53,386 bases of DNA from Bryobacterales bacterium (lineage in GTDB: Bacteria; Acidobacteriota; Terriglobia; Bryobacterales; Bryobacteraceae). The stretch is from NCBI GenBank assembly GCA_025463005.1, contig JAOAPR010000177.1:1-53386 (forward strand). Direction: 5' to 3'. A model generated the notes under the pieces. That model had not been told where the DNA came from. It ran no database searches and was given only the letters and a program-made list of their open reading frames with translations. The translations under genes were made by a program, and so were the position numbers. Position 1 is the stretch's first letter. Each line of letters opens with the position of its first letter. Shown here piece by piece: positions 1-53,386 of this stretch.

Positions 1-1164
1 CCCAAGCCGCAGAACAAAATGACTTGGGACAACGCCATATGGATCTCTCCAATAACGGCCGAACAGATGCGGATCGCACTTGGCGACCTTGTTGAGTTAA
101 CCGTGATGGGGCGAACAATCCGTGGACCAGTGTGGATCCAAACAGGACAGGCTGACGGATCGGCGACAATCCACTTTGGCTACGGCCGGAGTCGTGCGGG
201 CCGTGTTGCGAACGGCGTGGGCTTCAACGCTTACCAACTTCGTACATCCAACGCGCTCTGGCAGGCCGCCCCGGTTCAATTAAAACGAGTTTCGAGTGGC
301 TACGCTTTTGCCCTGACGCAACGCACCCAAACCATGGAAGGCCGCGATCCCGTTCGTGTCACGACTCTCGAGGCGTATCGTCAGGACGCGGCTTCCATTG
401 GGGCGGAACAACCACCCCCGTCGCTATTTCCTGTGTGGGAGTATCGTGCCCACAAGTGGGGTATGTCCATCGACCTGACGTCATGCATCGGCTGCAACGC
501 GTGTATGGCTGCCTGCCAGGCCGAGAACAACATCCCGACTGTGGGCAAAGAGGAAGTCGCAAAAGGCCGTCACATGAACTGGATCCGTGTGGACCGCTAT
601 TTTTCCGGCCCATCCCGCGATCCCGAAATACTGTTCCAGCCCGTACCCTGCATGCACTGCGAAAATGCGCCCTGCGAGCTGGTGTGTCCCGTGGCTGCGA
701 CGGTGCACAGTGGCGAAGGTTTGAATGAGATGGTTTACAACCGCTGCGTCGGCACCAGATACTGTTCCAACAACTGCCCGTATAAAGTTCGCCGGTTCAA
801 TTTCTTTCTCTACGCCGATTGGGACACCACCAGTTTGTTCGGCCTGCGGAATCCGGATGTCACTGTGCGCAGCCGGGGCGTGATGGAAAAATGCACCTAC
901 TGTGTGCAGCGAATCAATCGCGCCAAGATCGATGCCGAAAAGCAAGACCGGCCTGTTAGGGATGGCGAGATCGTCACGGCCTGCCAGCAGGCCTGCCCTG
1001 CCGAAGCGATCGTTTTTGGGGACCTCAATGATCCAAACAGCAAGGTCTCACGCCGCGTGGGCCAAAAACGCTCTTATGGCCTGCTCGAAGAACTGAATAC
1101 CCGTCCGCGCACGACATATCTGGCGCGCCTGCGCAATCCGAATCCGGAGATTCAGACAGGATAG
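1..1164 (+). CDS. actB: Alternative complex III subunit ActB, C-terminal part (5' end outside window)
   Basis: The reading frame is open to the first base, so this is the last 387 residues of a larger protein; full ActB is about 1,000 residues with a molybdopterin-oxidoreductase-like half and an iron-sulfur half. The first ~90 residues look like the end of the molybdopterin dinucleotide-binding-type domain (GYGRSRAGRVANGVGFNAY). The rest is a ferredoxin-like module with four cysteine groups: CIGCNACMAAC, CMHCENAPCELVC, CVGTRYCSNNC and CTYC with a later CQQAC. These fit three [4Fe-4S] clusters and one [3Fe-4S] cluster. ActB carries electrons from menaquinol oxidation toward the cytochrome subunits on the periplasmic side. 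actC starts 6 nt after the stop. The methionine codon at 19 is internal, not a start. Confidence 0.93.
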   Translation, partial: PKPQNKMTWDNAIWISPITAEQMRIALGDLVELTVMGRTIRGPVWIQTGQADGSATIHFGYGRSRAGRVANGVGFNAYQLRTSNALWQAAPVQLKRVSSGYAFALTQRTQTMEGRDPVRVTTLEAYRQDAASIGAEQPPPSLFPVWEYRAHKWGMSIDLTSCIGCNACMAACQAENNIPTVGKEEVAKGRHMNWIRVDRYFSGPSRDPEILFQPVPCMHCENAPCELVCPVAATVHSGEGLNEMVYNRCVGTRYCSNNCPYKVRRFNFFLYADWDTTSLFGLRNPDVTVRSRGVMEKCTYCVQRINRAKIDAEKQDRPVRDGEIVTACQQACPAEAIVFGDLNDPNSKVSRRVGQKRSYGLLEELNTRPRTTYLARLRNPNPEIQTG

Positions 1165-1170
1165 GTCGCG

Positions 1171-2577
1171 ATGGCAGAAGAAGCAAATCACGGCACTACG
1201 GCAACGATTGACCCGGGACCCGACCAAGTTATCGGGCCACACCATGACTTTGAAACGGTTACAGAAAAGATCAGCGGCGTGGTGTTCATGCCGCTCCGCA
1301 AGACACCTCTCCAGCTCTTCGCCGCGTTTGCATTCGCGTTCGCGCTGGTAAATGTATTCCTGGTAGCGGTCACGTGGCTTCTCATACGCGGCGTGGGAAT
1401 CTGGGGAATCCGGATCCCCATTGCCTGGGGATTTGCGATTGTGAATTTCGTCTGGTGGATCGGAATCGGCCACGCGGGCACCCTGATCTCAGCCATTCTG
1501 TTGCTGCTCAAACAAGACTGGCGAACGTCGATCAATCGTTTTGCCGAAGCGATGACGCTTTTCGCCGTGGCGTGCGCCGGTATGTTTCCGATCTTGCATT
1601 TGGGACGGCCCTGGCTGGCGTATTGGCTGATCCCCTACCCCAACACGATGTATCTGTGGCCACAGCCGAGAAGTCCTCTGATCTGGGACGTGTTCGCAGT
1701 GTCAACTTATGCTTCGGTGTCGTTTCTTTTCTGGTTCACGGGGCTGATTCCGGATTTGGCGACCATGCGCGATGAAGCGAAATCCGGACGCATTCGGCGC
1801 CTCTTCGGCGTTCTCGCCATGGGCTGGCGTGGCTCGGCTAAACATTGGGCACGCTATCAAAAGGCATATTTGCTGTTGGCGGGTCTATCGACTCCGCTCG
1901 TGGTCTCCGTTCACTCTGTTGTGAGCTTCGACTTCTCTATCAGCATCGTGCCCGGCTGGCACACCACGATTTTTCCGCCCTACTTTGTCGCGGGGGCGAT
2001 CTATTCCGGCTTCGCCATGGTGTTGACGCTCGCGATCCCTGTTCGCCGCTGGTATCACCTCGAGGATCTGATCACTATGCGTCATATCGAGTGCATGTCG
2101 AAGGTGATGCTGGGCACCGGCCTGATCGTAGCTTACGGCTACGCAATGGAAGCGTTCATGGCATGGTACAGCGGCAATCCTTACGAACGCTTCATGTACT
2201 GGAATCGCGCGTGGGGCGGCCACTATTGGTGGACCTTCCTCCTGCTGATTCTGTGCAACATCCTGATCCCGCAAGCTCTATGGTCACGGCGCGTGCGACT
2301 GAACATCAACGCGGTTTTCGTCATCGCGCTGATCGTGAACGCAGGCATGTGGCTGGAGCGATTTGTAATCGTCATCACCAGTCTGGAGCGCGATTTTATG
2401 CCTTCAGCCTGGAACAACTACTACCCGACCGGCTGGGATTGGGCAACGTATTTCGGAACCATCGGCGTGTTCCTCAGCCTGATGTTTTTGTTTGTCCGCG
2501 GACTGCCCGCAATCTCGATGTTTGAGATGCGCGAGGTGGTGCACTCCATGGAACCCACGCATGCTCACGGAGACTAG
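1171..2577 (+). CDS. actC: Alternative complex III subunit ActC, NrfD/PsrC-like quinol-oxidising membrane subunit
   Basis: A polytopic membrane protein of 468 residues with roughly ten hydrophobic helices after a ~50-residue hydrophilic N-terminus. It belongs to the NrfD/PsrC family, in which it provides a menaquinol site next to the iron-sulfur subunit. The sequence RTSINRFAEAMTLFAVACAGMFPILHLGRPW is recognisable for the family through its EAMTLFA and HLGRPW parts. The ATG follows a purine-rich AGGATAGG. It lies between actB and actD as in the Rhodothermus marinus act operon, and its last 17 bases overlap the start of actD, suggesting translational coupling. The assignment rests on length, hydropathy and position. 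Confidence 0.93.
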   Translation: MAEEANHGTTATIDPGPDQVIGPHHDFETVTEKISGVVFMPLRKTPLQLFAAFAFAFALVNVFLVAVTWLLIRGVGIWGIRIPIAWGFAIVNFVWWIGIGHAGTLISAILLLLKQDWRTSINRFAEAMTLFAVACAGMFPILHLGRPWLAYWLIPYPNTMYLWPQPRSPLIWDVFAVSTYASVSFLFWFTGLIPDLATMRDEAKSGRIRRLFGVLAMGWRGSAKHWARYQKAYLLLAGLSTPLVVSVHSVVSFDFSISIVPGWHTTIFPPYFVAGAIYSGFAMVLTLAIPVRRWYHLEDLITMRHIECMSKVMLGTGLIVAYGYAMEAFMAWYSGNPYERFMYWNRAWGGHYWWTFLLLILCNILIPQALWSRRVRLNINAVFVIALIVNAGMWLERFVIVITSLERDFMPSAWNNYYPTGWDWATYFGTIGVFLSLMFLFVRGLPAISMFEMREVVHSMEPTHAHGD

Positions 2578-3118
2578 AGTCGCGAGCCAGATCGAGCTTT
2601 ACGGGCTGATGGCATCTTTCCGCCAGCCAGAGCCGCTGCTCGCAGCCGCCCGCCGCGCCCATTCCGAGGGATACCGGCACTTGGATGCCTACACGCCAAT
2701 GCCTGTCGAAGGACTTGCTGACGCGATCGGCTTCCGCAGCAACGCGGTCTCGCGGTTTGTGTTTTGCGCCGGTCTGACAGGTGCGGCCGGCGGATTTGGG
2801 CTAATGTATTGGATCTCGGTAATCGCCTATCCGCATATAGTAGCCGGCAGGCCGCTTAATAGTTGGCCTGCTTACATACCGATCACGTTCGAGTGCATGG
2901 TGCTGCTGGCCTGCTTCACCGCCGTTATCGGGATGCTGGCCATGAACGGATTGCCGCAGCCGTATCATCCCGTGTTCAACGTCGATTCTTTCGAGCGGGC
3001 CTCGCGAGACAGGTTTTTCCTGTGCATCGAAGCGTCTGATCCGGCCTTCGATCCCGTTCGCACACGGCGCTTTCTGGAGCAACTTGACCCCGAGGAGGTG
3101 ATGGAAGTTGCTCCCTAG
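2561..3118 (+). CDS. actD: Alternative complex III subunit ActD
   Basis: A 185-residue membrane protein with a short cytoplasmic N-terminus and two hydrophobic helices (about residues 67-90 and 105-130). The N-terminal part (YGLMASF, then HSEGYRHLDAYTPMPVEGL) is the typical ActD beginning (DUF3341): a small domain resembling metal- or ligand-binding folds, followed by a two-helix anchor. I chose ATG 2561, which overlaps the actC stop; a longer frame back to 2492 adds residues that are only the shadow of actC. The 3' end overlaps the actE start. ActD is a structural subunit with no cofactor of its own. Confidence 0.88.
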   Translation: MLTETRVASQIELYGLMASFRQPEPLLAAARRAHSEGYRHLDAYTPMPVEGLADAIGFRSNAVSRFVFCAGLTGAAGGFGLMYWISVIAYPHIVAGRPLNSWPAYIPITFECMVLLACFTAVIGMLAMNGLPQPYHPVFNVDSFERASRDRFFLCIEASDPAFDPVRTRRFLEQLDPEEVMEVAP

Positions 3119-3674
3119 AATGACAATCGTCATATTCGCCGCGGGGCTCGCCGGCTGCCGGCAGGACATGCACGATCAGCCGCGCTACAAGCCTCTGGCG
3201 CCATCCGATTTCTTCGGCGACGGACGATCAGCGCGCCCCGCCGTGGAAGATACAGTCGCTCGCGGCCAATTGCGCATCGACGAGGTGCGATACACGGGTA
3301 AACTGGCCGGCGAAGACAGCACGGTTTTTCCGTTTCCCATCAGCCGCTCGGACGTTCTGCGCGGACGCGAGCGATTCGATATCTATTGTTCCCCATGCCA
3401 CAGCCGTCTCGGCGATGGCAACGGCATGGTGGTGCGCCGGGGATTCCCTCAGGCTGCGAATTACCACACCGACAAACTTCGCGAGGCTCCTGTCGGGCAT
3501 TTCTTCGACATGATCACAAATGGACGCGCCGCCATGCCAAGCTATGCCTCGCGCGTAAGTCCTGACGATCGCTGGCGGATCATTGCGTATATCCGCGTGC
3601 TGCAGCTAAGTGAGCACGCAACACTGGATGACGCCCCGCCGGACAAGCGTCGTGAGCTGGAGACACAACAATGA
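3108..3674 (+). CDS. actE: Alternative complex III subunit ActE, mono-heme cytochrome c lipoprotein
   Basis: A 188-residue lipoprotein cytochrome. The N-terminus has a short hydrophobic segment ending in a lipobox (LAGC, Cys17), so it is probably anchored to the outer face of the inner membrane. The heme motif is CSPCH (Cys94, Cys97, His98), and a methionine in the downstream AAMPSYAS segment is the likely sixth ligand. It passes electrons from the ActB iron-sulfur clusters to the oxidase. The start is TTG 3108, 9 nt after GAGGAGG (3092-3098); ATG 3120 would shorten the n-region to nothing and sits too far from that site. It overlaps actD by 11 nt and actF by ATGA. Confidence 0.88.
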   Translation: MLPRMTIVIFAAGLAGCRQDMHDQPRYKPLAPSDFFGDGRSARPAVEDTVARGQLRIDEVRYTGKLAGEDSTVFPFPISRSDVLRGRERFDIYCSPCHSRLGDGNGMVVRRGFPQAANYHTDKLREAPVGHFFDMITNGRAAMPSYASRVSPDDRWRIIAYIRVLQLSEHATLDDAPPDKRRELETQQ

Positions 3675-4837
3675 CTCCGGACGCCCTGCTCGCTTTGTGG
3701 GAGCGCTGGTCGAGAATAGCCGGGGTCGCCGGGATCGTCCTGAGTCTGGTGGGATTCCTTATCAACCGCGAGCAGTTTCTGCGATCGTATCTGTTCGCCT
3801 ACATCTATTGGACCGGCATGGGAATCGGTTGCCTGGGAATTCTTCTGCTGCATCATACCGTAGGCGGCAAGTGGGGCCTGGTCATCCGGCGTTTCCTGGA
3901 GGCCGGAGCGCGAACACTGCCGTTTATGGCCGTCCTGGTCATCCCCGTTCTCATGGGCCTGTCAATCCTTTACCCGTGGGCGCGACCCGATGCAGCTCAG
4001 GATCCCGCCATCCGTTCCAAGACCGCATATCTGAACGTTCCGTTTTTCGTGCTGAGGACCGTTTTATACTTTGCGATCTGGACAGTGTATGCGCGTCTGC
4101 TCAGCAAACGTTCAGAGGAACACGATTTAACCGGCGACGATCGGCTGATCAGGCATATGCGAGCCCTGAGTGCGCCTGGCCTGGTGGTCTTCGTCCTTAC
4201 TGCTACGTTTGCTTTTATCGATTGGGTGATGTCGCTCGAGCCCGAATGGTTCTCGACGATTTACGGCGTCATGTTCCTCGTCGGCCAGGTGTTGCAGGCT
4301 TTTGCCCTCACTATCGCGCTTTTGGCTGTACTGTCCCGGTTCGCCCCTTTCGATAAATACCTGACCGCCCAGCATTTTCACGATCTGGGAAATCTGGTTT
4401 TCGCCTTCACTGTGCTATGGGCGTATCTTTCTTTCTCGCAATTCCTGATCATATGGGCCGGCAACCTGCCTGAAGAGATTCCTTGGTATCTGCGTCGTTT
4501 AGGGCCGGGATGGGGCGCAGTGGCGGTCTTCCTCGTCTTGTTCCACTTCGCCTTCCCATTTCTGGTGCTGTTGCAGCGCACAGTAAAACGGCGCGCGACG
4601 CTTCTTCTGAAAATTTGTGTGCTGATGATTTTCGTCCGGATGGTGGACGTTTACTGGCTGGTGGAACCCGCGTTCTACCCAAGTCGCATCAGTGTTCGCT
4701 GGGTCGACCTGGCAACCGTTCTCGCGGTCGGCGGAATCTGGCTGTCCCTGTTCTTCTGGCAATTGCGGACGCGTCCGTTGCTCCCCATGCGAGATCGCCG
4801 TCTGGAGGAGGCGCCACGGGAAACCGTCGCGTTTTGA
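3671..4837 (+). CDS. actF: Alternative complex III subunit ActF, second NrfD-like membrane subunit
   Basis: A 388-residue polytopic membrane protein with about ten helices, the second NrfD/PsrC-type subunit of the complex. It is shorter than ActC because it lacks a long N-terminal extension. Typical features are the hydrophilic loop with YPWARPDAA and the HDLGNLVFAFTVLWAYLSFSQFLIIW stretch, of which LWAYLSFSQFLIIW is a strong family signature. It starts inside the actE stop (ATGA overlap), so it is translationally coupled. It is thought to help anchor the complex and perhaps to take part in proton translocation; no cofactor is expected. Confidence 0.92.
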   Translation: MTPDALLALWERWSRIAGVAGIVLSLVGFLINREQFLRSYLFAYIYWTGMGIGCLGILLLHHTVGGKWGLVIRRFLEAGARTLPFMAVLVIPVLMGLSILYPWARPDAAQDPAIRSKTAYLNVPFFVLRTVLYFAIWTVYARLLSKRSEEHDLTGDDRLIRHMRALSAPGLVVFVLTATFAFIDWVMSLEPEWFSTIYGVMFLVGQVLQAFALTIALLAVLSRFAPFDKYLTAQHFHDLGNLVFAFTVLWAYLSFSQFLIIWAGNLPEEIPWYLRRLGPGWGAVAVFLVLFHFAFPFLVLLQRTVKRRATLLLKICVLMIFVRMVDVYWLVEPAFYPSRISVRWVDLATVLAVGGIWLSLFFWQLRTRPLLPMRDRRLEEAPRETVAF

Positions 4838-4843
4838 GAACAC

Positions 4844-5233
4844 ATGGCAGACGATGTAAAGCCGTTAGTAACTGAGCATGAGACAACCGATGCTCCCATT
4901 CGGGCGATTGTGTTCTCGGCGATCGCTCTGTCGGTGACTGCCGCGCTGGTACTCGCCGTAAGCGTCGGCGTCTTCCGCTACTTTGTAGCACACAGGGCCG
5001 AAGTGCCGCCGAACACATTGGTTTCAGGCGATCGACTGGTCCCTCCCGCGCCTCGCGTCGAAGAACATCCTGCAATCGAGTTACAGACTTTACGCCAGCA
5101 GGAGGATCAAATACTGTCTTCGTATGGCTGGATCGACCGCACGGCCGGCATCATCCGGATTCCGATTGACCGGGCGATCGATCTTCAGCTTGAGCGCGGC
5201 TTTCCGACTCGGACGGAGAAACAATCCCGATGA
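4844..5233 (+). CDS. Small single-span membrane protein of the ACIII-caa3 operon, function unknown
   Basis: A 129-residue protein with one strong transmembrane helix (about residues 20-47) and a hydrophilic, proline-containing C-terminal part likely on the periplasmic side (LVPPAPRVEEHPAIELQTLRQQEDQILSSYGW in outline, with RIPIDRAIDLQLERG near the end). No heme, copper or iron-sulfur motif is present. It is 6 nt after actF, and its stop overlaps the SCO gene by ATGA, so it is made together with the respiratory proteins. Short proteins of this kind are common between act and cta genes. I infer an assembly or accessory role and recognise no named family. Confidence 0.75.
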   Translation: MADDVKPLVTEHETTDAPIRAIVFSAIALSVTAALVLAVSVGVFRYFVAHRAEVPPNTLVSGDRLVPPAPRVEEHPAIELQTLRQQEDQILSSYGWIDRTAGIIRIPIDRAIDLQLERGFPTRTEKQSR

Positions 5234-6024
5234 AATATATCGCGCTATGGATTGCTCTGGCAGGCTCGGTTCGCCTTTTGCCCGCGCAGGTGTACGGCCG
5301 TCCACCTATCCTGCGCGACGTGGGGATCGACCAAAAGATGGGAGCGCAATTACCGCTCGATCTTCCCTTCGAGGATGAACACGGCCGCGCAGTGACCCTT
5401 CGCGACTATTCGGGCAAGCCGATCATCCTGGCGCTGGTCTATTATCAATGCCCCTCGTTGTGCAACTTGGTGTTGAACGGAGTGAGCCGAGTGACGCGCG
5501 GGTTGTCCTTCGCTCCCGGTAAAGAATACGAATTCATTGCAGTCAGTTTCGATCCCCGTGAATCCGCGCCCCTCGCCCTCGCTAAAAAGCATTCTCTGAT
5601 GCAGGAGTTCGGACGACCCGGCCCCGAAAACGGCTGGCATTTCCTCACCGATTCCGGTACTTCCGCCAAGATTCTCGCGGATGCGGTGGGTTTTCACTAC
5701 ACCTTTGACAACGCCACCAATCAATTCGCGCATCCCAGTGCGATCCTCATTTTGACCCCGGAGGGCCGCGTTGCGCAGTACTTCTATGGAATCGACTACC
5801 TCGCGCGGGATGTGCGACTTGGCCTGGTCGAGGCATCCCGTAACAACATCGGATCACCGCTGGACCAGGTTCAGCTCTTTTGCTTCCATTACGACCCGTC
5901 TAATGGAAAGTACAGCCTGGCGATCATGAACATACTCCGAGGAGCCGGGCTGGCCACCGTCGCCGCACTGGCGGGCTTCATGCTCCGGATGTTCCGGCGC
6001 GACTGGCGCCCAGGAGGCGGCTAG
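5230..6024 (+). CDS. SCO1/SenC family copper chaperone for cytochrome oxidase
   Basis: A 264-residue thioredoxin-fold protein. The N-terminus has a signal-like segment (residues 1-20), and the copper motif is YYQCPSLC (Cys74, Cys78) with the third ligand at His168 (AHPSAI). SCO proteins deliver copper to, or reduce, the CuA site of oxidase subunit II, which is the next gene. The C-terminus adds a hydrophobic segment (about residues 232-254) followed by a basic tail (MFRRDWRP). It is therefore probably anchored at its C-terminus, a form often seen in ACIII-caa3 clusters. It overlaps the preceding gene by 4 nt, and an AGGAGGCGG near its end is the ribosome site for ctaC. Confidence 0.88.
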   Translation: MKYIALWIALAGSVRLLPAQVYGRPPILRDVGIDQKMGAQLPLDLPFEDEHGRAVTLRDYSGKPIILALVYYQCPSLCNLVLNGVSRVTRGLSFAPGKEYEFIAVSFDPRESAPLALAKKHSLMQEFGRPGPENGWHFLTDSGTSAKILADAVGFHYTFDNATNQFAHPSAILILTPEGRVAQYFYGIDYLARDVRLGLVEASRNNIGSPLDQVQLFCFHYDPSNGKYSLAIMNILRGAGLATVAALAGFMLRMFRRDWRPGGG

Positions 6025-6026
6025 CT

Positions 6027-6974
6027 ATGGGCGAGCTTTCTCCATTTCCAGTACGGGCCTCCGCCGCAGCCGGCGAAGTCGATGCGCTCTACTTTTTCAT
6101 CGTGGCCGTCAGCACCATCATGACGGCGCTCATCTTTTTCGTCGTCCTCTCGTTCGCCATCAAATACCGCCGGCGCAGTCCCGACGAGCGGCCCAGGCCG
6201 ATTCACGGATCCATCCCGCTTGAGATCACCTGGAGCGTGATCCCCTTCGGCATCATGCTCATCATGTTCGGCTGGGGGACCAAGCTCTATTTCGAGCTCT
6301 ACACGCCGCCCAAGAATGCGCTGGATGTTTACGTCACGGGGAAGCAGTGGATGTGGAAAGTGAATTACCCGGAGGGCCAGCGCGAAATCAACGAGCTCCA
6401 TGTGCCGACCGGCCGCGCGATACGAGTGACGCTCGCCAGCGAGGACGTGATTCACAGCTTCTTCATTCCGGCTTTTCGCACCAAACACGATGTCATTCCC
6501 GGCCAGTATGTGGCTATCTGGTTTCAGCCGACGAAACCCGGCCGCTATCACCTGTTTTGCGCCGAGTATTGCGGCACCCAGCATTCGACTATGGGCGGCT
6601 GGGTCACCGTAATGGAGCCCGCGGACTACGAAGCGTGGCTTGCCGGGACCGAACGCGGGGCGTCGATGGTGGAGGAGGGCGCCAAGCTGTTTCAACAGTT
6701 TGGATGCGCGAACTGTCACGTGCTTAACCTGACCGCGCGATGCCCGCCTCTGGGAAACGTCTACGGTAATCCCGTGAAGCTTGAAGATGGACGTACCGTA
6801 ATCGCGGACGAAGCCTATCTTCGCGAGTCCATACTGAATCCCAATGCCAAAATCGTTGCGGGTTACAAGCGCGACGTCATGCCGTCTTTCCAGGGACAGG
6901 TCAGCGAGGAAGGATTGCTGCAACTGATCGCCTATATCAAAAGTCTTTCTAATCCTAACGAGAGGCGGCCATGA
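6027..6974 (+). CDS. ctaC: caa3 cytochrome c oxidase subunit II with fused cytochrome c domain
   Basis: A 315-residue protein with two N-terminal membrane helices (about residues 20-46 and 68-90), a cupredoxin domain and a C-terminal cytochrome c domain. The CuA ligands are all visible: His143, Cys178, Glu180, Cys182, His186 and Met189 ([12 protein letters not shown]). The heme site is CANCH (Cys227, Cys230, His231), with a methionine in DVMPSFQG as likely axial ligand. The fused cytochrome makes this a caa3-type enzyme that can take electrons directly from ActE. No cleavable signal or lipobox is evident. The gene follows SCO by 2 nt with a good ribosome site and overlaps ctaD by ATGA. Confidence 0.93.
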
Positions 6975-8635
6975 GCACTATTTTTGAACAGCCGCGTGTC
7001 GAGGCCCCGGCGAACTATCTGAACGTCGATTACGGCTGGAAATCCTGGCTGTTTACGACGGACCACAAGCGCATCGCTTTGCTGTACCTGTTCTCGATCA
7101 CGGCGTTCTTCATGGTGGGCGGAGCTTTCGCAGTCGCCATGCGCATCAATCTGGCTTCCCCGCGCGGGGTCTTCAGCGCTGACACTTACAACAAGCTGTT
7201 CACCATGCACGGGATCATCATGGTGTTCTTTTTCCTGGTACCGTCGATCCCCGCGGTCCTGGGGAACTTTCTGATCCCCATCATGATCGGCGCCCGCGAT
7301 CTCGCGTTCCCACGGATTAATTTGCTGAGCTGGTATATCTACATCGTCGGCGGAATTTTCGCATTATGGGCGGCGTTCGATGGCGGCGTGGATACCGGCT
7401 GGACCTTCTACGCGCCTTACAGCACGACGTATTCGAATACCCACGTCATCCTGACGGCGATGGGCGTTTTTGTGGCCGGATTTTCGTCAATCTTAACCGG
7501 ATTGAATTTCATCGTCACGATTCACAAGATGCGCGCACCCGGAATGACGTGGATGCGTCTCCCTCTGTTTGTGTGGGCCCACTACGCCACCGCCCTCATT
7601 CAGGTGCTCGGCACACCCGTGATCGCGATTACCCTGGTCCTGCTGGCTTTGGAGCGAATCCTGCACGCCGGCATTTTCGATCCGGCCGTGGGAGGCGATC
7701 CGATTCTGTTCCAGCACTTGTTCTGGTTCTATTCGCATCCGGCCGTCTACATCATGATCCTTCCAGGGATGGGCGTGATGAGCGAACTGGTCACGTGTTT
7801 TTCCCGCAAGGGAATCTTCGGATACAGCTTTGTAGCGTTCTCCAGTATTGCGATTGCGGTTGTCGGCTTTTTCGTGTGGGGGCATCACCTGTTCGTTGCC
7901 GGGCAGTCAATGTACGCCGGCACGGTGTTCTCTCTATTGAGCTTTATTGTTGCGGTTCCATCCGCGATTAAAGTCTTCAACTGGACTGCGACCATGTACC
8001 GCGGCTCTATTTCGTTCGACACGCCCATGTTGTACGCATTCGGCTTCATCGGTCTCTTCACGATCGGAGGATTGACCGGCCTGATACTCGCCACCATGGC
8101 CCTGGACGTTCATCTCACCGATACCTATTTCGTCATCGCGCACTTCCACTACGTCATGGTGGGCGGAATGGTAATGGCCTACCTGGGCGGGATTCATTTC
8201 TGGTTCCCGAAAATCACCGGCCGCATGTATCCGGAGCTGTGGGCCAAGTTCGCCGCACTGGTTGTCTTTGTAGGATTCAACCTGACCTTCTTTCCGCAAT
8301 TCCTGCTCGGATATCTCGGCATGCCGCGGCGCTATTATTCCTATCCGGAGGAATTCCAGGTTCTGCACGTGATGTCCAGCGCCGGGGCGTCGATTCTGGG
8401 TGTAGGGTACGTCATCCCGCTCATCTATTTGGCTTGGGCGTGGAGGAAGGGACCCAGGGCTCCGCAGAACCCGTGGGACGCGAAGGGACTGGAATGGGAA
8501 AAGGCTCCTAGTCCACCGCCCACGTTTAACTTCGATACTCTGCCGATCGTAACCGAACCCGCCTATAACTATTCGGGCGAGCCCGAAAAGGAGGAGCCGC
8601 TTGCAGGAGAGCAACGTGGCGATCGCCACGCATAA
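6971..8635 (+). CDS. ctaD: caa3 cytochrome c oxidase subunit I, heme-copper oxidase type A2
   Basis: The 554-residue catalytic subunit with about twelve membrane helices. Heme a ligand candidates are the histidine of TMHGII and one of IAHFHYV; the CuB site has His256 in YSHPAVY with the cross-linking Tyr260, and the HH of WGHHLF. The usual helix VI glutamate (GHPEVY in type A1 enzymes) is absent and replaced by the YSHP motif, the mark of A2 enzymes such as Rhodothermus marinus caa3. The K-channel lysine is present (Lys334, SAIKVFNW). It reduces oxygen to water with proton pumping. It begins inside the ctaC stop and overlaps ctaE by 35 nt. Confidence 0.95.
8588..8595 (+). promoter_or_regulatory. 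Ribosome binding site that fixes the TTG start of ctaE
   Basis: AAGGAGGA lies 5 nt before TTG 8601, inside the coding sequence of ctaD. It supports the rare TTG start and the 35-nt overlap over the alternative GTG at 8616, which has only a weaker AGGAGA. Confidence 0.7.
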
Positions 8636-9272
8636 CGAGCGATTGCGCCATCATTTCGACACTGCCGAGCAGCAGGAAGAATCGTCGACCCTGGGAATGT
8701 GGGTATTCCTGCTCACCGAAATCATGTTCTTCGGCGGAATGTTCGGCGCTTACACGGTGTATCGGAACATGTATCCTGACGCCTTCGCCTCCACCAGCCG
8801 GTTCATGAACATCACTCTCGGCGCCATCAACACCGTTGTGCTGATCACTAGTAGTCTGACCATGGCCCTGGCAGTGCGCTCGGCCCAGCTAGGCGTAAAG
8901 AGAGCCCTGATCCTGTTTCTCGTGCTCACGCTGCTTCTTGGGTGCATATTTCTGGGCGTGAAAGTGGTGGAATATCACGAGAAATGGGTGGATCATCACA
9001 TTCCCGGCCCCGGGTTTCGCTACGACGATGCGCGTTACTTCCGACAGGCACAGATCCTGTTTTTTCTGTACTTCGCCATGACCGGAATGCACGCGCTGCA
9101 CATGATTATCGGGGCTGGCCTGCTGGCGACGTTGATCATCATGGCCCGGCGCGACAGGTTCAGCGCCGCTTGGCACACGCCCGTCGAGATGATCGGCTTG
9201 TACTGGCACTTCGTCGATATTGTCTGGATCTTTCTGTTCCCGCTGCTCTATTTAATCGGACGAACCAGATGA
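8601..9272 (+). CDS. ctaE: Cytochrome c oxidase subunit III
   Basis: A 223-residue membrane protein with about six or seven helices and the COX3 signatures [17 protein letters not shown] (near residues 31-47) and [12 protein letters not shown]. The C-terminus has the expected [18 protein letters not shown]. Subunit III stabilises subunit I and proton uptake; it has no redox centre. I take the TTG at 8601 as start because of a strong ribosome site 5 nt upstream. Its stop overlaps the next start as ATGA, so all four oxidase subunits appear coupled. Confidence 0.93.
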
Positions 9273-9574
9273 CTCGCCACATTGTTCCGGTAAGGACTTA
9301 CGTCTCCGTTTACGCCGTGCTGATTGCGCTTACTGCCACCACGGTAGCGGTTTCCAGGATCGATCTCGGCGAATTCAATTTTATCGTTGCCATGACCATT
9401 GCCGTAATAAAAGCCGTGCTGGTCATCATGTTTTTTATGCATGTAAGGGAGGCCAGTGCTCTCACCAAGCTCTTCGCCGGAGCCGGATTCTTCTGGATGG
9501 CGATCCTGATTGTATTTACTCTCAGTGATTACTTGAGCCGCGGCTGGCTCCCGCTTGGACAATGGTGGCGCTGA
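9269..9574 (+). CDS. ctaF: Cytochrome c oxidase subunit IV (small caa3 subunit)
   Basis: A 101-residue protein with three predicted helices and the pattern of prokaryotic COX4: [22 protein letters not shown], then [20 protein letters not shown], where [14 protein letters not shown] is the family signature. The start at 9269 is in ATGA overlap with ctaE; an open frame running back to 8942 is a shadow of ctaE. It is the last gene of the respiratory operon and converges on the esterase gene with only 4 nt between the stops. No clear terminator fits in that gap. Confidence 0.86.
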
Positions 9575-9578
9575 AGAT

Positions 9579-10529
9579 TTAAGGGACCGTCGCTAGCTCG
9601 GCGGCCTTCATCCTCTCGGTGAGCCACTGGATCATGCGCGTTTTGTAGGAACTCAATTCCCACCAGCGCAGGCCGTGGCCGCCGCCTGGAACGGAATGCA
9701 ATTCGCAATCGGCTCCGGCCTTCTTCAGAGCCTCGCACATCTGCTCAGACTGCTCGAACGGCACCAGCCCATCCGCCGTTCCGTGGATCAGCAGAAAGGG
9801 CGGCGCTTCCTTCCGGACCCAGTTGATAGGTGAAAGATCGCGCAGGCCGGCCAGGAGTATCGCCTCAAATGGCGATCCTCTCACCGCTCGGCGAACCGAA
9901 TCCGGTATTCGTCTGGAGGTCTGCACCAATTTGGGGAGATCACTCGGGCCATAGAACGCGATTACCCCTTGCACCGTCTCTGCTACATCCGGAGTTCCCG
10001 GGCGCAAAGCGGCCATAGAGGCAAGCTGCGCGCCGGCTGACTCGCCGATCAGAGCAATCCGCTCGGGGTCAATGTGGAATTCGGCCGCATGCTCGCGCAC
10101 GTAAGCGATGGCGGTCCGGACGTCGGTTACCGCATCGGTCAACGTGGTTGCAGACGAAATCAGGTCGGGAATGGAGGGAGGATTGAGTACGTTTACCAAG
10201 CGGTAGCTGATGGAGAACCATGCAAAACCTGCTTCCGCCAAAGGCGCAAACAATGGCTCGACGCTGTGTCTTCGATCCCCGGTGACCCATGCGCCCCCAT
10301 GCACGATGATGGCCGCCGGAAATGGTCCGGAGCCGTCTGGAACATAGGCGTCCATTGCGAGGCTCACGCTTCCCGGATGACTATACTCAATGTTTTCGAA
10401 GGACTTACCGCTCGCAATCATTGCAAGACTGGCGAGCAGAGCGAAGGCACCAAAACCCACAACTAACTCGACGCAGTACAGGGAGCTCCGGGTACAGAGA
10501 TGGAACAAACTAGGTATTTGGCCAGTCAC
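9579..10529 (-). CDS. Secreted or anchored alpha/beta hydrolase (carboxylesterase/acetyl-esterase type)
   Basis: A 316-residue serine hydrolase. It shows the oxyanion motif HGGAW, the nucleophile elbow GESAG, an aspartate in HGTADGLVPF and the catalytic histidine in GGGHGLRWW. This pattern is that of hormone-sensitive-lipase-like and BD-FAE-type esterases acting on short acyl or sugar esters. Residues about 17-42 are strongly hydrophobic, so it is either exported or held in the membrane. The start is GTG 10529; no strong ribosome site is seen. It is transcribed against the oxidase operon and is divergent from the small protein at 10546, with only 16 nt between the two starts. Confidence 0.86.
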   Translation of the reverse strand: MTGQIPSLFHLCTRSSLYCVELVVGFGAFALLASLAMIASGKSFENIEYSHPGSVSLAMDAYVPDGSGPFPAAIIVHGGAWVTGDRRHSVEPLFAPLAEAGFAWFSISYRLVNVLNPPSIPDLISSATTLTDAVTDVRTAIAYVREHAAEFHIDPERIALIGESAGAQLASMAALRPGTPDVAETVQGVIAFYGPSDLPKLVQTSRRIPDSVRRAVRGSPFEAILLAGLRDLSPINWVRKEAPPFLLIHGTADGLVPFEQSEQMCEALKKAGADCELHSVPGGGHGLRWWELSSYKTRMIQWLTERMKAAELATVP

Positions 10530-10545
10530 GTGCTAACGTGTCCAC

Positions 10546-10800
10546 ATGACCAATAAATTGAGAATTCTGTTCCTCACCGTTTCGCTAGCCACGTTGGCTC
10601 TTGCACAACAGCAGCAAGGACCAAAGGATGATATCAAGGATGCCGGCAAGGAGGTCAAGAAGGCCGGAAGGGCGACCGGCAGAGCAGCAAAAAAGACCGG
10701 GAGCGCCACCAAGAAAGCAACCAAGAAGGCCGTGAATAAAACGGCCGATAAAGTCGAAGAGGGCGCCGGCAAGGTCAAGGACAAAACTCAGGACAAATAA
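10546..10800 (+). CDS. Small secreted Lys/Ala-rich protein, function unknown
   Basis: An 84-residue protein with a clear signal peptide (MTNKLRILFLTVSLATLALAQ, cleavage about residue 20). The mature part is made almost only of Lys, Ala, Gly, Asp and Thr, in near-repeats such as KKAGRATGRAAKKTG and KKATKKAVNKTADK. The composition resembles histone H1 tails and LEA-like stress proteins, and suggests an extended or helical basic peptide that could bind nucleic acid, polyanions or the cell surface. It contains no cysteine or catalytic motif. The gene is followed by a short GC-rich hairpin (CTGGC/GCCAG, 10806-10821) without a T-run. Coding status is likely from the signal peptide; function is open. 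Confidence 0.62.
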   Translation: MTNKLRILFLTVSLATLALAQQQQGPKDDIKDAGKEVKKAGRATGRAAKKTGSATKKATKKAVNKTADKVEEGAGKVKDKTQDK

Positions 10801-10864
10801 GGGACCTGGCCACCCAGCCAGACGTGCTTAGGAAACGGCTCCAGCGGGTTGTGGTCTAACTGCT

Positions 10865-11662
10865 GTGAGATATCGACTGGCTTTCGAAAAAAGGATGCGC
10901 TCGGATGGGCAGGAGTCCTCGATTGACCCCACTTCCAAGCTCGATGACGAGCTCGATGATGGGGTCGTTGCAGAGAAGGTATTTGTAGAACGACTCGAAC
11001 CACAAGCCCAGCACAGCCAGGAAGTGCTGGACGAAGATGACGCGTTTTTGGCGCTTGCCGGCACCGAAGTCTGGGAGTACGAAGTCGTCAATGACCGCAC
11101 TGATGAATTCGAGGATGCCATCCGAAACTCCCGGGTGGTATTCGAATATACGGTTGTTGACGAATCGGAGACGCCTGGAGACGAAGCGACCGCCGTCGTT
11201 CTCGATCGTGGCGATCCGTTTTTGACAGAGGATGCCGCCGCGGACACGCCCACAGCGGCAGGATCGGGCGTTCGCGCCACCCCCGACGATGGACCCGCCG
11301 GCCAACCAACCGGCGACCCCAGCGCGGGAGGCGCCCCCTTGCGACGCGGCCGCCTCGCCGATGATCAGTTGGAAGGAATCGGAGAACCGGGGAGCGGCGG
11401 ACTGGATGAACTCACCATCACGGATGCCGATGACCCGAGTCTTGGCCTCACCGGACCGGAGACTCCAGGACGTGATTGGGCCGCGAACACCGGCCCGGCG
11501 CGCACCAGTGTCCACGGCGCACAGACTCGCGACCTGACGGATCGTGGGAGCGCTCTCAAACCGATGGATAAGTCCCGGACCGATGAAGTCGCGAACACAC
11601 CCAAGAAAATCACCAAGTCAAACCGTCCTGCTGGCTCCCCACGCAAACGTAAAGCCGGGTAG
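10865..11662 (+). CDS. Hypothetical acidic, disordered-looking protein (coding strand uncertain)
   Basis: An open frame of 265 codons from GTG 10865. The product is rich in Asp, Glu, Gly, Pro and Ala, has no cysteine, few hydrophobic stretches and a basic tail (PRKRKAG), so it would be largely disordered. G is common at codon position 1, as in real genes. Against this, no ribosome site precedes the start, and the opposite strand holds a 219-codon frame (11515 down to 10856) with codons ending mostly in C and a hydrophobic C-terminal half. The two frames are in register, so one is a mirror of the other and I cannot decide from sequence alone. I recognise no family on either strand. Confidence 0.3.
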   Translation: MRYRLAFEKRMRSDGQESSIDPTSKLDDELDDGVVAEKVFVERLEPQAQHSQEVLDEDDAFLALAGTEVWEYEVVNDRTDEFEDAIRNSRVVFEYTVVDESETPGDEATAVVLDRGDPFLTEDAAADTPTAAGSGVRATPDDGPAGQPTGDPSAGGAPLRRGRLADDQLEGIGEPGSGGLDELTITDADDPSLGLTGPETPGRDWAANTGPARTSVHGAQTRDLTDRGSALKPMDKSRTDEVANTPKKITKSNRPAGSPRKRKAG

Positions 11663-11700
11663 GAAGCGAAGCGATTTCAGCCCCGCAAGGAAGTAAGGAC

Positions 11701-12726
11701 ATGGCCGATAAACCCAACCGACGAGAGATTTTGGAAACCGCCGGACTGGCCTTTCTCGCCATGCAGTCGGGATCGGCAGCCGGCGAGATGCCCTATCGCA
11801 CACTTGGGAAAACCGGGCAGATGGTGTCGTGCCTCGGGCTTGGCGGCTACCATATCGGAAAACCGAAGCTGTCCAGTTCAGAGGCGATTCGTCTGATCCG
11901 GCAGGCGCTCGATCGAGGCATGAACTTCATGGACAACTCCTGGGATTACAACCAGGGAGAGAGCGAAATCCGTATGGGCAATGCCCTTCGCGACGGCTAC
12001 CGTCAGAAGGCGTTCCTCATGACCAAGTTCGACGGCAGGACCAAGGAAAGCGCCTCCCAGCAGATCGATGAGTCGCTCAAGCGTCTTCAAACTGATCATC
12101 TCGACTTGCTTCAGTTTCACGAGAACATTCGGTTCGACGATCCTGACCGGTTTTTCGCGCCGGGTGGAGCGAATGAAGCGTTGGTTGCGGCGCAGAAGGC
12201 AGGAAAAACACGGTTCATCGGATTCACCGGTCACAAGGACCCGCACATCCACCTTTACATGCTGGAACTCGCCCGGAATCACGGGTTCAACTTCGATACG
12301 ATTCAAATGCCCATCAATGTGCTGGATGCTCAGTTCCGCAGCTTCGGCAAACTGGTTGTGCCCGAGGCCCAAAAGATGGGACTCGGCATCCTGGGCATGA
12401 AAAGCATGGGAGATACCGTGATTCTCAAAAGCAAGGCAGTTACCGCAGAGGAGTGCCTCCAGTACGCCCTCAGCCAGCCGACCTCCGTCGTGATCACCGG
12501 AATCGACAGCCAGCAGATCTTGGATCAGGCGTTTCGCATCGCCAGCGGATTCAAGCCTCTTACGCCCCAGCAGATCTCGGCGATTCTCAAGAAAACGGCA
12601 AGCGTCGCCAGCACCGGCGAGTACGAGCTCTTCAAGACCACGTCTCACTTCGATAGCACCGCTCAGCATCCGGAATGGCTCGGACCCGAAACCCCACGCG
12701 TTCAGCAATTGGGCAAAGACGCTTAG
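11701..12726 (+). CDS. Aldo/keto reductase, probably exported
   Basis: A 341-residue NADPH-dependent (beta/alpha)8-barrel oxidoreductase. The catalytic tetrad is visible as Asp in NFMDNSWDY, the following Tyr, Lys in LMTKFDGR and His in LLQFHEN. The N-terminus begins MADKPNRREILETAGLAFLAMQSGSAAGEMPYRTLG, of which NRREILETAGLAFLA resembles a Tat-type leader. Many acidobacterial aldo/keto reductases carry such a leader, so a periplasmic location is possible. A purine-rich AAGTAAGG precedes the ATG. It is the first of four collinear genes with sugar-related folds. The substrate cannot be read from the sequence; sugars or keto-acids are likely. Confidence 0.92.
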   Translation: MADKPNRREILETAGLAFLAMQSGSAAGEMPYRTLGKTGQMVSCLGLGGYHIGKPKLSSSEAIRLIRQALDRGMNFMDNSWDYNQGESEIRMGNALRDGYRQKAFLMTKFDGRTKESASQQIDESLKRLQTDHLDLLQFHENIRFDDPDRFFAPGGANEALVAAQKAGKTRFIGFTGHKDPHIHLYMLELARNHGFNFDTIQMPINVLDAQFRSFGKLVVPEAQKMGLGILGMKSMGDTVILKSKAVTAEECLQYALSQPTSVVITGIDSQQILDQAFRIASGFKPLTPQQISAILKKTASVASTGEYELFKTTSHFDSTAQHPEWLGPETPRVQQLGKDA

Positions 12727-12753
12727 ACTCCCCCAATTACTAAGGCAACCTAA

Positions 12754-13503
12754 TTGCTCGGTCCGAATGCAGGGACGAGAGTGATACATTCCTGGTCTGA
12801 GGTCGTAACGCCCGAACAGACAACAATATTTGAAACCATCTTCCGCGAGGCCGCCCGGAAAGGGATCAGCTTCGCGATCGGTGGATCGCTCGCCACTGCC
12901 TTGCACGCCGGGATCTCGCGTCCGACCAGAGATTTGGATCTCTACGTCAAGCCCGAGGACAAAGACCGGACGATCGCCCTGCTTCCCGACCTGGGCTTTT
13001 CCGACTATTATGATCAGCTCCCGTATGACCGCGGCTGGATCTACCGCGGTGTCTCCGGAGACATCATCGTGGACGTCATCTGGCAGATGGCGAACCGGCG
13101 CGCCGTAGTGGACGAATGCTGGATTTCCCGTGGTCCACTAATCGCATGCGGCGCGAAGCACGTACGGGTCCTCCCGATCGAGGAGTTGATCTGGACCAAG
13201 CTGTACGTGCTCCAAAAAGACCGTTGCGATTGGCCCGATATTTTGAACCTCCTGGAGTTTTCGTTTGATACGATCGATTGGCGCTACTTAGCCGGTCGGG
13301 TGGGGGAGGATCTGCCCGTCCTACAAGCTGTGCTGGACGTGTATTCGTGGTTACATCCCAACCTTGATGGGAGGCTTCCGGAATGGCTTCGGGGCCGGAA
13401 CGGGGCCGGACACGTCCCTGCTCCTGAGAACGTCACCCGTGAGCGAGCTGCCATCCTCGATTCCAGACCCTGGCTGATCGGGTCTATACAGGAGGAGAAA
13501 TAA
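12754..13503 (+). CDS. Nucleotidyltransferase-fold protein
   Basis: A 249-residue protein with the nucleotidyltransferase signature GGSLATALHAG followed by RPTRDLDLYV (DxD metal-binding aspartates near residues 68-70), as in the broad AbiEii/MNT-like superfamily. A third acidic position may be the Asp in DIIVDVIWQ. The C-terminal half is helical. It could transfer a nucleotide to a protein, RNA or small molecule, or be a solitary toxin-like enzyme; no antitoxin partner is adjacent. The start is TTG 12754 with AAGG 8 nt upstream, and the start lies in a CAATTA/TAATTG inverted repeat (12734-12756). GTG 12781 is an alternative. The next gene begins 3 nt after its stop. Confidence 0.75.
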   Translation: MLGPNAGTRVIHSWSEVVTPEQTTIFETIFREAARKGISFAIGGSLATALHAGISRPTRDLDLYVKPEDKDRTIALLPDLGFSDYYDQLPYDRGWIYRGVSGDIIVDVIWQMANRRAVVDECWISRGPLIACGAKHVRVLPIEELIWTKLYVLQKDRCDWPDILNLLEFSFDTIDWRYLAGRVGEDLPVLQAVLDVYSWLHPNLDGRLPEWLRGRNGAGHVPAPENVTRERAAILDSRPWLIGSIQEEK

Positions 13504-13506
13504 TTC

Positions 13507-14292
13507 GTGCTGATTGGCGCTATGAATCATCCCGCCTCCGAAGTGACGGCCGAGATCCGGTGGATAGCGGACATGGGCCTGGACTTCATCGACCTCACGC
13601 TGGAGCCTCCGGCAGCAAGAGCCTCCGGAATCGATGTTGAAGCCGTCAGGCGGGCCATCGCGGAGCATGGCCTTGAAGTGGTCGGCCATACCGCCTTTTA
13701 CCTCCCGATTGCGAGCGCGTTCGAATCTATTCGATGCGCGGCGGTGGCCGAACTGCGGACGTGTCTGGAAGTCTTTGCAGCCATTGGAGCTCGCTGGATG
13801 AACATACATCCGGATCACAACACGCCGCTGCAACCGCGCAGTTATTTCATTTCCAGGAACGTTCTCTCCATCAGCGAGTTGATTCCGGATGCCCGACGCC
13901 ACGGAATCGGTCTCATGATTGAGAACCTTCCCGGGGACTTCAATACGCCGGATCAGCTAGGCGATCTGATGGAGCCGTTACCGGAGCTCCGTCTGCACCT
14001 GGATATCGGCCACGCGAACCTGCTGGTCCCCTCCAACATGACTGAGGCGATCCTCGCGAGATACGGCCAGCGATTGCGCCATGTTCACCTCCACGATAAC
14101 AAGGGGGGAGGCGCCGATCTGCATCTCCCTTTAGGATCCGGCACCGTGGACCTGAAAAGCGCCGTTCGCGCGCTGAAGGCCTGCGGCTACGATGGAACCA
14201 TCACGCTGGAGGTGTTTACTCCCGATCGCGAGTACCTTCGCATTAGTCGGAACATACTTCGGAACGTATGGAACGAGACATCTCCAGGCTAG
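13507..14292 (+). CDS. Sugar phosphate isomerase/epimerase-like TIM barrel
   Basis: A 261-residue protein of the AP-endonuclease-2/xylose-isomerase-like superfamily. Expected metal ligands are seen at the ends of strands: Glu in MIENLPG, Asp and His in HLDIGHANL, His in HVHLHDN and Glu in ITLEVFTP. The family includes sugar and inositol epimerases, hydroxypyruvate isomerase-like enzymes and endonuclease IV; the lack of the full endonuclease IV metal set favours a sugar enzyme. The start is GTG 13507, 3 nt after the previous stop and preceded by AGGAGG, so the two genes are co-translated. Confidence 0.86.
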   Translation: MLIGAMNHPASEVTAEIRWIADMGLDFIDLTLEPPAARASGIDVEAVRRAIAEHGLEVVGHTAFYLPIASAFESIRCAAVAELRTCLEVFAAIGARWMNIHPDHNTPLQPRSYFISRNVLSISELIPDARRHGIGLMIENLPGDFNTPDQLGDLMEPLPELRLHLDIGHANLLVPSNMTEAILARYGQRLRHVHLHDNKGGGADLHLPLGSGTVDLKSAVRALKACGYDGTITLEVFTPDREYLRISRNILRNVWNETSPG

Positions 14293-14398
14293 GGTTGATT
14301 TCCGCCTGACATCAGGTCGATTGAAAGGCTAGTGTGACGAACGCCGTGATATTCTGCTCTCAGCAGCCCACAAGATATTCTCCCTAAGGAACTTCGCA

Positions 14399-16228
14399 GT
14401 GTCTTCCTCTGTGTCTACGCCGCCTCCAAACCCTCCCGTAGTGGAAACTCCACAAATCAATCCCGTGATCTCTGCCGCCGAGCTGATCCCTCGGCCGGAA
14501 TATCCGCGTCCCCAGTTTGTTCGCTCCGAATGGCTGAACTTGAATGGATACTGGGGCTTCCGGGTCGACGACCAAAACATCGGACTGGAGCAGAGATGGT
14601 TTAATGGGCCCGAGTTTCCGGGCCGCATCCTGGTGCCGTTCTCCATGGAATCGCCCCTGAGCGGAATCGGCGACCGCTCCTTCCATCCGTGCGTCTGGTA
14701 CCATCGCCATTTTCGCGTGCCGGAGCACTGGAGCGGCCAACGGATTCTGCTGAATTTCGGCGCGGTAGACTATCGCGCTACCGTTTGGGTGAACGGCGTG
14801 GTGGTTGCGTCGCACGAGGGCGGACATACGCCTTTCCATTGCGAAATCACCGGCGAGGTCAAGCAGGGTGAAAATACCCTGGTGGTTCGCGCCGAAGATC
14901 CTCCTGAAGACCGCTACATTCCTCGAGGAAAACAGCATTGGGAAGCCGAGGCGGTCGGCATTTTCTATGCCCGAACCACGGGGATCTGGCAGACTGTATG
15001 GCTCGAACCAGTTCCCACGCACTATCTGGAATCGGTTCGAATTACGCCTCGCATCGATGGCTCGGTTTCCTTCGCGGCGAAGGTCCGGCCTTCGGGAGAG
15101 TCCCTGTTCATCAACGTGACAGTGTTCCGCAACGGCCGGGCAGTAGCGAGCGGCATGGGGCTGGCAGACGGCCCGCGCGCGAGCGCCGGAATACAGATCG
15201 CCGAACCAAAGCTGTGGTCGCCCGACAGACCGAACCTGTACGACGTTCACATTGAGCTTCACGGACCGCACGGCCGGATCGACGCCGTGGACAGCTATTT
15301 CGGATTCCGTTCCATAGGCACACAGGACGGCAAGGTGCTTTTGAATGGCGATCCGATTTACTTGAAGACGGTTCTTGACCAGGGATACTGGCCGGAGTCG
15401 AATCTCACCCCGCCTTCCGACGAAGCGATCCAGTTCGATATTCTGCGGACCAAGGAAATGGGATTCAACGGTGTGCGCAAGCACCAGAAGGCCGAGGATC
15501 CGCGGTTTCTGTACTGGGCGGATAAGTTAGGTCTGATGGTTTCCGCCGAGATGGCCAATGCCTATCTGTTCAGCCCGCAGGCAGTGGCCCGGATGACACG
15601 GGAATGGATCGAAGTGGTCAATCGCGACTACAATCATCCCAGCATCGTAATTTGGGTGCCCGTGAACGAAAGCTGGGGCGTCCCGAATTTGCGCGAGGTC
15701 CAGCAGCAGGCCCACCTTAAAGCGCTTTATTACCTGACGAAGTCGCTCGACGACACCCGCCTTGTGATCGACAATGACGGCTGGGAGCACACCGACGCTA
15801 CCGACCTCTTCGCCATCCACGACTACACGCGGACCGGCGAGGAATTGTACAGGCGTTTCCAGGCCATCAGCCGCGACAGCGTCCCGCTGCCGCTGTACGG
15901 AAAGCTGTACCTGGCCCCCGGATCGCGTTACAACGGCACCCCGCTTTTCCTATCAGAGTTCGGCGGCATCGGCTATATTCCCGCCGAACAAGCGGCTACG
16001 ATGCCCGCCAATGCGTGGGGCTATTCGGGCGTGGAACCGACTGCGGAGGCGGCCCTTTCGCGGATCCGCGGGCTCTACGAAGCCATAGCGCGTATCCCCC
16101 AAATCGCGGGAATCTGTTATACGCAGCTCTACGATGTCGAACAGGAAGTGAACGGCCTGATGACGTACGACAGGCGGATGAAGTTCGACCCGAAGGCGAT
16201 CCGCGAGATCAATTCGCTTCTGATTTGA
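14399..16228 (+). CDS. Glycoside hydrolase family 2 enzyme
   Basis: A 609-residue retaining glycosidase with the usual three GH2 domains: an N-terminal jelly-roll sugar-binding domain (about 35-215, with NLNGYWGFRVDD and WVNGVVV), an immunoglobulin-like domain (about 215-310) and a TIM barrel. The catalytic acid/base is Glu in WVPVNESWG, and the nucleophile is Glu in FLSEFGGIGY. The family covers beta-galactosidase, beta-glucuronidase and beta-mannosidase; the specificity is not readable here. It has no signal peptide, so it is probably cytoplasmic. The start is GTG 14399 with AAGGAA upstream. Its last 20 nt overlap the end of glf on the opposite strand. Confidence 0.9.
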   Translation: MSSSVSTPPPNPPVVETPQINPVISAAELIPRPEYPRPQFVRSEWLNLNGYWGFRVDDQNIGLEQRWFNGPEFPGRILVPFSMESPLSGIGDRSFHPCVWYHRHFRVPEHWSGQRILLNFGAVDYRATVWVNGVVVASHEGGHTPFHCEITGEVKQGENTLVVRAEDPPEDRYIPRGKQHWEAEAVGIFYARTTGIWQTVWLEPVPTHYLESVRITPRIDGSVSFAAKVRPSGESLFINVTVFRNGRAVASGMGLADGPRASAGIQIAEPKLWSPDRPNLYDVHIELHGPHGRIDAVDSYFGFRSIGTQDGKVLLNGDPIYLKTVLDQGYWPESNLTPPSDEAIQFDILRTKEMGFNGVRKHQKAEDPRFLYWADKLGLMVSAEMANAYLFSPQAVARMTREWIEVVNRDYNHPSIVIWVPVNESWGVPNLREVQQQAHLKALYYLTKSLDDTRLVIDNDGWEHTDATDLFAIHDYTRTGEELYRRFQAISRDSVPLPLYGKLYLAPGSRYNGTPLFLSEFGGIGYIPAEQAATMPANAWGYSGVEPTAEAALSRIRGLYEAIARIPQIAGICYTQLYDVEQEVNGLMTYDRRMKFDPKAIREINSLLI

Positions 16229-17372
16229 CCGCCCCAGCGGTAGAACCGATTGGCGCCGGTTTCCGGATCATCTCCCCCCGCGTGGCTCCCGACAATTTGG
16301 AGCACAACGTGAGCGCCTGTCCGACAACCTGGTCCATGTTGTAGTACTTGTACGTCGCCAGCCTCCCCACGAAGTGCACGTTGGGTGTGGCCGCCCCGAG
16401 CGCCTCATACTGCTTGTAGAGAATTGCGTTTTCCGGTCTCGGCACCGGGTAATAAGGATCTCCTCCGTTGCAAGGGAATTCGTACACGATGCTGGTCTTG
16501 CGATGCGTCTGGCCGCTGAGGTGTTTGAACTCCGTCACCCGGGTATAGGGGTGCTCGTTGGGATAGTTGATCACCGCTACCGGCTGAAGGCGCTCCACGT
16601 CCAGCGTTTCGTGCTTGAACTGGAGTGAACGATACGGCAGATTTCCGAACCTGTAGTCGAAGAACTCATCGATCGGCCCCGTATACACCATCTCGCGAAA
16701 CTTCACGCATCGCGCCACATCGCGGTAACAGAGGCCGAGAGCCAGCGTGATGTTGGGATGATCCAGCATGTTCTCAAACATTCGCGTGAAACCGTGCAGC
16801 GGCATTGCTTGATACGTATCGGTGAAGTACCGGTCGTCGCGGTTTGTCCTCACGGGAATCCGCGCGGTCACCGATGCATCCAGCTCGGAAGGATCCAGTC
16901 CCCATTGTTTCCGCGTGTAACCGCGAAACATTTTCTCATAGAGATCGCGGCCCACGCGGCTCACCACGACGTCCTCCGCTGTGCGGATCACAGCGGGTTT
17001 TTCCGCAACCGACTCCAGATATGCTTCCAGATCCTGGACATCCAGATTGAGCCCGTAAATCGAATTGACGGTATCGAGATTAATCGGAATCGGAACAAGC
17101 TTGCCGTCGACTTTTGCCCGGACGCGGTGCTCGTATTGCCGCCACTCCGTAAATTTCGAGAGGTACTCGAAAACGTCCCTGGAGTTGGTGTGGAAGATAT
17201 GCGGCCCATACTTATGTACCAGGATCCCGCTCTGGTCGTAATGGTCATAAGCGTTGCCGCCTACGTGATCGCGGCGATCGACCAGCAGCACGGTCTTTCC
17301 AAAGTTGCGGGCCATTTGCGAAGCGACGACGGAGCCCGCGAATCCGGCGCCCACTACTATGTAATCAAACAT
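16209..17372 (-). CDS. glf: UDP-galactopyranose mutase
   Basis: A 387-residue flavoprotein converting UDP-galactopyranose to UDP-galactofuranose, the donor for galactofuranose in cell-surface polysaccharides. The N-terminal Rossmann motif VVGAGFAGSVVA binds FAD, followed by the family motif DRRDHVGGNAYD. Further signatures are HKYGPHIFHTN and RKQWGLDPSELDASVTARIPVR in its RKQWGLDP part, and NYPNEHPYTRVTEFKH with YPVP downstream. The length is typical. Its start overlaps the end of the GH1-glycosyltransferase gene by 8 nt, so it is the second gene of that operon and probably supplies substrate for the glycosyltransferase or partner enzymes. Confidence 0.95.
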   Translation of the reverse strand: MFDYIVVGAGFAGSVVASQMARNFGKTVLLVDRRDHVGGNAYDHYDQSGILVHKYGPHIFHTNSRDVFEYLSKFTEWRQYEHRVRAKVDGKLVPIPINLDTVNSIYGLNLDVQDLEAYLESVAEKPAVIRTAEDVVVSRVGRDLYEKMFRGYTRKQWGLDPSELDASVTARIPVRTNRDDRYFTDTYQAMPLHGFTRMFENMLDHPNITLALGLCYRDVARCVKFREMVYTGPIDEFFDYRFGNLPYRSLQFKHETLDVERLQPVAVINYPNEHPYTRVTEFKHLSGQTHRKTSIVYEFPCNGGDPYYPVPRPENAILYKQYEALGAATPNVHFVGRLATYKYYNMDQVVGQALTLCSKLSGATRGEMIRKPAPIGSTAGAVKSEAN

Positions 17373-19677
17373 GGGCTGCCTCCCCCTGCTGATTCCGCCG
17401 AACCGGAGCAGCGCTTTCTTCGCCTCTCTCGATCGCTAGCAGAAGAGTTTCGATCAGCCGGTTCATGGAGGCCCAGGTCGAATCCCACGAGAGCGTCTGT
17501 AAGAAATCATCAGCGCGTTCACGCCACTTGAGGCTCATGCCAAAAGCCATTGCCTGCTCAGCCCCGTCGACAAATTCGTGAGCATTGCAAGCGATTCGCG
17601 CGAGTCCCAGCTCACCGTAGGGACGAACCACATCGCGGATGGCGGTGGAGATTACCGGCAGACCCGCAGCCAGGTATTCCGGCGTTTTGGTCGGACTTAT
17701 AAAACGCGTGGCATCATTCAAAGCGAATGGCATCAGCGCTACGTCCCAACCGGCGAAGTACTGCGGCAACTCCCGGTAATCCTTCATTCCAAGCCAATGT
17801 ATATTCGGCGCCTTCGGCAGGGACTCGGGTTGTATTTTTACAACCGGGCCCAGCATGATCAGTTGCCAATCCGGACGCAATGCGGCGATCCCCGCTACAA
17901 GCTCCAGGTCCATGCGCTCGTCAATGACTCCCGCGTAGCCAAGACGCGGGCGCGCGATGGCTATCTGGTCGGCAGGCTCATCCTTGACGCAGCGGGCTTG
18001 CGCGAAGTGCGAAACGTCGACTCCGCTCGGAAATGCGTGAACTCGCGGGTGCCCGGCGCGCTTGGCCTCAAACAGGCTGATCCCGCCGGTGAAAACCAAG
18101 TCAGCACTCTTAAGAAGACGCTCCTCCAGCAGACGCAATTCCGGAGGCGCTCCCTTGAAGCCGGTCAATTCGTCCATGCAATCGTATACCATCGCCGCCG
18201 GAGCAACGCTCGCCGGAAAGCTCTCAATGGCCATCGGTGTATAGAACCAGGCGATGGGATTCTGAATGTTCTTGGAACGGAACAGCCGGGCGAGCAGATC
18301 GGAAATGACCGCAGAAGCGCGCCGACGCAGGTCCTCGGGAAGATGCGGGGTAATGACCTCCACGCCTGTCTGATCACAGACCTTGCTCACCAGTTTAGGT
18401 TCGCCGCTTTCCTCGAACACCGGTTCCTCGACATACAGAACTCTGCGGTGGCGAGCGAATCTGCTCATAAGGTGCTGTGGTCTTTGAAAGACAAAGCTCC
18501 AACGCAGGTGCGAAAGACAAACCAGATCATGCTGGACTGAACTTGAGTGCTTCATATTGTTTTCTTCTTTCTTACCTTTTTCTTGACGCCTGATCTCGGC
18601 GGCCAGTGGTTCATAAACCTCACGCGAGCCGTCAGGCTCCGGGTAGTCCCACAAGCCGTTGTGGCAATGCCGGTCATCGTTCCAGCCGGGGTGATTGAGG
18701 ATCGGATACAGGCAAATACCGTGCATGGATACGCCGGCCTGCATCGCAGCGCGAACTTCCTGGCTGATATAGGCGAACCATTCCGGCCGCGAGGCATCCT
18801 CAGTGCCGGTTTCCGAAACAAACATCGGCCGGCGATAGCGTTCGTACACTTCCTGGAGGATTTTTCGGAAGGGACGGTATTGGGGCTCGCCGAGCCAGAT
18901 GGTCTCCCCGTAGTTCCACCACTGATTGCGGTCGTAATAGTTCACGCCGATGATGTCGAGGTACGATTCTGCACCGCCTAGATCGGTGTGCACTCGGCCA
19001 GCCAGCATGTCCCACGCTTCGAACATGGCCATTCGATACTCTTCGGCTTGCCGGATGTCATCCGCGCTGTCCGGCTCGCCGACGATGTGGATCACCGGCT
19101 CCGGCGACACCAGGCGCACATCGGGAAGCTCGCTCCGGAGCGCATCGGAAGCCCGTATGGCGGCTCTCACAAGCTGCCGCTTCAGCTCATGCCCGCGTCC
19201 TTTTTCGTACGGATTGATGTGAGCGGCGTGTCCGCCTGCCCACGACACAAACGATATTTCGTTTATGGGAGCTACGAAAGGTGTTTCAGAAGTCTCGCTT
19301 CGGAGTAGTTTCCCAAAGCCGGCCGCAAGTTCGGCCAACGCATCCACCCACGCCGGATCGAAAATGTTCAGATGATCCGGCCAGCCGAAGTGAAACAAAT
19401 CCCACACGACCTGAATGCCAAGCTTTTGCGACGCTCTCAATATCGGAAGCGCGGATGCGAAATCCTGAACCCCCGGGCGCGGCTGGATCAAGTGCCAGCG
19501 CAATCCTTCGCGTACCGTAAGAATTCCAAATTCCTTGCATCTCAGATAATCCTGCTCAGCAAGCGAGTCGTGCCGGGTCGAGCCGATCAGGTCCAAACGA
19601 CGTCCTGTTTTCAACTTATGGGTGGAACATTCGAATCCGCCCTGCAGGAAACTTCTGAACACAGCCCGTTCCTTCAC
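17365..19677 (-). CDS. Fusion of a GH1-like glycosidase domain and a glycosyltransferase
   Basis: A 770-residue protein with two halves that are usually separate genes. Residues 1-374 resemble a GH1 beta-glucosidase barrel: acid/base Glu in APINEISF, nucleophile Glu in MFVSETGTED and family pattern DIIGVNYYDRNQWW. From Met375 onward the sequence reads like the start of a glycosyltransferase (DLVCLSHLRWSFVFQRPQHLM), with GT4-type features such as FPSGVDVSHF, LGYAGVIDER and SPTKTPEYLAAGLPVIST. The linker RRQEKGKKEENN is encoded by an A-rich run; removing one base there would end the first half at a TGA overlapping ATG 18555. The GTG start has AAGGAG 10 nt upstream. With glf next, a role in surface glycan synthesis is likely. 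Confidence 0.88.
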   Translation of the reverse strand: MKERAVFRSFLQGGFECSTHKLKTGRRLDLIGSTRHDSLAEQDYLRCKEFGILTVREGLRWHLIQPRPGVQDFASALPILRASQKLGIQVVWDLFHFGWPDHLNIFDPAWVDALAELAAGFGKLLRSETSETPFVAPINEISFVSWAGGHAAHINPYEKGRGHELKRQLVRAAIRASDALRSELPDVRLVSPEPVIHIVGEPDSADDIRQAEEYRMAMFEAWDMLAGRVHTDLGGAESYLDIIGVNYYDRNQWWNYGETIWLGEPQYRPFRKILQEVYERYRRPMFVSETGTEDASRPEWFAYISQEVRAAMQAGVSMHGICLYPILNHPGWNDDRHCHNGLWDYPEPDGSREVYEPLAAEIRRQEKGKKEENNMKHSSSVQHDLVCLSHLRWSFVFQRPQHLMSRFARHRRVLYVEEPVFEESGEPKLVSKVCDQTGVEVITPHLPEDLRRRASAVISDLLARLFRSKNIQNPIAWFYTPMAIESFPASVAPAAMVYDCMDELTGFKGAPPELRLLEERLLKSADLVFTGGISLFEAKRAGHPRVHAFPSGVDVSHFAQARCVKDEPADQIAIARPRLGYAGVIDERMDLELVAGIAALRPDWQLIMLGPVVKIQPESLPKAPNIHWLGMKDYRELPQYFAGWDVALMPFALNDATRFISPTKTPEYLAAGLPVISTAIRDVVRPYGELGLARIACNAHEFVDGAEQAMAFGMSLKWRERADDFLQTLSWDSTWASMNRLIETLLLAIERGEESAAPVRRNQQGEAAHV

Positions 19678-19994
19678 GGTTCTCTAACTCCTTAAGCTGC
19701 GAGAGTCCGGGTGGAGACTCGGTAGTGCGAGGGACACCCCAGAGGCTCGGTTGCTCGTAGCTCGTAGCCCCTAGCCTGACTATTAGATCTTGGCGGAGCG
19801 ACTGCGTTACCTTGAACCGTTTGCGTGTGACGAACCGGTGAGGTGTGCGGTGGCGGCGGCACAATGTCTGATGCTCGTACGCTCAAGGGCAATCGGCTTC
19901 ACACGCGAAACGCCCGGGCTCAATGGACATCGAACAGGCGAGTCGGCTTAATGCGTTGATGAGTTTCCAGACGCAAGAACAAAGGAGAACTGTT
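19678..19994. other. Intergenic region between divergent genes
   Basis: This 317-nt stretch separates the minus-strand glycan operon from the plus-strand small membrane protein. It must hold both promoters, but I see no convincing -35/-10 pair. It has a 7-bp tandem duplication GCTCGTAGCTCGTA (19753-19766). No tRNA-like fold or protein-coding frame is supported; the frame from 19923 lacks a ribosome site and is better read from 19995. Confidence 0.6.
19981..19987 (+). promoter_or_regulatory. Ribosome binding site fixing the start at 19995
   Basis: AAAGGAG stands 7 nt before ATG 19995. It argues against the in-frame ATG at 19923, which has no such site and would add 24 residues of no hydrophobic or conserved character. 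Confidence 0.7.
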
Positions 19995-20297
19995 ATGAAT
20001 TCAATGAAGGACGCCCTGAGTGAAGCGATCGAGCATCCAATCCTGACTGAACCACGCACGCAACCTCGCCGCGCGCACCAGGAGGGCAAAGTCGCCCGTA
20101 CGATCGAGCAGCAGACCGCGAAGCTTTCCTCCGACACCTTTCTATGGGCCGCGCTTGGCTCCATGGGAATCTCGCTAGCTTTGGGTCTGACGGGGAGAAG
20201 CAAAGCTGCGAACTTTGTCGGCCAATGGGTTCCCACGCTCCTGGTTTTGGGCGTCTACAACAAGTTGGTCAAGCTGCATGGTTCGGATGGTGCATAG
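19995..20297 (+). CDS. Small membrane protein, function unknown
   Basis: A 100-residue protein with a charged N-terminal half (basic segment EPRTQPRRAHQEGKVAR) and a hydrophobic C-terminal half with two likely helices (about residues 48-65 and 72-90; LWAALGSMGISLALGLTG and VGQWVPTLLVLGVYN). The layout, a cytoplasmic basic head and a short hairpin in the membrane, recurs in small stress-related proteins of Acidobacteria found beside OmpA- and BrkB-like genes. That parallel is an impression and has not been searched. The next gene begins 135 nt downstream with its own ribosome site, so it may be separately transcribed. Confidence 0.75.
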   Translation: MNSMKDALSEAIEHPILTEPRTQPRRAHQEGKVARTIEQQTAKLSSDTFLWAALGSMGISLALGLTGRSKAANFVGQWVPTLLVLGVYNKLVKLHGSDGA

Positions 20298-20432
20298 CTG
20301 GGTAATTTTTGGCTGCCTTAGCACGCTTCCGGGGCGGAGCACACTTTCGCATGCCATTGATCCACTTCGATTTCACCCGCAGGACAGCATTGGCGAAAGA
20401 CTTGCACAAGAGATCTACACGCGGAGGTTTTT

Positions 20433-21518
20433 ATGACCGCTCGAATTTTGATTGTAGTTTTAGCGACGGCCACCCTGTATGGTCAGAAAGAGGCGCAGGA
20501 CGACGCGCGCCTTCGGCATGCGACTGAGGTATTCCAGGACATTGCGAAAAGTCCCGACAAAGGAATTCCTCAGGACCTGTTTACGAAAGCGCAATGCGTC
20601 GTGGTTGTACCGGACTTGGTTAAGGGGGCCTTCCTTGTAGGCGGTAAGTATGGGCGCGGATATGCGTCCTGCCGTCATGGCAATGGATGGAGTTCGCCAG
20701 CGGCGGTGCGTATCGAGGGAGGCAGCTTCGGGCTGCAGCTCGGCGGTTCGTCGACAGACTTGGTGATGCTGGTGATGAATCGAAGCGGCATGGATCACCT
20801 GCTCAGCGATAAGTTCACTTTGGGTGGCGAAGCTTCGGCGGCCGCAGGTCCGGTGGGTCGTCAAACGAGTGCTCAGACCGACGCGGCGCTGCACGCTGAG
20901 ATACTTACATGGTCGCGATCACGCGGCTTGTTCGCAGGACTATCGCTTGAAGGCGCGACGCTGAGGCCGGACTCCGATGAAAACCGGAAACTGTACGGCC
21001 GGGATATCACAAATCGGCAGATTCTGGAGACCGGCGTCCCGACCCCGAGAGCCGCTCGGCAATTCATGGCTGTGCTGAATGGTTTCTCGAGGGAGGCAAA
21101 TCGCGTTGAAGCTGCGGAAAAGGAACCTGCCTCCAAGCGACTCAGCCGTCCCGGAGGACGGGTCAGCTTTAACGATAAACAAGTCCACTTCGACACCGGA
21201 CAATCGGCGATCGCCAATAATGCAGCGCCTGCGCTCTCCGATGTGGCTCAAGCGCTCAAAGACAATCCCAGTTGGAAAGTTCGCATCGAAGGCTACACCG
21301 ATAGCGTCGGGAGCAATGCTTCAAACATGAAACTCTCGCAGGATCGCGCCAGGGCAGTGATGATTTGGCTGACGGACCACGGCGTGGACAGAAGCCGGAT
21401 CGCTATCAAAGGCTACGGCGAAGACCATCCCGTGGGCGATAATTCCACCGACGAAGGTCGGGCAAAAAATCGCAGAGTCGAAGTAGTGCGGACAGATTCG
21501 GCACAAGCCAGCGAATAA
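20433..21518 (+). CDS. Secreted SYLF (Ysc84) domain-OmpA domain fusion protein
   Basis: A 361-residue envelope protein. A short signal peptide (residues 1-16, ending TLYGQ) is followed by a SYLF/Ysc84 domain (about 25-205), recognised by IPQDLFTKAQCVVVVPDLVKGAFLVGGKYGRG in its AQCVVVVPDLVKGAF part, and by GGSSTDLVMLVMN. The C-terminal ~120 residues are an OmpA-like peptidoglycan-binding domain (HFDTGQSAI, RIEGYTDSVGSNASN, LSQDRARAV, GYGEDHPVGDNSTDEGRAKNRRVEV). SYLF domains bind phospholipids; OmpA domains bind diaminopimelate in the wall. The fusion could tether or sense the outer-membrane/wall gap. The start follows GCGGAGG by 5 nt. The next gene is 25 nt downstream. Confidence 0.9.
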   Translation: MTARILIVVLATATLYGQKEAQDDARLRHATEVFQDIAKSPDKGIPQDLFTKAQCVVVVPDLVKGAFLVGGKYGRGYASCRHGNGWSSPAAVRIEGGSFGLQLGGSSTDLVMLVMNRSGMDHLLSDKFTLGGEASAAAGPVGRQTSAQTDAALHAEILTWSRSRGLFAGLSLEGATLRPDSDENRKLYGRDITNRQILETGVPTPRAARQFMAVLNGFSREANRVEAAEKEPASKRLSRPGGRVSFNDKQVHFDTGQSAIANNAAPALSDVAQALKDNPSWKVRIEGYTDSVGSNASNMKLSQDRARAVMIWLTDHGVDRSRIAIKGYGEDHPVGDNSTDEGRAKNRRVEVVRTDSAQASE

Positions 21519-21543
21519 CGTTTGGCGGGTAGGGATTACTGCG

Positions 21544-22446
21544 ATGGACCGCTTCCGCCAGATCCGATCACTTTTGTCGCAGACGTACTCCGAGTGGAAC
21601 GCGCATGATGCTCCGACATATGGGGCGGCTCTTTCCTATTACACGATGCTCTCGCTAGCGCCCTTGCTCGTAATTGCAGTGGCCATAGGTGGGCTCGCGT
21701 TTGGGAAGGAGTCCGCCCAGCGCGCAATCCTCGACCAGATAGGCGGACTGGCCGGCCAGCCGGGGGCTGAAGTAATCAAAACGATGCTCGCGAACGCGCA
21801 ATCGCCGAAAGCCGGTCTTATCGCGAGCGCGATCGGATTCGTCGTGCTTCTATTCGGCGCGTCTGGGGTGTTCTCTGCGCTGCGAAAAGCACTGAACAAG
21901 ATTTGGGACGTCCAGCCCAAGGAGACATCCGGCTGGTGGGCCATGGTGAAGGACCAGCTATTTTCTTTCACGATGGTGGTCGGTATCGGATTCTTGCTAT
22001 TGGTTTCGCTGGTGATCACGGCCATGCTCGCGGGCGTAGGGCAATTCGTGAGCGGCCTCATCCCTCCGGCGCTGGCGGAGTTGGCGAATAACATCGTATC
22101 GATAGGCGTGATCACCGTTCTCTTCGCGCTTATTTACCGGTTCGTTCCCGAGCAGACATTGCCGTGGCGACGCCTTTGGCCCGGATCGTTTGCCACCGCG
22201 ATCTTGTTCACACTCGGCAAATATGCGCTCGGAGTGTATCTTGGCAAAGCGGGTGTCGGATCCGCCTACGGCGCCGCTGGCTCCTTGCTGGTGCTGTTCG
22301 TGTGGGTGTATTACTCGGCGCAGTTATTTCTGTTCGGAGCCGAATTCACTCGAATCTTCGCATGCCAGGAAGCCGGCGTGTGCCCTAATCTCGAACATCC
22401 CGCCTCGGATCTTCAGCATGCCCCTCAGCCGCATGCGCCACGTTAG
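21544..22446 (+). CDS. YihY/BrkB family inner membrane protein
   Basis: A 300-residue protein with about six helices and the family signatures APTYGAALSYYTMLSLAPLLVIAVA in its ALSYYTMLSLAPLL part, ALRKALNKIWDVQP, and the C-terminal LGKAGVGSAYGAAGSLLVLFVWVYYSAQLFLFGAEFTR (core GAAGSLLVLFVWVYYSAQ). The family was once thought to include RNase BN; no nuclease activity is expected, and its true role is unclear, perhaps transport. It lies 25 nt after the SYLF-OmpA gene on the same strand, so the two envelope proteins may be co-expressed. The start is ATG 21544 after a weak TAGGGAT. Confidence 0.92.
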   Translation: MDRFRQIRSLLSQTYSEWNAHDAPTYGAALSYYTMLSLAPLLVIAVAIGGLAFGKESAQRAILDQIGGLAGQPGAEVIKTMLANAQSPKAGLIASAIGFVVLLFGASGVFSALRKALNKIWDVQPKETSGWWAMVKDQLFSFTMVVGIGFLLLVSLVITAMLAGVGQFVSGLIPPALAELANNIVSIGVITVLFALIYRFVPEQTLPWRRLWPGSFATAILFTLGKYALGVYLGKAGVGSAYGAAGSLLVLFVWVYYSAQLFLFGAEFTRIFACQEAGVCPNLEHPASDLQHAPQPHAPR

Positions 22447-22519
22447 CCAGTAATCATAAATTGCACGGCCCGAAAATGGCACTTGAAATGCTTCCCATCG
22501 CACGGGAGCGTGCCGTTTA

Positions 22520-23833
22520 ATGGACTTCGTGGTTGCCACGGAAGATTACTCGGGTCTTGGACTCGCTGTAAGGCTGCAGGATGAGGGTCACCGCGTCATT
22601 TTAGCCGTGAATCCTTGTCCCGAGGATATAGCCGAGCCCGAACGGTGCGCGCGCTATCAGCAGGTCGGCGACGGTCTTGCCTTCGAAAAGAAACCACTAA
22701 AAGAAGTTCTGGCGGAACGCGAAGCACTTCGCAGCGCATACTGGATCTGGGACCAAAATCATTCTTTAGACGCGAACGAAACGTTACGGGCCGAAGGCTT
22801 TCGGGTGCTAGGCGGCGGCCGTCACGCCGAGACGATGGAGCACGATCGCTCACAATGTCTGGCGTTCGTCCAGGAATACGGCCTGGAGCCACCCCCGTCC
22901 TACCAATTCGACAACGCACAGGACGCGATTCGCTTCTGCGAGGAAAATCTGCAGACCGCCTACGTTTACAAGCCCGATACGGGAGACAACTTCGAAACAT
23001 TCTTGCCTGACGCGGAAGATCCGGCCGAGGCGAATCAGGAACTTCGCATTCACCTGCGCTCACTTGCGGAGAACGGAGTCAAACGTACGTCCTTTCTGTT
23101 GCAGGAGCGCAAGGAAGGCGTTGAAACCAACGTCGAAGTATGGTTCGACCGCGGTGAGCCGGTCTTCAGCTTCATGACGCTCGAATGCAAAAGGCGCTAC
23201 GTGCTGGATCTCGGCGAGCTCACCGGTTGCGCCTTCGATTACAACTTCATCATTCCTCTTGACTGCCGTGCGGTAGCGACGTCGGTTGGAAAGCTTTTCG
23301 CCGCATACAAGGAAATGAAGTATACCGGCTTCGCGGACGCCAATTTCATCGCCGGCAAGGACGGTATCTGGTTTCTTGAAAAATGCGAACGCTTCGGCTA
23401 TAACGCTCATCCGAATCTCTTTTGGAATCTGGCGCGAAATGGGCTCGGCGAGACCGTCGCGTCACTCCTGGACGGCTCCTTCACGCCTGATTTTGCGGAG
23501 GGCTTCGGAGCCTCCGTGACGCTTTCGACGAAGCCGGGCACGCTGCCGGGAAAGCCGGTACAGTTCCCCGCGAAGCTGTGGCGCGACCTCTACTTTTACG
23601 ACGTTTACAAGCGCGACGACCTGTATCTGATCGCCGGTTATGATCGCAACGGTGATGTGCTGCTGGTAAACGCCCACGGCTACACCATGCAGACAGCTTG
23701 GGAGGCGCTGATGAAGAAAGCAGCAGACGTGCATTTTCCCTATAGACACTATCGGCCGGATGGCGACCAGACTAACTTCGCCTCGTCTCCCATTCGACGC
23801 TACGAAGCCCTCAAAGCCATGGGCTATATCTAA
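22520..23833 (+). CDS. ATP-grasp ligase, GARS-like, not PurD itself
   Basis: A 437-residue protein. An N-terminal Rossmann-like part (MDFVVATEDYSGLGLAVRLQ) precedes an ATP-grasp region with the pattern AYVYKPDTGDNFETF for the first ATP-binding lysine strand, FLLQERKEGVETNVEVWFDRGEPV for the hinge, and FADANFI with FLEKCERFGYNAHPNLFW for the metal-binding Glu and Asn. The layout resembles glycinamide ribonucleotide synthetase, but the PurD N-terminal GGREH motif is missing and the C-terminal third differs. It should therefore form a carboxamide or similar bond with an unknown substrate. It leads a collinear group with a 130-residue unknown protein, a DUF6496 protein and topoisomerase IB. Confidence 0.84.
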   Translation: MDFVVATEDYSGLGLAVRLQDEGHRVILAVNPCPEDIAEPERCARYQQVGDGLAFEKKPLKEVLAEREALRSAYWIWDQNHSLDANETLRAEGFRVLGGGRHAETMEHDRSQCLAFVQEYGLEPPPSYQFDNAQDAIRFCEENLQTAYVYKPDTGDNFETFLPDAEDPAEANQELRIHLRSLAENGVKRTSFLLQERKEGVETNVEVWFDRGEPVFSFMTLECKRRYVLDLGELTGCAFDYNFIIPLDCRAVATSVGKLFAAYKEMKYTGFADANFIAGKDGIWFLEKCERFGYNAHPNLFWNLARNGLGETVASLLDGSFTPDFAEGFGASVTLSTKPGTLPGKPVQFPAKLWRDLYFYDVYKRDDLYLIAGYDRNGDVLLVNAHGYTMQTAWEALMKKAADVHFPYRHYRPDGDQTNFASSPIRRYEALKAMGYI

Positions 23834-23850
23834 ACCCCACGAGGAACGAG

Positions 23851-24243
23851 ATGAAAATTCATCTGGAAACGATACCGCATGACCAGCAGCGCTATCCCAC
23901 CGTAGGCGATTACTGGGAAGACGAATGTGGCGTCGAGCAGGTGCGCGTCTCCGAAATGAAAGACTGGCGGTACGAGATTCTTGTCGGCGTACATGAGCTG
24001 ATTGAGCTCGCACTTGCACGCCATCGCGGGATTTCCGAAGCCGCCATTTCCGACTTTGACATTGCCTTCGAGGCCTCCAAGGAGCAGGGTTCGGTCTCGG
24101 GCGAGGCCGGCGATCACCCCCTGGCCCCTTATCGGCACGAGCATTTCTTCGCCACCAGCATGGAGCGCCTGCTTGCGGCCGAGCTGGATGTGGATTGGTT
24201 CGAATACGAGCGTTATGTCGATAGTCTTGGGATCAAGAAATAG
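23851..24243 (+). CDS. Conserved hypothetical protein with HELIE and HEHFF motifs
   Basis: A 130-residue soluble protein, 17 nt after the ATP-grasp gene with AGGAACGAG before its ATG, so the two are surely co-translated. Notable are HELIE (residues about 49-53), a central acidic helix, and a C-terminal YRHEHFFATSMERLLAAEL. Two clusters of His and Glu in a mainly helical protein suggest a metal site, but I cannot assign an enzyme. I have an impression of similar small proteins beside GARS-like ATP-grasp genes in tailed phages, unverified. It may act on, deliver or modify the ligase substrate. Confidence 0.76.
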   Translation: MKIHLETIPHDQQRYPTVGDYWEDECGVEQVRVSEMKDWRYEILVGVHELIELALARHRGISEAAISDFDIAFEASKEQGSVSGEAGDHPLAPYRHEHFFATSMERLLAAELDVDWFEYERYVDSLGIKK

Positions 24244-24305
24244 CATCCGGCGGGAAACAAGCGGTTCCCAATTGGAATCATAGTTTTGGAGGAGGATATT
24301 TACCC

Positions 24306-24497
24306 GTGGCGACAAAGAAGTCATCCAGCTCGAAAGGCAAGACCAAGGTGCACAAGGTAATGAAGGAATACAAACAGGGCGGCCTGAAGTCCGGCAGCGG
24401 CGGCAAAGTGAAGAGCCGTAAGCAGGCTGTCGCCATTGCACTGAGCGAGGCGCGAGAGTCCGGCGCCAAAATTCCCAAGAAAAAGAAAAAGTCCTGA
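24306..24497 (+). CDS. Small Lys-rich DUF6496 family protein
   Basis: A 63-residue very basic protein, about a third Lys/Arg, with the family centre MKEYKQGGLKSGSGGKVKSR followed by KQAVAIALSEAR. This matches the DUF6496 type, which I recognise by its GKVKSRKQAIAI-like core; function is unknown, but charge suggests nucleic-acid binding. The start is GTG 24306, 9 nt after a perfect GGAGGAGGA (24288-24296), so expression is probably high. The topoisomerase gene starts 11 nt downstream, which fits a DNA-related role. Confidence 0.8.
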   Translation: MATKKSSSSKGKTKVHKVMKEYKQGGLKSGSGGKVKSRKQAVAIALSEARESGAKIPKKKKKS

Positions 24498-24508
24498 ACT
24501 TCCCCGCA

Positions 24509-25567
24509 ATGAGCAATACACCTGCGGACCCGATCGTTTCCGCGAATGATGCGGGCCTGCGCTATGTAAGCGGCGAAGGCCCTGGGATCTCCCGGCGCAA
24601 AAACGGAAACGGCTTTGGGTACTTTGCCGCCGACGGGAAGCGGATTCGGGATGAAGCGACGCTGAGCCGTATCCGTGGTCTCGTGATTCCGCCGGCCTGG
24701 ACGAACGTCTGGATTTGTCCCCAGGCGAACGGACACCTGCAAGCCGTGGGGCGTGACGCGAAGGGTCGCAAGCAGTACCGCTATCACCCTCGTTATCGCC
24801 GGGTTCGCGATCAGGTGAAGTTCGAGCGTATGTCGTTCTTTGGAGCGGCCCTGCCGCGCATCCGGCGGCGTGTGAACCGCGATTTGAAACTTCCGGGCAT
24901 GCCGAAAAATAAGATCCTGGCGACCATTGTCCGCCTTCTGGATGAGACCTGCGTCCGCATTGGCAACGACGAATACACACGCGCGAACGGCTCCTACGGC
25001 CTCACCACTCTGCACAACAAACATGTGGATATTCACGGCGCCAAATTACATCTTCACTTCCGTGGGAAGAGCGGACAGGATCTGGATGTCACTCTGCGCG
25101 ACGATCAGGTGGCTCGGATCGTTAAACGCTGCCAGGATCTGCCAGGCGAGGAGTTGTTTTAGTACCGAACCGAGTCCGGCGAGCTACAGGTGATCGGCTC
25201 GGGTGATGTCAATGACTACCTGCGGGAAATCACCGGCCAGGACATCACGGCCAAGGATTTCCGGACCTGGCACGGAACCGGACACATGTTCTTTCAGTTG
25301 ACCGAGCTAGGGCCGGCGCGTTCTGAAACGGAGGCCAAGCGAAACATCGTGGCCGCGATCAAGGCGACCGCGGGTAAACTGGGAAATCGTCCCGCCACCT
25401 GCCGGAATTATTATGTTCATCCGGTCGTCATCGAGAGCTATCTCTCCAAGCAAATGTTTCAGATCCGTGCGTCTGAGGGCGCGCCAAAAACTACCCTGCG
25501 TAACGAAGAAGTCGCCGTTCTTCAGTTGTTGCAGCAGTGCAATTCTCACACTGCCGCCCGCGCTTAG
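24509..25567 (+). pseudogene. DNA topoisomerase IB interrupted by one in-frame amber codon
   Basis: The frame encodes a full-length bacterial type IB topoisomerase of 352 positions, but codon 218 (25160-25162) is TAG. It sits in GEELF*YRTESGELQVIGSGDVN, where homologues have Gln (LFQY), so one C-to-T change of CAG explains it. Before the stop are the expected IPPAWTNVWICP, YHPRYRRVRD and YTRANGSYGLTTL with its active-site Arg. After it are RTWHGTGHMFF with the active-site His and the nucleophile Tyr in CRNYYVHPVV. A product ending at the amber codon lacks the nucleophile and cannot be a topoisomerase. There are no other stops or frameshifts, so the lesion is recent, read through, or a sequencing error. 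Confidence 0.88.
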
Positions 25568-25586
25568 ATCGCTTCGACCTCGAAAT

Positions 25587-26492
25587 CTACTTCGCCTTCC
25601 GGGCCAGGTCTGTGTAGACCAGCGTCACAAACCGATCGGGCGTGATGGCTCCGCCCATCCGGCCCTGGTCGAAGTCCGCCGTTGGCTTCGATGCCACTAC
25701 CTGTTCCACCGTTTTCCCAGCGCGGATCGCACTCATCACACGATCACGCACGACCGCAAACATATCGAGCTGCTGCTGGATCTCCTTGAACCCGACAATC
25801 GGGCCGAGATGCCCGGGAATTATTTTCGTATCCGGGTTCGCGATCTTCATGACCTGTTTTGCGGCGGCGATCATCCCGTCTACGGAGCCGCCCTCATTGA
25901 CTCCGATGTTCGGATACCTCAGCGATGACGGCACGTCGCCGACATGCATAACATTGGCGTGGCGAAAGTAGATGATCGAATCGCCGTCGGTGTGCGCCGG
26001 CTGTGGATGGTAGATGTAAATCTCCTCTCCATTGAAGTGAAGAGTCATGCTGTCGGTATAGGTCACCGTCGGCAGCGCGGCGGCAGGAGGCGCATTGTTC
26101 TGCGGTTCGGCCATTCGCTTCCGCATGTTCTCGTGCGAAATGATCACTGCGCCGAGCTTGGCCATCGCTTCATTGCCGGCGGTGTGATCCCCGTGGAGAT
26201 GCGTGTTGACGAGATAGCGAATCCGCTGTGGGCTGCGAGCCAGCGCGTCCATGATCTTCTGGTGCATCGGAGCGTACATGGAATCAATTAGAAAAATCCC
26301 GTCGCTCCCCACCGAGACTGCTATGTTGCCTTGCGCCGCGCCGCCCATCAGCACGTAAAGCCCGTCTGCGATCTTTACCGTCTGGATATCGATCGCTCGA
26401 AAGTCGATGTTCTGAGCGCGGACGTATGGAGCAACGCACGCCAGCATCAACACCGCCACACCCGCGATCTGTCTGCCCCTGAGGATCGTCAC
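25587..26492 (-). CDS. Secreted metallo-beta-lactamase-fold hydrolase
   Basis: A 301-residue zinc hydrolase with an N-terminal signal peptide (about residues 1-26, ending VRAQ). Zinc ligands are seen in NTHLHGDHTAGN (HxHxDH), HTDGDSI and the later GHLGP. The pattern is that of the wide cyclase-like/MBL-fold family rather than of a proven beta-lactamase. It stands 34 nt downstream of the second RND permease on the same strand and could be the last gene of the efflux operon. The substrate is unknown; association with efflux makes a role in detoxifying exported compounds possible but unproved. It converges on the topoisomerase gene. Confidence 0.88.
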   Translation of the reverse strand: MTILRGRQIAGVAVLMLACVAPYVRAQNIDFRAIDIQTVKIADGLYVLMGGAAQGNIAVSVGSDGIFLIDSMYAPMHQKIMDALARSPQRIRYLVNTHLHGDHTAGNEAMAKLGAVIISHENMRKRMAEPQNNAPPAAALPTVTYTDSMTLHFNGEEIYIYHPQPAHTDGDSIIYFRHANVMHVGDVPSSLRYPNIGVNEGGSVDGMIAAAKQVMKIANPDTKIIPGHLGPIVGFKEIQQQLDMFAVVRDRVMSAIRAGKTVEQVVASKPTADFDQGRMGGAITPDRFVTLVYTDLARKAK

Positions 26493-26526
26493 ACGCCCCT
26501 CCCTCAGGCAACTATACCCGATACGC

Positions 26527-29500
26527 TCAGTCTCCAGCCGGTGAAGGTGTCCGCTCCAGATCCGGATCTGCTGGACCAGTCACGTACCACAGACGCTTCA
26601 CCCACACGGCAAGATCGTCGAACAGCTCATAGTAGGTCGGCAGGACAATCAGTGTCAGCACGGTCGATGAGAGTAAGCCTCCGATCACCGTGCGCGCCAG
26701 TGGGAAATAACGTAGCTCGAAAACTCCGCTGGTTCCCACGGCTAGCGGAATCAATCCCACGATGGTGGTGCTCGCCGTCATCAGGATAGGGCGGAAGCGC
26801 TCGCGGCATCCAGCCAAGAGCGCTTCCATGCGCGACAGCCCCTGCCGGCGAAGGTTGTTCACGTGATCCAGCAGCACGATCCCGTTGTTCACCACCACCC
26901 CGACCAGAACCATCAGCCCGATCCGAGCCATGAGATTCGCGGGCGTGCCGGTGGCAGATAGCAGCCACACCACACCCACCAGTGCGAATGGCAAGGACAG
27001 CATGATCGAGAACGGGTGTGTGATGGATTCGAATACGGATGCCATCAGGAAATAGACCAGCGCCAGCGCAAACAGGATGTTAAATAGAAACTCGTTATCT
27101 TCCTGCTGGGATCGCCTGGTTGACGCGTTATAAGTCCAGCCGTAACCCTGCGGATATTGCACCGTGTTCATCACGTCGGTGATGACTTTCATGCCGTCAT
27201 CTTTCTTGGCCCCGCTGTAGACGATCCACATCCAAGTGAACGTTCGCCGCCCTTCGCGCCGGATCACGCCCGGGGTCTTGACTATATCCAGTTGCGCAAC
27301 TTGCGCGAGCGTAATCTCACGGCCATCCGGGCCCGTTCCGACTGTGATCGACTTCAAGTCTGTCAGGTCGTTGCGGTCGCTGGCCTGCAGACGCATCCAG
27401 ATGTCGACCTCGCCTTCCGCGGTGCGATAACCGCGAATCTCCTGGCCCCGCACCACGATGCTCAGAACATTTGCAAGCGACTGCGTCGAGATGTTGTATT
27501 TCTTCGCCAGATCGCGATTCAGGTGGATCTGCACCTCTTCGCGTCCCCTCTCCAGATCGGTGTGGATCTCCGAGAATCCCGGCTGCTGCCGCAATTTCGC
27601 GCGCGCCTCTTTAGCGATGTCTTGCAATTTGGCCGGATCGTCGCCAAACACGTTCACGCCGATCCAGTTCTGGTTCTCCGCTCCTTCCTGACGGCCCAAT
27701 TTGATCTCGGCCCCCGGAATTACCGGCAGCTCCTTGGCCATCTGTTCGCGGATTTTGCTCAACTCCTCAAGAGTGATCCGTTCCTTATCGAAATACACGC
27801 GCGTGTTGGCGCTATTGTTTCCGTAGTTGCTGGTAACGTCCTTGATCTTGAACCGATCTTTGTTCTTGAAAAGATACTGCTCCACCGGATTGACGTATAC
27901 TTTCTCGACCTTGGCGTAATGATAGTTTTCCGAAAAATCGTATTGGATCAGCAGGTCCTGCAGATCCTGCGCCTCCGGTGAATTGTCGGGAATCCGCTGC
28001 ATCTGGAAATAGGAGCCGAATACAATCGCCGGAACGATCAGGAACCCCACCAGGAATTTGTGGCGCAGCGACCACGATACCGCTCGTAGATAACCATCCC
28101 GGATCGTGTGCCTGCGCGAACGGTCCGCTGCGAACGCGATATGCCTCGCCGGCAGAAATCGCGCGACAGCCAGTGGGATCAGCGCCAGCGAGATGAACAG
28201 CGAACACAGCAGCGCAATGATGATGGACGTGCCGGTATCGGATAGCCAGATCGACAGGTTAGTCTTCTTCCCGAACACCAGCGGCACAAAGATGATCACC
28301 GACGTCAGCGTGGAAGCGATCACCGCGCCGACCACCTCTTTGGTGCCGGCGATCGCCGCCGCCACGCGATCCAGCCCCTTTTCGAGATTCTGATAGATCG
28401 ATTCCAGAACCACGACGGCGTTATCGACCAGCATCCCGCACGCCAGCATTAACCCCATCATCGACAGGACATTCAAAGTCTTGCCGAACAAATACAGAAA
28501 TCCGATAGTGGCGATCATCGAGAACGGTATAGCGAAGCCGATCACCAGAGTCGGGCTTAGCCGCCGCAGGTAAAGGTACAGGACCACCACCGCCAGCAAA
28601 GCCCCTATCGTGCCCGCTTCGAGCAGCCCGTTGATCGATTTCGTGATTTGCGTCCCCGCGTCCCACCAGATCTGAAGATTGACCCCATCCATCGCGGGAT
28701 CTTTCTCAATCTCGCTGATCTTCTCCTTCAGCAAGGCCATCGTCTCGACGGTGTTGGCTTGCGAGGTCTTGCGAACATCGATGCCGACCGCGTACTTGCC
28801 GTTGAGATGCCGTCCGTTATTTCTCGCAGGCTGGTCGTAGATGATATCGGCGATATCCTGCAGCACCAGGCCGCGCCCGTCGACTGGAAATTGCTTCAGA
28901 TCGTCCAGCGAGCGAATCACGCCGCGGCTGATCGCTTCGTAGCTGCTGGACGGATCTACCACGCGGCCCAGCGTGAGATTCAGGTTCGCGCTATCCAGCC
29001 GGCGGAACAGCGACCCGACATCTACCTGGTGGCGCCGGATATCATCCAGACGCAGGTAGATGTCCACTTCCTTCCTTTGGACACCGAATAGTTGTACTTC
29101 CGCAACGCCCGCGACTCTTTCCAGCGGCTTCTTGACCTTCGCTTCCAGGAAATCGTACGCACTCCGCAAATCGCGATTCGACGAGAACTGGCCTGAAAGG
29201 ATCGGTTCGTCGTTGGTGCTCCAGTTTTGTACATTGATCCGTTGAATATCGGAAGGCAGCTCGTTGCGAATCTGATCCACCTTGTCGCGGGCCGCCGCAA
29301 GAACTAAGTTCGAGTTCCTGCCCCAATCGAGCTCCAGATCGACCGACGCTCCCCCATCGCCCGAGCGCGAAGACATCTGCTGGACTCCCGGGATCGTGCT
29401 GAGCGCTTCCTCCACCGGCTTGGCAATCGATTCGAGCACCTGTCCGGGCGAAGAATTTGGATACGGCACCCACACGCCCACGTACGGGAAGCTGATATCC

Positions 29501-29646
29501 GGCGTCAGCACGATGGGAATGCGTGTCGCCGACACTAATCCCAATACGATGAACGACGCGAACACCATGCACATGGTGACCGGATGCGCGATCGCGAATC
29601 GCACCAGGTGATTGCCGAAACTGCGATGTTCCTGCTCGGGTTCCAT
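26527..29646 (-). CDS. RND family efflux transporter permease (second of two)
   Basis: A 1,039-residue inner-membrane pump of the AcrB/MdtBC type, with twelve helices and two large periplasmic loops. The N-terminus (HPVTMCMVFASFIVLGLVSATRIP) and GMLVDNAVVVLESIYQN in helix 4 are typical. AcrB has two adjacent Asp in helix 4 (VDD); here the pair is VDN, a common variant in heavier RND branches. Helix 10-11 shows GVVVNNGIVLLDHVNNLR. It begins 2 nt after the stop of the first permease gene, so it is translationally coupled. The two pumps may form a mixed trimer as MdtB and MdtC do, or act singly. Confidence 0.94.
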   Translation of the reverse strand: MEPEQEHRSFGNHLVRFAIAHPVTMCMVFASFIVLGLVSATRIPIVLTPDISFPYVGVWVPYPNSSPGQVLESIAKPVEEALSTIPGVQQMSSRSGDGGASVDLELDWGRNSNLVLAAARDKVDQIRNELPSDIQRINVQNWSTNDEPILSGQFSSNRDLRSAYDFLEAKVKKPLERVAGVAEVQLFGVQRKEVDIYLRLDDIRRHQVDVGSLFRRLDSANLNLTLGRVVDPSSSYEAISRGVIRSLDDLKQFPVDGRGLVLQDIADIIYDQPARNNGRHLNGKYAVGIDVRKTSQANTVETMALLKEKISEIEKDPAMDGVNLQIWWDAGTQITKSINGLLEAGTIGALLAVVVLYLYLRRLSPTLVIGFAIPFSMIATIGFLYLFGKTLNVLSMMGLMLACGMLVDNAVVVLESIYQNLEKGLDRVAAAIAGTKEVVGAVIASTLTSVIIFVPLVFGKKTNLSIWLSDTGTSIIIALLCSLFISLALIPLAVARFLPARHIAFAADRSRRHTIRDGYLRAVSWSLRHKFLVGFLIVPAIVFGSYFQMQRIPDNSPEAQDLQDLLIQYDFSENYHYAKVEKVYVNPVEQYLFKNKDRFKIKDVTSNYGNNSANTRVYFDKERITLEELSKIREQMAKELPVIPGAEIKLGRQEGAENQNWIGVNVFGDDPAKLQDIAKEARAKLRQQPGFSEIHTDLERGREEVQIHLNRDLAKKYNISTQSLANVLSIVVRGQEIRGYRTAEGEVDIWMRLQASDRNDLTDLKSITVGTGPDGREITLAQVAQLDIVKTPGVIRREGRRTFTWMWIVYSGAKKDDGMKVITDVMNTVQYPQGYGWTYNASTRRSQQEDNEFLFNILFALALVYFLMASVFESITHPFSIMLSLPFALVGVVWLLSATGTPANLMARIGLMVLVGVVVNNGIVLLDHVNNLRRQGLSRMEALLAGCRERFRPILMTASTTIVGLIPLAVGTSGVFELRYFPLARTVIGGLLSSTVLTLIVLPTYYELFDDLAVWVKRLWYVTGPADPDLERTPSPAGD

Positions 29647-29648
29647 GT

Positions 29649-32600
29649 TTATTGTTCCCCGAGCGTAGGTCGGAGGTTGACGCCGCTGGCCGGGAGTTCC
29701 GCAGGCATGGTCACGTCGCCGGCAAATTGTTTGCGATCGAGAATCTCGTACATCACAGGCACGAATATCAGCGTCAGCATGGTCGAGAACGTCATGCCTC
29801 CGATCACTGCGATCGCCATGGGTGTCCGGATCTCGGCTCCTTCACCCCACCCCAGTGCCATCGGGACCAGACCCAACACCGTCGTGAGGGTAGTCATGAT
29901 GATGGGACGCAAGCGAACCTCGCCGGCTGTCTTTAGAGCTTCGCGGCGCGAGTATCCGCGGGCCCGGAGCTGATTGGCGTAGTCGATAAGCACGATGGCG
30001 TTATTAACCACGATCCCAACCAGAATGATTACGCCCAGCAGCACCATCACGCTGATAGTCGTCCGGGTCACAGCGAGCGAAAAGATCACGCCGACCAGGC
30101 CAAAGGGCACGCTGAAAAGAATAATCACGGGCTGCATCAATGATTCAAACTCGGACGCCATGACCAGATACACCAGGAAAATCGCGAGTGCCAGCGCGAA
30201 CAGGAGACTGCGGTACGAAGTATTCAACTCTTCGTTTTGGCCGCCCAGACCTATCGTGATATCCGGAGGAAGCCCGGAACGAATGCCCTGCAGTGCAGTG
30301 CGGATCTCCTCGGTCACACTGGACAACGCGCGCCCGGACAGATTCGCCGAGACCACTGCAGCGCGTTGCGACCGGATCCGGCGGACTTCACTTGGACCCC
30401 GATCAATCGTAAGGTCGGCAATCGACGCGAGCCGGATCGGGATGCCGCTCTTCGCCTGCTGTCCAGCCTGATTTGTTTGGGAGGCGACGTTGATCAGAAG
30501 GTTCCCGACGCTCTCCACGGTATTGCGCTGATTCTCGTCAGCCCGCACCAGGATATCGATCTGCTTATCGTCTTCGCGGAAGCGCGAGGCGACGTCGCCG
30601 CGAATCTTGCTGCGTACCGCGCTCGCCACCTGGCTCTCGTCCAGCCCAAGCCGAGCCAGTTTCTCGCGGTCGAAACGCACCTGAATCTCGGGGCTGCCCA
30701 ACTCGGTGCTGGTTTTGATGTCGCTGAGTCCCCGGATTTCGCGCAGGCGGTTCGCCACCAGATCGGCTGCCTTGCGCTGAGCGGTGAGGTCGTAGGCATA
30801 CACCTCGACTTCCACGGGCGTCTTGACGCTGAATAGTGTAGGCCGGCTGAACGTGAACGTCGCTTCCGGATACTGCTGCAGCTTGGCGCGGATGCGTTCA
30901 ATCGTCCGGTTTTCCGCATCTTTGTCGTGCTTGTCCCTCATCACCACGTAAAGCTGACCGGCATTTTCGTCGTGGGATTCGCGAGCGAATTGATTCTTGT
31001 TGCTGCCGCCGACGCTCGAAAATACGGTTTTCACTTCCGGGTAGCCGGCGACGTCTTTCTCCAGATTCCCGATCAGGCTATCGGTTTGAGCCAGCACATG
31101 CCCTTCCGGCAGCCGGATTTCGAAGGAGAATTCACCCTGCGTAAGTGCTGGAATCAGTTCCGCCCCGAGGAATGTCGCAATATAGCCGGCAAACAGCAAG
31201 AGGCACAAGGCAAGAGCAATCACGGTCGCCTTCCGGTTCAGAGCTGCCTCGAGCACCGGAGGATAACCTTTGGCGAACCGCATATAGGACCGCTCAAAGC
31301 TGTCCAGTAACGGATTAGTCAGCCGCGTTCCTAGATTCCCGATCGCCCGGAACACCCGGCGCAGGTCGCCGACGAGAACGTAGAATACATCGCGAGTGAG
31401 AAGTGTTAACGCGGCGCGTGTCTTCGATCCAGTGCCGCGGGCCAACACTTGTATGCCACGAATCCATCTAGTCGAGCTCAATGGACGTTCCGGTTGAACA
31501 TGCCCCGCCCCCGCTTCAGACAGCATCCGTCGTCTGTGAATTGCCAGGACCATCGGTGTCAGCGTGAAGCCCGCCAGGAGAGACATCAAGTGGCCATACG
31601 TGATCGTGAAGGCCTGATCGCGAAAGAGCTGGCCGGCGATACCGACGACGAAAATCAGCGGCAGAAACACTGCGATGCTCGTTAGCGTGGACGCGATCAT
31701 CGGCGCTGCCACTTCCTTGGTTCCGCGATAGACCGCGTCAGCCACCGGCATTCCGGTCTGTTTGTAGCGGTGCACCGCCTCCAGCACCACAATGGAAATA
31801 TCCACCAGCATTCCCACCGAAAGTGCCACGCCACCCAGCGACATCAAGTTGAGCGAAATGCCGGTCTGATACATCAGTCCGAAGGTGCCCAGGATCGAAA
31901 TGGGGATCGATAAGCCGACGATCAGCGTACTCTTGAGATTCCTCAGAAACAGGAACAACACCACGATCGCCAGCAGGCCGCCGATGATCGCGGAGCTGAG
32001 AACGTCGTCAATCGCCATCTTGATGAATTCGGCTTGGTTGAAAACGATCTCGTAATCCAAACCGGCCGGGATCAGATTGGCTTCCTTCAGGGATTTCAGC
32101 GCGGACTGAAGCCGACCCGCCACCGTGACGGTATTCGCGTCGGCTTCCTTGTAGATCGCCAGCTCGACGCTTTCCTTGCCGTTCAAGCGGGCGATCACGT
32201 CGCGGTCTTTGGCCCCGCGAACGACAATCGCAACGTCGCCCAGAGTGATCTTGCGGCCTTCCTGGTTGCGAATGATAATGTTGCGAATTTCGTCAACGGA
32301 ACGGAACTGGCTGAGGATTCGAACCAGATAGTTCGAGTCCAGGTCGTACAGGCTGCCGGAAGCCTGATTGAGGTTCTCCTGTGCCAGGATCTGCGAAACG
32401 TCCGCGATCGGAATACCGAATTCTGCCAGCCGTTTCTCGTCGATTTCGATGCGGATCTGTTCCTCTATTCCGCCGATCACCTTGATCGCCGCGACCCCCT
32501 CGGTCGATTCCAGGAGCTTCTTCAGCTCCTTCTCGGTCGCATATCGCAGTCGCGACAGGCTCATGTTCTTACCCGACAAGCGCAGGCGCATGATCGGGTC

Positions 32601-32999
32601 ATAGCTGGGATCGAACCGAAGGATCACCGGACGCTTTGCATCGCGGGGCAGGGTGACTACATCGAGTTTTTCCCGCGCCTCCAGGCTCACCAGGTCCATC
32701 TTGGTGCCCCAGCCAAACTCCAGGACCACCTCAGACTCGCCCGAACGCGAAACGGAACTCAGCCGGACCAGCCCGGGAAGCACGCCCACAGCTTCTTCCA
32801 ATGGACGAGTGATGAGGCTCTCGACTTCCTCGGGCGCCGCGTCCTGATAATCGGTCTGGATGGTAAGAGTCGGGTAGGAGATGTCGGGCAGCAGATTCAG
32901 AGACAAACGGTCCAGCGAAATGTAGCCGAACAGGCTCAACGCCAGAATGAACATCGAGACGGTAACGGGACGGTGAATGGCGCCCTTAAGGATGTCCAC
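29649..32999 (-). CDS. RND family efflux transporter permease (first of two)
   Basis: A 1,116-residue RND pump, longer than usual because of a hydrophilic insertion between about residues 490 and 570 (just before RSYMRFAKGYPPVLEA), which lies on the cytoplasmic side in the usual topology. N-terminal IHRPVTVSMFILALSLFGYISLDRLSLNLLPDISYP (core HRPVTVSMF, LLPDISYP) is typical of HAE-type pumps. The helix 4 motif is VDISIVVLEAV, with one Asp where AcrB has two. Helix 10-11 has GIVVNNAIVLIDYANQLRARG. The gene is 15 nt after the fusion protein gene. No outer-membrane channel gene of the TolC type is in the operon, so one must be supplied from elsewhere. Confidence 0.94.
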   Translation of the reverse strand: MDILKGAIHRPVTVSMFILALSLFGYISLDRLSLNLLPDISYPTLTIQTDYQDAAPEEVESLITRPLEEAVGVLPGLVRLSSVSRSGESEVVLEFGWGTKMDLVSLEAREKLDVVTLPRDAKRPVILRFDPSYDPIMRLRLSGKNMSLSRLRYATEKELKKLLESTEGVAAIKVIGGIEEQIRIEIDEKRLAEFGIPIADVSQILAQENLNQASGSLYDLDSNYLVRILSQFRSVDEIRNIIIRNQEGRKITLGDVAIVVRGAKDRDVIARLNGKESVELAIYKEADANTVTVAGRLQSALKSLKEANLIPAGLDYEIVFNQAEFIKMAIDDVLSSAIIGGLLAIVVLFLFLRNLKSTLIVGLSIPISILGTFGLMYQTGISLNLMSLGGVALSVGMLVDISIVVLEAVHRYKQTGMPVADAVYRGTKEVAAPMIASTLTSIAVFLPLIFVVGIAGQLFRDQAFTITYGHLMSLLAGFTLTPMVLAIHRRRMLSEAGAGHVQPERPLSSTRWIRGIQVLARGTGSKTRAALTLLTRDVFYVLVGDLRRVFRAIGNLGTRLTNPLLDSFERSYMRFAKGYPPVLEAALNRKATVIALALCLLLFAGYIATFLGAELIPALTQGEFSFEIRLPEGHVLAQTDSLIGNLEKDVAGYPEVKTVFSSVGGSNKNQFARESHDENAGQLYVVMRDKHDKDAENRTIERIRAKLQQYPEATFTFSRPTLFSVKTPVEVEVYAYDLTAQRKAADLVANRLREIRGLSDIKTSTELGSPEIQVRFDREKLARLGLDESQVASAVRSKIRGDVASRFREDDKQIDILVRADENQRNTVESVGNLLINVASQTNQAGQQAKSGIPIRLASIADLTIDRGPSEVRRIRSQRAAVVSANLSGRALSSVTEEIRTALQGIRSGLPPDITIGLGGQNEELNTSYRSLLFALALAIFLVYLVMASEFESLMQPVIILFSVPFGLVGVIFSLAVTRTTISVMVLLGVIILVGIVVNNAIVLIDYANQLRARGYSRREALKTAGEVRLRPIIMTTLTTVLGLVPMALGWGEGAEIRTPMAIAVIGGMTFSTMLTLIFVPVMYEILDRKQFAGDVTMPAELPASGVNLRPTLGEQ

Positions 33000-33014
33000 G
33001 GCGGAGGCCTCCGC

Positions 33015-34229
33015 TTAGCCTTGAATAATCTTGATTTTGGAACCTTCTTTGAGTGCGCCTTGCCCGGCGACAACGACCTTCTGGCCGTTAGCGAGTCCGC
33101 TGCGAATCTCCACAAGCCCGTCGCTGGAATAACCCAGCTCGACTTTCGTTCGCTTGGCCGAATCGCTCGACACGACGTAGACGTAGCTCTGGCCATCCTC
33201 CTCGAGGACGGCTTTCTTCGGAATCAGCAGCGCGCCCGACCTGGTATCTGCGCGGATATCGACGCGCACGAATGAACCGGGACGGAACCCTGGGGCCGGT
33301 TCGAGTGCGATCGTTACCTTCACCGTTCCGCTCGACTGATCCACCACGGGGCTGATTCGCTCCACCCTGCCCCGCACCGGCGCCGATTCCTCCGTGTCGA
33401 GGTGAACCAGCGCCACTTGGTTCGGACGAACCATGCGGGTATCACGCTCCGAAAGATGCACGTCGGCCTGGAGCGGCGAAAATGCGCCGAGATTAAATAG
33501 CGAATCCAGGGCCCGGACTCTTTGTCCGGTATTCACGGTTCGCTGCGTGATTTGGCCGGCGAACGGCGCACGGACCTGAGTTCTCGAAATCTCAAGATTA
33601 CTTTGCGCGATTTCGGCCTCTAATTCGGAAACGTGGTGCTGAAATTCCTTCGTTTCGGAAGTAGAGATTCGCTCGTCATGGAGGAGCTCGTCCACGCGGT
33701 ATCGATAGCTGGCGACTTCTTTTTCGCTGCTCACGCCCTCTTTCAGGGCTGCTTCGTAGCGGGCAAGCTCCCTGCGCGCGTTTACGATCTGGGCATTCGC
33801 CTTCTCTACCTTAATGACGGCTTTCTCAGACTGAATACGCGCCTGCGCCAGTTTTTCCTGCGCCAGTTCCAGGCGGATGCGTAGCTGTGCATCGTCCAGC
33901 CGGCACAGAACTTGGCCCTCGTTGACCGAGTCCCCCTCTTCCGCCAGAACGTCCTGGACAATTCCCTCTGCTTGCGTAGCTATCGTTACTTCCCGCAGCG
34001 CGCGGAGGTTTGCGGTGGCAGAGATAAAGGAAGAAATATCGCCGACTTTAGCCGTCGCCAGCTCAACAGGAGTTGCCTCCTTCTGAGATTCTTTACCGTC
34101 CTTTGGGGTTGCCGCGTTGGCTGCGGGGGTGTGAGGCAGCCAGTTCGGCTTGACTCTCCAGACCGATGCACCGGCTCCGAAGAGCAACGCCAGCCCGAGC
34201 ACGCTGTATACCTTGGCGCGAAGTGTCAT
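33015..34229 (-). CDS. RND efflux periplasmic adaptor (membrane fusion) protein
   Basis: A 404-residue adaptor of the HlyD/AcrA type. Order of parts: an N-terminal membrane segment (about residues 5-23), a lipoyl half-motif (ATQAEGIVQDVLAEEGDSVNEGQVLCRLDD), a long coiled-coil hairpin (about 110-220), the second lipoyl half (RAPFAGQITQRTVNTGQRV), then beta-barrel and membrane-proximal domains (SGTVKVTIAL, LIPKKAVLEEDGQSYVYVV). No lipobox is seen. It is the first gene of the operon with two pumps and a metallo-hydrolase. A 9-bp inverted repeat is present 20-64 bases upstream of its ATG and may be a regulator site. Confidence 0.92.
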   Translation of the reverse strand: MTLRAKVYSVLGLALLFGAGASVWRVKPNWLPHTPAANAATPKDGKESQKEATPVELATAKVGDISSFISATANLRALREVTIATQAEGIVQDVLAEEGDSVNEGQVLCRLDDAQLRIRLELAQEKLAQARIQSEKAVIKVEKANAQIVNARRELARYEAALKEGVSSEKEVASYRYRVDELLHDERISTSETKEFQHHVSELEAEIAQSNLEISRTQVRAPFAGQITQRTVNTGQRVRALDSLFNLGAFSPLQADVHLSERDTRMVRPNQVALVHLDTEESAPVRGRVERISPVVDQSSGTVKVTIALEPAPGFRPGSFVRVDIRADTRSGALLIPKKAVLEEDGQSYVYVVSSDSAKRTKVELGYSSDGLVEIRSGLANGQKVVVAGQGALKEGSKIKIIQG

Positions 34230-34248
34230 CCGTGAAAACCCATTCGTC

Positions 34249-34293
34249 AGCGAGCAGGCGCGTCATTTAGTGTATACCTCTGAGCTGCTCGCT
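34249..34293. promoter_or_regulatory. Inverted repeat upstream of the efflux operon (possible operator)
   Basis: AGCGAGCAG (34249-34257) and CTGCTCGCT (34285-34293) form perfect 9-bp arms 27 nt apart, directly upstream of the adaptor ATG at 34229. On the minus strand the spacer holds GTATACACT, which could be a -10 element. A repressor bound to both arms would cover the promoter. No regulator gene is adjacent, and chance occurrence is possible. Confidence 0.3.
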
Positions 34294-34413
34294 CGAACCG
34301 GGGGGCCGGTTTCCTGGTTAGACGAAGTGGATAGGTGTTTAGTTCCGTCAACTCGGCTAATCGCCGCGCGGAGATTTATAGTTCTTGATTTCCCGAAAAC
34401 GAACACTTCGTTT

Positions 34414-34442
34414 GTGTGTGGGGCAGGTTTTCAACCTGCGCG
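34414..34442. repeat. 29-bp dispersed palindromic repeat, copy 1
   Basis: The 29 bases are identical to 53158-53186. The core is the hairpin GCAGGTT-TTC-AACCTGC, preceded by GTGTGTGGG. It lies between genes, close to the end of a small minus-strand gene. Hairpin form, intergenic site and exact copies far apart point to a REP-like element. Confidence 0.75.
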
Positions 34443-34470
34443 CCGAACTGACCAACTACATGACCAGCGC

Positions 34471-34740
34471 TTAGGACGCCTTCACTTCGTCCTGCGAGAA
34501 CCGATGAACGGACGTCAGATGGGAAGCCTTCGGGCTCATCGGATCGGCATCCAGTCCAAATTCGTTCAGCCAGACCTTCATCCGCCGCTCGCTTTCCAGC
34601 CGGGAAACATCCACAACGTCGGCCCTCGTCAGTAAATGCGCGGCCGTGCGGCGGAGGAATCGCGGGGACTGCCAGGCGCAGATGCCCAGACAGATTTCCG
34701 AAACCAAGATCAACAATAGAACGGGATTCAAATATTCCAT
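34471..34740 (-). CDS. Small single-span membrane protein, unknown
   Basis: An 89-residue product beginning MEYLNPVLLLILVSEICLGICAW, a likely membrane anchor, followed by a basic-then-acidic cytoplasmic tail rich in Arg and Leu (about 60 residues). I chose ATG 34740 because AGAGG lies about 9 nt upstream; the frame extends back to 34809 but the extra residues look unnatural. No motif is recognised. It lies alone between the repeat copy and divergent genes, so it is a single-gene unit. Coding status is moderately supported by the anchor and ribosome site. Confidence 0.5.
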   Translation of the reverse strand: MEYLNPVLLLILVSEICLGICAWQSPRFLRRTAAHLLTRADVVDVSRLESERRMKVWLNEFGLDADPMSPKASHLTSVHRFSQDEVKAS

Positions 34741-34983
34741 AGCGTTTAACCTCTTGCATAACAGGCGCTTAAGTGCCCTGTCTGCTGATTTAAACTTTAC
34801 CTCGCGCATCAGCGAGCGGGAATCCTACGTAAGTCCCGGGTGGCTGGATCGAAAGTAACAGTACTGCCGGTCACCTGGCGGAAATTGGAGATCCACCAGA
34901 GGCGGCCGTGCCGGCCTAATTTTTCCGTTGTTTGCACTGGTTTTGACCTGTTCTCCGAGCCGCGTCCCGCCGATAAAACGCCC

Positions 34984-35142
34984 ATGGCAGATTTGGACCT
35001 ACGTACTCTTGGCCGGAATATACTACTGCTTATGGCCATTCTCTCTTCCCTGGTTATCGGGGAAATGATCCTTGTATCCGCCGAAAAACCGGCCGCCGTC
35101 CCGGCCGATGTCACCACCACGGTTGCAACCCGCACCCCATAG
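34984..35142 (+). CDS. Very small membrane protein, unknown
   Basis: A possible 52-residue protein: MADLDLRTLGRN, then a hydrophobic helix (LLLMAILSSLVIGEMILVSA), then a short Pro/Thr-rich tail (EKPAAVPADVTTTVATRTP). The layout suits a single-span peptide with a periplasmic tail. No good ribosome site precedes the ATG. The same frame is open to 34840, but the added part has no protein-like pattern. It stands 38 nt before the SGNH hydrolase gene and could share its transcript. Confidence 0.4.
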   Translation: MADLDLRTLGRNILLLMAILSSLVIGEMILVSAEKPAAVPADVTTTVATRTP

Positions 35143-35180
35143 TCACTCCGCTTGCATTTAAGTGGCAAGATCGGGCTCTT

Positions 35181-35933
35181 ATGATGAATAAGATCCAGCG
35201 TATTGCGATCATTACCGCACTTGGCGTTCTGGCCCTAGCCGGCGCGCCCCCGGCATGGGCTCAGCCGTGGGTATCCTTCGACGATAATACGCGCTACCTG
35301 GCTTTGGGCGACAGCCTGTCCGCCGGCTACGCGGCGAAACCAGTCACGCAAGGCTTCGCGTTTCAGGTATATCAAGGCGGATCCATCGATAATCTGAACA
35401 ACCTTCTGTTTTGCGACGCGGCCGTGCCCAACGCGCAGAGCTCCGATGTATTGCATTACCAGGTCCCCCAGGCTCATCTTTTCTTCGCCGATACGGGTAA
35501 GACCTATCGCAAGGTGGTCACCCTCACCGTAGGCGGCAACGATGCGTTCACAGTGGTAGGGGCCGGAGGGCAGATCAATCCTGGCGCCGTGCTCACCATG
35601 CTCCAGACGTACGCCGCAAATCTGGGGGCCATTCTCGGCAGTCTTATCGCGCAGAATCCGGATGTGAAAATCTATGTTGGGAACATGTACGATCCCAAAC
35701 TGCCCGTTCCGGGTGAGGATGTCCTGGTCGGCCTCATGAATCAGGCCACCGCAAACGTCGTAAGCCTCTTTCCAGGCAATGTCGTTCTCGTTGATATCCA
35801 CGCAGCTTTTCTAGGAAGGAGTGGCCTGCTCCTCATCGAAAAGCACGGAGCCGCACCGGATCAGATTCATCCCACGAATGCAGGCTATCAAGTCATGGCC
35901 AAGGCGTTCGAGAACGCGATCCGCGCAAATTAA
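35181..35933 (+). CDS. Secreted SGNH/GDSL hydrolase
   Basis: A 250-residue esterase or lipase with a signal peptide ending AWAQ near residue 28. The four SGNH blocks are present: LALGDSLSAGY (nucleophile Ser45), a Gly region after it, TVGGNDAF (oxyanion Asn) and DQIHPTNAGY with catalytic Asp and His. The family hydrolyses acyl esters of lipids or of polysaccharides. It is followed by a convergent propeller gene with 33 nt between the stops. Location is periplasm or outside the cell. Confidence 0.9.
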   Translation: MMNKIQRIAIITALGVLALAGAPPAWAQPWVSFDDNTRYLALGDSLSAGYAAKPVTQGFAFQVYQGGSIDNLNNLLFCDAAVPNAQSSDVLHYQVPQAHLFFADTGKTYRKVVTLTVGGNDAFTVVGAGGQINPGAVLTMLQTYAANLGAILGSLIAQNPDVKIYVGNMYDPKLPVPGEDVLVGLMNQATANVVSLFPGNVVLVDIHAAFLGRSGLLLIEKHGAAPDQIHPTNAGYQVMAKAFENAIRAN

Positions 35934-35966
35934 GCACTAGCGCGCTTACAACGGTTGCTGACGCGT

Positions 35967-36974
35967 TTATTTAGAACCCTTGACGTACCGCTTTAACGAC
36001 TTTGAGCCGACCTCCGCGCCGTAAATCACGCCGTCCGCATCTGCGGCAACTCCTTCCGACGTGCTGGTAGCTGGAAGTGCGCCGGCCGGAACCAGAGGAT
36101 CAGGAATGAAAGCCGTCACCACGCCGTTCCTCGCGCTGCCGATCCGGATACCTCGCTTCCAACCGGGATTGTACCCGTAGCCTTCCTTGTCCGTAGACTC
36201 TGAATCGGTGACATAGAGAATATCGTTCTTGTCGATATAAAGCCCGCTGGGCCGCCCGAATTGTTTCCACTGGTCGAGAAACTTTCCGTCCTGATCGAAG
36301 ATCTGGATGCGATTATTCGCGCGATCGCCGACAAACAGCCGTCCCCGCGCATCGAACGCCAATGCATGCGGCACTTCGAATTCGCGTGGCGCCGATCCGT
36401 GCTTTCCCCATTTCTTGAGGAACTTCCCGTCCTTATTGAACTTCAGAATCTGTGCCGTTCCCATCCCCGGCGTGTGCCCTTCCGCGACAAAAATGTCGCC
36501 GTTGGGAGCGATCGCAACATCATTTGGTTGGTTGAAAGACTCCGGAGCCTCAGTACCGCCGCCCGCCTTGCCCAGCGTCATCAGAACCTTCCCATCCGGA
36601 CTGAACTTAACGACCTGGAACCCCTTGCCGTCCCGCGCCTGCCCATCGGTGATCCAGACGTTGCCGTCTTTATCAACAGCGATGCCATGCGGGAAAAGAA
36701 ACATGCCCGATCCGAAGCTCTTCACGAGTTTTCCGGACACATCGAAGCGCAGGATCGGATCTTCGGTCTTGCCCGCACAACTGTTCGCGCCGCATCGTTC
36801 GGCAACCCACACACTTCTGCCGTCGCGATCGATATCAACCGCGCTGCTCGAGCCCCACGCTCTTCCGTCGGGGAGTTTGGCCCAATTTTCTATCGTCCGA
36901 TAGGGATTGGGTTGAGAGTTGTTCTGGGCGAATACCGTTGCGCCGATCACCACCAGTATCGTGATGTTTTTCAT
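35967..36974 (-). CDS. Secreted NHL-repeat beta-propeller, PAL-like, incomplete metal site
   Basis: A 335-residue protein with a short signal peptide (ITILVVIGATVFAQ) and six NHL blades. Two blades match the zinc-binding strands of peptidyl-alpha-hydroxyglycine alpha-amidating lyase: FPHGIAVDKDGNVWITD and VPHALAFDARGRLFVGDRAN. The third PAL histidine should fall in the last blade, but there the sequence is TSEGVAADADGVIYGAEV, with no His. A pair of Cys (ERCGANSCAG) may form a disulfide. It may be a lyase with a changed site or only a binding propeller. I use ATG 36974; a TTG two codons earlier is less likely. It is divergent from the second propeller gene at 37051. Confidence 0.84.
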   Translation of the reverse strand: MKNITILVVIGATVFAQNNSQPNPYRTIENWAKLPDGRAWGSSSAVDIDRDGRSVWVAERCGANSCAGKTEDPILRFDVSGKLVKSFGSGMFLFPHGIAVDKDGNVWITDGQARDGKGFQVVKFSPDGKVLMTLGKAGGGTEAPESFNQPNDVAIAPNGDIFVAEGHTPGMGTAQILKFNKDGKFLKKWGKHGSAPREFEVPHALAFDARGRLFVGDRANNRIQIFDQDGKFLDQWKQFGRPSGLYIDKNDILYVTDSESTDKEGYGYNPGWKRGIRIGSARNGVVTAFIPDPLVPAGALPATSTSEGVAADADGVIYGAEVGSKSLKRYVKGSK

Positions 36975-36978
36975 GACC

Positions 36979-37007
36979 AATCATTAGAGCATACTCTTAC
37001 CTGTCAA
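36979..37007 (-). promoter_or_regulatory. Possible promoter for a leaderless transcript of the 36974 gene
   Basis: On the minus strand TTGACA (37007-37002) is followed after 16 nt by AATGAT (36985-36980), four of six matching a -10 box. Transcription would begin about at the ATG 36974, giving almost no leader. That agrees with the lack of a ribosome site there. On the plus strand TTGACC (37012-37017) may serve the divergent gene. Both are weak calls by eye. Confidence 0.25.
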
Positions 37008-37050
37008 TCGGTTGACCGCATCAATCCCTGCGTGATAGCATCGGCGCCAT

Positions 37051-38340
37051 ATGAAACGGAACCTGGGTATCGGTCTGACATTCGTCGCTGTGCTGGCGGC
37101 CCTTGGAATCGGATCCGCCTGGCTGGAGAAAAAAGCCACCGTCGAAGCCGCCGGCGTGCAAGCCCCCAGATTTGAGGTCGACCCGATGTGGCCCAAGCCC
37201 CTGCCAAACCATTGGGTCCAGGGCAACACCATCGGCGTGTCGGTCGATAGTAAGGATCACATCTGGATCATTCATCGCGCCGGCTCACTGGAGGCGATGG
37301 AGACTTACGCCGCCACCAACCGTGCCGAATGCTGCAAGCCCGCTCCTGCCGTCCTCGAGTTTGACGAAGAAGGAAACCTCATCGGCCATTGGGGAGGCGA
37401 AGACGGTCCCGGGTATCAGTGGCCCGCCTCGAACCACGGAATCACGGTCGACTACAAAGGCAACGTGTGGATCGGCGGCAACGGCCGTACCGCGAATGCG
37501 CCGGCCACCGCCGAAACAGCGGGCAACGCTCCTCCAGCCGCCGCCGCGACTCAAACCAAGCAAGCCGCCAAAGCGAAAGCCGCTCCCGGCGGTCCCCCGC
37601 TCTATCACGACAGCATGGTGCTGAAGTTCACCCAGGAAGGAAAATTCCTGATGTCGATCGGCAAGACCGGCGCTAGTCAAGGCAGTAACGACACGGAAAA
37701 CCTGGGACTCCCCGCCAAGATTTTTGTCGATCCCAAGACCAATGAGCTGTACGTCGCTGACGGCTACGGTAACAAACGCGTCATCGTGTTCGACGCCGAT
37801 ACCGGCAAATATAAACGGCATTGGGGAGCGTACGGCAACAAGCCGGATGACACCAATCTCGGACCCTACCGTCCCGACGCACCGGCCGCGCAGCAGTTCC
37901 GCAACCCGGTCCACTGCGCCGAGCTCTCGGTCGACGGTCTGCTCTATGTTTGCGATCGAGTAAATGACCGCATTCAGGTGTTCAAACCGGACGGGACCTT
38001 CGTCAAAGAAACCTTTATCGCGAAGAACACGCTTGGCGACGGTTCCGTGTGGGACATCGCCTTCTCTAAAGATCCGCAGCAGAAATTCATGTATCTGGTG
38101 GATGGCGCTAACGAGAAGATTTACGTTATGCAGCGCGAGACCCTCGAGATCCTGACCAGCTTCGGCGACGGCGGCCGCCAGCCCGGCCAGTTCTACGCCG
38201 TCCATAGCATCGCCACGGATTCCAAGGGCAACATCTTCACTACGGAAACCTACCGCGGCCAGCGAGTGCAGAAGTTCGTCTACAAAGGGCTGGCAGCCGT
38301 CGCCAAGAAAGACCAGGGCGTGGTCTGGCCCAAGAAGTAG
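37051..38340 (+). CDS. Secreted NHL-repeat beta-propeller, PAL-like, with three conserved histidines
   Basis: A 429-residue protein with an N-terminal hydrophobic signal or anchor (about residues 7-24, GLTFVAVLAALGIGSAWL) and NHL blades. His129 (NHGITVDYKGNVWIGG), His288 (VHCAELSVDGLLYVCDR) and His385 (VHSIATDSKGNIFTTE) each begin a blade in the way the three zinc histidines of peptidyl-alpha-hydroxyglycine alpha-amidating lyase do. The spacing 288-385 equals that of PAL closely; the first gap is larger because of an Ala/Pro/Lys-rich insertion (about 150-185). A CC pair lies at AECCKP. It could be a lyase acting on hydroxylated substrates. The stop is followed at once by a hairpin. Confidence 0.85.
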   Translation: MKRNLGIGLTFVAVLAALGIGSAWLEKKATVEAAGVQAPRFEVDPMWPKPLPNHWVQGNTIGVSVDSKDHIWIIHRAGSLEAMETYAATNRAECCKPAPAVLEFDEEGNLIGHWGGEDGPGYQWPASNHGITVDYKGNVWIGGNGRTANAPATAETAGNAPPAAAATQTKQAAKAKAAPGGPPLYHDSMVLKFTQEGKFLMSIGKTGASQGSNDTENLGLPAKIFVDPKTNELYVADGYGNKRVIVFDADTGKYKRHWGAYGNKPDDTNLGPYRPDAPAAQQFRNPVHCAELSVDGLLYVCDRVNDRIQVFKPDGTFVKETFIAKNTLGDGSVWDIAFSKDPQQKFMYLVDGANEKIYVMQRETLEILTSFGDGGRQPGQFYAVHSIATDSKGNIFTTETYRGQRVQKFVYKGLAAVAKKDQGVVWPKK

Positions 38341-38363
38341 GACAGGCGATCTTGTCGCCTGTC
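38341..38363 (+). terminator. Perfect 9-bp hairpin after the propeller gene
   Basis: GACAGGCGA and TCGCCTGTC pair around the loop TCTTG, starting at the base after the stop codon. No T-run follows, so it is either a weak terminator, an mRNA 3' stabiliser or a small dispersed palindrome. Confidence 0.45.
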
Positions 38364-38797
38364 AGGAAGCGCTAAAAGGGTCAGACGAAATTTTTCTAGG
38401 CTGAGCCGATATGACGAACGCGCGACGGGGGCGATCTCCCGAATAAGACGCCCGGTTTCCCTGCCCCCTCCGCAACTTCCCTCTCCACGTCGCCCCGCCT
38501 TCCGCTCCCGACCATCATCCTTAACCCAGGAGTTCGAGTGCTCGCCATCGGAGAACTTGGACCGGCCCCGCTACCAAGCAAAGCAGCGGCATTCTAGATC
38601 CTGCCGCGAAGGGCCTGCGTGCGATGGTATCGCCGGCATATTCGCCGGTCTCCCGCCGTGGGGAGTAAAACCAGCGGCTTCGGGGCCCCATAACTATCTC
38701 CACCGAACCCGATTGACACCGGCAAATAGCTGTGAAAGGATGCCCGCCAGCATAGCGGAGGTCGTCCGCCAACGGGTTTTCGAGAGGGGGATATTTT
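38364..38797. other. Intergenic region upstream of the TonB-dependent receptor
   Basis: About 430 nt without a credible gene; the frames crossing it are shadows without ribosome sites or recognisable content. The first 150 nt are C-rich. A TTGACA at 38713-38718 is the only good promoter-like hexamer, and GAGAGGGGG (38782-38790) may be the ribosome site of the receptor gene. I see no regulator-binding repeat or riboswitch. Confidence 0.5.
38713..38741 (+). promoter_or_regulatory. Possible promoter of the TonB-dependent receptor gene
   Basis: TTGACA (38713-38718) is a perfect -35 box. The best -10 candidate 17 nt further (AAGGAT, 38736-38741) matches only three of six positions. The leader would be about 50 nt. 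A weak call. Confidence 0.25.
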
Positions 38798-41700
38798 ATG
38801 ACTTCGCTGAAACAGCGTTCACACGTTTGGATTACTTTCCTGGTCCTATCAATGGCTCCATGCCTGATGGGCCAGTCGGCTGGAACGGGCGCTTTGACCG
38901 GAACCGTCACCGACACGTCCGGCGCCGTTTTGGTGAATGCCACCATCACCCTGACGAATCTCGCCACCAATCAGACGCGCGCGGGAAGCACCAGCACCGA
39001 AGGATCGTACCGGTTCAACCTGCTCGAACCAGGTGTCTATCGCGCGAGGTTTGCCGCCACCGGTTTCAAGACCGCCGAGATCGGTCCGATCACGGTGAGC
39101 GTGACGGAAACCGCGGTTCTGAATCGCAGCTTGGAAATCGGCGCCGCCAGCGAGCAGATTACGGTGGAGGCCGCGACCGAAACCCTTCAGACCGCCTCAT
39201 CCACGTTGGGGACCACTGTACCTGGGAACACTATTACCGCGATCCCCCTCGCAAGCCGCAATTTTACGCAGGTTATCGGCATGTCGACGGGCGTGGCCGT
39301 CGACGTCAGTAACGGCGCAGGGTTCGGACGCGGCTCGCAGAACATGAGCGTCAACGGAGCCTCTCCGGAAAAGAACAACTTCCAGATGGACGGAGTCGCC
39401 ATCAACAATGCCGCCGGCAATAACAACGCGGGCGACAGTGGCTTGTACACCGGCATTGCGATCCCTAACCCCGACGCCATTCAGGAATTCAAGATCCAGA
39501 CCTCGACGTACGACGCGAGCTTTGGCCGGAATCCCGGCGCTAATGTGAACGTCGTCACTAAGTCCGGCACCAACCAGTTCCACGGCACTCTATTCGAGTT
39601 CTTCCGCAACGAGAAACTGAACGCGAATGACTTCTTTTACAATCGCGACAATCCCGCCAGCCAAACCACCAAGCAGGTGCTCAAGCAGAATCAGTTCGGC
39701 GGCACACTGGGGGGTCGCCTTAAGAAAGACAAGATTTTTTTCTTTGGCAGCTACCAGGGAACGCGCCAACGGAACGGCATCGCGCCCCAGGGTTATACCA
39801 CGGCCACTTTGTATCCGATACCTGATAACCGCGAAGCTTCCGATTTCCAGCAGCGCCTGGGAGCCGCCATGTGCGGCCCGTTCAAGCCGACCCGGGGAAT
39901 CGCGATTGACTGCAATGGCGCCGACATCAACCCCGTCGCGATCGCGCTGCTGCGAGTGAAACTGCCCAATGGGAGCTATTACATCCCGGGTTCCGGAACC
40001 AGCGGAACCGTTTCCCGCCTCTTCAGCACCCCGGCGAAATATACCGAGGATCAGTACATCGCCAACGTGGATTACATCCTCACGCCCAAACACAACTTGC
40101 AGATGAAATATATGTTCTCGAACAATCCGTTCGAATACAGCGGGAGCGGTGCATTCGGTCAGTTGCCCGGCCGGCTCCAGACCGACCGCCGCAGCAATAC
40201 GTCCGCCGTGCTCCGGCTCACCTCGCTGCTGAACAACTCGATCGTGAACGAGGCGCGCGCTTCATTTCAGCGTGTGATTCAGGACGGCAGCGATACCGTG
40301 CCCTATACCCCGCAGCAGATCGGCATGAGGCCGCTAATTGATATTGCGTGCTGCAACGGGACCACTCTCGGCACCTACACGCAGCCTCCGCGCATGGATA
40401 TCGGCGGCGCGTTCGGCGTCGGCGGCGACCGCAACCCTGCGTTCGCTCCGTCGAACCAGACCCAGGGGGCCGACCAGATTTCATGGAGCAAAGGATCGCA
40501 CACGATGCGCGTGGGTTTTGAGTACGAAAACGTCCGGTATCCGCTGGTGTATGGGGGCTTGGGCCGCGGCAGTCTGACGTTCCCTTCTTTTGCTGATTTC
40601 CTGATCGGGCGCGCCGGTTGTCCTCCCGCCAGCACCACGTGCAATGTCGCGAATCCGGGCGACACCACCGGCGTCGCGCTCAGCAGCATTTCGAACTGCC
40701 AGTTCTGCGTGCGCAGCCCGGTCGGCGGGATCATTCACAACTACCACTTGCATAACATAGACACGTTTTTTCAGGACGACTGGAAAGTGAACAATCGGCT
40801 GACGCTCAACCTGGGCGTTCGCTGGGAATATGACGGCGTGTTGTCGGATAAGTACGGCAACTTGACTAATTTCTGGCTCACCGATATTCAGTCGGTCCCC
40901 ATACCTCCCAGCGCACCCTCGCAGACCGATCCAAAAGCGTTCACCGGCTACGTGGTCCCCAGCAACTACGATGCGGCGTCGCACGGTCCTCTGCCTCCCG
41001 GCGTCAGGCAATTCGATGGCCTGTACACCACGCAGAACGGAGTTCCGCTGAATAACTTTGCTCCTCGTATCGGTTTCGCCTGGCAGCCGACCGGTAACGG
41101 CCGCCTGGTCGTTCGCGGAGGAGCCGGCCTGTTCTACGATCGCGTTGGCATCAATCGAGTGATTCACGCGGTGCAGGAAGGAAGGCCCTACGCCGACACA
41201 ACCGGGGTACAGAACGATATCGCGAGCCTGCAGAGTCCGTTCCAGGATCGGCCTCTGGCTCTGCTGCCAAGGTGGTTCAACTTTCAGACCTTGACGGGCT
41301 CCGCTTTTAACTCCCCGTTTTACGATCGCCTCCACACGCCCCTGATCCGGCAATACAACCTCGGCATCCAGTATGAGTTCCTGTCCTCCTACGTGCTGGA
41401 AGCGGCTTTCGTCGGATCCAGCGGCATCAACATCATGGACTATAACCACAACATCAACACCGCGACACTCGCCAGCCCGTCGAATCCTATCAACGGGATC
41501 ACTACCAACACGGCGGCGAATGCGGGAGCCCGTGTGCCTTACCTGGGTTTCCTGCCTTCGGGGCTTCAGCAAAACGGTTTCGACGGCGTGTACAACTACA
41601 ACAGCCTTCAAACGACGGTTCGCAAGCGTTTCTCACACGGACTCGGCTTCCAGGCCGCGTACACCTGGAGCAAGAACCTGTCGAACGTCGGCTTTGATGC

Positions 41701-42403
41701 GGCCAACCTCAACCGATCGATCGATCTCTGGCAGCAATACGGTCAGACGCCCTATAGCCGCCCGCACCGCTTCGTCCTGAGTTACCAGTACGATTTACCA
41801 TTTAAGGCGAACAGTGCGGTGAACACTCTGGTCGAGGGCTGGACCATCTCCGGCCTCACCACCATTCAGAGCGGAAATCCGCTCACGCTGTTCGACAATC
41901 GCGGTGGAACCGTGTGGGGAACTCCGAGCAGCGGAGTGATCGAGAGCGGCGTCGGCAGAGCGCAGCTATGCCCCGGATATACCTACAGCCAGATCGAGAC
42001 CTCAGGCAACGTGAAAGACCGGTTGGGCAGCGCGAGTAATCCGAACGCGCCACGCTTCTTCGACGCGAATGCATTCTGTGCGCCGCCGGTCGTCGGCAGT
42101 GATGGGTCGACCGACTTCGGGAATGCGGGCGTGGGCATCGTGCGCGGCCCGCACCAGTTGAACTTCGACTTCCAGGCGGGCAAAGTCACGCGGATCGGCG
42201 AGAAACAGACGATCCAGTTTCGAGTCGAGTTTTTCAACGTATTTAACCACGCGCAATTCCACATCCCTGCTTATACGCAGGCGCCCAGCAACAATTTCGC
42301 CAACAACGGGACACTGTTCAGAAGCGGGGCATTATTCGGCGTGATTAACCAAACCTCGGTGGCTCCGCGGTTGATCCAACTGGCTTTGAAGTACTCGTTC
42401 TAG
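38798..42403 (+). CDS. TonB-dependent receptor, Oar-like, with carboxypeptidase-regulatory N-terminal domain
   Basis: A 1,201-residue outer-membrane protein. The order is: signal peptide (about 1-28), a carboxypeptidase-D regulatory-like fold (about 30-115; GTVTDTSGAVLVNATITLTN and YRFNLLEPGVYRARFAATGFK), a plug domain (MSVNGASPEKNNFQMDGVAINN in its FQMDGVAINN part; NPDAIQEFKIQTSTYDASFGRNPGANVNVVTKSGTN in its GANVNVVTKSG part), and a large beta-barrel ending in an aromatic residue (LALKYSF). This architecture is the dominant acidobacterial TonB type, used for large substrates such as oligosaccharides or peptides. It stands alone on its transcript and converges on a metallo-hydrolase gene with 7 nt between stops. 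Confidence 0.93.
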   Translation: MTSLKQRSHVWITFLVLSMAPCLMGQSAGTGALTGTVTDTSGAVLVNATITLTNLATNQTRAGSTSTEGSYRFNLLEPGVYRARFAATGFKTAEIGPITVSVTETAVLNRSLEIGAASEQITVEAATETLQTASSTLGTTVPGNTITAIPLASRNFTQVIGMSTGVAVDVSNGAGFGRGSQNMSVNGASPEKNNFQMDGVAINNAAGNNNAGDSGLYTGIAIPNPDAIQEFKIQTSTYDASFGRNPGANVNVVTKSGTNQFHGTLFEFFRNEKLNANDFFYNRDNPASQTTKQVLKQNQFGGTLGGRLKKDKIFFFGSYQGTRQRNGIAPQGYTTATLYPIPDNREASDFQQRLGAAMCGPFKPTRGIAIDCNGADINPVAIALLRVKLPNGSYYIPGSGTSGTVSRLFSTPAKYTEDQYIANVDYILTPKHNLQMKYMFSNNPFEYSGSGAFGQLPGRLQTDRRSNTSAVLRLTSLLNNSIVNEARASFQRVIQDGSDTVPYTPQQIGMRPLIDIACCNGTTLGTYTQPPRMDIGGAFGVGGDRNPAFAPSNQTQGADQISWSKGSHTMRVGFEYENVRYPLVYGGLGRGSLTFPSFADFLIGRAGCPPASTTCNVANPGDTTGVALSSISNCQFCVRSPVGGIIHNYHLHNIDTFFQDDWKVNNRLTLNLGVRWEYDGVLSDKYGNLTNFWLTDIQSVPIPPSAPSQTDPKAFTGYVVPSNYDAASHGPLPPGVRQFDGLYTTQNGVPLNNFAPRIGFAWQPTGNGRLVVRGGAGLFYDRVGINRVIHAVQEGRPYADTTGVQNDIASLQSPFQDRPLALLPRWFNFQTLTGSAFNSPFYDRLHTPLIRQYNLGIQYEFLSSYVLEAAFVGSSGINIMDYNHNINTATLASPSNPINGITTNTAANAGARVPYLGFLPSGLQQNGFDGVYNYNSLQTTVRKRFSHGLGFQAAYTWSKNLSNVGFDAANLNRSIDLWQQYGQTPYSRPHRFVLSYQYDLPFKANSAVNTLVEGWTISGLTTIQSGNPLTLFDNRGGTVWGTPSSGVIESGVGRAQLCPGYTYSQIETSGNVKDRLGSASNPNAPRFFDANAFCAPPVVGSDGSTDFGNAGVGIVRGPHQLNFDFQAGKVTRIGEKQTIQFRVEFFNVFNHAQFHIPAYTQAPSNNFANNGTLFRSGALFGVINQTSVAPRLIQLALKYSF

Positions 42404-42410
42404 CGAAAGA

Positions 42411-43274
42411 CTATTTGGCTTTGCTGGCGTCGGGGAAGTACGCGGCCACGCGGTCGTTGAGCGTGAACTCCATCCCGAGGCCCGGATACTGTTTGAGCAC
42501 GTTCGCGCGCATCTCCGCCGCGTTCTTCGACCGAGCGACGTTCGTGTCCCAGTCGGCGATGTACTTCTTCATGAACACGATCGCCGAGAGGTCGTTTTTC
42601 GCACCCGGGCCCTGATGCCCGGGAACGACAATGACCGGGTTCAGAGCTGAAATCTGATCCAGGGTCTTCATCCAGTCTTCGCGTGCTTTGTCCTTGGGCA
42701 CTCCGAAGTACACCCGATCGAACACCGTATCGCCCGCCACCACCGCTTTCAGCGAAGGAATATAAACGAAGCTGTTCCCGGGACCGTCACCTTGGACGCC
42801 GCCGGTGATCGGGAATTGCTCGCCTTCAAGGGTGAGCATGGGAGTCGCGAGTTCCTCCGGGAGCACTGGCTCGGGTCCCGGGATGTTATTTCCGTAGGTC
42901 GGAAACCAGAACTTCTGGCGCGCGGGCCAGCCGGTCTTGGCGGCGTTGACGGTGGCCGGAAGCGCGACGATCTTGGCCGACGGGAACGCCTGCTTCAGCA
43001 CCGCGAGCCCGAACAGATGGTCGGGGTGGGGATGCGTAACGTAGATCGTGGCCAGGTTTTTCTTCGACTCGAGAATCTCCGCGGCGAGACGGTGAGCTTC
43101 ACTTAGCGAGAACTGCGGGTCGATGACCAGCATGTCTTTTTCGCCGGAAATCATCGTGGAGTTCACGTCGTATCCGTTTACGCCAGCGCCGGTGTGTACC
43201 TTTAGCTGGAGCTTGGATTGGGCGCTCGCGGCTGTAGCAAGCGCGATGCTGATCAGAAGGGTCCGTATGGTCAT
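42411..43274 (-). CDS. Secreted metallo-beta-lactamase-fold hydrolase
   Basis: A 287-residue exported protein (signal peptide about 1-18, ending AASAQ). Zinc motif THPHPDHLFGL gives HxHxDH, with a later VVPGHQGPG. It resembles the SoxH/quinoprotein-relay branch of MBL-fold proteins by layout, but this is only an impression. It is the second gene of a two-gene unit, starting 3 nt after the stop of the 487-residue MBL protein. The two may work on the same compound in the periplasm. Confidence 0.88.
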   Translation of the reverse strand: MTIRTLLISIALATAASAQSKLQLKVHTGAGVNGYDVNSTMISGEKDMLVIDPQFSLSEAHRLAAEILESKKNLATIYVTHPHPDHLFGLAVLKQAFPSAKIVALPATVNAAKTGWPARQKFWFPTYGNNIPGPEPVLPEELATPMLTLEGEQFPITGGVQGDGPGNSFVYIPSLKAVVAGDTVFDRVYFGVPKDKAREDWMKTLDQISALNPVIVVPGHQGPGAKNDLSAIVFMKKYIADWDTNVARSKNAAEMRANVLKQYPGLGMEFTLNDRVAAYFPDASKAK

Positions 43275-43277
43275 AAG

Positions 43278-44741
43278 TTATTTTCTCCCCAGCGATGCCT
43301 TCATCTCGGCGACGGTCGTGAGCCGGTCGGGGTTCAGGCTGTGGATCGACATGGCCCGCTCGGGCTCGAGCTTCAGCCGCTCAATGTTGTCCAGGAACAC
43401 CATCGTGCCGATCACCGGCGGGTTAGGAACCGGATCGTTCGCCGGCGGCAGGTTGAACATGTCGGCGTACACCAGGATCTTCTCCTTCGGCAGGTACCCG
43501 ATGACGATACCGTCAGCGTGCGGGAGCCCCTTGATCACGTGGACTTCGAACGTACGCGTAGCGTCCTGAAAAACACGCTTGTCGCTCGTGAGGGCCTCGA
43601 TCACCGGCTTCTTGCCGGACTTCGATAGGGAGTCTGGGGCCAGCGTCCGCGGGGCGGAGAGCGCGTTCATCAGGAATGCTTTATTTACCTCAGGCGTGAC
43701 GATCGTGATCCCTTCGGCGACCACGGCCGGCAGCCCGCTGGTGTGATCGAAATGATGGTGCGAGATGACGCCGTAGCGGATCGGCTTATTCGGGATGACC
43801 TTCTTCGCTTCGGCGATGATCGCCTGCGCACGCGCCTCGTTTTGCGGTCCAGGCTCGAAGATCAGAATGTGGTCAGCGAACTCCACCGCGAGCGCGTTAT
43901 ATGCGCCGTTGATGCGATAGACGCCGTCGGCCAGCTTCTCCGAGGTCGGGCCTGCTGCTGCGGGTGGAGCGCCGCCGCCCGCTGGCGCTCCTCCGCGTCC
44001 GCCCTGAGGCGGCGTCAGTAGCTGCTGGATGTTCGCCGGATTCGCGTGCGCACCCAGGATGTATGCTTCGAATGTCGGCCAGCCGCCGCGTTTCTGCACC
44101 ATCGTAGCCGGGAACTTCAGGCCGTTGGCGCCATCGCGATAATTCGTGTACTCGGCCTCGACGAGCATGTCGCCGAAGATTGGATTCTCAAGCCATGTCT
44201 GGACCTTCTCGACGAGGTTCTGGCCATTGATGTAGCCGACCACGCGATAAGGCTGTCCGCCCGGCGACTTCACGGGCGAGTTAAACGTGACCACCTGGTA
44301 GCGCTTTCCACCGGTGGTCTGCGCCTTCACCGTGGCATTATTCGCCGCGGCACCCTTGAGAAATCCCCAAGGAGTGATCCAGATTTCGAGCTGCTGAGCC
44401 CAAGCCGTGTTCTGAGGTGTGATGTTCTGCTGGCCGGGAGTCAGTGCCGCCGCACCGCCGGTGACCGGCACAGCGTAGTTCATCCATGTGGCCCGCGATG
44501 CCGGCTGCGTAAAATCGATCGCTCGCACATAGTCATTCGCGCCGGCCATGGGCCACGGCTGGTTGGCGTTGTTGTTCTGCCCGAGATTTCCGTTCTGGGC
44601 GACGCCGTAATAGTGAATCGAGTTCAGCCCCTCGACACCCATCGCCTTGGAAGAGTTGGTGATGACGGTCTTTGCGTCCTGGGCGTTGGCGCCGATGCCC
44701 GCGGCCAGCGCGATGGCAGCAAGAAGGGTTCGTGTGAGCAT
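43278..44741 (-). CDS. Two-domain secreted protein: N-terminal unknown domain plus metallo-beta-lactamase fold
   Basis: A 487-residue exported protein (signal about 1-20, ending GANAQ). Residues about 22-240 form a beta-rich domain of the kind found before MBL domains (YGVAQNGNLG; EAEYTNYRDGANGLKFPATMVQKRGGWP with its GLKFPATMV centre). A Gly/Ala/Pro-rich linker (about 245-270) leads to the MBL domain with ISHHHFDHTSGLPAVV (HxHxDH) and GLPHADGIVIGY. It heads the minus-strand pair and is divergent from the cytochrome-monooxygenase gene, with 86 nt for both promoters. The role is unknown; a partner enzyme for the oxidation genes on the other side is possible. Confidence 0.86.
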   Translation of the reverse strand: MLTRTLLAAIALAAGIGANAQDAKTVITNSSKAMGVEGLNSIHYYGVAQNGNLGQNNNANQPWPMAGANDYVRAIDFTQPASRATWMNYAVPVTGGAAALTPGQQNITPQNTAWAQQLEIWITPWGFLKGAAANNATVKAQTTGGKRYQVVTFNSPVKSPGGQPYRVVGYINGQNLVEKVQTWLENPIFGDMLVEAEYTNYRDGANGLKFPATMVQKRGGWPTFEAYILGAHANPANIQQLLTPPQGGRGGAPAGGGAPPAAAGPTSEKLADGVYRINGAYNALAVEFADHILIFEPGPQNEARAQAIIAEAKKVIPNKPIRYGVISHHHFDHTSGLPAVVAEGITIVTPEVNKAFLMNALSAPRTLAPDSLSKSGKKPVIEALTSDKRVFQDATRTFEVHVIKGLPHADGIVIGYLPKEKILVYADMFNLPPANDPVPNPPVIGTMVFLDNIERLKLEPERAMSIHSLNPDRLTTVAEMKASLGRK

Positions 44742-44814
44742 AGGGGGATTATATCCCCTCGGCCGCGGATCGTGATAAACTACCTACCGATCGACAGGTG
44801 TTGTACCGTTCACC

Positions 44815-44820
44815 AAGGAG
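44815..44820 (+). promoter_or_regulatory. Ribosome binding site fixing the start at 44828
   Basis: AAGGAG is 7 nt before ATG 44828, which begins a clear signal peptide. The frame is open back to TTG 44798, but that start has no such site and would place charged residues before the signal. Confidence 0.75.
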
Positions 44821-44827
44821 TCGACCA

Positions 44828-46147
44828 ATGGATAGCAGATTACGTCGTCTGGGACTGCTGATTTCGGCAATCCTCCCCGGTCTTTCGATCGCCGCAGATT
44901 TAAACATCAAAGCGCCCACGTTCGCCAAGGACGTTGCTCCGATTTTTCAGGAAAAGTGCCAGGCATGCCACCGCGCGGGATCGATGGCTCCCATGTCGCT
45001 GGTGACGTATGACGAAACGCGTCCCTGGGTGAAGGCCATCAAGGAGCGTGTAGTCACGCGCACCATGCCGCCGTGGCACCTCGATAAGACTGTCGGCATC
45101 CAGCATTTTCAGAACGACATTTCACTGAGCGACGAGCAGATCAGCTTGATCGCGAAGTGGGTGGATGCGGGCGCTCCTCTGGGTGACCCGAAGGACATGC
45201 CTGCGCCGAAACAATGGCCGAAAGACGACGGCTGGCAGCTCGCGGAGAAGTTCGGGCCGCCGGACCTGATCATCAAGTCCGAGCCGTACACCATGCCGGC
45301 CCACGGACAGGACGTGTGGTTCAAGCCGCTCACGCAAATTCCGCTGACCGAGCCCCGATGGGTTCGCGCCGTGGAAATGCGGCCCTCGACTCCCGCGGGA
45401 CGCAGGATCACCCACCATGCCCTCGCTTTTCTTCAACAGGAGGAGCCGGGCGCGAACAGCGATGCCGCTCCGGGCGTCGGAACGCAGGGCCTGCTCATGG
45501 AATGGGCCGTCAACAAGAACTATGACATCTACCGTCCCAACACAGGAAAGCTCTTGCTCCCCGGCGCGCGCATCTGGTGGGAGGAGCATCTGCACGCCGT
45601 TGGCGAGGAAATCCGCGATCACGTGGAGCTGGCGGTGTACCTCTACCCCAAAGGCGAAGAGCCAAAGTATCGGACCACGCTCACACTGTTTTCTGCATCG
45701 CCCGGAAACCAACTTGATATTCCGCCCAACACCGTCGCGCAGACCGAGGGTTATCAGTTGCTGAAGAACCCGGCTCGTTTGGAAAATTTCCAGCCGCACA
45801 TGCACCTTCGCGGCAAGTCGATGTTGCTCGAAGCAATTCTTCCCGATGGCAGCAAGCGGACGCTCAGCTACGTGGATCATTTCAATTTCAACTGGATGAT
45901 CAACTACATCTATACGGACGACGAGGCTCCGGTATTGCCCAAAGGCACGTTGATCCACGTAGTCGCCTCGCACGACAACACTCCGAACAACAAGAACAAT
46001 CCGGATCCGAACCAGTGGGTGGGCTGGGGCGATCGCACCGTGGATGAAATGGCTCACGCCTGGGTCAATGTCACCTATATTTCGGAAGACGACTATCAGG
46101 AGTACGTCGCCAAGCACCCGCCTGCCCGGTCAGTTGCACAAAGATAA
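44828..46147 (+). CDS. Cytochrome c fused to a PHM-like type II copper monooxygenase
   Basis: A 439-residue exported protein (signal about 1-23). Residues 30-120 form a cytochrome c domain with CQACH (Cys44, Cys47, His48). The C-terminal half has the full copper ligand pattern of peptidylglycine alpha-hydroxylating/dopamine beta-monooxygenases: HH at 196-197, HLH at 254-256, HMH at 324-326 and Met408 (DEMAHAW). In rat PHM the ligands are H107, H108, H172, H242, H244 and M314; the 70-residue gap between the third His and the HxH pair is the same here. PHM inserts one oxygen atom at a C-H bond next to a heteroatom. The cytochrome may replace ascorbate as donor. It overlaps the next gene by one base (TAATG). 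Confidence 0.86.
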   Translation: MDSRLRRLGLLISAILPGLSIAADLNIKAPTFAKDVAPIFQEKCQACHRAGSMAPMSLVTYDETRPWVKAIKERVVTRTMPPWHLDKTVGIQHFQNDISLSDEQISLIAKWVDAGAPLGDPKDMPAPKQWPKDDGWQLAEKFGPPDLIIKSEPYTMPAHGQDVWFKPLTQIPLTEPRWVRAVEMRPSTPAGRRITHHALAFLQQEEPGANSDAAPGVGTQGLLMEWAVNKNYDIYRPNTGKLLLPGARIWWEEHLHAVGEEIRDHVELAVYLYPKGEEPKYRTTLTLFSASPGNQLDIPPNTVAQTEGYQLLKNPARLENFQPHMHLRGKSMLLEAILPDGSKRTLSYVDHFNFNWMINYIYTDDEAPVLPKGTLIHVVASHDNTPNNKNNPDPNQWVGWGDRTVDEMAHAWVNVTYISEDDYQEYVAKHPPARSVAQR

Positions 46148-46992
46148 TGTCCCGATTCGCAAGCCTTGCCGTCCTCGCAGCCGGCGCGGCGTTCTTGTAC
46201 GGTCAGCAGCAGGTCTATATCGAGCCCCCGCATGACTCCGGGCAAGGCGTCACGCCCGCCTACGAAGGATGGTTTCCAAATGCCGATGGAAGCTTCAGCC
46301 TTCTGTTCGGCTACTTCAATCGGAATCTCAAACAGGAGCTGGATATTCCGATCGGCCCCAACAATCGTATCGAGCCGGGCGGTCCGGATCAGGGCCAGCC
46401 CACGCACTTCCTCACCAGACGGCGTTGGGGGATGTTCACCATCACAGTGCCGAAGGACTTCGCCGGCCAGAAGCTTACGTGGACACTCGTCGCGAATGGA
46501 AAGACGGCGCAAGTTCCCGTGGGGCTTGACTCGCTGTGGGAGCTGAATCCTTTCAAAGATGCCACGGGCAATACCCCGCCGTTCATCGGCTTCGATCAGG
46601 CCGGCCCGTTTGTGCAGGGTCCGCGCGGTCACACAGTGTCACTTTCGGCAACGATGCCGAACCCCGTTCCCCTGAACCTTTGGGTGGCGGATGACGCGAG
46701 CGTCATTCCGGGTGCAACGCGTCCCAAAACGCCGGCCGTCGCGCTGACGTGGAGCAAGTTTCGCGGACCAGGCGACGTCACCTTCGCCAACGATCGCCCG
46801 CCGATCGAGAGAGCCCAGTTAAAAGGCTTGGAGAACACAGCGTTCAGCGGCAAAGCGTCCACCACCGCGACGTTCAGCGAGCCCGGAGAGTACATATTGA
46901 ATGTGGTCGCCAACGATTGGACCGGCGATGGCGGGCGCGGGTTCCAGTGCTGCTGGTCGAACGCACAAGTGAAAGTCTCCGTCAAAAAATAA
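46147..46992 (+). CDS. Secreted beta-rich protein of unknown function, partner of the copper monooxygenase
   Basis: A 281-residue exported protein (signal about 1-19, ending YGQQQ). The mature part is beta-rich with two immunoglobulin-like halves: one around EGWFPNADGSFSLLFGYFNRN, in short SFSLLFGYFNRN, and a C-terminal one (TTATFSEPGEYILNVVANDW) ending in FQCCWSNAQVKVSV with a Cys-Cys pair. No heme, copper or catalytic motif is evident. The start codon shares a base with the stop of the monooxygenase gene, so tight coupling is likely. I infer a structural or substrate-binding partner. A PQQ dehydrogenase follows 9 nt after the stop. Confidence 0.76.
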   Translation: MSRFASLAVLAAGAAFLYGQQQVYIEPPHDSGQGVTPAYEGWFPNADGSFSLLFGYFNRNLKQELDIPIGPNNRIEPGGPDQGQPTHFLTRRRWGMFTITVPKDFAGQKLTWTLVANGKTAQVPVGLDSLWELNPFKDATGNTPPFIGFDQAGPFVQGPRGHTVSLSATMPNPVPLNLWVADDASVIPGATRPKTPAVALTWSKFRGPGDVTFANDRPPIERAQLKGLENTAFSGKASTTATFSEPGEYILNVVANDWTGDGGRGFQCCWSNAQVKVSVKK

Positions 46993-47001
46993 GGAGGGCA
47001 C

Positions 47002-49068
47002 ATGCATAGAGGAATCGGATTGCTGCTCGCGGCGCTTGCGGCATCAGCCTTGGCCCAGCAACCCTCGACCAAAAACGGAGAGTGGCCTTACTACACCGCC
47101 GATCTGAAAGGCACCAAGTACTCGCCTCTCGATCAGATCAACGCGAGCAACTTCAACCAGCTCGAAGTAGCGTGGCGCTTCAAAACCGATAATTTCGGCA
47201 CTCGCCCCGAATACAAGCTGGAGGGAACGCCCGTGATGGTGAAAGGCGTGCTGTACACGACTGCAGGCACGCGCCGTTCCGTGGTCGCGCTCGATGCAAA
47301 AACCGGTGAGGTGATGTGGTCGTACAGCCTGCGCGAAGGAAATCGCGCCGCCATCGCGCCGCGCCAGCTCTCGGGCCGAGGCGTCTCCTATTGGACCGAC
47401 GGCAAAGGCGACGACCGTGTCGTGTTCGTTACCACCGGATACCGCCTGGTGGTTTTGAACGCGCACACCGGTCAGCCGATCACGAACTTCGGTAAAAACG
47501 GAATCGTCGATCTGAAAGAAGGCATGGTCACCGCCGCGGGGCTGCAGATCGATCTCGAAACCGGCGAAGCCGGTCTGCACGCTACCCCTCTGGTGGTGAA
47601 GGACGTCGTGATCGTGGGATCGTCCTTCAAAGAAGGCATGACCGTTGTCACGCATAACAACACCAAGGGCAACGTGCGCGCTTACGACGTCCGAAGCGGC
47701 AAGCTGCTGTGGACGTTCAACACCATTCCGCGCCCCGGCGAGTTCGGCAACGAAACTTGGGAGAACGGATCGTGGGCGACCAACGGCAACACCGGCGTGT
47801 GGACCCAGATGACGGTCGACGAAGAGCTCGGACTGGTGTATCTGCCGGTGGAGTCTCCCACCTCGGATTTCTACGGCGGACATCGCCCGGGAGACAACCT
47901 CTTCGCGGAAAGTTTGGTTTGCGTGGATCTGAAGACCGGCAAACGCAAGTGGCATTTCCAGATCGTGCATCACCCCATCTGGGATTACGATTTGTCCTCC
48001 GCGCCTATTCTGGCCGATATCACGGTGGGCAGTAAAGCGATCAAGGCCGTGGCGCTCCCGAGTAAACAGGCGTTCCTTTACGTGTTCGATCGCGTCACGG
48101 GCCAGCCCGTATGGCCGATAGAGGAGCGACCCGTTCCGCAGTCGGACGTGCCCGGCGAAAAGACGTCGCCCACGCAGCCGTTCCCCACCAAGCCTCCGGC
48201 CTACGGCCGAAACTACTTGAAAATTCCCGACGACCTGATCGACTATACGCCGGAGATGCGCGCGCAGGCCCGCGATAACATCGCGCGCTACAAGAATGGC
48301 CCGATGTTCCTGCCGCCCGTGGTTGGCGACGCGAAGGGATTCATCGGAGCCATGGGGCTCGGCACCGCCAGCGGCGGCACGAACTGGCCCGGCGCCGGTT
48401 ACGATCCCGAGACGCATATCGTGTACGCGCAAGCGAATCAGTCCGCTGTGTTCCCGGTCTCGTTGCGGACTCCGCCCGAAGGATTCTCCGACATCCGCTA
48501 TGTGATGGGACGGAACGATACGGAATTTCGCGTGTCGGAAGGGCCGGGATTCGGCAGCGCGGCGGATGCTCCGCAACAGCGTCGTCCCGCAGTGACCGCA
48601 CCCGCAGCGCCTCCCGCGGCCCCTATCGGAGCGCTGACTGTCCAGGGCCTCTCCATTGTGAAGCCGCCATATGCGGTGATCTCCGCAGTCAGTCTCGATC
48701 GCGGCGACATGCAATGGCAGGTGCCTTACGGAGAGACGCCCGATGCGGTCCGCAATCATCCAGCGCTCAAGGGGATGAACATCCCGAACACTGGACAACC
48801 CGGCAGCGTGGGCCTGGTGGTGACGAAGACCCTGGTGATCCTGGGCGACAGCCAGATCACCACGACGCCTGCGCATCCGCGCGGCGCGATGCTTCGGGCG
48901 TACGATAAGGCCACGGGCAAAGAGGTCGGCTCGGTGTTGATGCCCGCCCCGCAAAGCGGATCGCCCATGACGTACATGGTCGACGGCAAGCAATATATCG
49001 TGGTCGCCGTCAGTGGAGGCGCCTATTCAGGCGAGTATATTGCCTATAGCCTGCCGTCGAATAACTGA
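47002..49068 (+). CDS. PQQ-dependent dehydrogenase (quinoprotein propeller)
   Basis: A 688-residue exported quinoprotein (signal about 1-18, ending SALAQ). It shows the family start WPYYTADLKGTKYSPLDQIN and repeated tryptophan-docking strands such as GKLLWTFNTIPRPGEFGNETWENGSW (core RPGEFGNETWENGSW) and VDLKTGKRKWHFQIVHHPIWDYDL in its FQIVHHPIWDYDL part. It oxidises alcohols or sugars in the periplasm and gives electrons to cytochrome c. The vicinal Cys pair of methanol and ethanol dehydrogenases is not present. AAGGAGG stands before the ATG. The cytochrome c gene follows directly, and the set is collinear with the copper monooxygenase. Confidence 0.93.
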   Translation: MHRGIGLLLAALAASALAQQPSTKNGEWPYYTADLKGTKYSPLDQINASNFNQLEVAWRFKTDNFGTRPEYKLEGTPVMVKGVLYTTAGTRRSVVALDAKTGEVMWSYSLREGNRAAIAPRQLSGRGVSYWTDGKGDDRVVFVTTGYRLVVLNAHTGQPITNFGKNGIVDLKEGMVTAAGLQIDLETGEAGLHATPLVVKDVVIVGSSFKEGMTVVTHNNTKGNVRAYDVRSGKLLWTFNTIPRPGEFGNETWENGSWATNGNTGVWTQMTVDEELGLVYLPVESPTSDFYGGHRPGDNLFAESLVCVDLKTGKRKWHFQIVHHPIWDYDLSSAPILADITVGSKAIKAVALPSKQAFLYVFDRVTGQPVWPIEERPVPQSDVPGEKTSPTQPFPTKPPAYGRNYLKIPDDLIDYTPEMRAQARDNIARYKNGPMFLPPVVGDAKGFIGAMGLGTASGGTNWPGAGYDPETHIVYAQANQSAVFPVSLRTPPEGFSDIRYVMGRNDTEFRVSEGPGFGSAADAPQQRRPAVTAPAAPPAAPIGALTVQGLSIVKPPYAVISAVSLDRGDMQWQVPYGETPDAVRNHPALKGMNIPNTGQPGSVGLVVTKTLVILGDSQITTTPAHPRGAMLRAYDKATGKEVGSVLMPAPQSGSPMTYMVDGKQYIVVAVSGGAYSGEYIAYSLPSNN

Positions 49069-49147
49069 TGTGGCGCACGCACTCTTGCGTGCCGTGTCGA
49101 GACTCATCTCGACACCCTTTCGCCGTGGAGGAATACTGCATGAGTGC

Positions 49148-49573
49148 GTGCCCCACGCGGCGATGTTCCTTGTCGTCCTTATTACCTTCTTGCTCACCGC
49201 GCAAACCACGCGGTCGGTATGGGACGGAGTCTATACCTCCGAACAAGCTGCGCGCGGAGCCTCGCTCTACGCGAAAGACTGCGCATCCTGCCATGGAACC
49301 GCGCTCACCGGCGGAGAATCCGCGCCGCCTCTCACTGGTGGCGAGTTCTTCTCCAACTGGAACGGCCTCACCGTCGGCGACTTGTTCGAGAGAATTCGTA
49401 TCTCAATGCCGGCTGACCGCCCCGGACGGCTCACGCGCGAGCAGGACGCCGATATTCTCGCGTTCATGCTCAGCGTCAGCCAGTTCCCGCCGGGCAAGAC
49501 AGAATTAGCGCGTCAAACGGAAGCTCTAAAGCAGATCCGGTTCGATTCAACGAAGCCGGCCGACAAGAATTGA
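49148..49573 (+). CDS. Small secreted cytochrome c
   Basis: About 141 residues: a signal segment (AAMFLVVLITFLLTAQ), then one class I cytochrome c domain with CASCH and the later SMPADRPGRL whose Met is the likely heme ligand. It probably takes electrons from the PQQ dehydrogenase. The start is uncertain: I use GTG 49148; ATG 49163 and GTG 49070 are in the same frame. A perfect GGAGGAA (49127-49133) points to ATG 49140, which is in another frame, so a small indel or a changed start is possible near the 5' end. Confidence 0.8.
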   Translation: MPHAAMFLVVLITFLLTAQTTRSVWDGVYTSEQAARGASLYAKDCASCHGTALTGGESAPPLTGGEFFSNWNGLTVGDLFERIRISMPADRPGRLTREQDADILAFMLSVSQFPPGKTELARQTEALKQIRFDSTKPADKN

Positions 49574-49594
49574 ACAGCGCCTACACCGCATGTG

Positions 49595-50182
49595 TTAGCT
49601 CGCATGACGGCGCCGGCGCGGGGTGACAACGGTGAGATCTCCCACAGTCTTTTTGACGATCGGGCCGTCGGCCTGGAAATCGTAGCCCTTCAACATCCAG
49701 AGCTCCGGAATGATCTCGCCGATCAAAGCGCCGTGACAGAACAGCCGGACCACGGAGCTCTCCGAGACAACGATTCCAATGGCGTCCGTAGCGGCACTGA
49801 TGTGAGCGGCGGCAATATGACGGCTGCCGAGTCCGAGAGGAATTTCAATCGGTGAAGCGGCCGCGTCCAAATAGCGGCAAGCGGCTATAACAACACCCAG
49901 CGAGCTCACTACAAACGCTCCGTCCAGTTGCGCCAATTCTTTAATCGTTCCGCGCAGATTCGGATCGGTGATGTGGCGCGCGATTTCGGGATGGCCTTCC
50001 AAGGGATTCAGGATCAGCGAGCGCGACTCGGCCAGAACCGCACATTCGTTTCCAAGCGTGAACAACGTGCCGACGCGTTTTCCTTCACGTCCTTCACGTG
50101 CTATTTCAACCGCCAGCTCGATCAGCGATTCAAGAATCTCGGAGTCGTACTCTGTCACCTGACAGAGAATGCTTTCGAACAT
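49595..50182 (-). CDS. Soluble diadenylate cyclase (DisA_N/DAC) domain protein
   Basis: A 195-residue protein with the DAC signatures: DGA at residues 87-89 (QLDGAFVVS) and GSRH at 119-122 followed by IAAAHIS, then TDAIGIVVSES. DAC enzymes join two ATP into cyclic di-AMP. The usual RHR is RHI here, so one phosphate-binding Arg is changed; activity is likely but not certain. No membrane helices and no DNA-binding domain are present, unlike CdaA and DisA. The gene lies 16 nt downstream of phosphoglucomutase with AAAGGAG before its ATG, so the two form an operon. Confidence 0.85.
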   Translation of the reverse strand: MFESILCQVTEYDSEILESLIELAVEIAREGREGKRVGTLFTLGNECAVLAESRSLILNPLEGHPEIARHITDPNLRGTIKELAQLDGAFVVSSLGVVIAACRYLDAAASPIEIPLGLGSRHIAAAHISAATDAIGIVVSESSVVRLFCHGALIGEIIPELWMLKGYDFQADGPIVKKTVGDLTVVTPRRRRHAS

Positions 50183-50198
50183 CCGGACACTCCTTTCG

Positions 50199-51887
50199 CT
50201 AGGGATTCTTTTCGTCGACGGACAGCGCAGTCTCCACGATCTGCTGAGCTTCGCTTAGGATCGAGCTCAAGTGAGCCTCGCTCTGGAAGCTCTCGGCGTA
50301 GATCTTGTAGAGGTTCTCCGTTCCGGAGGGCCGCGCGGCAAACCACCCGCTGCCGGCTACAACCTTCAGGCCTCCGATGGGAGCATTGTTGCCTGGAGCT
50401 CGCGTCAGCTTGGCTGTGATGGGTTCGCCTGCGAGATGCGTGCTCGTTACCGCCTCCGGCGACAGGTTTTGCAGCTTCGTTTTCTGTTCGGGTGTAGCCG
50501 GCGCATCGATCCGGGTGTAATGGGATTTTCCGAATTCAGCCGTCAATTCGCGATAATGCTCCCCGGGATCTTTGCCGGTGCGTGCCGTAATCTCGGCGGC
50601 GAGAAGATCCATAATAATTCCGTCTTTATCTGTCGTCCACACCGTGCCGTCCACCCGCAGAAAGCTGGCCCCGGCGCTCTCCTCGCCGCCAAAGCAATAG
50701 GACCCGTCAAAAAGTCCCGGCGCGAACCACTTGAACCCAACCGGCACTTCGCTCAGCCGGCGTCCGAGTTTTTGCACCACCTTGTCGATCATGCTGCTGC
50801 TGACTACCGTCTTGCCCACGGCAGCCTGCGTCCGCCAGCGAGGGCGCTCTGTGAGCAAATACCCGATCGCTACTGCCAGATAGTAGTTCGGGTTCATCAA
50901 ACCGGCCGAAGGCGTTACGATTCCGTGCCGGTCCGAGTCAGGGTCATTGGCGAACGCTACCCGAAATTTGTCCTTGAGTCCCACCAGGCGGGCCATCGCA
51001 TAGGGGCTCGAGCAATCCATGCGGATTTTCCCATCATGATCGACCGTCATGAACGAGAAGGTCGGGTCGATAACCGGGTTCACGATCGCGATATCCAGTT
51101 GGTAGACGGAGTTGATCGGCTCCCAGTAGGGCTTCGCGGCGCCTCCCAGCGGATCCGTGCCTAGCTTGAGGCGTGCATCGCGGATCGCATCCATGTCCAC
51201 TACGTTTCGCAGGTCGCGAACATACGGCATGACGAAATCTTCCTGGTGTGTCGTCACGGCCGTGAAAGCGGACGCATACGGTACGCGCTTTATGCCTGCA
51301 TTCCCGTTCTTCAGCAGCTCATTCGCGCGGTCCTCGATCCACTGGGTCACGCCCGTTTCAGCCGGGCCGCCGTTCGCAGGATTGTATTTAAATCCGCCAT
51401 CTTCGGGAGGATTATGGGAAGGCGTAACCACGATGCCATCGGCGAAGTGCTGCTGGCGATCGCGATTATAGGTAAGGATCAGCCACGAGACGACCGGCGT
51501 CGGAGTGAAGCCGTCATCTCGCTGGATAATCGTCTCCACGCTGTTGGCCGCAAGAACCTCGAGCGCCGTCCGCTGGGCTGGAGAAGAAAGCGCGTGCGTG
51601 TCCTTGCCCATGTACAGCGGACCGTCTGTTCCGTGCGCGACCCGGTAGTCACAGATGGCTTGAGAGATGGCGAGAATATGTGATTCAGTGAAGCTTCCAT
51701 TGAGCGATGAGCCGCGATGGCCGCTGGTTCCGAAGCTTACCATCTGAGCGCGATCGCTCAAATCCGGACGGCGCTCGTAATACTCGCGTTCGAGCCGAGC
51801 TGGATCGACCAGCAACTCTTGGGGGGCGGGCAGGCCGGCCAGCGGTGAGATTCCGCCGCCTGAATGTATCGCTACGGGACCAGGCAT
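50199..51887 (-). CDS. pgm: Phosphoglucomutase (alpha-D-glucose type)
   Basis: A 562-residue enzyme interconverting glucose 1-phosphate and glucose 6-phosphate. Signatures: [10 protein letters not shown] (residues 53-61), the phosphoserine loop [13 protein letters not shown] with Ser157, the metal site [10 protein letters not shown], and the sugar-binding [10 protein letters not shown]. The phosphate-binding [16 protein letters not shown] is near the C-terminus. Length is typical of the Escherichia coli Pgm type. It is the first gene of a pair with the diadenylate cyclase. The upstream 215 nt to the next gene hold no clear promoter. Confidence 0.95.
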
Positions 51888-52102
51888 GCGGGCTATTATC
51901 TCACCGGCGGCTTCCTGTGCCGTTTAGCTTATCCATCTGTATCCACGCTCTTTGATCTTAGTTCTGCACCTACGTGGATGGATGAGACTGGCGGGAAAAC
52001 GATTCGGAATGCAGTTAAAAAGAAGATCGATGAAACTCGAAGAAGGCCGCGGGATCAAAACGGTCATGATCGGCTGAGGGATTATCTACCAGGAGAAAAA
52101 TC

Positions 52103-52612
52103 ATGATTTTGAGTGCATTCACAATGTTTCACGTCGCGCTCAGCCTGGTGGGGATCGCCGCGGGTCTCGTCGTTCTATATGGATTGCTCGTTTCGAAACG
52201 GTTCGATGGCTGGACGACGCTCTTTCTGACGACCACAGCAGCGACCAGCGTCACCGGCTTCCTCTTCCCATTTCACGGCTTCACACCCGCCATTGGAGTC
52301 GGCATCATCTCGCTGATCGTGTTGGCGCTGGCGACCCTTGCGCGCAAGCATTTACGTCTCACGGGCGGCTGGCGCCGGACTTACGTGATCACCTCTGTGG
52401 TTGCGCTCTATTTCAACGTGTTTGTTTTGGTCGTGCAGCTCTTCCAGAAGGTCCCTTCGCTCAAAGCGCTCGCGCCGACGCAGTCCGAGCCGCCCTTCCA
52501 GATGACTCAGCTCGTCGTTCTATTACTCTTCGCCCTTCTGGGAATTGGCGCGGTGGTAAAGTTCCACCCTGAGTCACCTCGTACGACTCAGGCCCGCACG
52601 GCTAGGGCGTAA
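52103..52612 (+). CDS. Four-helix integral membrane protein, unknown
   Basis: A 169-residue protein with four hydrophobic helices (about 8-28, 40-58, 65-82, 95-115) and possibly a fifth (137-153), separated by short loops. It has no charged catalytic motif. AGGAG before the ATG gives a good start, which overlaps the stop of a doubtful 42-codon frame. Its stop is followed 3 nt later by the remnant of a zinc alcohol dehydrogenase. Similar small membrane proteins (sometimes near oxidoreductase genes) are common in Acidobacteria, but I recognise no named family. Confidence 0.76.
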   Translation: MILSAFTMFHVALSLVGIAAGLVVLYGLLVSKRFDGWTTLFLTTTAATSVTGFLFPFHGFTPAIGVGIISLIVLALATLARKHLRLTGGWRRTYVITSVVALYFNVFVLVVQLFQKVPSLKALAPTQSEPPFQMTQLVVLLLFALLGIGAVVKFHPESPRTTQARTARA

Positions 52613-52615
52613 ATC

Positions 52616-52945
52616 ATGGCCAAGATGCGCGCCGTTCAGGTCTACGAGATCTTTGGGATCGTCGACACCGTGGGACCGGCGTCGCCGCATGGACGGTGGG
52701 CCAGCGCCCAGGAATCTGCTGGAACGGAGGGTACTGCGGGTACTGCATGCTTGCCGCCACAGCGATTTCTTTGCCTACCAGACGGCGACATACATCACCG
52801 GGATCACCAGTGACGGCGGCTACGCCGACTCCACAATCGCGCGCGCCGAGGCACTGGCACGAATGCCCCAAGACTGGAACGCGTAAACGAGGGTTATGAG
52901 CGTATGCTGAAGGGCGAGGCCCGGTTTCGCTTCAAACGCGAGTGA
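52616..52945 (+). pseudogene. Decayed zinc-dependent alcohol dehydrogenase
   Basis: Pieces of one zinc alcohol dehydrogenase are readable in order but in different frames. They are MAKMRAVQV at 52616 (N-terminus), IVDTVGP, then VGQRPGICWNGGYCGYC in another frame (structural-zinc loop), then ACRHSDFFAYQT and ITSDGGYADSTIARAEALARMP in a third frame, and last VNEGYERMLKGEARFRFKRE with a stop at 52943-52945 (C-terminus). The catalytic zinc part and most of the cofactor domain are deleted. The fourth structural Cys is Tyr. About 110 of some 340 residues remain, so the gene is dead, with at least two frameshifts and two internal deletions. Confidence 0.82.
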
Positions 52946-53262
52946 AGTTGCTCTTGAGAGCGCTCCGGATCTTTATGCTTCACTGGGTGCATTTGCAGCC
53001 TCAGCTCTCATGGCAGTCGCCGGCTCAGCTCTCGCCGAGTACGATCTCCAGGTAGCCTTCCGTATTGCCGCTGTGACGGGCTTCGCCATAGGATCTGCAG
53101 GAGTTTCGGCAATCGCTCTCTGACCGAACAAGCCCTTGTGAATCAATCGCCCAAATCGTGTGTGGGGCAGGTTTTCAACCTGCGCGGCGATTTTCTAATC
53201 GGCGCCGTGCGGGAGTTTAAATATCTCGAAACACTAATGATTCGATAGTGATCTGTGTTCTG
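52946..53262. other. Region after the dead dehydrogenase, no assured gene
   Basis: A frame from about 52944 to 53123 encodes hydrophobic residues (SLGAFAASALMAVAGSALA; FRIAAVTGFAIGSAGVSAIAL) like two membrane helices, but no start codon precedes it except ATG 53010, which gives only 37 residues. It may be the remnant of a small membrane protein. The second copy of the 29-bp repeat follows at 53158. No terminator or promoter is obvious. Confidence 0.45.
53158..53186. repeat. 29-bp dispersed palindromic repeat, copy 2
   Basis: Identical over 29 bases to 34414-34442 and in the same orientation, with the hairpin GCAGGTT-TTC-AACCTGC. The flanks differ, so the shared unit is bounded. It lies in an intergenic area next to decayed genes. 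Confidence 0.75.
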
Positions 53263-53386
53263 ATGGCGCATGTGGAGTCGTCTCCCGCTGGGCAGCCGAT
53301 GTGTGTCTGGACGGAAGATTCCCGGAAATTCGCCATCCACCTCCATCCGGAAGTCATTGGCCGTCTCGCAACAGAGTCCTGGGTGG
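53263..53386 (+). CDS. Start of a gene cut by the window edge, unknown
   Basis: From ATG 53263 the frame runs open to the last base, 41 residues: MAHVESSPAGQPMCVWTEDS, then RKFAIHLHPEVIGRLATESWV. The pattern of a Trp-containing strand followed by a helix (HPEVIGRLATES) faintly resembles the beginning of JAB/Mov34-like proteins in Acidobacteria, but this is an unsupported impression. No strong ribosome site is present; GTG 53248 is another possible start. Confidence 0.42.
   Translation, partial: MAHVESSPAGQPMCVWTEDSRKFAIHLHPEVIGRLATESWV

Follow-up and report, generated by a model that had tools for sequence, protein, structure and literature searches.

A cytochrome c domain fused to a PHM-type copper core, with a linked partner gene, in a Bryobacterales genome

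Peptidylglycine alpha-hydroxylating monooxygenase (PHM) and dopamine beta-hydroxylase (DBH) are known from animals, where they depend on ascorbate; a copper core of this type serves there in the synthesis of peptide hormones. The PHM core has disulfides, and an Arg ahead of its HxH pair binds the glycine carboxylate of the peptide substrate; in the peptidylglycine lyase (PAL) half of animal PAM, three His bind zinc. For DBH, PMC4846438 describes a core with disulfides, in which CuH is the electron-transfer site, CuM is the site of O2 binding and hydroxylation, and the two electrons are supplied by ascorbate. The passages of that paper on the DOMON domain of DBH place it in a class that includes heme-binding members and report that no heme ligands or heme pocket were found in it. 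The two coppers lie ~11 Å apart in the PHM structures treated in PMC6123673, and PMC8812541 describes a double jelly-roll relation for PHM.

Here, we compare these enzymes with a protein of 439 residues encoded in the window, by which we mean the whole stretch of 53,386 nucleotides of Bryobacterales DNA that was analysed. Its reading frame starts at an ATG preceded by AAGGAG, and the coordinates in Table 1 run to the end of the stop codon. The PHM-like protein begins with a signal sequence, read by eye, and has the features of a c-type cytochrome, a CxxCH motif (CQACH) and a distal Met (M80), ahead of a copper core whose ligands match those of rat PHM (1PHM and others) in kind and order. Given the signal sequences, likewise read by eye, and the covalent heme motif, the protein would lie outside the cytoplasm. 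The only Cys residues in the chain are C44 and C47, the heme pair, so that disulfides, a feature of the animal PHM and DBH cores, are absent.

Table 1. Positions of the fusion gene, its predicted functional residues, and neighbouring genes in the window
Feature	Position	Strand	Remarks
Second PAL-related propeller	35967..36980	-	Glu replaces third His; two of three His kept
PAL-like NHL beta-propeller	37051..38340	+	H129, H288, and H385 in register with the three rat PAL His
Cytochrome c-PHM-type copper core fusion gene	44828..46147	+	439 aa; open reading frame, fold, and profile evidence
CQACH heme c attachment motif, residues 44-48	44957..44971	+	Invariant in A1 and A3
M80, candidate axial heme ligand (MPPWH, 80-84)	45065..45067	+	Invariant in A1 and A3; axial role inferred
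H196-H197, putative CuH ligands (PHM H107-H108)	45413..45418	+	On HH of rat PHM in profile alignments
H254, putative third CuH ligand (PHM H172)	45587..45589	+	On His of QVHY in rat PHM; H256 is a non-invariant neighbour
H324-M-H326, putative CuM ligands (PHM H242, H244)	45797..45805	+	On HTH of rat PHM in profile alignments
M408, putative CuM Met ligand (PHM M314)	46049..46051	+	Invariant in A1 and A3; M314 equivalence from fold and order
Partner gene, 281 aa	46147..46992	+	Signal sequence, two beta-sandwich domains, conserved C268-C269-W270 near C-terminus
PQQ-dependent dehydrogenase	47002..49068	+	PF01011, E 2.1e-180; adjoins module in some relatives
Small cytochrome c	49163..49573	+	PF13442, E 4.2e-11; internal ATG chosen, open reading frame from 49013

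To place the protein, we used alignments of its relatives. A scan of public genomes yielded 53 loci, mostly labelled Acidobacteria, Terriglobia, or Bryobacteraceae, with others from Gemmatimonadetes, Planctomycetota, Pseudomonadales, and further groups; the nearest relatives are from Bryobacteraceae or Terriglobia. Alignment A1 has 57 rows, the window protein and 56 sequences from the 53 loci, and omits three incomplete reading frames (L045, L038 at 6376, and L048 at 10196), frames with fewer than ~300 matched residues, and all copies from the window's own genome. The more diverse A3 has 34 rows, comprising the window protein, eight own-genome copies, 19 of 20 further relatives from other genomes of the phylum, Acidobacteriota (L105 was excluded for an internal stop), and six sequences from the scan loci, with the other rows 29 to 62% identical to the window protein.

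The copper domain went undetected in single-sequence searches of NCBIfam, PDB sequences, and Pfam; no copper-monooxygenase Pfam model matched the window protein at E<=1, and its match to Pfam cytochrome c, at 22.5 bits, is below the gathering score of 27. Against the PDB, the A1 profile matched rat PHM at E 0.0034, and the A3 profile matched rat PHM at E 1.2e-10 and human DBH at E 1.5e-6. In the alignments to rat PHM, HH pairs with HH, H254 with the His of QVHY, and HMH with HTH, so that the three His of the CuH set and, of the CuM set of two His and a Met, H324 and H326 have direct counterparts. A profile of the C-terminal copper domain (A4) did not find PHM or DBH, returning only chance matches at E 1.2; the equivalence of M408 with M314 is therefore drawn from fold and order. 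The Pfam model Cu2_monoox_C (PF03712) matched 21 of the 34 A3 rows at E<=0.01 and thus already reaches parts of the family, while NCBIfam matched none of the 34 at the same threshold.

The fold points the same way. An AlphaFold model of the PHM-like protein (mean pLDDT 86.3, pTM 0.82) is helical to about residue 115 and beta-rich from about 145 to 420. When it was searched against the PDB with Foldseek, ranks 1 to 31 were all DBH or PHM structures (E 2.3e-13 to 2.3e-8; TM 0.50 to 0.65 on the PHM length), human DBH (4ZEL) being the best match at the first of these values and the PHM structures being 12 to 15% identical to the model. The model thus predicts the two-domain beta fold of the copper core. 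The next matches are viral capsid proteins, which agrees with the double jelly-roll relation that PMC8812541 reports for PHM. Structure prediction had been proposed in the preliminary description as a check on whether the two copper sites form ~11 Å apart and the heme lies near one of them, with a model whose ligands stay apart as a refutation; the fold was recovered, and the convergence of the ligands in space is addressed only through that fold match. As in DBH, an accessory domain precedes the copper core, but it is a c-type cytochrome domain in the window protein and an Ig-like DOMON without heme in DBH. The fold and ligands themselves are of a known kind.

Ten residues, C44, C47, H48, M80, H196, H197, H254, H324, H326, and M408, are invariant in both A1 (57/57) and A3 (34/34), and the retention of all six ligands together with CxxCH and M80 is not chance. 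The preliminary description, made from the window sequence, had listed a complete and ordered set of PHM-type copper ligands at these positions, in one chain with a heme c domain, and the alignments uphold both points. It had left the third His as 254 or 256, the two His of an HLH; this is now settled as H254, since H254 is invariant in A1 and A3 and H256 is not, and a further row count has H254 in 70/70 covered rows and H256 in 58/71. The 70 residues that it counted from the third His to the HxH pair are found between H254 and H324, and we take the step in PHM, H172 to H242, to be 70 as well. Free variation of the ligands among close homologues, which it had suggested looking for, was not seen in A1 or A3.

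The heme motif is kept just as strictly across the wider family. Every one of the 148 rows covering CxxCH and M80 has both; 70 of these rows are without the partner gene described below, 55 have a partner with a Cys-Cys-Trp (CCW) motif, 21 have a partner without the Cys pair, and two have a partner with the pair (CC). Because the profiles behind these 148 rows include the heme domain, the Pfam copper-domain model was used as an independent test on 197 genomes of the phylum at E<=1e-6. It gave nine matches in seven genomes, and in all nine open reading frames a CxxCH precedes the HH pair. As judged from these sequences, the heme domain is not an accidental attachment. One could propose that the monooxygenase is still fed by a small reductant and that the heme domain is a structural or docking module, much as no heme ligands or pocket were found in the DOMON domain of DBH (PMC4846438), although its class includes proteins that bind heme. 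A domain that is merely structural would not need CxxCH and M80, however, and we regard this proposal as very unlikely.

On balance, we favour the reading that the window protein, located in the periplasm or secreted, is a dicopper monooxygenase with the PHM/DBH fold. It would use its covalent heme c as reductant instead of free ascorbate and would act together with the partner protein. With heme and both coppers presumed bound, the fused heme would receive electrons from periplasmic c-type cytochromes and pass them to CuH (H196, H197, and H254) and on to CuM (H324, H326, and M408), where O2 would hydroxylate a small molecule at a C-H bond. The role of the partner would be that of a subunit or a substrate-delivery protein.

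The partner is closely linked to the PHM-like gene. In the window, its ATG overlaps the last base of the PHM-like stop codon by one base, and it adjoins the PHM-like gene, on either side, at 48 of the 53 scan loci. Its model (pLDDT 89.7) is almost entirely beta; a fold search gave weak, generic Ig-like matches (best E 1.3e-4, TM on the query <=0.29), and Pfam gave weak PKD-type matches for 24 of 49 rows at E<=1, the best at 0.00091. No match to the partner was found in plasmids. Among the 197 genomes of the phylum, it occurs in 18, all of which are among the 42 genomes that the A1 profile matches at E<=1e-20. The 84 partner matches listed correspond to 78 places in those 18 genomes, and, among the matches listed, the partner lies beside a PHM-like gene at 75 of the 78. 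These 75 consist of 55 at most 1.5 kb away from a listed PHM-like gene, one own-genome copy (L060), 18 that were paired on reading the DNA, and one (L073) whose contig starts with the last part of a PHM-like gene. At two further places (L075 and L078), the partner is within ~140 bases of a contig end. At the last (L072, 3152-4075), no PHM-like gene was found in 3.1 kb on one side or in the opposite ~1.2 kb, where the contig ends, and this partner standing alone counts against the favoured reading.

There are also PHM-like genes without a partner. In the DNA examined, five scan loci lack it (L004, L005, L022, L023, and L052), and the first four of these, which are close relatives of the window protein, count against the favoured reading, as do the 72 of 154 distinct rows of the wider family with no partner beside them. 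Rows of the latter kind largely retain the ligands where covered (H196 and H197 in 68/71, H324 and H326 in 61/65, and M408 in 57/59), and several of those without some ligand are fragments or weak matches.

Residues around the ligands were compared with partner type. Where the partner has CC or CCW, 57 of 58 covered rows carry H410; where it is without the Cys pair, only one of 21 does. In the CCW rows, H256 is found in 52/56 and H410 in 55/56. The CCW exception for H410 (L037 at 8558) was paired automatically with its neighbour's partner, and the other exception (L045) has both gene and partner split over open reading frames. We considered the association of H410 with the Cys pair as a mark of contact between the partner and CuM and rejected it; H410 needs only four changes on a 141-row tree, so that a single inherited event may account for nearly all of it, and the association is accordingly not used as evidence. 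Separately, M408 is kept in PHM-like proteins whose partner is without the Cys pair (L076, L077, L079, L083, L085 to L090, and others), and Asn replaces Glu407 in 11 of the 21 covered rows of this type. At L024 (1698-3410), the partner reading frame has a C-terminal extension that, by eye, resembles an alpha/beta hydrolase.

These features bear on whether the copper core is catalytic at all. A non-catalytic copper-binding or sensory protein, with heme and copper serving copper handling, might be expected to carry residues suited to metal transfer, and the frequent extra His near the ligands (H256 and H410, each two residues after a ligand in the window protein, one per copper site) and the conserved Cys pair of the partner could fit this. 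An invariant set of six ligands in two sites, up to ~30 copies per genome, and dehydrogenase neighbours fit catabolism better, and a role in copper handling is in our judgment most improbable.

Copy number places the window protein in a large bacterial family. The window's own genome has 15 stretches matching the PHM-like protein, and six genomes reached through the loci have 31, 19, 15, 5, 1, and 1 rows, the first three of which merge to 30, 16, and 13 places. In the scans of the phylum, where no more than about 8 PHM-like and 12 partner candidates were scored in many genomes, copy numbers per genome are lower bounds. Two copies are broken. At L053 (labelled Pseudomonadales), the heme half (441-1589) and the copper half (5083-5847) lie ~3.5 kb apart, the break falling just before the HH pair and the gap holding a subtilase gene on the other strand, so that the sequence looks like an interrupted gene. 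The own-genome copy at L060 is split over overlapping frames (827-1465 and 1432-2175) beside a whole partner reading frame, probably through a frameshift or an assembly error.

Linkage to other genes was counted for 69 PHM-like genes in four genomes, the window's (G000, at 10 places) and the three of the six with most copies. Pieces of one gene were merged by coordinates, and weak or partial own-genome rows (C32 and C93) and a short row (C6:53540 of G198) were dropped. The window, which prompted the tests for PQQ dehydrogenase and PAL-like genes, is included in the counts. A PQQ dehydrogenase lies within 5 kb of 19 of the 69 genes against ~5.6 expected, the expected values in these tests being somewhat low because genome sizes were rounded and the PQQ dehydrogenase totals are at-least counts. 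The linkage is partial, with 6/10 in G000, 3/16 in G198, 0/13 in G201, and 10/30 in G202. The excess speaks for the favoured reading; the 0/13 in G201, and the chance that catabolic genes cluster for other reasons, speak against it. The window's genome holds a large set of such genes, at least 53 places matching PF01011 after merging.

In the window, the PQQ dehydrogenase and a small cytochrome c are the next genes after the partner, and in this lineage the electrons for the fused heme would perhaps come from that cytochrome, three genes on, fed by the dehydrogenase. The same two genes can be read as an outward electron chain, in which case the heme c would be a built-in acceptor, with copper oxidising the substrate and electrons leaving to cytochromes, as in a dehydrogenase. 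PQQ dehydrogenases with a fused cytochrome c domain near two other own-genome copies (L152 and L157) would suit such a flow. The invariant CuM set of two His and a Met is, however, the O2-binding and hydroxylation site in PHM and DBH, as set out in the active-site description of PMC4846438, and we think an acceptor role unlikely. Other neighbours were seen at two of the partnerless loci, a DUF1552 gene near the PHM-like gene of L004 (3536-4945) and a DUF1592/1588/1585 gene near that of L005 (1-1005).

Upstream of the PHM-like gene, the window has a PAL-like gene at 37051; genes for an outer-membrane receptor and two metallo-hydrolases, on the other strand, come between them. The PAL-like protein has a gene of its own. 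With a profile of the PAL-like family (A5, 16 rows), rat PAL (3FVZ) was matched at E 1.7e-47 in a single stretch that pairs profile positions 53-344 with chain positions 23-321. This alignment places three His and an Arg in register, and the Met before the last His of PAL is not kept. H129 and H288 are invariant in A5, and the third His occurs in nine of the 16 rows, the 37051 protein included, which by alignment would have the three His of the PAL zinc positions on an NHL propeller. Four other NHL chains (Thin and three of TRIM71) outscored PAL with A5, in several short stretches each, so the PAL-like reading is based on the unbroken match together with the three His. Propellers of the second type, like that at 35967-36980, are found near PHM-like genes in L001, L006, L011, L036, L080, and L152.

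Gene order in relatives brings these parts together. In five loci (L001, L006, L011, L012, and L015), with PHM-like proteins 70 to 87% identical to that of the window, the PAL-like gene, PHM-like gene, partner, PQQ dehydrogenase, and cytochrome c follow one another on one strand, and both halves of animal PAM therefore lie together there. At L012 the pair of PHM-like gene and partner occurs twice, and L018 has the same five-gene order, its PAL-like gene truncated where the contig stops. On contig C176 of the window's genome, a PQQ dehydrogenase gene lies next to a PAL-like gene, and PHM-like genes flank the two within 7 kb, one on each side. The arrangement is not general. At 90% identity, L003 carries the partner followed by PQQ dehydrogenase and cytochrome c genes, but no PAL-like gene was found in the DNA examined, and L002 has the partner only, with no PAL-like gene or PQQ dehydrogenase within 6 kb on each side, which counts against the favoured reading. 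In the DNA examined, a PAL-like reading frame is present at nine of the 53 scan loci and directly precedes the PHM-like gene at five. Linkage of PHM-like and PAL-like genes across the whole family was rejected, with 7 of 69 genes having a PAL-like gene within 5 kb (2.9 expected) and 11 of 69 within 10 kb (5.2 expected); given this weak enrichment, the PAL link belongs to the window's lineage and not to the family.

The continuous match to most of rat PAL, the three His in register, and the PAL-like gene directly upstream in those five relatives raise the idea of a bacterial PAM, in which the PHM-like and 37051 proteins would amidate glycine-extended peptides or N-acylglycines and release glyoxylate. 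Against it, the Arg that rat PHM has two residues before HxH aligns, in the A1 profile alignment, with Gln322, so that glycine-extended peptides are not the expected substrate; the better scores of Thin and TRIM71 and the weak overall enrichment of PAL-like genes also weigh against it. We consider a bacterial PAM decidedly unlikely. With its fused heme c domain and separate partner protein, the window system differs from PHM, and we do not file the protein as a peptidylglycine-specific PHM.

Under the favoured monooxygenase reading, the hydroxylated product in the window lineage would probably pass to the PAL-like protein, the PQQ dehydrogenase, or both, and the PAL-like neighbour weakly suggests a substrate carbon next to nitrogen or oxygen. 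As a speculative extension, which may well not hold, the system could be a counterpart of PAM coupled to the respiratory chain. Outside the cytoplasm, a PHM-like oxygenase driven by heme c, with a dedicated Ig-like subunit, would hydroxylate a carbon adjacent to N or O, the PAL-like protein would cleave the adduct as a zinc lyase, and the PQQ dehydrogenase would oxidise the released carbonyl or alcohol and return electrons through the cytochrome c to the oxygenase, making a self-fuelling periplasmic dealkylation pathway with paralogues for different substrates.

Open-access PMC literature, covered by titles and abstracts (subscription papers and preprints lying outside this scope), yielded no account of the heme fusion, of the partner, or of this gene order with a PAL-like gene, which is no proof of absence; the word peptidylglycine does not occur in two papers on Acidobacteria (PMC5900883 and PMC6784897). 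The family adds a large bacterial branch of the PHM/DBH type with heme built into the chain. Such a heme could serve as a built-in donor that is visible by optical methods, so that electrons might be followed on their way to the two coppers and from one to the other. Concrete proteins to test together with it are the partner and the PAL-like neighbour, and the family bears on what soil Acidobacteria oxidise.
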